The notes below the pieces were generated by a model. The model saw only the letters and a list, made by a program, of their open reading frames with translations, was not told where the DNA came from and searched no databases. A stretch of DNA of 41,313 nt from Candidatus Eiseniibacteriota bacterium (GTDB lineage Bacteria > Eisenbacteria > RBG-16-71-46 > CAIMUX01 > WJJG01), in contig WJJG01000049.1 in assembly GCA_014729815.1 (NCBI GenBank), positions 1 to 41,313 of the forward strand, given 5' to 3'. Shown here one piece after another: positions 1 to 41,313 of this stretch (within the stretch, counting starts at the first letter, position 1; each line of letters begins with the position of its first letter). A program made the position numbers and the translations under genes.

Positions 1-585
1 CTCCTCTGCCGTCTCGCACGCGCGGCGGATCTCGCCGGCCAGGGCCACGCGGGTGACGCCGGAGATCTGCTGCAGTCGGCCGCGCCACCGCTCGGCCACG
101 CGCAGCGCGCTGAGGCGCAGCCAGCGCCCGTGGGACTGGCGCCGCAGGTGCAACGCCTGCTCGATCTGGGCCTCGAGCCCCTTGTCGAATCCGCGAAGAC
201 GCGCCACCGCCCCCCGCTGGCAGGCGCGCCGGAGCTGCTTGAGGGTGACGATTCCTCCTTGCTGCCAGAGCGTCCGCGCCCGCGCCGGACCGATGCCGGG
301 CGTGCGCAGCAGATCCCAGAGCCCGGGAGGAACGCGCACCAGCTTCGCGTCCAGCTCCGGGGCGCTGCCCGCGCGGACCAACTCTCGCAAGGGAGCCGCG
401 AGACGGGTGGGGAGCTCCACGGCGGCTCGATTCCCCTCGCGCCACGCTCGCCACTGCCGCTCATCGATCGCCTCGAGCGCGCGTCGCGCACGATCGGCGT
501 CGGTTTCTTCCGCGGCCTGCTCTCCGAGAAGCTCGGCCGCCGCGGCCAGGCGGCGCAGATAGGCGATGGTCTCCTGACGATCCAT
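1..585 (-). CDS. polX: DNA polymerase X family protein (PolX), N-terminal part; C-terminus runs off the window
   Basis: Reverse-strand translation from ATG at 585: MDRQETIAYLRRLAAAAELLGEQ...LRTPGIGPARARTLWQQGGIVTLKQLRRACQRGAVARLRGFDKGLEAQI..., with helix-hairpin-helix motifs typical of the Pol beta-like 8-kDa/finger region; no stop before base 1. Confidence 0.75.
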   Translation of the reverse strand, partial: MDRQETIAYLRRLAAAAELLGEQAAEETDADRARRALEAIDERQWRAWREGNRAAVELPTRLAAPLRELVRAGSAPELDAKLVRVPPGLWDLLRTPGIGPARARTLWQQGGIVTLKQLRRACQRGAVARLRGFDKGLEAQIEQALHLRRQSHGRWLRLSALRVAERWRGRLQQISGVTRVALAGEIRRACETAEE

Positions 586-615
586 ATGCCCCGCGCTCTC
601 CGAGTTCCGATGGGC

Positions 616-1284
616 CTAGGACGGCTTGGCCATCTCCAGGACGGCGGCGACGACCGCGGAGATGCCGGGCGCGATCTCGGCCGCGTTGCGTCCCAGCATG
701 TAGGCTGGCGTGGTGGCGATGGCGTGCTCGCGGTCGACGTGCGCCTGATCCGCCCGACGCGCGATGTGTCGAGCGCCCCAGGCCTCGATGTCCGCGGCGA
801 CGTGCGGGTCGTCGCCGATGGTGACCTCCACCGGCAGCCCGGCCCGTCCGAAGAGGCCGGCCACGATCACCGGGGCGATGCAGATCGCGCCGATCGGCTT
901 GCCCCGCTCGCGCAGCGCCTGAAGCAAGGCGGCGACATCCTCACGAATCGAGAACGCCTGACCGCGCTCGCCGTAGTCGCAGAGATTCAGTGCCGCACCC
1001 ATCCCGCCCGGGATGATCAGGCCGTCGAGCGCATCGGCGGGGACCGCGGAGAGCGGCTGGATCTCGCCGCGGGCGATGCGCGCCGCCTCGGTGAGCATGT
1101 CGCGCTGCTCCGCGGTCGACTGGCCGGTGCGGTGGTCGATGACCTTGGTCTGCGGCGCTTCGGGGGCCAGACAGACGACGGCCGCGCCGTGCTGGGCGAG
1201 ATAGAGCAGGGTCAGCGTCGCCTCGTGGATCTCACTGCCATCCTGGACGCCGGCTCCGGCGAGCAGCACACCGATTCGTTTCAC
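616..1284 (-). CDS. elbB: Isoprenoid biosynthesis glyoxalase ElbB-like (DJ-1/PfpI superfamily)
   Basis: VKRIGVLLAGAGVQDGSEIHEATLTLLYLAQHGAAVVCLAPEAPQTKVIDHRTGQ...LIIPGGMGAALNLCDYG...GKPIGAICIAPVI; GTG start inferred at 1284. Confidence 0.85.
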   Translation of the reverse strand: MKRIGVLLAGAGVQDGSEIHEATLTLLYLAQHGAAVVCLAPEAPQTKVIDHRTGQSTAEQRDMLTEAARIARGEIQPLSAVPADALDGLIIPGGMGAALNLCDYGERGQAFSIREDVAALLQALRERGKPIGAICIAPVIVAGLFGRAGLPVEVTIGDDPHVAADIEAWGARHIARRADQAHVDREHAIATTPAYMLGRNAAEIAPGISAVVAAVLEMAKPS

Positions 1285-1621
1285 CGCGAAGCTCCTTTCC
1301 GAGAGGGATCTGGTGACGCGCGGCGCCAGGACCGCCTGCCCCGGCGCCACCGCTCCTGGATGCGCGAACGGAGCGCACTAGCCTAGGGGGGTTCACGTGA
1401 TTCCGCAAAGGATCATTCTCGGCACCGCGGGGCACGCGGGAATCACACGATGCCACCGAGCGCACGGGCGCGGGAGCCTGGAGCATCACCGGCGTACCCC
1501 TCGGCCGAGACGGGCGCCGGCGACACGAGGCGATGTGGCGCGCAGGCATGGCGCGGCGCTCTCTCCGAGTCCGGGCAGGGAACGTTTCCCCGCGCTGCCG
1601 CTGCCGGCTATCATACCCGGC

Positions 1622-2578
1622 ATGCCCGCAATCGACTTTCCGCCGCGCCTGCCTGCAGCCCGCACCTGGGATGTCGTCGGCCTGGGTGCCAACGCTGCCG
1701 ATCATCTCCTGACGGTCACCCACCACCCGCGACCGGGAGAGAAGGTCCGCTTCTGTGACTACCGCTATCAGGGGGGCGGGCAGACGGCCACCGCCCTGGT
1801 CACCGTCGCGCGCCTCGGCCACCGCGCGCGTTACATCGGCGCCGTAGGGGATGACGCCGATGGCCGCGCGAACCTGACCGGGCTCCGCGACGAAGGCGTA
1901 GACGTGAGCGCCGTGCGCGTGCGCCCCGGGGGGCTGACGCAGCGAGCCATGATCCTGATCGATCGGCGGACTGGGGAGCGCACGATCGTTTGGGGGCGCA
2001 GTCCCGGCCTCGTGCTGGGCGCCGAGGAGATCGAGGCGGAACAGATCGCCGCGGGACGGATCCTGCACACCGATGCCCAGGATCCGCACGCCTCCGCGCG
2101 CGCCGCCCGCATCGCCCGTGCCGCGGGCATGCCCGTGATGGTCGACCTGGAACGCGCCGGCGACGGGATCGACGCGTTGCTGCCCGAGGTCGATCTGCTG
2201 ATCGCCGCCGACGGCTTCGCCGAGGCGGTCAGCGGGGCGGAGCGGCGCTCGCATGCGCTGCGCTGGCTCGGGCAGCGCACCCGCGGAGCCCTGGTGCTCG
2301 TCACCCGCGGCGCCGAGGGGTGTGAGCTGCTGCGCGCTGGCGCCGTGTGCCGCTATCCGGCCTATGCCGTGGAGGCGGCGGATACGACCGGGGCGGGGGA
2401 TGTCTTCCACGGGGCCTTTGCCGTGGGCTGTCTGCACGGATGGCCGCTCGAGGAGGTGATCGATTTCAGCCAGGCCGTGGCGGCGATGAAGTGCCGGCAG
2501 GTCGGCGGCCGCGGAGGCATTCCGCGGCGTCTCGAGGAGGTCGACGCGTTTCGGGCGGCGACACCCCACCGACGCTGA
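1622..2578 (+). CDS. PfkB-family carbohydrate kinase (ribokinase-like)
   Basis: WDVVGLGANAADHLL...GGGQTATALVTVARLG...DTTGAGDVFHGAFAVG (PfkB signature 2). Confidence 0.9.
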   Translation: MPAIDFPPRLPAARTWDVVGLGANAADHLLTVTHHPRPGEKVRFCDYRYQGGGQTATALVTVARLGHRARYIGAVGDDADGRANLTGLRDEGVDVSAVRVRPGGLTQRAMILIDRRTGERTIVWGRSPGLVLGAEEIEAEQIAAGRILHTDAQDPHASARAARIARAAGMPVMVDLERAGDGIDALLPEVDLLIAADGFAEAVSGAERRSHALRWLGQRTRGALVLVTRGAEGCELLRAGAVCRYPAYAVEAADTTGAGDVFHGAFAVGCLHGWPLEEVIDFSQAVAAMKCRQVGGRGGIPRRLEEVDAFRAATPHRR

Positions 2579-2601
2579 GCAGGATCAGCGGGGCGGTCGA
2601 C

Positions 2602-2631
2602 TTGCCGCATCGGCGGACGATTCTGTAGAAT
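2602..2631 (+). promoter_or_regulatory. Putative sigma70-type promoter for the radical SAM gene (TTGCCG-18-TAGAAT)
   Basis: TTGCCG at 2602-2607 and TAGAAT at 2626-2631; the -10 lies in inverted repeat CGATTC-TGTA-GAATCG (2618-2633). Confidence 0.5.
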
Positions 2632-2688
2632 CGGTGCTTCGCTTTGTGCGCCCTGCGGCTGCGCCGCGCGGTGCACGCCGGAGGATGG

Positions 2689-4125
2689 ATGCACGTTGCC
2701 CTCGGTTTCCTGGGGCTGCGCTTCTCGATTCCCTTGGGCGCGGCCTACGTCGCCGGCGCGCTGCGCGCGGCCGGCCATCGTGTCTCCCTCTTCGTCGCGG
2801 ATCGACGGGGGGCGCAGCTCTTCGAGCGCCTGGCGAGCGATCCACCCGACCTGGTGGCCTACGGGCCGATGTCGGGGGACCACGCTGGCTATCTAGCCCT
2901 GCACGCGCGTCTCCGGCGGCGCCTGGCGGTGCCGTCGGTCTGGGGCGGTCCCCATGCGACCTTCTTCCCCGATCTAATCCGGCGTGAGGGGGTGGATGCC
3001 GTGTGCCTGGGGGAGGCCGAGGAAGCCATGGTCGAATTCGTCGATCGCTACGCGCGCGACGGCGCGTGGCCGACCGACGTGCGCAACTTCTGGGTCAAGG
3101 GACCGGATGGGACGATCCATCGCAATCCGGTACGCCCACTGATCCGCGATCTGGATGGCTTGCCCCATCCGGCGCGGGATCTCTTCCTCGAAGCGCACCC
3201 GATCCTCCACCAGCACGGCATCAAGCACTTCATCGCCAACCGTGGCTGTCCCTTCAAGTGCACCTACTGTTTCAATCAGTCGCTACACCGCCTCTACGGC
3301 CGCGATGAGCCGCTGGTCCGGTCGCGGGACCCTGAGGAGGTCTGCGACGAGATCCTCGAGGTGCGACGCGCCACCCTGCTCGAGATGGTGGCCTTCGTCG
3401 ACGACTCCTTCACGCTGGATGTGGACTGGCTGCGGCGCTTCGCGGAGGTCTACAAGCGTCGGGTGGGCCTGCCTTATAGCTGCAATCTGCGACTCGACTA
3501 CTGCACGCCGGAGGTGGCCGACCTGCTGGCCGATTCCGGCTGCGCCCTGGCGTTCGTCGGTATCGAGTCCGGGGATGCGGAGGTCCGTCGGCGTCTCCTG
3601 GGCCGGCGGATGTCGAACGAAACGATCCGCACTTCGGTCGGACTGCTCCACGTGCGGGGATTGCGGACCATCGCCGAGAATATGATCGGACTGCCGGGCG
3701 AGAGCTTCGAGCAGGCCCTGCGTACGCTGCGCCTCAACATGGAGCTGCGCCCCACGCTGGCCAACGCCTCGCTCTTCACGCCCTATCCGGATCTGCCGCT
3801 GACCCGCTATGCGATCCGCCACGGTCACTTCGCGGGCGGCGTGGACGATCTCGGGACCAACTACTACCATCATTCGCTGATGCGCTATCCTTCGCGTGAC
3901 GCGCGAAATCGGATGGTCAACGTACGTTGTTTCTTCAGCTTCCTGGCGCGCCACCCTCGGTTCTGGCCGTGGTTGCGTCCCCTCCTGCGGCTCCCCCCCA
4001 ACGCGCTCTTTCGCCTCTTCGGCGACCTGATGGACGGTCACTATCTCAGCCGGTGCACCGCCTATCGGATGCCGATCTGGCGCCTGGTGCGGATCCTGCT
4101 GCACTACCTGCGGGCCTATCGGTAG
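2689..4125 (+). CDS. B12-binding domain radical SAM protein
   Basis: N-terminal cobalamin-binding-like domain (LGFLGLRFSIPLGAAYVAGALRAAGHRVSLF), radical SAM motif GCPFKCTYC; SD-like GGAGG before ATG 2689. Confidence 0.9.
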   Translation: MHVALGFLGLRFSIPLGAAYVAGALRAAGHRVSLFVADRRGAQLFERLASDPPDLVAYGPMSGDHAGYLALHARLRRRLAVPSVWGGPHATFFPDLIRREGVDAVCLGEAEEAMVEFVDRYARDGAWPTDVRNFWVKGPDGTIHRNPVRPLIRDLDGLPHPARDLFLEAHPILHQHGIKHFIANRGCPFKCTYCFNQSLHRLYGRDEPLVRSRDPEEVCDEILEVRRATLLEMVAFVDDSFTLDVDWLRRFAEVYKRRVGLPYSCNLRLDYCTPEVADLLADSGCALAFVGIESGDAEVRRRLLGRRMSNETIRTSVGLLHVRGLRTIAENMIGLPGESFEQALRTLRLNMELRPTLANASLFTPYPDLPLTRYAIRHGHFAGGVDDLGTNYYHHSLMRYPSRDARNRMVNVRCFFSFLARHPRFWPWLRPLLRLPPNALFRLFGDLMDGHYLSRCTAYRMPIWRLVRILLHYLRAYR

Positions 4126-4140
4126 TCGCAGGCGCAGACC

Positions 4141-4170
4141 TTGACTTCGCAAGCGCTTGCGCCGTAGCCT
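4141..4170 (+). promoter_or_regulatory. Putative promoter for the dxs operon (TTGACT-18-TAGCCT) with a 14-bp palindrome in the spacer
   Basis: TTGACT 4141-4146; TAGCCT 4165-4170; CGCAAGCGCTTGCG 4148-4161. Confidence 0.45.
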
Positions 4171-4225
4171 GCCGGGATGGATCCGACCGGGTCCTGCGCG
4201 GGTAGTGGCCCGCGGAATCGGAGCA

Positions 4226-4245
4226 CGGGCGCCGATCGGCGCCCG
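4226..4245 (+). promoter_or_regulatory. Perfect 20-bp palindrome in the dxs 5' leader (potential hairpin or operator)
   Basis: CGGGCGCCGATCGGCGCCCG, just upstream of the GGGGGGAG SD-like sequence and the GTG start at 4261. Confidence 0.5.
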
Positions 4246-4260
4246 CGCGGGGGGAGAAGC

Positions 4261-6243
4261 GTGGCCGCAGGTGAACTGCTCAGCAGGATCTCGGGACCCC
4301 AGGATCTGCGGGGTCTCGATGCGGATCGCCTGCCGCAGCTCTGTGGCGAGATCCGCGAGACGATCATCGAGACGGTGCGGCGCAACGGGGGCCACCTGGC
4401 GCCCAGCCTGGGCGTGGTCGAGCTGACGGTCGCCCTGCACCGGGTCTTCGAGTCACCCCACGACCGCATCATCTGGGATGTCGGGCACCAGTGCTACGCC
4501 CACAAGCTCCTCACCGGCCGCCGCGAGGCGTTCGCCGAGATCCGCCGGGAGGGGGGTCCCAGCGGTTTCTGTCGCCGCGACGAGAGCCCCCACGATCCGT
4601 TCGGCGCGGGACACGCCAGCACCTCGATCTCGAGCGCCCTCGGCATCGCCACCGCGCGGGACCGGCAGGGCGAGGACTACCGCGTGGTCGCGGTCATCGG
4701 CGATGGCGGCCTGTCGGGGGGTTTGGCTCTCGAAGGTCTTGATCGGGCAGGTGATTGCGGGCGTGATCTGATCGTCGTTCTCAACGACAACAACATGTCG
4801 ATCTCGCCGACGGTGGGCGCGATATCACGGCACCTGACGGAGATCATCACCCATCCACTCTTCGAGCGCGCCAAGCGCGACATCTGGGAGCTGACCGAGA
4901 AGGTGCCCCCGGTCACCCAGCCCGTACGCCAGATGGCGCGACGCATCGAGGAGAGCCTCAAGGGCTTCCTGACGCCGGGCCTCTTCTTCGAGAATCTCGG
5001 CTTCCGCTATCTGGGACCGATCGAGGGGCACGATCTGCGGGCCCTCGAGCGCGTCTTGAAGAAGGTGCGACGCATGCACGGGCCGATCCTCGTGCATGTG
5101 CTGACCCAGAAGGGACGCGGACTGCCGGATGCCGAGGATGATCCACGCAAGTACCACGGTGTGCCGCCGGTGCGGGCCGAGAGCGGCAAGGTCGAGACCG
5201 GCAACGGGCGCATCAGCTACACGGAGATCTTCGGCGAAGCGCTGTGCGAACTCGCCGAGCGGGACGATCGCCTGGTGGCGGTCTCGGCGGCCATGTGTGA
5301 TGGCACCGGTCTGACGACCTTCGCCCGCCGATTTCCCGACCGATTCTACGATGTGGGGATCGCCGAAGGGCATGCCGTCACCTTCGCGGCCGGACTGGCC
5401 GCCGAGGGATTGCGTCCCGTCGTGGCCGTCTATTCGACCTTCCTGCAACGCGCCTTCGATCAGTTGGTGCACGATGTGGCCCTGCAGCGCCTGCCGGTGA
5501 TCTTCGCCCTCGATCGTGCCGGGCTCGTGGGCGAGGACGGCGCGACGCACCATGGCGCCCTCGATCTGGCCTACTTGAGCTGCATTCCGCACTTCGTGGT
5601 CTGCGCGCCGCGCAACGGCGCCGAGCTGCGCGACCTGTTGCGCACCGCGCAGGACTGTGCGCGGGGACCGTTCGCCATCCGCTATCCACGCGCGGCGATT
5701 CCGGACGCCGAGCGGCCCGGGGCCACGCCGCGCCGTCTGGAGATCGGCCGGTGGGAGCGCCTGCGGGCCGGGTCCCATGTGGCGGTGCTGGCGGTCGGCA
5801 CGATGGTGGCCGTGGCGGAGGCTGCGGCGGCGCGATTGGCGACACGCCGGATCGAGGTCGAACTGGTCAACGCACGCTTCGTCAAGCCGCTCGATCGGGA
5901 GATGCTCGGGGATCTCGCGCGCCGCCACACACGCATCGTGACGCTCGAAGAGGGAACGGTGGCCGGTGGGTTCGCCGCGCAGATCGAGCGCGCCCTGGCG
6001 GATCGGCCGGCGCCGGAGCCGCGTCCGGTGCTGCGGCGACTCGGACTGCCGGATCGGTTCATACCCCACGCGACGCGCAACGCGCAGCTGGCGCGGTGTG
6101 AACTGACGCCCGAGCGGATCGCGTCGCGGATCGCCGTGTTCTGCGACGAAGGTGCGCGTGCGGGGGGCGCCGTGGGACGGACCGCCGATGCGGCGGCGCT
6201 GTCGGCGATGGGGGCCAGTCGGTTGACGCGAGAGGAGGGATGA
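4261..6243 (+). CDS. dxs: 1-deoxy-D-xylulose-5-phosphate synthase
   Basis: LLSRISGPQDLRGLDADRLPQLCGEIRETIIETV...HDRIIWDVGHQCYAHKLLTGR...GAGHASTSISSALGIATARD...VIGDGGLSGGLALEGL; start chosen at GTG 4261 by alignment to the usual DXS N-terminus. Confidence 0.96.
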   Translation: MAAGELLSRISGPQDLRGLDADRLPQLCGEIRETIIETVRRNGGHLAPSLGVVELTVALHRVFESPHDRIIWDVGHQCYAHKLLTGRREAFAEIRREGGPSGFCRRDESPHDPFGAGHASTSISSALGIATARDRQGEDYRVVAVIGDGGLSGGLALEGLDRAGDCGRDLIVVLNDNNMSISPTVGAISRHLTEIITHPLFERAKRDIWELTEKVPPVTQPVRQMARRIEESLKGFLTPGLFFENLGFRYLGPIEGHDLRALERVLKKVRRMHGPILVHVLTQKGRGLPDAEDDPRKYHGVPPVRAESGKVETGNGRISYTEIFGEALCELAERDDRLVAVSAAMCDGTGLTTFARRFPDRFYDVGIAEGHAVTFAAGLAAEGLRPVVAVYSTFLQRAFDQLVHDVALQRLPVIFALDRAGLVGEDGATHHGALDLAYLSCIPHFVVCAPRNGAELRDLLRTAQDCARGPFAIRYPRAAIPDAERPGATPRRLEIGRWERLRAGSHVAVLAVGTMVAVAEAAAARLATRRIEVELVNARFVKPLDREMLGDLARRHTRIVTLEEGTVAGGFAAQIERALADRPAPEPRPVLRRLGLPDRFIPHATRNAQLARCELTPERIASRIAVFCDEGARAGGAVGRTADAAALSAMGASRLTREEG

Positions 6244-7190
6244 GGGCGGTGGAGAATCTCGTCATTCTGGGATCGGGGCCCGCCGGCCTGACGGCTGCGA
6301 TCTATGCGGCGCGGGCCCAGCTCGATCCGGTTCTGATCCATGGTCCCGAGCGGGGCGGGCAGCTGATGATCACGACCGAGGTCGAGAACTTCCCCGGTTT
6401 CCCCGAGGGGATTACCGGGCCCGAGCTGATGGAGCGTTTCCAGAAGCAGGCCGAGCGCTTTCGAACGCGCTTCCGCGAGCATCTGGTCCATCGCGTGGAG
6501 CTGGGCCGGCAGCCCTTCCGCCTGACGCTCGATACCGAGGAGGTCGTCGAGTGCCAGGCCCTGATCATCTCGACCGGCGCCTCGGCGCGCTGGTTGGGGC
6601 TCGAGTCGGAGGCCGCCCTGCGTGGAGCGGGCGTCAGCGCCTGCGCCACCTGTGACGGCTTCTTCTTCCAGGGCAAGGAGGTGATCGTCGTCGGCGGCGG
6701 CGATACGGCGATCGAAGACGCCACTTTCCTGACCCACTACGCCTCGAAGGTCTACATCGTGCATCGCCGCGATCAGTTGCGTGCGTCGAAGTTCATGCAG
6801 GAGAAGGCGCGCGCCAACGAGAAGATCGATTTCATCTGGGATTCGGTGGTCGAGGAGGTGCGCGACGTCGAGAAGCGGCAGGTCACGGCGGTGGTGCTCA
6901 AGAACGTCAAGACCGGAGCGCTGCGCGAGATGCCGATCGACGGGGTCTTCGTGGCCATCGGCCACCAGCCGAATACGAAGCTCTTCACCGGGCAGTTGGA
7001 GATGGATCCGGCGGGATACCTCGTGACCAAGGGCGGCACCACGAGCACCAACGTGCCGGGTGTCTTCGCCGCCGGGGATGTGGCCGATTCGCGCTACCGC
7101 CAGGCGATCAGTGCTGCCGGAAGCGGGTGCATGGCCGCCATCGATGCCGAGCGTTTCCTGGGAGGCGAGCCGCCGCCGCTGGATCGCTAG
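6240..7190 (+). CDS. trxB: Thioredoxin-disulfide reductase
   Basis: LVILGSGPAGLTAAIYAARAQL, redox motif CATCDG, GGGDTAIEDA, GVFAAGDVAD; ATGA overlap with the dxs stop. Confidence 0.96.
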   Translation: MRAVENLVILGSGPAGLTAAIYAARAQLDPVLIHGPERGGQLMITTEVENFPGFPEGITGPELMERFQKQAERFRTRFREHLVHRVELGRQPFRLTLDTEEVVECQALIISTGASARWLGLESEAALRGAGVSACATCDGFFFQGKEVIVVGGGDTAIEDATFLTHYASKVYIVHRRDQLRASKFMQEKARANEKIDFIWDSVVEEVRDVEKRQVTAVVLKNVKTGALREMPIDGVFVAIGHQPNTKLFTGQLEMDPAGYLVTKGGTTSTNVPGVFAAGDVADSRYRQAISAAGSGCMAAIDAERFLGGEPPPLDR

Positions 7191-7287
7191 CGGCGGGAAC
7201 CACGGCCGCGAGCCGGGGTGTCTCCGCCTCCAGGGTGCGGGCGCGCCAGGGCAGGCGCGGTTCGTCGGCAGCCACAGGAGATGTGCC

Positions 7288-7818
7288 ATGTCGCTCAGAA
7301 CGATCATCCTCTACGGACATCCCACGCTGCGCCAGCGCGCGGCCGAGGTCACCGAGTTCGGGGAGGGACTGCGCACGCTGGTCGAGGATCTCTTCGAGAC
7401 GATGGGGACCGAGCGCGGGATCGGATTGGCGGCGCCCCAGATCAACGTTGCCGAGCGGGTGATCGTGGTCGACCCCACGCCGGTGACCGAGGAGGAGTCT
7501 CGGCCGCTGGCGCTGATCAACCCGGAGATCGCCGACTACGAGGGGCAGTCGACCCTCGAGGAGGGCTGCCTGAGCATCCCGGGCGTCTATGCCGAGGTCC
7601 AGCGACCGGCGCGCATTCGGGTGCGATACCGCGACGTGGATGGCGGCGCACAAGAGGAGACCTTTGCCGATCTGATGGCGCGCGTGATTCTGCACGAGAC
7701 GGATCATCTCGACGGCAAGCTGTTCGTCGATCACCTTTCGGCCATGCGCCGCAGCCTGCTGACGCGCAAGCTGCGTGCGATCGACGCCGATCGGCGCCGG
7801 CAGGCCATGCGTCTCTAG
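7288..7818 (+). CDS. def: Peptide deformylase
   Basis: All three PDF motifs: GIGLAAPQ, EEGCLSIPG, ILHETDHLDGKLF. Confidence 0.97.
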   Translation: MSLRTIILYGHPTLRQRAAEVTEFGEGLRTLVEDLFETMGTERGIGLAAPQINVAERVIVVDPTPVTEEESRPLALINPEIADYEGQSTLEEGCLSIPGVYAEVQRPARIRVRYRDVDGGAQEETFADLMARVILHETDHLDGKLFVDHLSAMRRSLLTRKLRAIDADRRRQAMRL

Positions 7819-7846
7819 GAATCCGGTTCTGGTGAAAGGAGCGGCC

Positions 7847-8377
7847 ATGGAGGCCAGGCAGGGAGCCCGGAGCGAGGAGGATGCCGACCGTCGACGTCTG
7901 GAGGATGCCGCCAAGCTCTGGCTGGCGCACGATGGTCTCTGGTTCCAGGCGGTCGAGCAGAGATTCGGCATGGAAGCCGCGATTGCCTGCGACAAGGCGG
8001 CCTGGGGGCGCTTCTCACCGCTCGAGGCGCGCCGGATCCTGGCGCGCCTCGGCGCCCAGCCGGGCGGCGGTCTCGATCTGCTCGAGCGCGCCCTGGGGGA
8101 ACGCCTCTACAGTCATCTGAATCGACAGAGCAGCGATCGACCTGCGCCGGAGCGCCTCATCTTCCGTATGCGCAGCTGCCGCGTGCAGGACGCGCGGCAA
8201 CGCAAGGGACTGCCCGACTTCCCTTGCCGCGAGGTCGGCATCGTCGAGTATCGCACCTTCGCCGAGACGATCGATCGGCGCATCCGCACGCGCTGTATCT
8301 CCTGCCCGCCCGATCCCCGCCCGGAAGGAGCAGTGTGCGTCTGGGAGTTCACCCTCGATGAGGGCGCGGGCCGGTGA
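7847..8377 (+). CDS. DUF6125-like conserved protein of unknown function
   Basis: KLWLAHDGLWFQAVEQRFGMEAAIACDKAAW...MRSCRVQDARQRKGLPDFPCREVGIVEYRTFAETIDRRIRTRCISCPPDP; conserved-looking Cys set; 4-bp overlap with the downstream activase gene. Confidence 0.6.
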   Translation: MEARQGARSEEDADRRRLEDAAKLWLAHDGLWFQAVEQRFGMEAAIACDKAAWGRFSPLEARRILARLGAQPGGGLDLLERALGERLYSHLNRQSSDRPAPERLIFRMRSCRVQDARQRKGLPDFPCREVGIVEYRTFAETIDRRIRTRCISCPPDPRPEGAVCVWEFTLDEGAGR

Positions 8378-11300
8378 TCGCACCCCAGCCTCCCCACCCG
8401 CGGTTCTGGATCGGCTGCGACGTCGGTTCGACGGCCGTCAAGGTCGCCGTGCTCGCTTGCGGCGATCTACACGTCGTGGCTACCCGCTATCGGCGTCACA
8501 ACACCCGTCAGACCGCCACCGTGCGGGCGCTGCTCGGAGACCTCGCCCGGGAGATGCCGGGCCTGCTCGAGTCGGCCGTTCCGCTCTTCACCGGAAGCGG
8601 CGGCCGCACGCTGGCCGAGCGCACCGGAAGCGGCTTCGTGCAGGAGGTCAATGCGGTCGCGCTGGCCACCGAGCGCTTGGTTCCCCATGCGGGCAGCGTG
8701 GTCGACATCGGGGGTCAGGATGCCAAGATGATCCTCTGGTCGCCCGATCCCCATAGCGGGCGGCGCCGCAAGAGCTTCAGCATGAACGACAAGTGCGCTG
8801 GCGGCACCGGTGCGGTGATCGATCGGATCGTCAAGAAGTTGGGGATCTCGCCCGAGGAGGCGGCGCGGACCGGATTCGATCCGCAGCGGATCCATCCGGT
8901 GGCGGCGCGCTGTGGCGTGTTCGCCGAGACAGACATCAACGGTCTGCAGAAGCAGGGCGTTCCCGCGCCGGACCTGTTGGCCTCGCTCTTCGCGGCCATC
9001 GTGCAGCAGAATCTGAGCGTGCTCACGCGCGGGGCGACGCTCGTGCCCCCGGTGCTCTTGCTCGGTGGGCCGCACCGCTTTCTGCCCGGTCTGGTGTCCG
9101 CCTGGCGCCACGCGTTGGACGCCCTATGGGAGGAGCGTCCCGCGGCGCGCTCGTCGGGCCCGCGCCGGGAGGCGATCGAGGTGCCCGAGCGCGCCTGCTT
9201 CTTTCCGGCGATCGGTGCGGTCCTCTTCGGGGCGGCAGATCCGAGGGGAGGAGCGCGGAGTCGACCGCGGGCGGCACCGGTGTTGCGTGCCCTCGCGGCG
9301 CCGACTCGCGCCCACCGGGAGCGAGACGGATTGCCCGGGCTCGTGGCCGACGCGGGCGAAACGGCGCGCATCGAGGCGCTGGCGCAACAGGCCGCGCCCG
9401 AGGGCTTCGGTCGCTGGGCCGGCCGGAGTTGCCCAGCCGTGATCGGTCTGGATGCGGGATCGACTTCGACGAAGGCCGTGGTCTGCGACGAGCGGGGGCG
9501 ACTCCTGGCCAAGTCGTATCGGCTCTCGGGGGGAGATCCCCTGGCCGACGCGCGCGCGGTGCTGGGCGAGCTGGAGGCCCAGGCGTTCGCTGCGGGTACC
9601 GAGTTGCAGGTGCGGGCGCTGGGCACGACCGGGTACGCCAAGGACATGCTGGCCGAGATCCTCGGGGCCGACACCGTGCTGGTGGAGACTGTCGCGCATA
9701 CGCGCGGCGCCCTGGCGATCGATCCCGACTGCGAGGTGATCGCCGACGTCGGCGGGCAGGACATCAAGGTGCTCGTGTTGCGCGACGGTCGCGTGCGCGA
9801 TTTCCGCCTCAACAGTCAGTGCTCGGCCGGCAACGGCTACTTCCTCCAGAGCACCGCCGCGCGTTTCGGGATCCCGCTTGAGCGCTTCGCCGCGGAGGCC
9901 TTCCACGCCACGCACTGCCCGCGCTTCAGCTTCGGGTGCGCGGTCTTTCTGGAGGCCGATATCGCCAACTTCCAGCAGCTCGGTTGGCAACCGGGCGAGA
10001 TCCTGGCCGGGCTGGCGCGCGTGCTGCCGCAGAACGTCTGGCTGTATGTCGTCAACGAGCCGAACCTGGCGCGCCTGGGACGGCGCTTCCTGTTGCAGGG
10101 CGGCACGCAGCGCAACGTCGCGGCGGTCAAGGCACAGGTCGACTTCGTGCGCGAGCGCGTTCCCGGCGCGCGGATTCGCGTGCATCCGCATGCCGGGGAG
10201 GCCGGCGCGATCGGTGTGGCGCTGGAGCTGCTCGCCGAGCGGCCCGGGGGCGTGTCGCGCTTCATCGGCTTCGAAGCGCTGCGCGATCTGCGGGTGCGCG
10301 CGCGGCAGGATGAGAGCACGCGCTGCCGCCGGTGCCGCAACCGGTGCGCGCGAACCCTGCTGGAGGCCACCCTGCCCGATGGAGGCGTGCGGCGCTACAT
10401 GATCGCCGCCTGCGACCTGGGGCGAGAGCTGGACGAAGGCCCGGCCGCTCGAGCGCGCCGGGGCCCACGCACCGCAGCGCCCGACTTCTCCGCGCGCGCG
10501 GCTCGGCTGGCCTTCGTCTCACCGTCGGAGGCGTTGCGCGGGCGTGCCCGCCAGCGGGTGGCGGCCGATCGCTGGCCGCGCTTGCCGGGGATGCGCGCGG
10601 CTGCGCGGGCGCGGGAGCGGCGCGCACAGGTGCGCATCGGCCTCCCGCGGGCGGTCAACCTCTACCAGACCGCACCACTGCTGACGCACTACCTCGTGGC
10701 CTTGGGCATCGATCCGGGGCGGATCCTCTTTTCGGGTGAGACCAGCGAAGCGCTCTATCGTCGAGGATCGCGCCGCGGGGCGGTCGATGGCTGCTACCCC
10801 TCCAAGCTGGCCCTGGCGCACGTCCACGATCTGCTCTATCGGGTGACACCGGACTGGATCCTCTTCCCGATCCTGGTCAATGTGCCGCGGCAGTTCCCGG
10901 ATGCGATCGACGCCAGCATCTGTCCGACGTCGCAGGCCGCCCCGGCCGTCGTGCGCGCGGCGCTGACCCGCGAGGGAGACCTCTTCGCCGAGCGGGGAAT
11001 CCGCTACGAGACGCCGGTCTTCCATGTCGGAGAGCCGGCGCTCTTCGCCCGCGAGATGCTGCAGTTCTGGGGGCCGCGCCTGGGGGTCACGCCGCGCGAG
11101 AATCGCCTGGCGCTGGATTGCGCCTGGCGAGAGCTGGTGCGCGAGCGGGAGGCACGATTGCGGCAACCCGCCGCGCGGGCCTTGGCGGCCCTCCGCGCGG
11201 CCGGACGCGTGGGCATCGTCGTCCTGGGGCGTCCCTACCACAACGACGCGGGCATCAACCACGGCATCTTCCGCGACCTCAACCGCCGCGGCTATCCGAT

Positions 11301-11751
11301 CTTCTGCATCGAGGCCCTGCCGCGCGATGCCGAGCCGTTGCGCGAGATCTTCGCAGACGATCTGGCGGACGGTCGCATCCGGCATCCGCTGGAGATTGGC
11401 GACGTGTGGAAGAACAGCTTCAGTGCCAACTCGAACGCCAAGCTCTGGGCGGCCAAGCTGGTGGCGCGGGTACCCCATCTGGTGGCCCTGGACATCAGCA
11501 GTTTCCGCTGCGGTCACGATGCGCCGATCTACGCCACGATCGAGGCCATTCTCGAGCGCAGCGGGCGACCCTACTTCGCGTTTCACGACGTGGACGAGAA
11601 CCGCCCCAGCGGTGCGATTCGGCTGCGGGTTGAGACGATCGACTACTTCCTGCGAGAATACGAGCGGCGCCACCTGCGCGAGCGACCCTGCGAGCCCGCG
11701 GGGCCGGAAGAGCGTGCGGTGGCCGATCTGCTGACCGAGGTTCCGGTGTGA
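8374..11751 (+). CDS. Acyl-CoA dehydratase activase-related protein: two BadF/BadG/BcrA/BcrD (HgdC-type) ATPase domains fused to a DUF2229-like domain
   Basis: Domain 1: GCDVGSTAVK...DIGGQDAKMILW...NDKCAGGTGAVIDRI...RCGVFAETDI; domain 2: GLDAGSTSTKAVV...ADVGGQDIKVL...NSQCSAGNGYFLQ...FGCAVFLEADI; linker CRRCRNRC; C-terminal VRIGLPRAVNLYQTAPLLTHYLVALGI...GCYPSKLALAHVHDLL. Confidence 0.9.
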   Translation: MIAPQPPHPRFWIGCDVGSTAVKVAVLACGDLHVVATRYRRHNTRQTATVRALLGDLAREMPGLLESAVPLFTGSGGRTLAERTGSGFVQEVNAVALATERLVPHAGSVVDIGGQDAKMILWSPDPHSGRRRKSFSMNDKCAGGTGAVIDRIVKKLGISPEEAARTGFDPQRIHPVAARCGVFAETDINGLQKQGVPAPDLLASLFAAIVQQNLSVLTRGATLVPPVLLLGGPHRFLPGLVSAWRHALDALWEERPAARSSGPRREAIEVPERACFFPAIGAVLFGAADPRGGARSRPRAAPVLRALAAPTRAHRERDGLPGLVADAGETARIEALAQQAAPEGFGRWAGRSCPAVIGLDAGSTSTKAVVCDERGRLLAKSYRLSGGDPLADARAVLGELEAQAFAAGTELQVRALGTTGYAKDMLAEILGADTVLVETVAHTRGALAIDPDCEVIADVGGQDIKVLVLRDGRVRDFRLNSQCSAGNGYFLQSTAARFGIPLERFAAEAFHATHCPRFSFGCAVFLEADIANFQQLGWQPGEILAGLARVLPQNVWLYVVNEPNLARLGRRFLLQGGTQRNVAAVKAQVDFVRERVPGARIRVHPHAGEAGAIGVALELLAERPGGVSRFIGFEALRDLRVRARQDESTRCRRCRNRCARTLLEATLPDGGVRRYMIAACDLGRELDEGPAARARRGPRTAAPDFSARAARLAFVSPSEALRGRARQRVAADRWPRLPGMRAAARARERRAQVRIGLPRAVNLYQTAPLLTHYLVALGIDPGRILFSGETSEALYRRGSRRGAVDGCYPSKLALAHVHDLLYRVTPDWILFPILVNVPRQFPDAIDASICPTSQAAPAVVRAALTREGDLFAERGIRYETPVFHVGEPALFAREMLQFWGPRLGVTPRENRLALDCAWRELVREREARLRQPAARALAALRAAGRVGIVVLGRPYHNDAGINHGIFRDLNRRGYPIFCIEALPRDAEPLREIFADDLADGRIRHPLEIGDVWKNSFSANSNAKLWAAKLVARVPHLVALDISSFRCGHDAPIYATIEAILERSGRPYFAFHDVDENRPSGAIRLRVETIDYFLREYERRHLRERPCEPAGPEERAVADLLTEVPV

Positions 11752-11773
11752 GTGCGTGGCAGATGGAGCTGCG

Positions 11774-13378
11774 ATGAGTTCCCACGGCCCTTCCTCCTCG
11801 CCGCGGACGTCCGAGAGGGACGCGCCGCAGACGTACCGGCGCTCCGAGACGCCCCCGTTGCCGCATGCCGAGCGTCGGCGGGTGACGGTGCTCTTCGGGG
11901 GACTCACCCGCGCCCATGAGCGGCTGATCGAAGGGGGGTGGCAGGGACTCGGGTATACGGTCAAGGCGCTGCCCACGGCCGACAACCAATCGCTGGCGAT
12001 CGGCAAGGAGTTCTGCAGTCGCGGGATGTGCAATCCCGCCTACTACACGATCGGCAACCTGCTCAAGTACCTGCTCCAGCTCCGCCGAGCGGGTGTCCCC
12101 GAGATCGAGGAGCGCTTCGTCTATCTGACAGCCGGCTCGTGCGGTCCCTGTCGGTTCGGCATGTACGAGGCCGAGTACCGTCGCGCCTTGGCCCAGGCCG
12201 GCTTTCCGCGCTTCCGCATTCTGCTGGTGCAACAGGACCAGGGCCTCGAACAGAATGCCGCCGAAGGGGTCTTTGTCGCCGACCGCGACTTCCTGCAGGC
12301 GCTCGTCCGCGCACTGATGGTGGGCGACCTGCTCAACGAGCTGGGCTACGCCCTGCGCCCCTACGAGGTCGAGCCGGGGGCGATCGATGCCGCCCTGGCC
12401 GAGGGCCGGCGCTGGCTCTATTGGGCCCTCCGCGATCGGCAGAGCCCGCTGCCGGCACTGCGACGCCTGCGCAAGCGCCTCGACGAGGTACCGATCGACT
12501 ACGCGCGCGTGCGGCCGCGGGTGAGAATCGTCGGAGAGTTCTGGGCGCAGACCACCGAGGGCGACGGAAACTACCACCTGGCCCGCTGGCTGGAGTCGGA
12601 AGGTGCCGAGGTGATGGTCGAGCCGGTGGGCACCTGGATCGAATACCTGCTCTGGAACCGCATCCAGCGCAGCCGGGCGCGGCGCACGCTGCCCCCCGAA
12701 GGCGGCGAGCGCCACTCGCCGCTGCTCGAGCTGAAGCTCCGCATGGGACAGATCCTCTTCGATTCAGTCTACAACAGCTATCGGGCCGCCTTGGGCTTTC
12801 GCACCGAGCCGATCGCCTCGCTCGATACGCTGGCGCGCTACGCCCACGAATACTTCGATACGCGCATACGGGGAGGAGAGGCCTTTCTCGAGGTCGCCAA
12901 GACGGTCTTCGCGGTGCGGCATCGCAGGGCGCACATGGTGGTGTCGGTCAAGCCGTTCGGCTGCATGCCGAGCACGCAGAGTGATGGGGTGCAGGTGCGC
13001 GTGGTCTCCGACCATCCCGAAGCGCTTTTCATCCCCGTCGAAACATCGGGCGACAGCGAGGTGCATGTGAAGAGTCGCGTGCAGATGCTGCTCTTCGAGG
13101 CCCGCGAGCGTGCGACCGAGGAGTTCGACCGCGTGGCGCGCGATCTGGGCCTGCGCGAACTGCTCGCCGATGCCCAGGCGCGCGAACGCTTGCCGATGCC
13201 GCCCACCATGCATCCGCTCCCGCGGCGCGAGCGGGGCACGGCAGCCAACTATCTCTGGTGGCTGGCGCGGCCCGCCGCGCTGCGCACGCTGCCCCTGCCG
13301 AGTGAGCGACTGACCGCCTTGCTGTGTCGTGCGGGTCTGCGCCGAACGGCCGGCGATGCGCCGCGCGACGCGTCCTAG
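11774..13378 (+). CDS. DUF2229/HgdB-like putative Fe-S partner of the activase
   Basis: FCSRGMCNPAYYTIGNLLKYL, TAGSCGPCRFGMYEAEYRRAL, KPFGCMPSTQSDGVQ; immediately downstream of the activase fusion. Confidence 0.8.
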   Translation: MSSHGPSSSPRTSERDAPQTYRRSETPPLPHAERRRVTVLFGGLTRAHERLIEGGWQGLGYTVKALPTADNQSLAIGKEFCSRGMCNPAYYTIGNLLKYLLQLRRAGVPEIEERFVYLTAGSCGPCRFGMYEAEYRRALAQAGFPRFRILLVQQDQGLEQNAAEGVFVADRDFLQALVRALMVGDLLNELGYALRPYEVEPGAIDAALAEGRRWLYWALRDRQSPLPALRRLRKRLDEVPIDYARVRPRVRIVGEFWAQTTEGDGNYHLARWLESEGAEVMVEPVGTWIEYLLWNRIQRSRARRTLPPEGGERHSPLLELKLRMGQILFDSVYNSYRAALGFRTEPIASLDTLARYAHEYFDTRIRGGEAFLEVAKTVFAVRHRRAHMVVSVKPFGCMPSTQSDGVQVRVVSDHPEALFIPVETSGDSEVHVKSRVQMLLFEARERATEEFDRVARDLGLRELLADAQARERLPMPPTMHPLPRRERGTAANYLWWLARPAALRTLPLPSERLTALLCRAGLRRTAGDAPRDAS

Positions 13379-14394
13379 GATGCCGGCGAGGGGTCGCCAG
13401 GCGCTTCGGGGAGGAGCATCTCGATGAGGCGCGCGGTGGCGTCCGGCAGCGGGCCGGCGAGGTGCGCGCCGGCCGCAAAGGCGTGTCCGCCGCCGCCGAG
13501 CCGAGCGGCCGTCGGTCCCACCGGAATGCGTCCCTTCGATCGCAGACTGACCTTGTAGCTTCCGTCGTCGCGCTCCTTGAACGTCAGTGCGACTTCCACG
13601 CCCTCGATCTCCAGGAGTGGGACGATCATGTCGCGCAGATCGTCCCGCGACGCGCCCGTGCGGTCGATCTGCTCGCGACGGATGGCGGCCCACGCGATGC
13701 GCCCCCCCCGCGCGAGCTGGAGCGTTTGCAGCACTTCGCCGAGCAGGGCCACCTTGGCGGGGGAGTTGGCGGCGAAGATGTGCCGGTAGACGCGCTCGCT
13801 CTCGGCGCCCGCGTCGATCAGCGCGGCGGCCACACGATGCGTGCTCGCCCGCCCCCGCAGATACCGAAACATCTGTGTGTCGTAGGCGATTGCGGCATAG
13901 ACGCAGGTGGCCATCGATGCAGTGCAGCGGACCTCGAGGGCGTCGAGCAGCTGCCAGCAGAGCTCCCCGGTCGAGGGGGCGCCCGGATCGCAGAAGATGT
14001 GCGCCGGATCGGATCGGGACGGGGGATGGTGGTCGAGGAAGTAGATCGATCGCGTCCCCTCGCGCCACACCTCTCCGAGCCGTCCGAGGAGCGACCACTC
14101 ATGCGCATCGACGACCAGGACCAGATCGACCTGTGCGGAGATCCGGCGAATCGATTCAGTCGTTTCTCCGGAGAGATCGCGGATCGCCGATGCACCGGGG
14201 AGGAACGAGAAGCGGGGGGGCGGAGCGCCGGAACTGACGAGCTGCACGTGCTTGCCGAGTCTGCCGAGGGCTTCCGCCAGCGCCAGCATGCAGCCGATGC
14301 CATCCCCGTCGGGGGCATGGTGCGTGGTCAGGAGAAGGCGCTCGGCGGGCCGTAGGGCGGCCGCCAGCGGAGCGAGGTCGATCGTCACGGGCAT
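13375..14394 (-). CDS. DHH/DHHA1 phosphoesterase, NrnA-like (oligoribonuclease/pAp phosphatase)
   Basis: LLTTHHAPDGDGIGCMLALAEAL...LVLVVDAHEW...YFLDHHPPS...SLRSKGRIPVGPTAARLGGGGHAFAAGAHL. Confidence 0.9.
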   Translation of the reverse strand: MPVTIDLAPLAAALRPAERLLLTTHHAPDGDGIGCMLALAEALGRLGKHVQLVSSGAPPPRFSFLPGASAIRDLSGETTESIRRISAQVDLVLVVDAHEWSLLGRLGEVWREGTRSIYFLDHHPPSRSDPAHIFCDPGAPSTGELCWQLLDALEVRCTASMATCVYAAIAYDTQMFRYLRGRASTHRVAAALIDAGAESERVYRHIFAANSPAKVALLGEVLQTLQLARGGRIAWAAIRREQIDRTGASRDDLRDMIVPLLEIEGVEVALTFKERDDGSYKVSLRSKGRIPVGPTAARLGGGGHAFAAGAHLAGPLPDATARLIEMLLPEAPGDPSPAS

Positions 14395-14506
14395 CCCTCC
14401 CCTCTGTGCCCTGGGGCGCGCGTTGAGTGCAAGCAAGGAAGGGCGCACTGTAGCGCCGCCGGCGAGCGGGCGTCAAGAACGGCGCCCGTCCGGATGAGCG
14501 CCGGAG

Positions 14507-15805
14507 GTGATGGAATGGAGATCCGTGCGGGACGTCCATGGGGGATGCCAGCAATGGAGTGCGAGGCAGAGCGCTGCGGGGCAGTGGGTCGGCGGGCGCA
14601 CCGCGCGACTCCTCGTGCCCGGCTCCTCCCGCTTTTCGGAGATCACCTCGGAGTGGGGCGCAGGGGCCGAGTGGGCCGAACATTGCTATGAAGTCGCCGA
14701 CGAGCAGATCGACGGGATCAATTTCCATCTCAGGAACTGGCGACATGTGCTGAACCTGCATCGCTACGCGGAGGAGATCCAGCTCGCGCATGAGATCATC
14801 GCCACGACAGACAGTGATGGCGACACTCTCGAGGCGGTCGTCTGTGATCAGACCAAAATCAGTTCCGGGCCGGACATCTCACCCTACCATGCCAACGGCT
14901 TCTATGCGGCGCTCTGGTGGGCGGGCGTGGTGTGCCGCACGCTGGGCACCGGCTAGGCGACGGTGGTCAACTGGTTTCCATTGATCGAAGATGCGCATCA
15001 TCGCAAGGGACTGCTCTACGATGCATCGCGCGACTACGAGATCAAGCCGGTGGGGCGGGCCATGCAGATGCTCGTCGGAAGCACGCTGCCAAGTGGGATC
15101 GCGGCGACCAGCGATCAACCGGAGGTCGAGCTGCTGGCCACCACGGACCCCCAGGCCGCCGCGCTCTCGCTCCTGGTGGTCAACAAGGGGCCGCGTGAGA
15201 TCGAGGCCACCTTCGATCTGGCGTTGCCGCCCGAGCTCGAGGGGCGGCTCGCGCTGTCTGTCTCGCGTCTCGCCGAGGGCTTCCCGACGCCGCAAACCGA
15301 GCAGGTGGGCAGTTTCAGCGGGTTGGTCTTCGACATCCAGTATCGGCTGCAGCCGGAGAGCAACTACCAGTCCACCTCCAGGGCCATCCGGCCGGCTGCA
15401 GCCAGCCGGGCTGGGCACTGCCGCACGCTGCGGAGCCCCGGCTGCCATGTCGGCCGAGCCTGGTGCGGGGGGAGGGGACGGAGCTGCGGTGGGCGCAGCC
15501 GCGCGCGATGATCCTGGAGCTGCGCCTGTGCGACGCCGCCGGCCGCTGCGTGCGTCGGATTGCCGCGCGGGAGTGGCCGGCGGGGGGAGCACCGCCTGGC
15601 GTTGGTTCTTCGCAGGGGGGCGCCCGGTCTGGCCGGCGGTCGCTACTTCGTCTGGCTCCGCGGGCCGGGCGTGCGCGGCAGAACGGCTCTGCTCTGGCTG
15701 CCCGAGCGGGTCCGGCCGGACCGGCGATCGACGCTCGGACAGCGAGCAGGGTTCCGTGCGGGGCCGCGCGAGACGCGCACGTCGGGACACCCGTGCGTCG
15801 GCTAG
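14507..15805 (+). pseudogene. Decayed secreted glycosidase-like gene with C-terminal FlgD/T9SS-like domain
   Basis: Continuous similarity-like protein in frame 2 (RFSEITSEWGAGAEWAEHCYEVADEQIDGINFHLRNW...NGFYAALWWAGVVCRTLGTG) interrupted by TAG at 14954-14956, resuming in the same frame (ATVVNWFPLIEDAHHRKGLLYD...LLVVNKGPREIEATFDLALPPELEG). It then shifts to frame 1 (PSLVRGEGTELRWAQPRAMILELRLCDAAGRCVRR) and back to frame 2 at a G6 run (EHRLALVLRRGAPGLAGGRYFVWLRGPGVRGRTALLWLP). Confidence 0.75.
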
Positions 15806-17661
15806 GGTAGGAGGAGCAGACGCCCCCGCGCGTGCCAGCCGGCGCCCCAGGCCCGCGCATAGTAGGGTCCGGGAACAGCGCGCCGCCCGTTCGCCATGCG
15901 CCCGTCCCAGACACCGCGAATCTCCGCGGCGCCGCGCGCGATCCGGAGCGGCTGGCGCGCCACCCGCCGCCCCAGGACATCTACGATCTCCAGCCACCCG
16001 TGGCCCGGTCGCACGCCCTCGAGGCGCCAATGCACCGGCCGCGTGTGGGGGGCGGCGAAGCAGAGGCGCACCTCCGGCTGCGCGGCGGCTGTCGAGATCA
16101 GGGGGGGCAGGCGCAAGGCGCCCCACAGCGATCCGTTCGGATCGCTTCCGTCGAGCGCGGCAGCACTGCGGCGCAGCAGGGTGCGCAGCTCGGGTGCGCT
16201 CCAGCGGAAGTCGAAGAAGCCGCCCTCCGGGATGGCGCCCAGCAGCAGGGCCAGGGCACCGGCGACGTGCGGGCAGGCCGCCGACGTGCCCGCGAAGAGT
16301 CCCGGAACGCTGGAGGCAGTGCTGACCGCATCGGGGCCGCAGATCTCCGGCTTGGCGATTCCGGCGAGGGTCGGGCCGCGCGAACTGAACTCCTCGAGGA
16401 AGCCTTCGCCCACGCGATACGCGCCGACCGAGAGCACGTGCGCCCCGTCGGCCGGCAGCACGATGCTGCCCTGGCTGAGACCATGCTCCGGCAGGGCTCC
16501 GCCGTCGACGCGGAAGAGTCGCAGGTGGGCCGGCGCGCTGCCCGCGGTGCGTTGAATGCGGACGTCCAACCGGCTGTCAGTGCGGCGTGGTGTGTAGTCG
16601 AGCTCACGGTAGGCGTACGGGTAGCCAGCGTAGTCGGCGAAGCTGCTGGCGCCGGGCAGGCCGTTCTCGCGCACCTCGAGGTCGAATGCCAAGTCGCTGG
16701 AATAGGGCCAGCGATCCCAGGTCAGCACGTAGGTAACTGCATCCCCGCCGCCATGGCTGGCGGTGATGCTGGCGTCGCCGGGCGCGAACTCGTGCCAACC
16801 ATCGCTGTCGGTATCCGTGAAGTCGCCCTCCCAGTAGGCCTGAGCCTGGTTGCCGGCCGCATTGACCCATACGATTTCGTCGTCGATCGCGCCGCCGACG
16901 ATCTCGTGCAGCGTGCCGGTTCCATCGCCGGGGCCGAAGAACCAGCCCACCGAGTGGGAAATGATATCGACGCCTTCTTCCCGCAGCCAACGCACGGCGG
17001 CGTCCAGCTCGGTGGCCGAGTTGGCATTGACCAGATAGAGCGCGGCCTCGGGGGCCACATCGTGTACGATCTCGGCGCACGCCGTGCCGTGCGCGCTGCC
17101 TCCGCCGCTGAGATCTCCTTGGCCCGCCGGACTCCCGTAGAAGGCGCGCATCCTTGTGTCCGCCGGCAGCTCGCTTCCCAGCAGCGCGTGGGCGCCGGTG
17201 AAGCCGATATCCAGCACGGCGACCTTGATTCCGGCGCCTCCCTGTCCCGCCGTGATGTACGCAGAGGCGCCGATCTCCTCCAGCCCCTCGCTGACGACCA
17301 GGGGATGCGGGCGCGGCGGCTGCGACACGTAGTAGATCTCCTCGATCGCCACGAGATCCGATAGCTGCTCCGGGGCGAGCGTGACCTGCGCCCAGCGACC
17401 CCGGTGGCCCTCCCATCGCAGCGAGGAGACACGCAGCTCGCAGGTCGCGCGCAGCGCTGCGGCGGCCTCGCCGTCGGGGCCGGCATCGATGCGCACGCGC
17501 AGAGGGGGGGGGGCGGAAGCTGCCAGGGTGCGCGCCTCGAGAAGACCGAGCCGCCAGAGGGCGGGCTGGCAGCGGGGATGGACGGGAGGGACGCTTTCGG
17601 CGGGCGCAGCTCCGCTGGCGGACGCCGCCAGGAGCCCGAGCAGCAGAATCCAGGTGCCCAT
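15802..17661 (-). CDS. Secreted subtilisin-like (S8) serine protease with FlgD-like C-terminal domain
   Basis: Signal peptide MGTWILLLGLLAASASGAAPA; Asp box VAVLDIGFTGAH, His box AHGTACAEIVHDVAPEA, Ser box FAGTSAACPHVAGALALLLG; C-terminal WLEIVDVLGRRVARQPL...GVWDGRMANGRRAVPGPYYARAWGAGWHARGRLLLLP. Confidence 0.92.
   Translation of the reverse strand: MGTWILLLGLLAASASGAAPAESVPPVHPRCQPALWRLGLLEARTLAASAPPPLRVRIDAGPDGEAAAALRATCELRVSSLRWEGHRGRWAQVTLAPEQLSDLVAIEEIYYVSQPPRPHPLVVSEGLEEIGASAYITAGQGGAGIKVAVLDIGFTGAHALLGSELPADTRMRAFYGSPAGQGDLSGGGSAHGTACAEIVHDVAPEAALYLVNANSATELDAAVRWLREEGVDIISHSVGWFFGPGDGTGTLHEIVGGAIDDEIVWVNAAGNQAQAYWEGDFTDTDSDGWHEFAPGDASITASHGGGDAVTYVLTWDRWPYSSDLAFDLEVRENGLPGASSFADYAGYPYAYRELDYTPRRTDSRLDVRIQRTAGSAPAHLRLFRVDGGALPEHGLSQGSIVLPADGAHVLSVGAYRVGEGFLEEFSSRGPTLAGIAKPEICGPDAVSTASSVPGLFAGTSAACPHVAGALALLLGAIPEGGFFDFRWSAPELRTLLRRSAAALDGSDPNGSLWGALRLPPLISTAAAQPEVRLCFAAPHTRPVHWRLEGVRPGHGWLEIVDVLGRRVARQPLRIARGAAEIRGVWDGRMANGRRAVPGPYYARAWGAGWHARGRLLLLP
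17504..17513 (-). repeat. Homopolymeric tract G10 (C10 on the coding strand) inside the S8 protease gene
   Basis: ...GCAGAGGGGGGGGGGCGGAAGC...; encodes part of SAPPPLRVR. Confidence 0.85.
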
Positions 17662-17762
17662 GCGGCTGCGTGGCGCGGGGGCCGTCCCAAGACGGGCGGT
17701 CCCGCGCGTCCGAGGCGCGAGGGCGCCTGGGCAGCCAGGTTTCGGTCTCGGGCGGAATCTCG

Positions 17763-18467
17763 CTACCAGGGGTGCCATGGGAGCTCCCAACTGAGGTGGA
17801 TTCGGCTCCATCCGCCTGTCATCTCGTCTGCCTGCGATGCGCTGCCCGGCAGGACGCGGCGCTGCGCCGAGGACCAGAGCCACTCGAATCCAGCCCGCAG
17901 CGCCCCGGGGCGGCCCAGGCGCCAGCGGGCTTCGATCCCGCCCCCGATCCCGAACCAGTCGCCGGAGCCGCGGCGCTCACCCTCCAGATCGGCCGCCGAG
18001 ACGTGTGCACGCCACGACTCGCGGAAGTGGGCCCAGCCGAGGATGGGGCCGAGAGCGACCTCCCAGCTCGCAGCCAGGCGGCGGCGATAGCGCGCCTGGA
18101 GTGAGAGGGGGAGGAACTGGATCTCGGTCTCCGCGGCATCGATGTAGGCGATCGGGCCGCTCTGCGATCTGCCGGCGGCGTAGGCCACCGCCATCCGCGC
18201 TTCCCAGGCGCCCCAGCGCCCCAGCTCGAGTGCGACGGCGGGCGCCCAGCGCGCGCCGTAGAGGCGGTCGAGCTGCGCGTCTCGAAAGAGGATGCGCGAG
18301 ACGCCCACGTCGATGCCGGCCGCCCCCGCGGGAGCGGCGGCCAGGACTGCCAGGAGCAGTGCGCCACAGCACTCCGCGCGTAGGCGACGCCGGGGCGGGC
18401 GAGAGGTCGGGCCCGTGGCGCGCCGCGGAGCGGGCACGAGCTCGGATGTCCCGGAGGATGTAGGCAT
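17763..18467 (-). CDS. Outer-membrane beta-barrel-like protein
   Basis: Signal peptide-like LLLAVLAAAPAGA followed by alternating aromatic/polar strands (WAPAVALELGRWGAWEARMAVAYAAG...WEVALGPILGWAHF...GWSRIHLSWELPWHPW); ends in an aromatic residue. Confidence 0.6.
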   Translation of the reverse strand: MPTSSGTSELVPAPRRATGPTSRPPRRRLRAECCGALLLAVLAAAPAGAAGIDVGVSRILFRDAQLDRLYGARWAPAVALELGRWGAWEARMAVAYAAGRSQSGPIAYIDAAETEIQFLPLSLQARYRRRLAASWEVALGPILGWAHFRESWRAHVSAADLEGERRGSGDWFGIGGGIEARWRLGRPGALRAGFEWLWSSAQRRVLPGSASQADEMTGGWSRIHLSWELPWHPW

Positions 18468-19291
18468 TCCGACTACAAGATCGGGGCGATCGACCCGCAT
18501 CTCTACCCCCAGGTTGTGAGACGAAGATTGGTGATTCGCATCCGCCAACGCCACGTCTGCACTGGTAGTGCGCGCCCGCCTTGCAGCCCAAGGGCCACGC
18601 CGCCCAAGAGTATGACGGTCCGCGGGTTTCCGGCGCCACCTCACCAATCCTCGTCCCACCGGCCGCGGGCCGCAACGGGTGCGCAGGTGCCCGGGATCGC
18701 TGGCCTCTGGTCTGAGAGTCCGTACTGAGCCGCACCTACGATCGTGCCATGCGATCATCTGGTCAGCGACTGCCGCAGATCTCTGCAACCCCACCCGAAT
18801 CGCTGCAACTGCCTCTCCTCGGGGGGCCTGGTGCGTATCCAGCCCGAATCTCGTTCCACCACCGACCGCCCGGGCGCTCCCCGTCAGGAATCCGGGCGAT
18901 CTCTCAGTTTTCTGTCAACCAGAGCAGCGCTGGCGAGCGCGCTGCGAACCGGCATGCGGCGCTGGATGCGGAACCTGTTTCAGCTCAGTAGCTTAGAGAG
19001 AAGGCCCCGGCGGATCGACGGGTTCTTGGATCCCCCCGATGGCACGGCTTGTGCAGTACACCGAGATGGTTGCTTGCTCTCTCTCACTGCAACCGCCGAT
19101 CGCGGGGGTGGCCATCGGGCACCACGCACCAGCGGGAAGGGGGATGCGCGGATCAGGACCGGCGACTGCCTCGGGCAGCTCGCGGGCCGCGTGTCCTGCG
19201 GACCAGTTGGCCGTGTGGACCCCAGCAGAGGCAACCTGGCGGGTGGCAACGGTATCGGCTGCCCTCGCGTATCGGCAAACCGCTTTTTCTA

Positions 19292-19320
19292 TTGACGTGC
19301 CTTCATCGATTCCGTAGAAT
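19292..19320 (+). promoter_or_regulatory. Sigma70-type promoter for rpsU (TTGACG-17-TAGAAT)
   Basis: TTGACG 19292-19297, 17-nt spacer, TAGAAT 19315-19320; -10 embedded in CGATTC-CGTA-GAATCG (19307-19322). Confidence 0.7.
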
Positions 19321-19398
19321 CGCATCGCGTCCGTCTGTTGATGGACGCGGTTTGCTGTACCTGCGTTCCTGTGAGCCAGAAGGGAGGCGATCCTTAAG

Positions 19399-19590
19399 AT
19401 GCCCGGCGTACGGGTCAAAGAGGGAGAATCCTTCGAGAGCGCCCTGCGGCGCTTCAAGAAGAAGTGCGAGAAAGCTGGGATTCTCTCGGATCTTCGCAAG
19501 CACCAGCACTTCGAGAAGCCGAGTGCGCGGCGCAAGCGCAAGGAGGCGGCTGCGCGGCGCAAGGCGGCTGCCCGCCAGAAGGGCCGGTAG
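19399..19590 (+). CDS. rpsU: 30S ribosomal protein S21
   Basis: [55 protein letters not shown]. Confidence 0.95.
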
Positions 19591-19704
19591 ATAGAGAAGT
19601 CCGCGGTCCGCAAACGTCACTGCCGAAGGTTTCCGAGTCCACCCGGGCGTCGGCCGCTCGGGTCGTCCCGGTAGGCATCCGCCCCCGCCCGCTGGGAGGA
19701 ATCG

Positions 19705-22176
19705 GTGAACGCGCACGCCCTCGAGGCTCTTGAATTCGGTCGCATCCGCGCACTGGTCGCGCGCCGCTGTGCCTCCGACGTGGGGCGCGAGCGGGCGGAG
19801 CGGATCGCGCCGCTCGCCGAGCAGGCCACGATCGATCTGGTCCTCGACGGGGTGGCCGAGGCACACGCGCTGCAGATCTCCGAGCCCGACTGGGACGAGA
19901 TCGCCTGCCCCGATGTGCGTGAAGCATTGCGCCGGTGCATGGTCGAGGGCGCCGTCCTCGATGCCGCGGATCTAGTCCAGATCGGGCGATTCCTGGAGAT
20001 CGCGGCGCGCATTCCGCGCTTCTTCACGCCGCGCGGCGGCGCGCGGCGTCATCCGGTGCTCGGCGCGCTGGCCGACCGGCTACTCGTGGATCCCGCCTTC
20101 GCCCGGCGCATCACGCGCAGTTTCGAGCCCTCGGGTGAGGTGCGCGATGAAGCCAGTACGGCACTGCGCCGCGTGCGACGCGACCTGCGCCGGCTGCGGC
20201 AGAGCGTGAGCGCGCGTCTCGAAGAGCTGAGCCAGCGCTTTCGCACGCCTGGGGAGGAGTCACATGTCACGCTACGGGGCGGGCGCTACGTGCTGAGCCT
20301 GGCGGCGGCCGAGAAGCGTCAGCTACCGGGGATCGTCCACGATCGTTCCTCGACCGGGAAGACGCTTTTCGTCGAACCGCTGGACCTCATCGATGCCAAC
20401 AACGATCTGGCCGAGATGGAGGCGCAAGAGCGCGCGGAGATCCATCGCATCCTGCGCGAACTCAGTGACTGGGTGCGCGAGCGCCACGCGGCGCTGCGGG
20501 AGACGGCCGAGGCGCTGGGAGAGCTGGACGAATACGCTGCCCGGGCGCGCCTGGCGCGCGATCTGCAGGCCACGCGTCCGTCTTTGGAGGAGGCCTCCCG
20601 TACGCTGCACATCGTGCGCGGGCGTCATCCCCTGCTCTTCCTGGCGATCGGCGATCGCACCGTACCCCTCGATCTGACACTGGAAGGCGCGCGGCGCGGG
20701 ATGGTGATCAGCGGGCCGAATATGGGCGGCAAGAGCGTGGTACTCAAGACGGTCGGTCTGCTGACCGTGATGGCCCAGTCGGGTCTCTTCGTTCCGGCGG
20801 GGGAGGGAACCACGCTGCCCTGGTGCGACGAGATCTTCGTGGACATCGGGGACGAGCAGTCGCTCGATTCCGACTTGAGCACCTATGCCGCCCGACTGCG
20901 GAACATGCGCGCCGCGCTGACGGCGGCCTCGCGCCGCAGCCTGGTCCTGCTCGATGAGCTCGGCGCGGGGACCGATCCCGCGGAGGGCGCCGCGCTGGGA
21001 CAGGCGCTGCTCGCCGAGATCGGGCGGCGCGAGGCGTTCTGTGTGGCGACCACGCATCTGGGGGCTTTCAAGGCATTTGCGGCGAAGCAAACCGGCTTCG
21101 AGAACGCCGCCATGGAGTACGATCCGCAGACCCTGGGCCCGACCTATCGACTGCTGACCGGGGTGCCCGGTCGCTCGCATGCGTTCGAGCTCGCGGAGCG
21201 AGAAGGCTGGCCGCAAGAGCAGCTCGAGGCCGCACGCGTCTTCTTGCCGGCTCCCGATGCGCAGGCCGACGAACTGCTGGCGCGCATCGAGGAGGAGCTG
21301 CGCGAGCTGCGCGAGGCGCGGGCCGAAGTGGCGTCCAAGGAGCAGCGGCTGACGGCGGACCGGGAGTCGTATCGCCGGCTCTCGGGGAACCTGAAGAGGC
21401 GCATGTCGGAACTGCGCATCGAACGGGCGATGGAGGAGGACCGGCGGATCCGGGAAGCCCGCGGTCTGTTGGCGGAGCTGCGCGCGCGGTGGACCCGCGC
21501 CGAGGCGCAGCGCCCCGTGGCGGATCCGGCCGAGGAGCGCCAATGGTTCCATGAGCGCGAACGAGCCCTGGCCGAGATGGAGCGCACGCGGCCCCCCGTT
21601 CCGCGCCGCGAGTCGCCTCCGGCCACCGAGCCACTGGCCGCGGATCAGGTGCAACCGGGGCGCGAAGTGTTTGCGCGCAGCCTCGGCGTGCCGGTCAAGA
21701 TCCTCGAGCGCGCCGCGGGCGGCAAGCGCGTCTGGGTGGACCATCGCGGCGTGCGCGTGGTCGTTCCCGCGGGGGATCTCGTCCGGCTGCCCGAGCGGTC
21801 CGAGCAAGAGCCGCCAGCGGCGCCGGCGCAGAATCGACCGGCAGCGCGGACGGCGCACGCGTCGCCCGGGACCGGCGCGGGGGCGCTGCAGGAGGAACTG
21901 TCCGATAGCGTGCGTGGCGAGATCGACCTGCGGGGCCTCTCACGAGAGGAGTGTCTGGCGCAACTCGATCTCTATCTCGATCGCGCGCTGCTCGCCGGGT
22001 ACCCCCAGGTGCGCATCATTCACGGCAAGGGCACCGGGACGCTGCAACGCGAGGTGCAGGCCTATCTGAAGAAACACCGTCACGTCCGTGCGCAGCGTGG
22101 CGGGGAGGCGCACGAGGGCGGCTGGGGCGTGACGATCGCCATGCTGGGCGAGTCCGAGGGACGGGATCGAGGCTGA
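19705..22176 (+). CDS. mutS2: Endonuclease MutS2 (MutS-family ATPase with C-terminal Smr domain)
   Basis: Walker A GPNMGGKSVVLKTVGLL; LVLLDELGAGTDPAEGAALG; FCVATTHLGAFKAFA; C-terminal Smr EIDLRGLSREECLAQLDLYLDRALLAGYPQVRIIHGKGTGTLQREVQAYL; GTG start. Confidence 0.95.
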   Translation: MNAHALEALEFGRIRALVARRCASDVGRERAERIAPLAEQATIDLVLDGVAEAHALQISEPDWDEIACPDVREALRRCMVEGAVLDAADLVQIGRFLEIAARIPRFFTPRGGARRHPVLGALADRLLVDPAFARRITRSFEPSGEVRDEASTALRRVRRDLRRLRQSVSARLEELSQRFRTPGEESHVTLRGGRYVLSLAAAEKRQLPGIVHDRSSTGKTLFVEPLDLIDANNDLAEMEAQERAEIHRILRELSDWVRERHAALRETAEALGELDEYAARARLARDLQATRPSLEEASRTLHIVRGRHPLLFLAIGDRTVPLDLTLEGARRGMVISGPNMGGKSVVLKTVGLLTVMAQSGLFVPAGEGTTLPWCDEIFVDIGDEQSLDSDLSTYAARLRNMRAALTAASRRSLVLLDELGAGTDPAEGAALGQALLAEIGRREAFCVATTHLGAFKAFAAKQTGFENAAMEYDPQTLGPTYRLLTGVPGRSHAFELAEREGWPQEQLEAARVFLPAPDAQADELLARIEEELRELREARAEVASKEQRLTADRESYRRLSGNLKRRMSELRIERAMEEDRRIREARGLLAELRARWTRAEAQRPVADPAEERQWFHERERALAEMERTRPPVPRRESPPATEPLAADQVQPGREVFARSLGVPVKILERAAGGKRVWVDHRGVRVVVPAGDLVRLPERSEQEPPAAPAQNRPAARTAHASPGTGAGALQEELSDSVRGEIDLRGLSREECLAQLDLYLDRALLAGYPQVRIIHGKGTGTLQREVQAYLKKHRHVRAQRGGEAHEGGWGVTIAMLGESEGRDRG

Positions 22177-23966
22177 TGGAATCGAGCACGCGGGAAGATG
22201 TGGTCGAGCAGGTCCGCGCGGCGGTGGACATCGCCGACCTGATCGGATCCTATGTCACCCTGCGGCCCGCCGGACGAAACCTCAAGGCCTGCTGCCCGTT
22301 TCACAAGGAGAAGACGCCTTCGTTCGTGGTCAGTCCCGAGCGTCAGCTCTTTCACTGCTTCGGGTGTGGCGCCGGGGGGGATGTCTTCACGTTCGTGATG
22401 AAGCAGGAAGGGCTCGAGTTCCCCGAGGCGCTCGAGCTGCTGGCGCGTCGGGCGGGCATCGAGCTGCCCGAGCGTCGGCGCGCGGAGGGACCCGATCGCA
22501 ACGCCCTGCTGGCGGCGATGCGTGCCGCGGTGCGCTTCTACCGCGGCAAGTTGCGCGCATCCGAGGGAGAGGGGGCGCGGCGCTACCTGCAGTCGCGGGG
22601 CTTCCCGGGCGCCATCGTGGACCGCTTCTACGCCGGATTCGCACCCGGAGGAGGCGATGCCTTCCTGCGCTTCGCGCAGCGGGACTTTTCGCGCGAGGTG
22701 CTGGTGCAGGCCGGCCTCGTCGGCCGTAGCGAGGGCGGACGCCTCTACGACCGCTTTCGCGCGCGGGTCGTGTTGCCGATCCTCTCGGTCACCGGTGATC
22801 CGATCGGCTTCGGCGCGCGCACTTTGCAGGCGGAAGTGCAGCCCAAGTACCTGAATTCGCCCGAGACACCGATCTACAAGAAGAGCCGCGTGCTCTTCGG
22901 TCTCCCGCAAGCTCGCGGAGCCATCCGTGAGGCGGGCGAGGCACTGGTTGTCGAGGGGTACTTCGATGTGCTGGCGCTGGCCAGCGCCGGGATCGATCAT
23001 GCTGTGGCACCCTGCGGTACGGCCTGGACCGCGGAGCATGCCCGCTTGCTGCTGCGGCAGACGCAGCGCATCCTGCTGCTCTTCGATGGAGACGCCGCGG
23101 GGGAAGCGGCTGCCTGGCGGGCGCTGGCCGCCACCCTGCCGCTGCATCCGGATCTCGGCGTGGTCATGCTGCCCGAAGGCCAGGATCCGGACGATTTGAT
23201 CCGCGGCGGCGAGATCGATCGACTTCGCGAGCGCATCGCCCGGCCGCTCTCCCCGGTGGCGTTTGCGCTGCTGACCCTGGGCCGCCAGGGTCTCGACGGT
23301 CACATGCTGTTGGCGCGCGTGGCCGAGCTGCTGGCCTCGGTGGGCAACGGAATCGCGCGTGAAATGATGCTCGACGAGGCCGCCGAGCGGAGTCGGATGC
23401 CGGTGCGCATCCTGCGCCGCGAGGTCGAGCGGCTGCGCTCGGGCGCGGCCGGTCGTCGGCCAACGTCGGGCACGGACGGGGGCTCCGACGCGGCCGAGAG
23501 GAGACGGGCGCGACTGGCGCCCCTCGAAGAAGCGATGCTGCGTCTGGCGCTCGCGCAGCCGGCCAGCGCGCAGCCGCTGCAGGAGGCAGCCGGGGGGGTT
23601 CCGGCGGTCAGTGGGTCGGTGCAGGCCGTCCTGGCGTGGCTCGCGGATCGCTCCCGCGCGGGCTCCGCGCCACAGACGCCCGAGCTGTTGCGCCGCCTGC
23701 GCGACGAGATCGGGGAGCAGATCGATGCCTCCTTCCTGGTCGACGAGGATCTGCCGGTCCCCGACGAACGGTTCCGTGAGGCGCTCTTGCGGCGCTTGGC
23801 CGAGGGCGCGCTCGAGGCGGAAATGGTCGGCCTGGGTTACGAAATCCGCATGCAGGAGGGGCAGGGCGCAGCGGCGAGCGAGCTGGTCGAGCTGCTTGCG
23901 CGCAAGCAGAAGTTGGCCAAGCAGTTGGCGCAGTTGCGCGAAACCCGACCCGAGGATGCCGGGTAA
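22176..23966 (+). CDS. dnaG: DNA primase
   Basis: CHC2 zinc finger [72 protein letters not shown]...[17 protein letters not shown]. Confidence 0.97.
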
Positions 23967-23984
23967 TACACGAGGAGTTTTTTC

Positions 23985-24013
23985 TGGACGCCGGCCGGTC
24001 CAGTTTCTATAGT
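23985..24013 (+). promoter_or_regulatory. Possible rpoD-proximal promoter (TGGACG-17-TATAGT) overlapping an imperfect inverted repeat (23984-24003)
   Basis: CTGGACGCCGGCCGGTCCAG followed by TTTCTATAGT. Confidence 0.35.
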
Positions 24014-24022
24014 AGCAAGTTC

Positions 24023-25843
24023 ATGCCTGGAGGGCAGTTACGAATGGCGAAAGCGGGAACCGCGAAACCACTCGCCGAGCTGCGCGCTTTGGCGTTGCGA
24101 CAGGGTTTCCTCACCGAGCAGCAGGTGCTCGATCAGATCAAGGCCTCGCTCGATGTCGATCGTCAAGTCGAGATGATGGACGAGGCCTTCGCGCTCATGC
24201 GCGAGATGCGCCTGGAGGTCTTCGAATCCGAGGAGGAGGCCCGCCGGCGCGTCAAGCGTTCGCGCGCCGCCGAGCCGGGTCGCGCGTCGCCGGCGGTGGC
24301 CACGCAGCCGGTCCGCTACGACGATCCGGTGCGCATGTATCTGCGGGAGATGGGACGCGTGCCGCTGCTCGATCGCCAGGGCGAGGTGCGCATCGCCAAG
24401 CGCATCGAGGCCGCCGAGCAGAAGGTCCAGACCACCATGTTTCTTCTGCCCTGGGCGGTGCGCGAGATGCAGATGACCGCCGAGAAGCTCAAGGAGGGGC
24501 GCGCGAAGCTCGAGGATCTCGTGCAGGTCGACACCGGGAGCTGGAGCGCCGACTTCTCGAGCAAGCGCGAACGGCGCCGCGCCATCCAGGCGGTGGGACG
24601 GATCGTCAAGCGCAACGCCGACTTCATCAAGTACGAGACGCAGCTCAGCCGCCGCGTTTCGGAGAAGCGGCGCAAGCAGCTCGAGACGCTCCGCGAGCGG
24701 GCGCAGCAGAAGCTGGCTGCGGAAGTGCTCAAGCTGGGCGCCAGCCCGCGCATCATCGAACGCGTCAGTCTGCGTCTGCTGCGTGATATGCGCCGCCTGC
24801 GCGAGGCCGAGGTGGTGCTCGAGCAGATCGAGCGGGAGCTGGCCGCGGTGCGGGATCGGGCGGGCGAGTTGCGCGAGCGCTCGCGTGCCGAGCGCCGCAA
24901 GAGCGCCAAGAAGAAGGCGCCCAAGCGCACCGCGGAGCAGAAGAAGAACGATGCGGCCGAACTGCGGCAGCTCGCCAAGCAGGACGCCGAGCTGGTCAAG
25001 GCGGTACGCAACGCGCGGCGCAAGCTGCGGCGCATCGAGGGCGAGGCGGGCATGAAGGCCGCGCGCCTGCACGAGCTGGTCCGGGTGATCCGCAGCGCCG
25101 AGGCCGAGCGCGGGCAGGCCAAGCGCGAGATGATCGAGGCCAACGTGCGACTGGTGATCTCGATCGCCAAACGTTACACGAACCGCGGACTCGAATTCCT
25201 CGATCTGATCCAGGAGGGCAACAGCGGGCTGATGCGGGCCGTCGACAAGTTCGACTACCGCAAGGGCTACAAGTTCTCGACCTATGCGACCTGGTGGATT
25301 CGCCAGGCGATCACCCGGGCGATCGCCGATCAGGCACGCACGATTCGCGTGCCGGTGCACATGATCGAGGCGATCAACAAGGTCGTTCGCACCTCGCGCA
25401 AGCTGGTGCAGGACCTCGGGCGAGAACCCTCGCCCGACGAGATCGCCGAGCGACTCGATCTTCCGGCGGACAAGGTCAAGAGCGTGCTCAAGGCCGCCCA
25501 GGAGCCGATCTCGCTCGATCGTCCGATCGGGGAGGACGACGACTCGAACCTGGCCGACTTCATCGAGGACACCTCCGCCATTTCGCCGGCGCACTCGGCG
25601 ACCTTCGCCATGCTGCGCGAAGAGGTCAACGAAGTGCTGGGCACCCTGACCAAGCGCGAGGCGCGGGTGATCCGCCTGCGCTTCGGTCTCACCGAGGATG
25701 GGTGCCCGCGCACCCTCGAGGAAGTGGGCGCCTTCTTCAGTGTGACCCGCGAGCGGATCCGGCAGATCGAAGCGAAGGCCTTGCGCAAGCTGCGCCATCC
25801 CACGCGCCGCCGCCGCCTGCAGGCCTTCCTCGAGAGCATCTGA
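24023..25843 (+). CDS. rpoD: RNA polymerase primary sigma factor RpoD
   Basis: [108 protein letters not shown]; region 4 [31 protein letters not shown]. Confidence 0.97.
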
Positions 25844-27954
25844 TGCGCACCCCGGGGGTCTGCGGGCTGCTCGGTCTGCTGCTGCTCTGCATCATCCCGG
25901 CGTGCGAGCGGCAGACCCCCCCGCCCAACATCATCCTGATCTCCCTCGATACGACGCGCGCCGATCACCTGGGCTGCTACGGGCGGGAGCTGGCGTCGAC
26001 ACCGGCGCTGGATCGCTTCGCCGAACGAGCGCTGCTCCTCGAGAATGCCGTAACACCGATCCCGGTAACGCTGCCGGCGCATCTGACGATGCTCACCGGT
26101 CGCACGCCGCTCGGGCACGGGGTGCGGGACAACGGATCGTTGGGTAGGACACCAGGGGCGGTCACCCTGGCCGAGCTCCTTGCGCCGCTGGGGTACACAC
26201 GGGCGGCCTTCGTGAGCGCCTTCGTCCTCAATCATCGCTTCGATGTCTCGGCTGGCTTCGAGCATTTCGACGACGAGCTCGATCTGGAGCGGCCCGCGGC
26301 CGAGACCACGGCGCGGGCCGTCGCCTATCTCGAGAGCGGCCCACTGGAGCCGCTCTTCCTCTGGGTGCACTATTTCGATCCGCACGATCCGCTCACGCCG
26401 CCGGAGGCCTTCGCCGCCGCTACCCGCGGCACGCTCTATGACGCTGAGATCAGCGCCATGGATGCCGGCGTCGGTGAGCTGCTGGCCGCGCTAGAGGCCG
26501 GTGGGTACGCGGAGGATGCCCACATCCTGATCGTGGCCGATCATGGCGAGGGTCGCGGGGAGCGTCATGGCTATCTCGATCATGGCCTGCTGCTCTACGA
26601 AGAGGCGAATCGCGTGCCCTTTCTCTGGCGACGTCCCGGCCAACGCCACCCGAAGCGCAGCGACGCGCTGGTGGGTACGGTCGATATCCTACCCACCCTG
26701 GCGGATCTCCTCGGGCTGCCTGTGCCGGAGGGGACCGAGGGCGTTTCGGTGCGCCCGCTGCTGGAAGGGGACGCGGGGCCGGAACGAGATGGGCTCTACT
26801 GCGAGACGCTGCGGCCCTATCTGGCCTACGAATGGAGTCCGCTCTACGCCTGGCGCATGTGCGACCGCAAATACATCGCCGCGCCGCGTCCCGAGCTCTA
26901 CGACCTGCGCCGCGATCCGCGCGAACGGGAGAATCTCGCCGCGCAGCTCCCCGGGACGGCCGCGGAGCTGCGCACGCGTCTGATCGCGTATCGGCAGCGC
27001 TGGCGTCCGGCGACCGAGGCCCCACCGCATGAGATCAGCGAAGCCGACCGTGCGGCGCTCGAGAGTCTGGGCTACGTGCAGGGGCGACCTCGACGCGGTG
27101 CGCCGCGCGGGGAAGGCGCAGCGGATCTGCCGGAGATCGGCGAGCTGGAGGCCTTCGCCAATCCGATCGAGCACATCGGTTTCGAGGCGCAGTGGATCGC
27201 CGCGCGGCGCCTCGCGCGGCGCGAGGCGTGGGACGCAGCGGTGGACACGTTGCAGCGCATTCTCGACGCGGTGCCCGAGAGCCGGATCGTACCGCGCTTC
27301 TACGCCGAGGCGTTGCACCGCGCCGCACGCGAGGCCGAGGCGCGGCCCTGGATCGAGCGCTACCTGACCTATCGTCCGGACGATCACGAGGCGCGTCTGC
27401 TGTTCTGCGAGATCCTGATCGCCCTGGGCGATGTCGAGGTCGCCGCGGCGGAGCTCGAGCGGGTCCCGGCATCCTTCATCGATGCCGACGTCGCGTTCAT
27501 GCGGATCCGTCTTGCCGTTCTGCGGGGCGCGTTCGACCGGGCCCGCGCGGCGCTGGAGGATCTGGCGCAGGCCGCTGCCGGCCTGCAGGCGGGTCGCTGG
27601 GAGCGGATCGCGGCACAGATCGCGCAGGTCGAACGCTGGGGCGTGCGGACACCGGCGCGGGGAGACAGCGCCCTGACGCGGCAGATCGAGGCGCTTCTCG
27701 ACTTGCGATTGGGCGCGACCGCCGAGGCGCTCCTGAGGGAGGAGGTCCCCGGCGTATCGCCGGCGACCGGCTGGCTCCTGCGCGGCAGGGTGGCGCGCGC
27801 GCGCCATCGGTGGTGTGACGCCGCGGATGCCTTCGGCGAAGCGGCAGCCCTCGGCGCCGATCCGCAGGCCTGGGAAGCGTCGCGGCGCGAGGCGCAGCGG
27901 CGTTGCCGGCGCGCTCGAATCGGTGCGGGCGGGCGCCCGGGTCGCGCGCCTTGA
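25843..27954 (+). CDS. Sulfatase-fold (alkaline phosphatase superfamily) lipoprotein with C-terminal TPR-like region
   Basis: Lipobox LLLLCIIPAC; NIILISLDTTRADHLGCYG; PVTLPAHLTMLTGRTPLGHGVRDNG; HILIVADHGEGRGERHGYLDHGLLLYEEANRVPFLW; helical repeat tail. Confidence 0.85.
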   Translation: MRTPGVCGLLGLLLLCIIPACERQTPPPNIILISLDTTRADHLGCYGRELASTPALDRFAERALLLENAVTPIPVTLPAHLTMLTGRTPLGHGVRDNGSLGRTPGAVTLAELLAPLGYTRAAFVSAFVLNHRFDVSAGFEHFDDELDLERPAAETTARAVAYLESGPLEPLFLWVHYFDPHDPLTPPEAFAAATRGTLYDAEISAMDAGVGELLAALEAGGYAEDAHILIVADHGEGRGERHGYLDHGLLLYEEANRVPFLWRRPGQRHPKRSDALVGTVDILPTLADLLGLPVPEGTEGVSVRPLLEGDAGPERDGLYCETLRPYLAYEWSPLYAWRMCDRKYIAAPRPELYDLRRDPRERENLAAQLPGTAAELRTRLIAYRQRWRPATEAPPHEISEADRAALESLGYVQGRPRRGAPRGEGAADLPEIGELEAFANPIEHIGFEAQWIAARRLARREAWDAAVDTLQRILDAVPESRIVPRFYAEALHRAAREAEARPWIERYLTYRPDDHEARLLFCEILIALGDVEVAAAELERVPASFIDADVAFMRIRLAVLRGAFDRARAALEDLAQAAAGLQAGRWERIAAQIAQVERWGVRTPARGDSALTRQIEALLDLRLGATAEALLREEVPGVSPATGWLLRGRVARARHRWCDAADAFGEAAALGADPQAWEASRREAQRRCRRARIGAGGRPGRAP

Positions 27955-27980
27955 CCGCCTCGGGAGTGCTCTGATAGATT
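27951..27980 (+). promoter_or_regulatory. Putative promoter for the tRNA pair (TTGACC-18-TAGATT)
   Basis: TTGACC 27951-27956, TAGATT 27975-27980, 28 nt upstream of tRNA-Met. Confidence 0.55.
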
Positions 27981-28007
27981 ACGTCGACCTTCCTGGAATC
28001 GAGGGAG

Positions 28008-28080
28008 GGGCCCATAGCTCAGCGGTTAGAGCCGCCGGCTCATAACCGGCTGGTCCCTGGTTCGAATCCAGGTGGGCCCA
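28008..28080 (+). tRNA. tRNA-Met (CAT), elongator type; CCA not encoded
   Basis: GGGCCCA/TGGGCCC acceptor, D arm GCTC..GAGC, anticodon stem-loop GCCGG-CTCATAA-CCGGC, T arm CCTGG-TTCGAAT-CCAGG. Confidence 0.93.
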
Positions 28081-28101
28081 AGGCGGATGGGCATGAAGCG
28101 A

Positions 28102-28174
28102 GGGCGGTTAGCTCAGCTGGCAGAGCATCGGCATCACAAGCCGGGGGTCACAGGTTCAAGTCCTGTACCGCCCA
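28102..28174 (+). tRNA. tRNA-Val (CAC); CCA not encoded
   Basis: GGGCGGT/ACCGCCC acceptor, anticodon stem-loop TCGGC-ATCACAA-GCCGG, T arm ACAGG-TTCAAGT-CCTGT. Confidence 0.92.
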
Positions 28175-28189
28175 CCGATCGGTTGTCGC

Positions 28190-28247
28190 GCCCGCCGCTC
28201 CGGCGGGCGGCACGACTCGAACGGGCGCGTTCCGCGACGCGCCCGTT
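28190..28247 (+). terminator. Tandem hairpins downstream of tRNA-Val, likely terminator or processing region
   Basis: GCCCGCCG-CTC-CGGCGGGC (28190-28208) and AACGGGCGCG-TTCCGCGA-CGCGCCCGTT (28220-28247), followed by CTGCTTCTGC. Confidence 0.6.
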
Positions 28248-28273
28248 CTGCTTCTGCGCGGGGAGTGGGCGCG

Positions 28274-28993
28274 ATGGATGAGCAGGTCGAACTTCTGCAC
28301 CGGCTCCGGCAGCTCGACGATCGACTCGAGCGTCTGCGCTCGCGGATCGCCGCGCGCCAGGGAGACCTGCAACGGTGCCAGGCCGAGGCCGATCTGGTGG
28401 CCCAGGCGCTCGAGCGGGAGCGCGAGCGCCTCAAGGATGCCCAGTCGAAGCGCCGCGAGGCCGATATGGAGGTGCAGACGTTCCGCCAGCGCAAGGCCCA
28501 CTTCGAGACGCAGATGACGCAGGTCAAGACCAACGAGGAGTTCTTGGCGCTGCAGCGCGAGATCGCTACGATGGAGAAAAAGGCGCGCGAATGGGAGGAC
28601 GTGGTTCTCGAGGCGATGGAGGAGGAGGAGCTCAACGGACAGAGGGTGGCCCAGCTCGAGTCCGAGATCGCCGTCAAGCAGCAGACCGCGGGGCAGGAAC
28701 AGGAACGCGTGGAGGCCGAGCGGACCGCTGCCGAAGCGCAGGCTGCGGAGATCAATGCGCGGCGGAGCGAACTGGTGGGCGCGCTGCGCGGTGCGGTGCG
28801 GGCCAAATACGAGCGCCTGCGCGCGGCCAAGCCGGATGGCGTGATCGTGCCCGTGCGCGACGGGGGATGCGGGGGGTGTCACTACCGCCTGCCCCCGCAG
28901 ACGGTCAATGAGGTCCGACAGGGGCGCCGCATGATCCTCTGCGAGAGCTGCGGACGGATCCTGGTCTGGGCCGCGGAGGATGTGGGAACCTGA
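28274..28993 (+). CDS. C4-type zinc-ribbon coiled-coil protein (DUF164/CT398-like)
   Basis: Long coiled coil (VELLHRLRQLDDRLERLRSRIAARQ...MTQVKTNEEFLALQREIATMEKKAREWEDVVLEAMEEEE) and C-terminal GGCGGCHYRLPPQTVNEVRQGRRMILCESCGRIL. Confidence 0.9.
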   Translation: MDEQVELLHRLRQLDDRLERLRSRIAARQGDLQRCQAEADLVAQALERERERLKDAQSKRREADMEVQTFRQRKAHFETQMTQVKTNEEFLALQREIATMEKKAREWEDVVLEAMEEEELNGQRVAQLESEIAVKQQTAGQEQERVEAERTAAEAQAAEINARRSELVGALRGAVRAKYERLRAAKPDGVIVPVRDGGCGGCHYRLPPQTVNEVRQGRRMILCESCGRILVWAAEDVGT

Positions 28994-29005
28994 TCGATAG
29001 CAGTT

Positions 29006-29405
29006 GGATCGGAGCCGGTGAGGTGGTCGCGGGTTCGTTCCGCGAGGAACGGTTCTGAGGAAAGTCCGAGCTCCCTAGGGCAGGGTGCTGGGTAATCCCC
29101 AGTGGGAGCGATCCCCAGGAAAGTGCCACAGAAAACAGACCGCCAGGACCCGTGCGGCTGCGGCCGCCGCGGGTTCGGGTAAGGGTGAAACGGTGAGGTA
29201 AGAGCTCACCAGCGCCCGCGGTGACGCGGGCGGCTCGGCAAACCCCACTCGGAGCAAGACCGCATAGGGGAGGAGAGGTGGCCCGCCTCGCGTTCACTCC
29301 CGGGTAGGTCGCTCGAGGCGCTCGGCAGCGAGCGTCCCAGAGAAATGATCACCGCGGATCCGCCACGGATCCGAACAGAACTCGGCTTACGGCTGGCTCC
29401 GATCC
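29006..29405 (+). ncRNA. rnpB: RNase P RNA (class A)
   Basis: GAGGAAAGTCCGAGCTCC, CACAGAAAACAGACCGCC, GGTAAGGGTGAAACGGTGAGGTAAGAGCTCACCAGC, GGCAAACCCC, AGAAATGATCACCG, ACAGAACTCGGCTTAC; P1 ends GGATCGGAGCC (29006-29016) pair with GGCTCCGATCC (29395-29405). Confidence 0.95.
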
Positions 29406-29420
29406 GCACCGTTTCCGATG

Positions 29421-29441
29421 GCATCCGCCGCGGGCGGATGC
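29421..29441 (+). terminator. Perfect 9-bp hairpin just 3' of rnpB, probable terminator
   Basis: GCATCCGCC-GCG-GGCGGATGC followed by TTCCTC. Confidence 0.45.
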
Positions 29442-29472
29442 TTCCTCGGGTACTGCGGCTGGGAGGAAGCGC

Positions 29473-31971
29473 TTGGGATCCCGCAGGCGAAGCGAGCGGT
29501 CGCCGCTCGGCGTCCGCCGCGGCACGCGAGGCCGCGCACCGCTTCCGGCCTTCTCCGTGGCGTTCCTGATCGCCGGCGCCTTCGCACTCGCCCACCTGCT
29601 CACGCCCGGCACCAGCATGCTGCCGGTCGAGCGGGACAGCGCGAAGTATCACCGTTTGGGAGAGGGGGTCGAGAGACTGCTCCACGAGGAGGGTCTACTC
29701 GGCGACCTCTGGGCGCGGCGGCTCACGCCGGCCCAGCGCGATACGCTGGGCATCGATCGCTGGGAACTCCAGCACGCTCCGGCCTATCTCGTGCCGCTCG
29801 GGATCGGCTACGCACTGTTTCCCGCCAACCTGAACGCCGGGCGGCTGCTGAGCCTGCTCTGCTATGCAGCCGCGGCGGGTCTCCTGGTCCTCGTCGGAGG
29901 CACCCTGGTGGGACGGCGCTGGCGCTGGCTGCTCCTCCCACTCTACCTGGCCTATCTGCCGCTGGTCTACTACGGCGTGGGGATCGCGACCGAACCGCTT
30001 TCGATGCTCGCGCTGCTCCTGGTTGCCTGGCGGCTGATCCGTCTGCATCGACGCCCGAGCCGGGGCAACAGCCTGCTGGCGGGCCTCTCGCTCGCGCTGC
30101 TCTTCCTGGCCAAGACCACCTTCCGGCCCGTGGCGCTCCTGCTGCTGCTCGCGGCGCTGCTCTTCTGGGTCTTCCGGCGGCGCCCGGGACTGGCCTTGCG
30201 TCTCGGATCGGGCGCGATCGCCCCGATTGTCCTCTGGGGCGGGCTCCTGTTGGCGGCGGGCGCGCCGCTCAATCCCCTGGTCGAGAGCGGCGAGGCCTCG
30301 CTCTGGCTCTATCGCGGCAACTACGTGCCGGACCAGGGTTGGGAGACCGTCGGCCTGGGCGACGGTCTCGGGCCGGAGCTGACCGAGGCGGGCAAGGAGG
30401 TGGTGGCCGCCCACCCGGAGGGCCTCAGCGAGGAGGAGTACAAGCGTCTGGCCTACGCCCGAGGCTTCCGCAACACGGTGCAGCGACAGCCGGTCGATTG
30501 GCTGCTGCTGGTGTGGAAGAAGTTCGGCCTCTTCTGGACCACGCCGCCACGCAAGGAGTACCTGCGCGGTCCGCTCGGCGCCTGGCCGATTCCCTGGAAC
30601 CTGCAGCGTCTGCTCTTTCTGCTCGGCCTGGTGGGAATCGCCGTTGCTGCGCGTCGTGCGCCGCGGCTCTGGCTGGCCGCGGCGCTCATGCTGGGCGTTG
30701 CGGGCGTACACGCCGGGAGTCACCTCGTGGCGCGCTACGCCGTCCCGGTCCTGCCGCTCTGGTTCGCCTATGCGCTGCTCGGCACCAAGACAGTCTGGGT
30801 CACCGGGCGGCGGTGGTGGGCGCGTGGGGATTGGGGGCCGCGGGGTCCCTGGATCTGGGCCGCGGGAGGCGTGCTGGCCCTGCTGGTCGGCTGGCAGCTC
30901 AGAAGCCTGCCGGACTTCCTGCCGTCGGGCGGGCTTCGTTTGGCGTACGCCGCCGGGGTGCTGCTGATCGCCACCGCGCCCTTCGCGCTGCTTCCGCTGC
31001 TGCGGCTGGCGGCCTGCCGGGTGCGGGCGCGTGCGCGCCGGCGGCCGGCGCAGCTCTGGATCGGCGCGCTGCTCTTCGCCGTGGCCGCCACCGGCATGGG
31101 CCTCGGCGATCCGGACTGGGATCGCCGCTGCGTGACGCTCGATACCGCGGGCCAGTCGGTGCGCCAACGGATCCGAATCCCCTGGGAGGAGGTCGCCCAG
31201 CGCGGCGGGATCGACTCGGCCTGGGTCGAGGCCGATCTGCTGCGTGCGGTGGGCGGGCGCTTCGCACTCGACCTGCTCGTGGGCGGCGAGCGAGTGCACA
31301 GCTTCTGCGATACGCTCGGGGGACGGTACGAGGCATTCCTCTTCGATTCCCTGGTCCATTGCAGCCAGGCGCGCTACCGGCGCGTTGCCGATCTGTATGC
31401 CGAGTTCGTCCGGCGCTACGTCGATCCGCGCTACGGCGCGAAAAGCCCCGGCTACGACTATTTCCGGCGTTGGGTCAGGATGCCCGTTCCGCTCTCGCTG
31501 TTGGATGCCGAAACGGTAGAGATAGAGCTACGCCTGCGGGAGTGTAGCGGCGGCGCGTGGGTTCTCTGCTATGGGGACCGCCGTGCGGTGCGCATGCCCG
31601 AGCGCAGTTGGGTGGGGCCCGCCCAGGGAGAGAATCCGTTCGAGCACTCCAGCTATCGGGCGGAGTTCTTCGGCGCGGATCGCCAGCGCATGGATGCGCG
31701 ACTGGCGCGGCGGCAAACGCTGCGCAGCGTGGCCTCGCAGTCGTGGGTGCGGAATGGGCCGCACGCGCCCTGGTCGGCCGTGCCGGGCGAGCTGCGCATC
31801 CGCTTGCGTGCGCGCCTGCGGGGACAGATGATCGCGCGGGTTACCGAAGGACGCTCGCGGCTGGTTTGGGTTACGGAGCCCCAGGCCGGCGATCGCACGC
31901 TGGGGCCGGACGAGATCCGTCAGTTCCAATGGTGGCGGGATGACTATTTCGATGGCACCTGGATCTTCTAG
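29473..31971 (+). CDS. GT39/ArnT-like multi-pass membrane glycosyltransferase with a long C-terminal non-membrane domain
   Basis: Many hydrophobic segments (AFSVAFLIAGAFALAHLL; LLSLLCYAAAAGLLVLVGGTLVG; LALLFLAKTTFRPVALLLLLAALLFWVF), early acidic RDSAKYHRLGEG; C-terminal 300 or so residues polar. Start codon uncertain. Confidence 0.7.
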   Translation: MGSRRRSERSPLGVRRGTRGRAPLPAFSVAFLIAGAFALAHLLTPGTSMLPVERDSAKYHRLGEGVERLLHEEGLLGDLWARRLTPAQRDTLGIDRWELQHAPAYLVPLGIGYALFPANLNAGRLLSLLCYAAAAGLLVLVGGTLVGRRWRWLLLPLYLAYLPLVYYGVGIATEPLSMLALLLVAWRLIRLHRRPSRGNSLLAGLSLALLFLAKTTFRPVALLLLLAALLFWVFRRRPGLALRLGSGAIAPIVLWGGLLLAAGAPLNPLVESGEASLWLYRGNYVPDQGWETVGLGDGLGPELTEAGKEVVAAHPEGLSEEEYKRLAYARGFRNTVQRQPVDWLLLVWKKFGLFWTTPPRKEYLRGPLGAWPIPWNLQRLLFLLGLVGIAVAARRAPRLWLAAALMLGVAGVHAGSHLVARYAVPVLPLWFAYALLGTKTVWVTGRRWWARGDWGPRGPWIWAAGGVLALLVGWQLRSLPDFLPSGGLRLAYAAGVLLIATAPFALLPLLRLAACRVRARARRRPAQLWIGALLFAVAATGMGLGDPDWDRRCVTLDTAGQSVRQRIRIPWEEVAQRGGIDSAWVEADLLRAVGGRFALDLLVGGERVHSFCDTLGGRYEAFLFDSLVHCSQARYRRVADLYAEFVRRYVDPRYGAKSPGYDYFRRWVRMPVPLSLLDAETVEIELRLRECSGGAWVLCYGDRRAVRMPERSWVGPAQGENPFEHSSYRAEFFGADRQRMDARLARRQTLRSVASQSWVRNGPHAPWSAVPGELRIRLRARLRGQMIARVTEGRSRLVWVTEPQAGDRTLGPDEIRQFQWWRDDYFDGTWIF

Positions 31972-34828
31972 CGCGCGGGACGCGCTTCCGAGACGGGCGC
32001 TCCTGGGGGGGCGGGCGCTGCCGGGCGTCTCCGGGAGCGCCCGGCGGCTGCTGGCGACGCTTCTGCTCGCCTGCCTCTGGGCCCTCTCCGCCGGGGCGCA
32101 ACACATCAGCTTCGGCAAGAACAAGGTCAACTACCGCGACTTCGACTGGCAAGTGATGGCCAGCGAGCATTTCGACCTCTACTACTATCCGGAAGAGGCC
32201 GAGCTGGCTCGCATCGCGATCTCCTTCGCCGAGCAGAGCTACGACCATCTCAGCGCGCACTTCGCCCACGAGATCAGCGAATCGGTGCCGATCATCCTCT
32301 ACAGCAGTCACCACGACTTCGAGCAGACCAACATCACACCGATGCTGATTCCCGAGGGTGTCGGGGGACTGACCGAGACGGTGCGCGGACGCGTCCTGAT
32401 GCCCTTCGACGGCTCGTTCCACCAGTTCTTCGAGACGTTGCACCATGAACTGGTGCATGTCTTCCAGCGCTCGATCGGTCAGCGGGTCTTCCGAGAACGC
32501 TTCCGCCACCGCATGCCATCCCCGCCCCTCTGGTTTACCGAGGGGCTCGCCGATCACTGGTCGGGTCGCTGGGATCCCGATGGAGACATGGTGTTGCGCG
32601 ACCTGGTGCTCACCGGTCGTGTGCCGCCGATCTCGCGCTTCTGGACCTACAACGGGACCTTCGTCCTCTACAAGCTCGGGCAGTCGGTGCTCGACTTCAT
32701 CGGCGAGACCTACGGCGAAGACAAGATCGCGCTCTTCTACTTCGATGCCTGGAAGGTGCGCCGGTTCGAAGAGCTGTTTCCCCTGGTGCTGGGCGTGACG
32801 CAGCAGGAGCTCTCCGAGCGTTGGATGCACTGGGTGCGGGAACGCTACTACCCCGAGGTCGCCGACGCCGATCCCGTGCTGCTCAGTGCGCGGGTCGTCT
32901 CGCGCGGGGCGATGGTTCTGAAGCCGACGCCGGTGCCCGAGGGCGTCGCCGGCTACGAGAACCAGTACGTCTTCATCTCGCCCCGCTCGGGCTACGCCAG
33001 CATCTACGTCGCTTCGCTGGAAGAAGGCGAGCAGGACGCGCGCACGCTGGTGCGTGGTCAGCGTCAGCCCGAGTACCTCTCCTTCCACGCGTTTCGCAGT
33101 CGCATGGACATCTCTTCGCAGGGCATCCTGGCCTTCTCGTCGCATGCGGGAGCGCAGGATCTGCTGGTGGCCTACGACCTGGAAGGCGAGGAGGCGATCG
33201 TACACTGGAGCTTCGCCGATCTGGTCGGCATCAGCTCGCCGCACTGGGACGGGAGCGGAACGCGTCTGGTCTTCTCAGGCCTGCGCCGTGACGGTCGCCG
33301 CGACCTCTATCTCTACGACGCCGGGCGCGATTCGCTCCGCGCGCTGACCGCGGATCGCTTCGTCGACGAGGATCCCGCCTGGCACCCCGATGGTCGTTGG
33401 GTGGTCTTTGTCTCCGACCGTGGCGCGCACGGGCGCGCCGGCGCGCGCAATCTCTTCCTGTTGGATCTCGAGACCGGGGCCATCTCCCCGCTGACCGCCG
33501 GGCCCTGGTGGGACCTCTCACCAGCCTGGTCGCCCGACGGCCGCGCGGTGCTCTTCGTGTCGACCCGCGACGGCATGCGGGATCTCTACCTGATCGACCG
33601 CAACGGACGCGGCGCGCGTCTGACGCACGCCATCGAGGCACTGCGCGACCCCCGATGGCTGCCTTCGGGCGAGGAGATCCTCGCCTCGGTCTACCACGAA
33701 GGCCGCTTCTCGACGGTGGTCCTGGATCGGACCGCGCCGGCGCCCGCCGACTCGTTCGTGGCCGCACCTCCCGTGAAGCGCGCCGCCTGGAACTGGGAAG
33801 CCGCGGCCGAGAGCACGCGCGTGCGGCGCGAACGGTACCGTTCGGCATTCGCGCTGGACGTGGCCCAGGGGGGCGTGGCGGTCGACCCCAGCCTCGGTAC
33901 GGGCGAGGGCCTGCAGATCCTGTTGCGCGATATGATGGGCAATCGACTGATCTTCATGCAGGTCGGCAATACGACGATCTCGACGCGGGACTTCCTGGAC
34001 AACTTCTCGGCGGGCGTGACCTACATCGATCTCTCGCGGCGTCTCAATCGCGGCTTCAGTCTCTATCATCACGCCGGGAACTACTATGACGAGCTGGGCT
34101 TTCCCTTCTTCGAACGGCGCGCGGGATTCAGCGCTCTGCTCAGCTACCCGCTCTCGCGCTTCACGCGGGTGGAGAGCTCGTTCGGCGCCGCCTTCTCCGA
34201 GAAGGAGAAGCCGTCGACCGATGTCTATCGGCGCGGGCTGATCGCCACCCACTATGTCTCCTGGATTCACGACACCTCGCTCTGGCATACGACCGGCCCT
34301 CTGGATGGCGGGCGCAGCCACTTGACGCTCGGGCTGACGATGAATCTGCGCCGCCCCGGTGTCGAGAACGTCCTCTTGCTGGCCGACACGCGGCGCTACG
34401 TGCGCCTGGGGCAGCTCTCGGCCCTGGCGCTCCGCCTACAGACCCGCCTCTCAGGCGGACCCGATCCGCAGGTCTTCCTTCTGGGCGGGTCGCACAGCCT
34501 GCGCGGCTATCCGTGGCGCGATCTGCACGGAACGCGCTCGCTGCTGGCCAATACCGAGCTGCGTTTCCCTCTGCTGCGCGGCTTCGTCATCGATCCCGCG
34601 CTGGTCGGGGCGCTGGGATTCCCGGGCGTGCAAGGCGCGATCTTTCTGGATGCCGGCCAGGTCTGGTACGAGGGCTGGCCGGATGCATGGCGGGGGAGTT
34701 ACGGACTCGGTTTCCGCATGGGACTCGGCGGCATCCTGGTTCTGCGGCTCGACCTGGCGCGCCGCACCGACTTCCGCGATTGGCCGCGCAAGACGCATAC
34801 GGAGTTCTTCGTCGGATGGAACTACTAG
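31952..34828 (+). CDS. Peptidase MA-like (gluzincin) domain + TolB/WD40-like propeller + Omp85/BamA-type C-terminal barrel
   Basis: LHHELVHVFQRSIG...LWFTEGLADHWSG (HExxH...E); GTRLVFSGLRRDGRRDLYLYD, DEDPAWHPDGRWVVFVSDRG, LSPAWSPDGRAVLFVSTRDGMRDLYLID; FLLGGSHSLRGYPWRDLHGTRSLLANTELRFPLL ... TEFFVGWNY. Confidence 0.85.
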   Translation: MAPGSSSARDALPRRALLGGRALPGVSGSARRLLATLLLACLWALSAGAQHISFGKNKVNYRDFDWQVMASEHFDLYYYPEEAELARIAISFAEQSYDHLSAHFAHEISESVPIILYSSHHDFEQTNITPMLIPEGVGGLTETVRGRVLMPFDGSFHQFFETLHHELVHVFQRSIGQRVFRERFRHRMPSPPLWFTEGLADHWSGRWDPDGDMVLRDLVLTGRVPPISRFWTYNGTFVLYKLGQSVLDFIGETYGEDKIALFYFDAWKVRRFEELFPLVLGVTQQELSERWMHWVRERYYPEVADADPVLLSARVVSRGAMVLKPTPVPEGVAGYENQYVFISPRSGYASIYVASLEEGEQDARTLVRGQRQPEYLSFHAFRSRMDISSQGILAFSSHAGAQDLLVAYDLEGEEAIVHWSFADLVGISSPHWDGSGTRLVFSGLRRDGRRDLYLYDAGRDSLRALTADRFVDEDPAWHPDGRWVVFVSDRGAHGRAGARNLFLLDLETGAISPLTAGPWWDLSPAWSPDGRAVLFVSTRDGMRDLYLIDRNGRGARLTHAIEALRDPRWLPSGEEILASVYHEGRFSTVVLDRTAPAPADSFVAAPPVKRAAWNWEAAAESTRVRRERYRSAFALDVAQGGVAVDPSLGTGEGLQILLRDMMGNRLIFMQVGNTTISTRDFLDNFSAGVTYIDLSRRLNRGFSLYHHAGNYYDELGFPFFERRAGFSALLSYPLSRFTRVESSFGAAFSEKEKPSTDVYRRGLIATHYVSWIHDTSLWHTTGPLDGGRSHLTLGLTMNLRRPGVENVLLLADTRRYVRLGQLSALALRLQTRLSGGPDPQVFLLGGSHSLRGYPWRDLHGTRSLLANTELRFPLLRGFVIDPALVGALGFPGVQGAIFLDAGQVWYEGWPDAWRGSYGLGFRMGLGGILVLRLDLARRTDFRDWPRKTHTEFFVGWNY

Positions 34829-36390
34829 GCAACAGACCACGTGCGCCCGGCGCCCGGCAGGGAGGCGGCCCGCGTCCGCGAGCCGGAGGACGGCGTGCGG
34901 TGCTGCTGCTCGGTTGCCTGCTGGCGGTGCTGATGCGGGGGACGGTCGCGGCGGAAGGCGCGGAGCCGCCTCCGCGCCCGGGACAGCGCCCGCCGGGCGT
35001 GCTGATCGCGGTCTGGAAGAAGGACCTCGGCCGACACGTCGGCCGGCAGATCGACGCCGATGCGGAGCATGTGGCCGCGGCCACACTCGATCGGCGCTGC
35101 GTGCTGCTCGACGCGCGCAGCGGCCGGGAGATCTGGAGCCGGCGGCGCGACGCCGGCGTGCAGGCCGGACTCACACTGATCGAGGGAGCCGTGCTCGGCG
35201 TCACCGACTTTCCCGAGGGGCGCCTCTTCTGCCTCGCGCGGGTGAGTGGGCGCGAGCGCTGGAGCGTCCCGCTCGGTGAGGCCTGGGGCGCCCCCCTCGT
35301 GGCGGATGGACGGGTCTTCGCCGCCTCGTTGCCCGGTCGTGTGGCCTGCGTCTCTCTCGAAGATGGGCGCGAGCTCTGGCATCAGCGGACCCACCTGCGC
35401 GTGCGCGCCCCGCTGGCTCTGTGCGATTCGCTGCTGCTCGTGCCCACGCTGAACGACAGCCTCTTGGCGCTGGATGCGGCCAGTGGCGCCCGCCGCTGGA
35501 GCGTCGCGCCGGGCGGAGCGCTCTACGGTCCACCCGTGTGGACCGGAACGCAGCTCTGGACGCTGAGCTTCGAGGGCCGACTCTCGGCGCTGGATCCCGG
35601 GAAGGGTCGTATCCGGGCCTCGCGGCAGCTCGACGGTCTCTTCCGCAGCGGCCTGGCCGCGCGCGGAGACCGCCTGGCGGCGCTCGCGACGGACGGCACG
35701 CTGTGGATGCTGGACGCCGAGAATGGAGACCTGCTCTGGCGCGCGGAGCTGGGCACGGCAGCCGACCTGCCCCCCGCGCTGGATGACGAAACGGTCTGGG
35801 TGGGACTGCTCGATGGCAGCGTGCATGCGTTCCGCGCTGCCGATGGACGCCCGCTGAGCTGCCTGCGCGTGGATCCACCGGTGGCTGCCCGCATCGCGAT
35901 CGCGCCCCCCCTGCATCTGATCTCCGGTGGTCGGGGGACGCTTGCGGCCTACCAGTGGAGCGGGCGGGGCGCCCCGCGGCGCGACACCGGGCGGTCTCTT
36001 TCCGGCCACCGGACCTCGTTGCGGGCCCGCAGCGCACCGCGACGTGGATGGCCGCGCGGACTGGCCGTCTCGCTCGCGGCGCACCATCTGGGCGAGGCGC
36101 CCGAGATCTTCGCGCGCGCCGCGCGGCGGGACGAGAGCCGCGTCGGAAAGCGGCGAGGCTGGTTGCGCTGGGTGACACTGGTGGGCTGGGTGGCCGGGGC
36201 GGGAGCCGCCCTCTGGCTGCAGCACGAGGCCGATCAGGCCTACGATCAGTACCTCCATACCGGGGATCCGCGGGAGCGCGAGCGGCAGATCGATCGCGCC
36301 GAGCGCCTCGATCGCGGTGCGCTGGGGGCCTGGATCGGTTCGGAGGGGTTCTTCCTGCTAGGACTCTGGGCCTGGTTGCGGGAGTCGTGA
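34816..36390 (+). CDS. PQQ-like (PQQ_2) beta-propeller protein with signal peptide and C-terminal transmembrane segments
   Basis: LLGCLLAVLMRGTVAAEG; repeats such as LDARSGREIWSRRRD, VSLEDGRELWHQRT, LDAASGARRWSV, LDAENGDLLWRAELG; C-terminal WVTLVGWVAGAGAALWLQ and GFFLLGLWAWLRES. Confidence 0.8.
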   Translation: MELLGNRPRAPGARQGGGPRPRAGGRRAVLLLGCLLAVLMRGTVAAEGAEPPPRPGQRPPGVLIAVWKKDLGRHVGRQIDADAEHVAAATLDRRCVLLDARSGREIWSRRRDAGVQAGLTLIEGAVLGVTDFPEGRLFCLARVSGRERWSVPLGEAWGAPLVADGRVFAASLPGRVACVSLEDGRELWHQRTHLRVRAPLALCDSLLLVPTLNDSLLALDAASGARRWSVAPGGALYGPPVWTGTQLWTLSFEGRLSALDPGKGRIRASRQLDGLFRSGLAARGDRLAALATDGTLWMLDAENGDLLWRAELGTAADLPPALDDETVWVGLLDGSVHAFRAADGRPLSCLRVDPPVAARIAIAPPLHLISGGRGTLAAYQWSGRGAPRRDTGRSLSGHRTSLRARSAPRRGWPRGLAVSLAAHHLGEAPEIFARAARRDESRVGKRRGWLRWVTLVGWVAGAGAALWLQHEADQAYDQYLHTGDPRERERQIDRAERLDRGALGAWIGSEGFFLLGLWAWLRES

Positions 36391-36392
36391 GG

Positions 36393-37709
36393 ATGCGTGT
36401 CCGGACGTCGAGACGGCACCCGTACGGGCGCGGCGCATGGCTGCTCGCACTCGCACTGCTCTTCTCTTGCGGCTGCAGCGGACGCGATCGCGAGAATCCG
36501 TTCGATCCGCTCAATCCGGAGACCGGCGGTGCGCCCGCCGCGGCCCGGACGCGCGCCGATTGCGGGCGCGTGACCCTCTCCTGGGACGATCTCGGGATGC
36601 GTGACCTCGCTGGACACCGCATCTGGCGGGCGGAATGGCACGCCGACGAGACCGCGGCGCTCGGTACGCTGCTCACGCCCGAGACATTGCCGGCGGAGCG
36701 CGCGACCTACGTCGATTCCACGGTGCAGAACGACCAGAGTTACGTCTACCGCGTCGAGTACCAGTTCGGCGCCGATTCGGCGGCGGCCTATGCGGCGCCC
36801 ATCGAGGCCCGCCCCGGGGGCGCCTTGGCCTGGTCGGCCGATCCCTGCGGCTGGGGCCTGGCGCTGCTCACGCCCGATGCGGGCGCCGTGGAGCGACTCG
36901 AATCGTACGGCACCGCGGTGCTCGATCTGGACGTCGACCCCCTGGCGCACCGCCTCTTCGCCGCACAGATCGATTCGGGACAGGTGCTGATCTACCGCAG
37001 CGACGGGCCGCGGATCGCCGCGGTGCCGGTGGCGGGGGCGAGCTGCGTGAGCTGGTCGGCGGGCATCGGCGCCCTGGCGGTGGGGGCCTTCTACGAGCAG
37101 CGGGTCGTCTGGATCACACCGCAAGGCGAAACCCTCTGGAGCCTGGAACTGGGTGCGGAGCAGCATCCGGAGGATCTGGCCTTCCGTGATTCGAGCACGA
37201 CCTGGATCGCCGTGCGGGAGGGCGTGCTGCTGCGGGCGGGACTGGGGACTTCGCGCGCGGAGACGCTCGACGTGGCGCTCGAGCGCCCGGTGGCGATCGC
37301 CGAAGATCCGGGCCGCGGCTGTTGGGTGGCCGATCGGGGCGGGGATCTGGTCTACGTCAGCGATCAAGGCGACTCCTGGCGGGCGGCGCCGGGGCAGTTC
37401 GACGAACCGCTCGATGTCGATGCGGTCGGCGACGGCTCCTGCTGGGTGGCTGACCTCGGCAGGGGGGCGGTGGTGCGGGTCGATCGCGAGGCGCAGGTGC
37501 TCGAGGAGATCGGGGGCCTCTCGGGGGCGGCCGGCGTGACCTACGACCCGCTGGCGGCGGCGCTCTGGGTGGCCCTGCCGGAACGCGGGGAGGTTCTCCT
37601 GCGCAGCCTCTCGGATGGCTGGACCCGTCGCATTCTGATCGGCGGCTGTCCGCGCAAGGTGGCCGGCGACTGGGATGGGCGCTGTCGCGCTACGCTGCAC
37701 GGGCGCTGA
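36393..37709 (+). CDS. Lipoprotein with FN3-like and beta-propeller (NHL/WD-like) repeats
   Basis: LLALALLFSCGCSGRDRENPFDPLNPETGG; VTLSWDDLGMRDLAGHRIWRAEW...YVYRVEY; blades ending CWVADRGGDLVYVSD, CWVADLGRGAVVRVDRE, LWVALPERGEVLL. Confidence 0.8.
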   Translation: MRVRTSRRHPYGRGAWLLALALLFSCGCSGRDRENPFDPLNPETGGAPAAARTRADCGRVTLSWDDLGMRDLAGHRIWRAEWHADETAALGTLLTPETLPAERATYVDSTVQNDQSYVYRVEYQFGADSAAAYAAPIEARPGGALAWSADPCGWGLALLTPDAGAVERLESYGTAVLDLDVDPLAHRLFAAQIDSGQVLIYRSDGPRIAAVPVAGASCVSWSAGIGALAVGAFYEQRVVWITPQGETLWSLELGAEQHPEDLAFRDSSTTWIAVREGVLLRAGLGTSRAETLDVALERPVAIAEDPGRGCWVADRGGDLVYVSDQGDSWRAAPGQFDEPLDVDAVGDGSCWVADLGRGAVVRVDREAQVLEEIGGLSGAAGVTYDPLAAALWVALPERGEVLLRSLSDGWTRRILIGGCPRKVAGDWDGRCRATLHGR

Positions 37710-37712
37710 GGA

Positions 37713-37757
37713 GGACGCCGCGCCGGCCGCGGGTCTGTCCGGCGCGCCGGAGCGTCC
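37713..37757. terminator. Long GC-rich stem between convergent genes (bidirectional terminator candidate)
   Basis: GGACGC-CGCGCCGG ... CCGGCGCG-ccgga-GCGTCC. Confidence 0.45.
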
Positions 37758-37759
37758 CC

Positions 37760-38287
37760 TCAGGCCAGCCCGACTCGCCGTTGTCGCCGCGCATCCCAGA
37801 TCAGCGGCGCGAGCGCACAGAGCAGCAATCCGCAATCCTGGGCGATGAGCCAGAAGCTGACCGTGTGCGACGATTCACCGAAGCAACCGCAGTGGATATC
37901 GATGCCGCGAACGATCGCCTGAAAGATCATGGCGATGAAGACCAGAAGCATGCCGCCGAGCACGATCGCCCCGCCCCGCCAGAGTAGGCCGGTGACGAGC
38001 GCCACCGCGGCGACCATCTCGATGGCGGCCATCAGGATCGCACCGATCGCGGCCCACATCGGGGGAATCACGCGATAGGCGTAGATGTCGGTGGCGAAGG
38101 CGAACGGATCGATCAGCTTCGGAACCGCGGCGCGCACGAAGACGAGCGCGAGCACCACGCGCAGGACCCAGCCCAGAATCGCCAGCGCCCGGGGGGAGAG
38201 CCCGGAGGCGGGGAGCCAGCGAAGCAGGAGCAGACCGGCCAGGATCGTCAAGGCGATGAGGCCCAGGAAGATCAGCACGGCAGTCAT
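37760..38287 (-). CDS. MauE/DoxX-family redox-associated membrane protein
   Basis: VLRVVLALVFVRAAVPKLIDPFAFATDIYAYRVIPPMWAAIGAILMAAIEMVAAVALVTGLLWRGG...GIDIHCGCFGESSHTVSFWLIAQDCGLL. Confidence 0.85.
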   Translation of the reverse strand: MTAVLIFLGLIALTILAGLLLLRWLPASGLSPRALAILGWVLRVVLALVFVRAAVPKLIDPFAFATDIYAYRVIPPMWAAIGAILMAAIEMVAAVALVTGLLWRGGAIVLGGMLLVFIAMIFQAIVRGIDIHCGCFGESSHTVSFWLIAQDCGLLLCALAPLIWDARRQRRVGLA

Positions 38288-38820
38288 CGACCATCCTCCT
38301 CGAGCTGGGATTCCGCATCCAGCGGAGCCAACAGACCTCCGGCGCCGCGTTCCACCGGATAGCCGCGCGCCTGCCAGGCTTCGAAGCCGGCGGTCATGAT
38401 CACCACGACCTCTTCGCCCGCCTCCCCGAGCCGACGGGCGAGATCGTCGGCCACGGGGACCTCCAGGGCGCTGCCATAGACCAGCAGGGGTTGCCCCCCG
38501 CTCCAGAGGGTCAGCTCGCGATAGAGCTCATCGAAGCGTGATGTCGGCAGGGAAAGGGCCCCCTCGATGTGACTCTCGATGTAGTCGTCGATGGGACGCG
38601 CATCGACGAAGACGTACTCGCCCTCCTCGAAGAGTCGCCGTGCGGCGCCGGGCGTGACGATGCGCGCCCCGCTCTCGGTGAGCAGCTGCGTTGCCGGGAT
38701 GTCGAGCGGCAGCGGTTCCGTGCGCAAGCTGTTGAGGAGCCAGCCGCCAGCCGAGCCGAGGATCAGGATCAGCAGCGTTTCGAGCAGCCAGCGTCCCCAG
38801 GGCCATCGCCGTGCGCGCAT
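38284..38820 (-). CDS. Membrane-anchored rhodanese-like domain protein lacking the canonical catalytic Cys
   Basis: N-terminal TM LLETLLILILGSAGGWLL; VFVDARPIDDYIESHIEGALSLP; LLVYGSALEVPVADDLARRLGEAGEEVVVIMTAGFEAWQARGYPVERG. Confidence 0.85.
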   Translation of the reverse strand: MRARRWPWGRWLLETLLILILGSAGGWLLNSLRTEPLPLDIPATQLLTESGARIVTPGAARRLFEEGEYVFVDARPIDDYIESHIEGALSLPTSRFDELYRELTLWSGGQPLLVYGSALEVPVADDLARRLGEAGEEVVVIMTAGFEAWQARGYPVERGAGGLLAPLDAESQLEEDGR

Positions 38821-38832
38821 GCACTCTCCTTT

Positions 38833-39840
38833 CTAACGACGTGCCCGCCGCACGCTGCCGCGTACCGGCACGAGGATCTCGGGTTGTGCCGGATCGTCGG
38901 TCGTGACGCGCAGAGTCGCATCGATGCGGCCCGCGGGCATCTCGGGCGGAATGCGGACCACGACTTCGTAGACGCGCCCGGGCTCCACCGGCGCGACGTC
39001 GATCTGCAAGGCGGGCTCGCTGCAACGGGCGCCGGTTACGCGATGGTTCCCTTCGCCGGCGCCACGCAGGAGCAGCGACCGACTGCGCGTCTGGCCCTCG
39101 CGCACCTGTCCGAGGCTGATCTCGGGCGGGTCGGTACGGAAGAAGCTGAGGATCTGCCCGGCGACTTCGATCTTGAGCGACTTGGCCAGGCGGTGCGAGG
39201 TGCGCACGACCGCGGTCTCGCGGAAGGCGCCCACCGGTGCATCGGGGCGCAGGTGGAAGGTGACGCGGTGCACCAGGCTGTCGCCTGCGCTGCGGCGCTC
39301 GACATCCGCCCGGACTCGCTCCTCGGGCACCACGACCTCGAGCACGCGCAGCGAGTCGCTGCGCAGCGAGTGGATGGTCACGGTCGCCGTGTCGGTCTCC
39401 CCGCGATCGTGCGCGCCGAAATCGATCGCCGTGGGCCGCACGCGCACCATCTCGCGCACGAAGGCCTTCAGTGTGATCTTGGCCTTGGGCGCGCCCGGGT
39501 CGTTGGTGGCCAGCAGGATGTGCTTGGCGATCTGTCCGGAGAAGTGCCGCGTCGAGAGCGTGACGCCCAGGGCGACCGTTTCCCCGGGCTCCAGCGTGCT
39601 GTCGGGCAGCTGCGCCACGGTGCAGCCGCAGTCGCTCTCGATCCCGCGGATCTCGAGGCGCTCTGTGCCGCGGTTGGCGATCTGCACCTCGGCGCGATGG
39701 GTCGCTTCCTGCTTGACGGTGCCGAAATCGATCACCGGCGGATCGAGAACCACCACCGGTCCGGCGACCTGTACGCCGCCGCCCTGGGCGACGGGAAGCA
39801 GCATCGCGCTGACGATGAGGATCGGGATCAGCAGTCGCAT
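38833..39840 (-). CDS. DUF1573 domain-containing secreted protein
   Basis: LDPPVIDFGTVKQEATHRAEVQIANRGTERLEIRGIESDCGCTVAQLPDSTLEPGETVALGVTLSTRHFSGQIAKHILLATNDP. Confidence 0.88.
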   Translation of the reverse strand: MRLLIPILIVSAMLLPVAQGGGVQVAGPVVVLDPPVIDFGTVKQEATHRAEVQIANRGTERLEIRGIESDCGCTVAQLPDSTLEPGETVALGVTLSTRHFSGQIAKHILLATNDPGAPKAKITLKAFVREMVRVRPTAIDFGAHDRGETDTATVTIHSLRSDSLRVLEVVVPEERVRADVERRSAGDSLVHRVTFHLRPDAPVGAFRETAVVRTSHRLAKSLKIEVAGQILSFFRTDPPEISLGQVREGQTRSRSLLLRGAGEGNHRVTGARCSEPALQIDVAPVEPGRVYEVVVRIPPEMPAGRIDATLRVTTDDPAQPEILVPVRGSVRRARR

Positions 39841-39931
39841 CCACGCCTCCGCCCGCTGCGCGGCCCCGTGGCGACGGCCTCCGGATGCAGCGTCAGCGGT
39901 CCTCTCCGCTTCTGGGTCAAGAACGCCGGCC

Positions 39932-39961
39932 AGTATAGAAAGATCCCGATTGCGCGGTCAA
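39932..39961 (-). promoter_or_regulatory. Sigma70-type promoter for the DUF1573-rhodanese-MauE operon (TTGACC-18-TATACT on the minus strand)
   Basis: Minus strand TTGACC (39961-39956), TATACT (39937-39932), upstream of ATG at 39840. Confidence 0.65.
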
Positions 39962-40023
39962 CGGAGCCTGCGCCAAGATCGCGTGCGGATGGTTCGTGGA
40001 CCGGCAGCCCCTACGGAGGAAGG

Positions 40024-40884
40024 ATGCTCTCCTGGATCGATCTCGGCGGGATCTCCGCCGCCAGCCTGATCGCCAGTCGCTTTCGGCTCGATGGCGGCAG
40101 CATGTTCGGGCAGGTACCCAAGCTGCTCTGGAGCCGCTACGCGAAGGCCGACGCCCAGAACCGCATCCCGCTGGTCGTGCGCCTGCTGCTCGTCCAGAGC
40201 GGAGAGCGGCGCATTCTGGTCGACGCCGGCATGGGGGGCCGGTATGGACCGCGCGAACGCGCGCAGATGGCCATCGATCCCGACCTGGCCGATCTGGGGG
40301 CGCTGCTTGTCGGGGCCGATGTCCCGCCCGACTCGATCTCGGATGTCGTGCTGACCCACCTGCATTTCGATCATGTCGCCGGCCTGGGACGCGCGAGCGG
40401 GCGGGGACCGAGCGAGCTGGTTGTGCCGCAGGCGCGGCTGCATCTGCAGCGCGCGCAGTGGGAGCGGGCCCACGACCCGGGACCGAAGGAACGACGGAGC
40501 TTCCGCGCGGCCGATCTCGAACTGCTCGCGCGGGGGCGCCTGGAGCTGCACGACGGCCCCGCCGAGATCGCCCCGGGCGTGCGGCTGCGCCGCAGCGACG
40601 GGCACACCGAGGGACAGCAATGGGTCTCGCTCCACGGCGCGCGGGGGGTGGTCTTCTATCCGGCCGATCTGATCCCGACCGCGGCGCACATCCGCGCCGC
40701 CTATACGATGGGCTTCGACCTGCGACCGGATCTGGTGATTCGCGAACGCGGCGCGCTCCTGGCCGAGGCGACGCGCGAGTCGGCGGTCCTGGTCTTCGCC
40801 CACGATCCGCGCACGGCGGCGGCCCGCGTGCGCGAGGGGCGCGACGAGTATGTGATTGCCGGCAAGGAGCCGGGATGGGCGTAG
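40024..40884 (+). CDS. MBL-fold metallo-hydrolase
   Basis: VVLTHLHFDHVAGLG (HxHxDH), RRSDGHTEGQQWVSL, FYPADLIPTAAHI. Confidence 0.9.
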   Translation: MLSWIDLGGISAASLIASRFRLDGGSMFGQVPKLLWSRYAKADAQNRIPLVVRLLLVQSGERRILVDAGMGGRYGPRERAQMAIDPDLADLGALLVGADVPPDSISDVVLTHLHFDHVAGLGRASGRGPSELVVPQARLHLQRAQWERAHDPGPKERRSFRAADLELLARGRLELHDGPAEIAPGVRLRRSDGHTEGQQWVSLHGARGVVFYPADLIPTAAHIRAAYTMGFDLRPDLVIRERGALLAEATRESAVLVFAHDPRTAAARVREGRDEYVIAGKEPGWA

Positions 40885-40924
40885 GCGCAGCGCATCCGGC
40901 CGCCAGAGGGAGGAGTAGCGCGCA

Positions 40925-41313
40925 TTGACGGCCACAACACGCAGATGGATCGGACGACTGGCGCGCGTCTTGGGTATCGTCTTGCTCTGCGCGCTGGTCT
41001 TGGCCGCCTGGAGCTGGCGAGAGGAGCGGCGCAGGGTCGTGTCGCTGGCGCAGCGTTCGCCCCCCGCATGGGTGACCCGCGTGGCCAGCGAGACGCGGCC
41101 GCAGACGACCCTTGCGGGGGCGCGCGACTCCGCCGATGCGGCGATCTTGCATCGCGCGCGGGCGGATTATGGCGCCGGGCATCATGCGCTGGCGCTGGTG
41201 ACACTCGAGGACTATCTGGCCGAGTCGCCGGGAGACGACGAGGCGCGCTTCTACGCCGGCGTGGCGGCGCTGGCCGCGGGCAGCGGGCGGCGTGCGCTCG
41301 AGCATCTCCAGGC
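40925..41313 (+). CDS. TPR-like membrane-anchored protein, 5' part (TTG start inferred; 3' truncated by window)
   Basis: Open frame not listed in the ORF track: LTATTRRWIGRLARVLGIVLLCALVLAAWSWREERRRVVSLAQRSPPAW...ILHRARADYGAGHHALALVTLEDYLAESPGDDEARFYAGVAALAAGSGRRALEHLQ; no stop to the window end. Confidence 0.6.
   Translation, partial: MTATTRRWIGRLARVLGIVLLCALVLAAWSWREERRRVVSLAQRSPPAWVTRVASETRPQTTLAGARDSADAAILHRARADYGAGHHALALVTLEDYLAESPGDDEARFYAGVAALAAGSGRRALEHLQ

Follow-up and report, generated by a model that had tools for sequence, protein, structure and literature searches.

A three-gene locus from an Eisenbacteria genome appears to encode an ATP-driven system that injects electrons through Fe-S clusters, yet the first-pass annotation found no obvious substrate enzyme for it, raising the question of where the electrons go. 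The locus lies in a window of 41,313 nt, the whole stretch of DNA that was analyzed. Its three ORFs occupy the plus strand exactly as first described (7847-13378), the DUF6125 and p2 genes overlap by 4 bp (GTGA, 8374-8377), and every cysteine motif quoted in the annotation is found in the sequence. HMMER-type domain searches recovered DUF6125, two activase stretches, and DUF2229 (PF19620, BcrAD_BadFG, DUF2229; Table 1). The gene order DUF6125, tandem activase, p3 recurs in each of the five genera sampled from the Eisenbacteria family, with identities across these genera of 60-63% for p2 and 67-71% for p3; this recurrence is far beyond chance.

Table 1. Genes, domains, and conserved cysteines of the locus.
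Feature	Position	Strand	Cysteines (codons)	Basis
DUF6125 protein p1, 176 aa	7847..8377	+		PF19620 E=4.9e-68
p2, 1125 aa: tandem activase, Cys knuckle, DUF2229	8374..11751	+		ORF and domain searches
p2 activase domain 1 (HgdC-like, ASKHA ATPase)	8401..9273	+	C141, C180 (8794-8796, 8911-8913)	1hux E=1.8e-18, Cys aligned
p2 activase domain 2	9439..10224	+	C483, C522 (9820-9822, 9937-9939)	9gai_D E=3.2e-23, 1hux E=6.8e-23, Cys aligned
p2 four-Cys knuckle, putative extra Fe-S or Zn site	10324..10413	+	C651, C654, C658, C680	Invariant in p2 alignment
p2 DUF2229 half, candidate HGD-D-like subunit 1 of component D	10621..11643	+	C807, C850, C1046	PF09989; hhalign to p3 and HGD-D; fold search of natural fusion
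p3, 540 aa, candidate HGD-D-like subunit 2 of component D	11756..13378	+	C92, C132, C403 (12029-12031, 12149-12151, 12962-12964)	Family alignment; AF2 model; Foldseek matches DCCP, BzdNO, HadBC

The p2 protein matches the ASKHA ATPase family BcrAD_BadFG (PF01869) in two stretches (whole-protein E=1.8e-72) and TIGR00241 with E=5.1e-56. The two cysteines in each activase domain co-align with those of HgdC and of the 2-hydroxyisocaproyl-CoA dehydratase activator, and all four are invariant in the p2 family alignment, consistent with the proposal that this is an ATP-driven, electron-injecting module of the HgdC type. In HgdC and that activator, two cysteines per monomer ligate a single cluster at the interface (PMC11574389). 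Given that p2 offers 2+2 cysteines aligned to HgdC, its two activase domains probably hold one bridging [4Fe-4S] cluster, not two; the motifs first assigned to each domain are present, but they do not imply a separate cluster per domain. The CRRCRNRC knuckle reported earlier is also there, although its description was incomplete, with C680 as the fourth invariant cysteine; 34 of 39 tandem proteins contain the knuckle as a single motif.

The rest of p2 and the whole of p3 suggest where the acceptor lies. DUF2229 is recognized in p2 with E=2e-38, and in hhalign comparisons p3 aligned with DUF2229 at 95.5% (E=1.4e-8), with all three cysteines superposed. Both also aligned with HGD-D (p3, 67%, E=5e-5; DUF2229, 73%, E=3.1e-5); decoys stayed below 0.5%. 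The cysteines match HGD-D in relaxed local alignment for 3/3 positions in p3 and 2/3 in DUF2229, whose middle Cys is not co-aligned; strict global alignment of p3 with HGD-D places C403 alone, and the three-Cys match of p3 rests on the relaxed local alignment together with the fold. Neither p2 nor p3 matches PF06050 above cut-off, whereas bridging relatives do: in a related three-gene set, the third proteins hit both HGD-D and DUF2229 (E about 1e-10 to 1e-9 each).

Searches of p3 against Pfam and NCBIfam, and with phmmer against PDB sequences, gave no match; its fold was recognized by fold search alone. The AF2 models reached pLDDT 80 for p3 and 86.9 for a natural fusion of both halves. Using Foldseek against the PDB, the top 13 matches for p3 and the top 14 for the natural fusion are all DCCP, BCR, or HadBC, after which the probability falls. 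TM-scores are modest (about 0.3-0.5, normalized by target length), pointing to a domain arrangement unlike that of solved component D, or to one that is poorly modelled. In 24 natural fusions, exactly ten cysteines of the C-terminal half are invariant (4+3+3), and only C92, C132, and C403 of p3 are conserved across the family. The p3 motifs highlighted at first therefore held in part: these three residues are kept, but C87 of FCSRGMC is Gly in one relative (L089) and C129 of SCGPC is missing outside the Eisenbacteria-family clade. The three-Cys site of the halves matches Cys95/128/380 of BzdO (PMC11971306).

These comparisons of sequence and model indicate that DUF2229 and p3 are two homologous halves of the module's own HgdA/HgdB-type component D, and the natural fusion of both parts suggests that p2 and p3 are in contact. 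The locus thus no longer lacks an obvious substrate enzyme, because a catalytic-type half sits inside it, and the reading as a self-contained activase plus electron acceptor is strengthened, since DUF2229 and p3 are themselves HGD-D-fold proteins. Directly supported are the gene order, the domain identities, the invariance of the 4+4+3+3 cysteines, and the homology and fold of the halves.

We consider it likely that p2 and p3 form a complete, self-contained archerase-type system with its own component D, a two-protein machine that probably spends ATP to push electrons through Fe-S clusters into its own reductase half. In the mechanism we propose, we infer the cluster types, the direction of electron flow, the identity of the catalytic half, and the coupling to ATP. 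The p2 activase domains would fold as an intramolecular pseudo-dimer with one [4Fe-4S] cluster held by C141, C180, C483, and C522, and ATP binding and hydrolysis would drive single low-potential electrons out of it. These would pass, perhaps via the C651-C680 knuckle, into the component-D-like heterodimer of the DUF2229 half and p3, each half carrying one cluster on three cysteines (C807/C850/C1046 and C92/C132/C403). Of these two clusters, one would serve as electron relay and store, and the substrate would be reduced at the second, which would have an open iron site.

The surroundings of the locus bear on what that substrate might be. An HGD-D profile search of 625 kb around 48 activase/DUF2229 loci found no canonical member, and the sole weak matches were the p3-like third proteins of the related gene set. 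In the window, no gene was recognized as a CoA-transferase, a 2-hydroxyacid dehydrogenase, or an acyl-CoA gene, and none of these is conserved near tandem loci; clustering the neighborhoods of the tandem family to look for a shared metabolic partner returned lineage synteny only. The earlier statement that a canonical dehydratase pair and CoA-related genes are missing nearby was borne out. Tandem loci without a conserved metabolic neighbor, and a window without catabolic genes, would also fit an electron-delivery or maturation machine, in which DUF2229 and p3 reductively activate another metalloenzyme and do not themselves turn over a small molecule. An ATP-driven Fe-S complex unrelated to p2/p3 is known to act in this way in MCR activation (PMC12176620). 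However, no conserved gene for a partner enzyme was seen, and the three-Cys sites match the catalytic open-site clusters of the HadB/BzdO type (PMC11971306), and we regard a delivery role as unlikely.

We likewise doubt that the module is a DCCP-like reductase whose clusters reduce substrates that are small or not CoA-bound. DCCP structures (7yyl, 6eno) are the best fold matches of p3, the same kind of activase drives DCCP, and CoA-ligase and CoA-transferase genes are absent nearby; but the BzdNO and HadBC matches are nearly as good, and only three cysteines per half are invariant, not six, making the [8Fe-9S] double cubane of DCCP unlikely here. DCCP is, moreover, a single gene product, and a true DCCP is encoded separately in this genome. 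In class I benzoyl-CoA reductases (BzdNOPQ/MbdONPQ; 8s02, 9gai), two non-identical activase subunits and two non-identical HGD-D subunits occur in the same stoichiometry as in the window; their parts are in separate genes, in contrast to the fused layout here, BzdN has a six-Cys double cubane, and the window has no aromatic degradation genes. HadBC and its activator (3o3m; 4eht) share with the window two cluster cysteines per activase domain and an HGD-D-fold pair with three cysteines per half. The homology of the halves to HGD-D, and the names that RefSeq gives to relatives in Listeria and Monoglobus, would suit a 2-hydroxyacyl-CoA dehydratase or another radical CoA-thioester enzyme. We find this quite improbable: those names are automatic, and none of the CoA-related genes that we looked for was recognized in the window or is kept at tandem loci. 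In the window, unlike in HadBC and its activator, the activase domains form a tandem fusion that extends into one of the halves, the extra four-Cys knuckle is present, and the halves are only remotely similar in sequence.

The DUF6125 protein had been thought a possible obligate accessory with conserved-looking cysteines. Five are indeed invariant in the alignment (C111, C127, C150, C153, and C164), and the gene adjoins the tandem activase in all five genera of the Eisenbacteria family, but the expected co-occurrence stops there: DUF6125 was found beside no other tandem activase locus examined. Among the 80 closest DUF6125 loci, an activase is a neighbor at four, all from this family, and absent at 76; DUF2229 is missing altogether from 22 of 50 DUF6125 genomes, and genome G004 (99% complete) encodes DUF6125 without DUF2229. 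Neighbors elsewhere (radical SAM, TrmO, ARMT1-like phosphatase) revealed no coherent function. An obligate subunit is thus highly improbable; DUF6125 is a lineage-specific neighbor outside the core machine, probably co-transcribed with p2.

We also rejected the genome's DCCP, on a separate contig, as the hidden acceptor, a reading to which we give almost no weight: although this is the only HGD-D gene found and p2 the only full activase on assembled contigs, the DCCP contig breaks off within the first part of a neighboring activase gene, DCCP-like genes in genomes G032 and G005 lie directly upstream of an activase, and the relatives G007 and G010 have the module although no HGD-D gene was found in either.

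Elsewhere, the tandem activase, knuckle, DUF2229, and p3 parts form a single fused protein of about 1400 aa, widespread in Bacillota, Fusobacteriota, and others, and auto-annotated in RefSeq as 'acyl-CoA dehydratase activase' or '2-hydroxyacyl-CoA dehydratase'. Alignments and tree place the window proteins in this family, a relative of the 2-hydroxyacyl-CoA dehydratases: part order and the 4+4+3+3 cysteine plan are the same, with identities of about 28-30% for p2 and 15-25% for p3. In contrast to the fused proteins, those of the window come from two separate genes, with DUF6125 upstream, and belong to a long-branched clade of one Eisenbacteria family, which might have changed function. Carriers of the family include gut and pathogenic bacteria and uncultured phyla, and Lactococcus lactis gives a match to DUF2229. 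The open-access literature that we searched contained no biochemistry or functional work on any member, DUF2229, COG3580/3581, or DUF6125.

Tentatively, the family could add another type to the ATP-driven low-potential reductases, which include dehydratases, benzoyl-CoA reductases, DCCP, and nitrogenase-like enzymes; it would have its own reaction, and energizer, wiring, and catalyst in one or two polypeptides, with the DUF6125-coupled Eisenbacteria clade as a specialized form. An activase family whose substrate enzyme seemed to be missing becomes a testable two-protein reductase, with both halves of its catalytic-type component named along with the cysteines to mutate. One solved member would probably explain many proteins now auto-annotated as "acyl-CoA dehydratase activase".

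The DUF6125 gene, the tandem activase gene (p2) and the gene for a separate Cys-rich protein (p3) lie where the first-pass annotation had placed them, and both the 4-bp overlap (GTGA) between the first two and every Cys motif it quoted were verified in the sequence. The host genome is a 3.8-Mb draft, 89.6% complete. PfkB, a B12-binding radical SAM protein, DXS, a thioredoxin-reductase-like flavoprotein and peptide deformylase are encoded 5' of the module (p2 plus p3), and a DHH phosphoesterase, a subtilase, MutS2, DnaG and a sigma factor 3' of it; as had also been claimed, these named flanking genes in the window include no CoA-transferase, dehydratase or acyl-CoA gene. The DXS and thioredoxin-reductase-like genes (4177-7190) recur 5' of the module in relative L090 (2256-5483) and are not seen in L089. 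A tRNA-Glu predicted by ARAGORN inside the PfkB gene (1529-1601) is probably a false call, because Rfam gives it no support.

Coordinates of the three-gene set and of the double-cubane cluster protein (DCCP) locus
Feature	Coordinates	Remarks
DUF6125 gene (p1)	window 7847-8377	PF19620, E=4.9e-68
p2, 1125 aa	window 8374-11751	two BcrAD_BadFG stretches; DUF2229, E=2e-38
p3, 540 aa	window 11756-13378	conserved Cys; assigned by profile comparison and fold
DCCP gene, then cut activase start	L010 (own genome, contig C331) 5421-6719 and 6732-6919	contig end interrupts activase

Both activase domains of p2 align with HgdC and its relatives, and C141/C180 (domain 1) and C483/C522 (domain 2) coincide with the HgdC-type cluster Cys. 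Because HgdC-type activases build a single interface cluster from two Cys of each monomer (PMC11574389), by homology p2 would most likely hold one cluster, in an intramolecular pseudo-dimer.

The predicted acceptor half is formed by DUF2229 and p3, which itself has zero matches in Pfam and NCBIfam. Elsewhere the p2 and p3 parts form one protein of ~1350-1480 aa, and an alignment of 24 such natural fusions has exactly ten invariant Cys from the knuckle onward, 4+3+3, equivalent here to C651/C654/C658/C680 and C807/C850/C1046 in p2 and C92/C132/C403 in p3. The profile of the 2-hydroxyacyl-CoA dehydratase component-D family (HGD-D; 41 proteins) likewise has three nearly or fully invariant Cys, 117/147/378. 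In profile comparisons p3 matched DUF2229 at 95.5% (E=1.4e-8), with the three Cys of each superposed, and p3 and DUF2229 matched HGD-D at 67% and 73%, respectively; decoys all stayed below 0.5%. In a related three-gene set, the third proteins score against both HGD-D and DUF2229 (best cases about 1e-10 to 1e-9), a direct bridge between the two families. This separate set (a single activase, a DUF2229-like protein and the dual-matching protein) lies at 6471-9709 in locus L093 and also occurs in L094, L095, L101, L238 and L240-L245, adjoining a fused tandem gene in L093-L095. The CxxCxxxC knuckle is missing from five tandem-family proteins (L233, L234, L235, L239, L246), which suggests from sequence that this site may be dispensable or replaced there.

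We modeled p3 (pLDDT 80.0, pTM 0.80) and the last 823 residues of one natural fusion (pLDDT 86.9, pTM 0.86) with AlphaFold2. In Foldseek searches of the PDB, the top 13 and 14 matches, respectively, are all DCCP, BzdNO, MbdNO or HadBC, after which the probability falls. Because the TM-scores of these matches are modest, the predicted HGD-D-type fold is well supported but the predicted domain arrangement is not. The [4Fe-4S] cluster of BzdO is held by Cys95, Cys128 and Cys380, with water or hydroxide on the fourth iron (PMC11971306), and this three-Cys plan is matched by the three-Cys sites of the module.

A true DCCP is encoded in the host genome (E=3.7e-149 to 7yyl), and it could be proposed as the acceptor of p2. 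This is unlikely: the DCCP gene is followed at the contig end by the apparent first codons of its own activase (MRAAGLDIGSRSVGLVVIDRAG, read by eye), and genomes G007 and G010, both incomplete drafts, keep the module with no HGD-D gene found. The HGD-D gene of L073 (G009:C97:11544-12638) carries one in-frame TGA, which could be an assembly error, gene decay or selenocysteine.

DUF6125, tandem activase and p3 are consecutive in 5/5 sampled genera of this Eisenbacteria family, although the set is divided between two contigs in G010. The suggestion that DUF6125 is an obligate accessory is not supported by the neighborhood survey. A scan of public genome contigs gave at least 527 relatives; among the best 80 loci, which are those closest to the query rather than a random draw and include some short contigs, only 4 have an activase or p3 close by, all from this family. 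DUF2229 is wholly absent from 22 of 50 DUF6125 genomes, and no DUF6125 gene adjoins the tandem-activase loci examined outside the family. Across the phylum, DUF2229 occurs in 12 of 47 genomes and a p3 relative in those same 12; DUF6125 occurs in only 9, overlapping partly with the 12. DUF6125 is outside the core machine. The family is widespread in many, largely anaerobic, phyla (loci L106-L185), with a radical SAM gene close by in 16/80 and TrmO or an ARMT1-like phosphatase at some.

The five Eisenbacteria tandem proteins form one clade (support 100/99) on a long stem in a tree of 39, where long branches meet and leave the precise placement of the clade uncertain. The wider family is already known by automatic annotation, including in Listeria, Monoglobus (three-gene set) and Haliovirga, and no functional paper on it was found in the open-access literature searched. 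DUF2229 was also found in the control genomes of Thermus composti and Deinobacterium chartae. Both organisms are usually held to be aerobic, an unexpected setting for a low-potential Fe-S system.

These comparisons establish the identity of the module's parts, for which we infer putative clusters, an electron path and ATP coupling. Class I benzoyl-CoA reductases combine two different activase subunits with two different catalytic ones; the module has equal stoichiometry, but with its parts fused into two chains. The acceptor assignment makes the role of the module directly testable.
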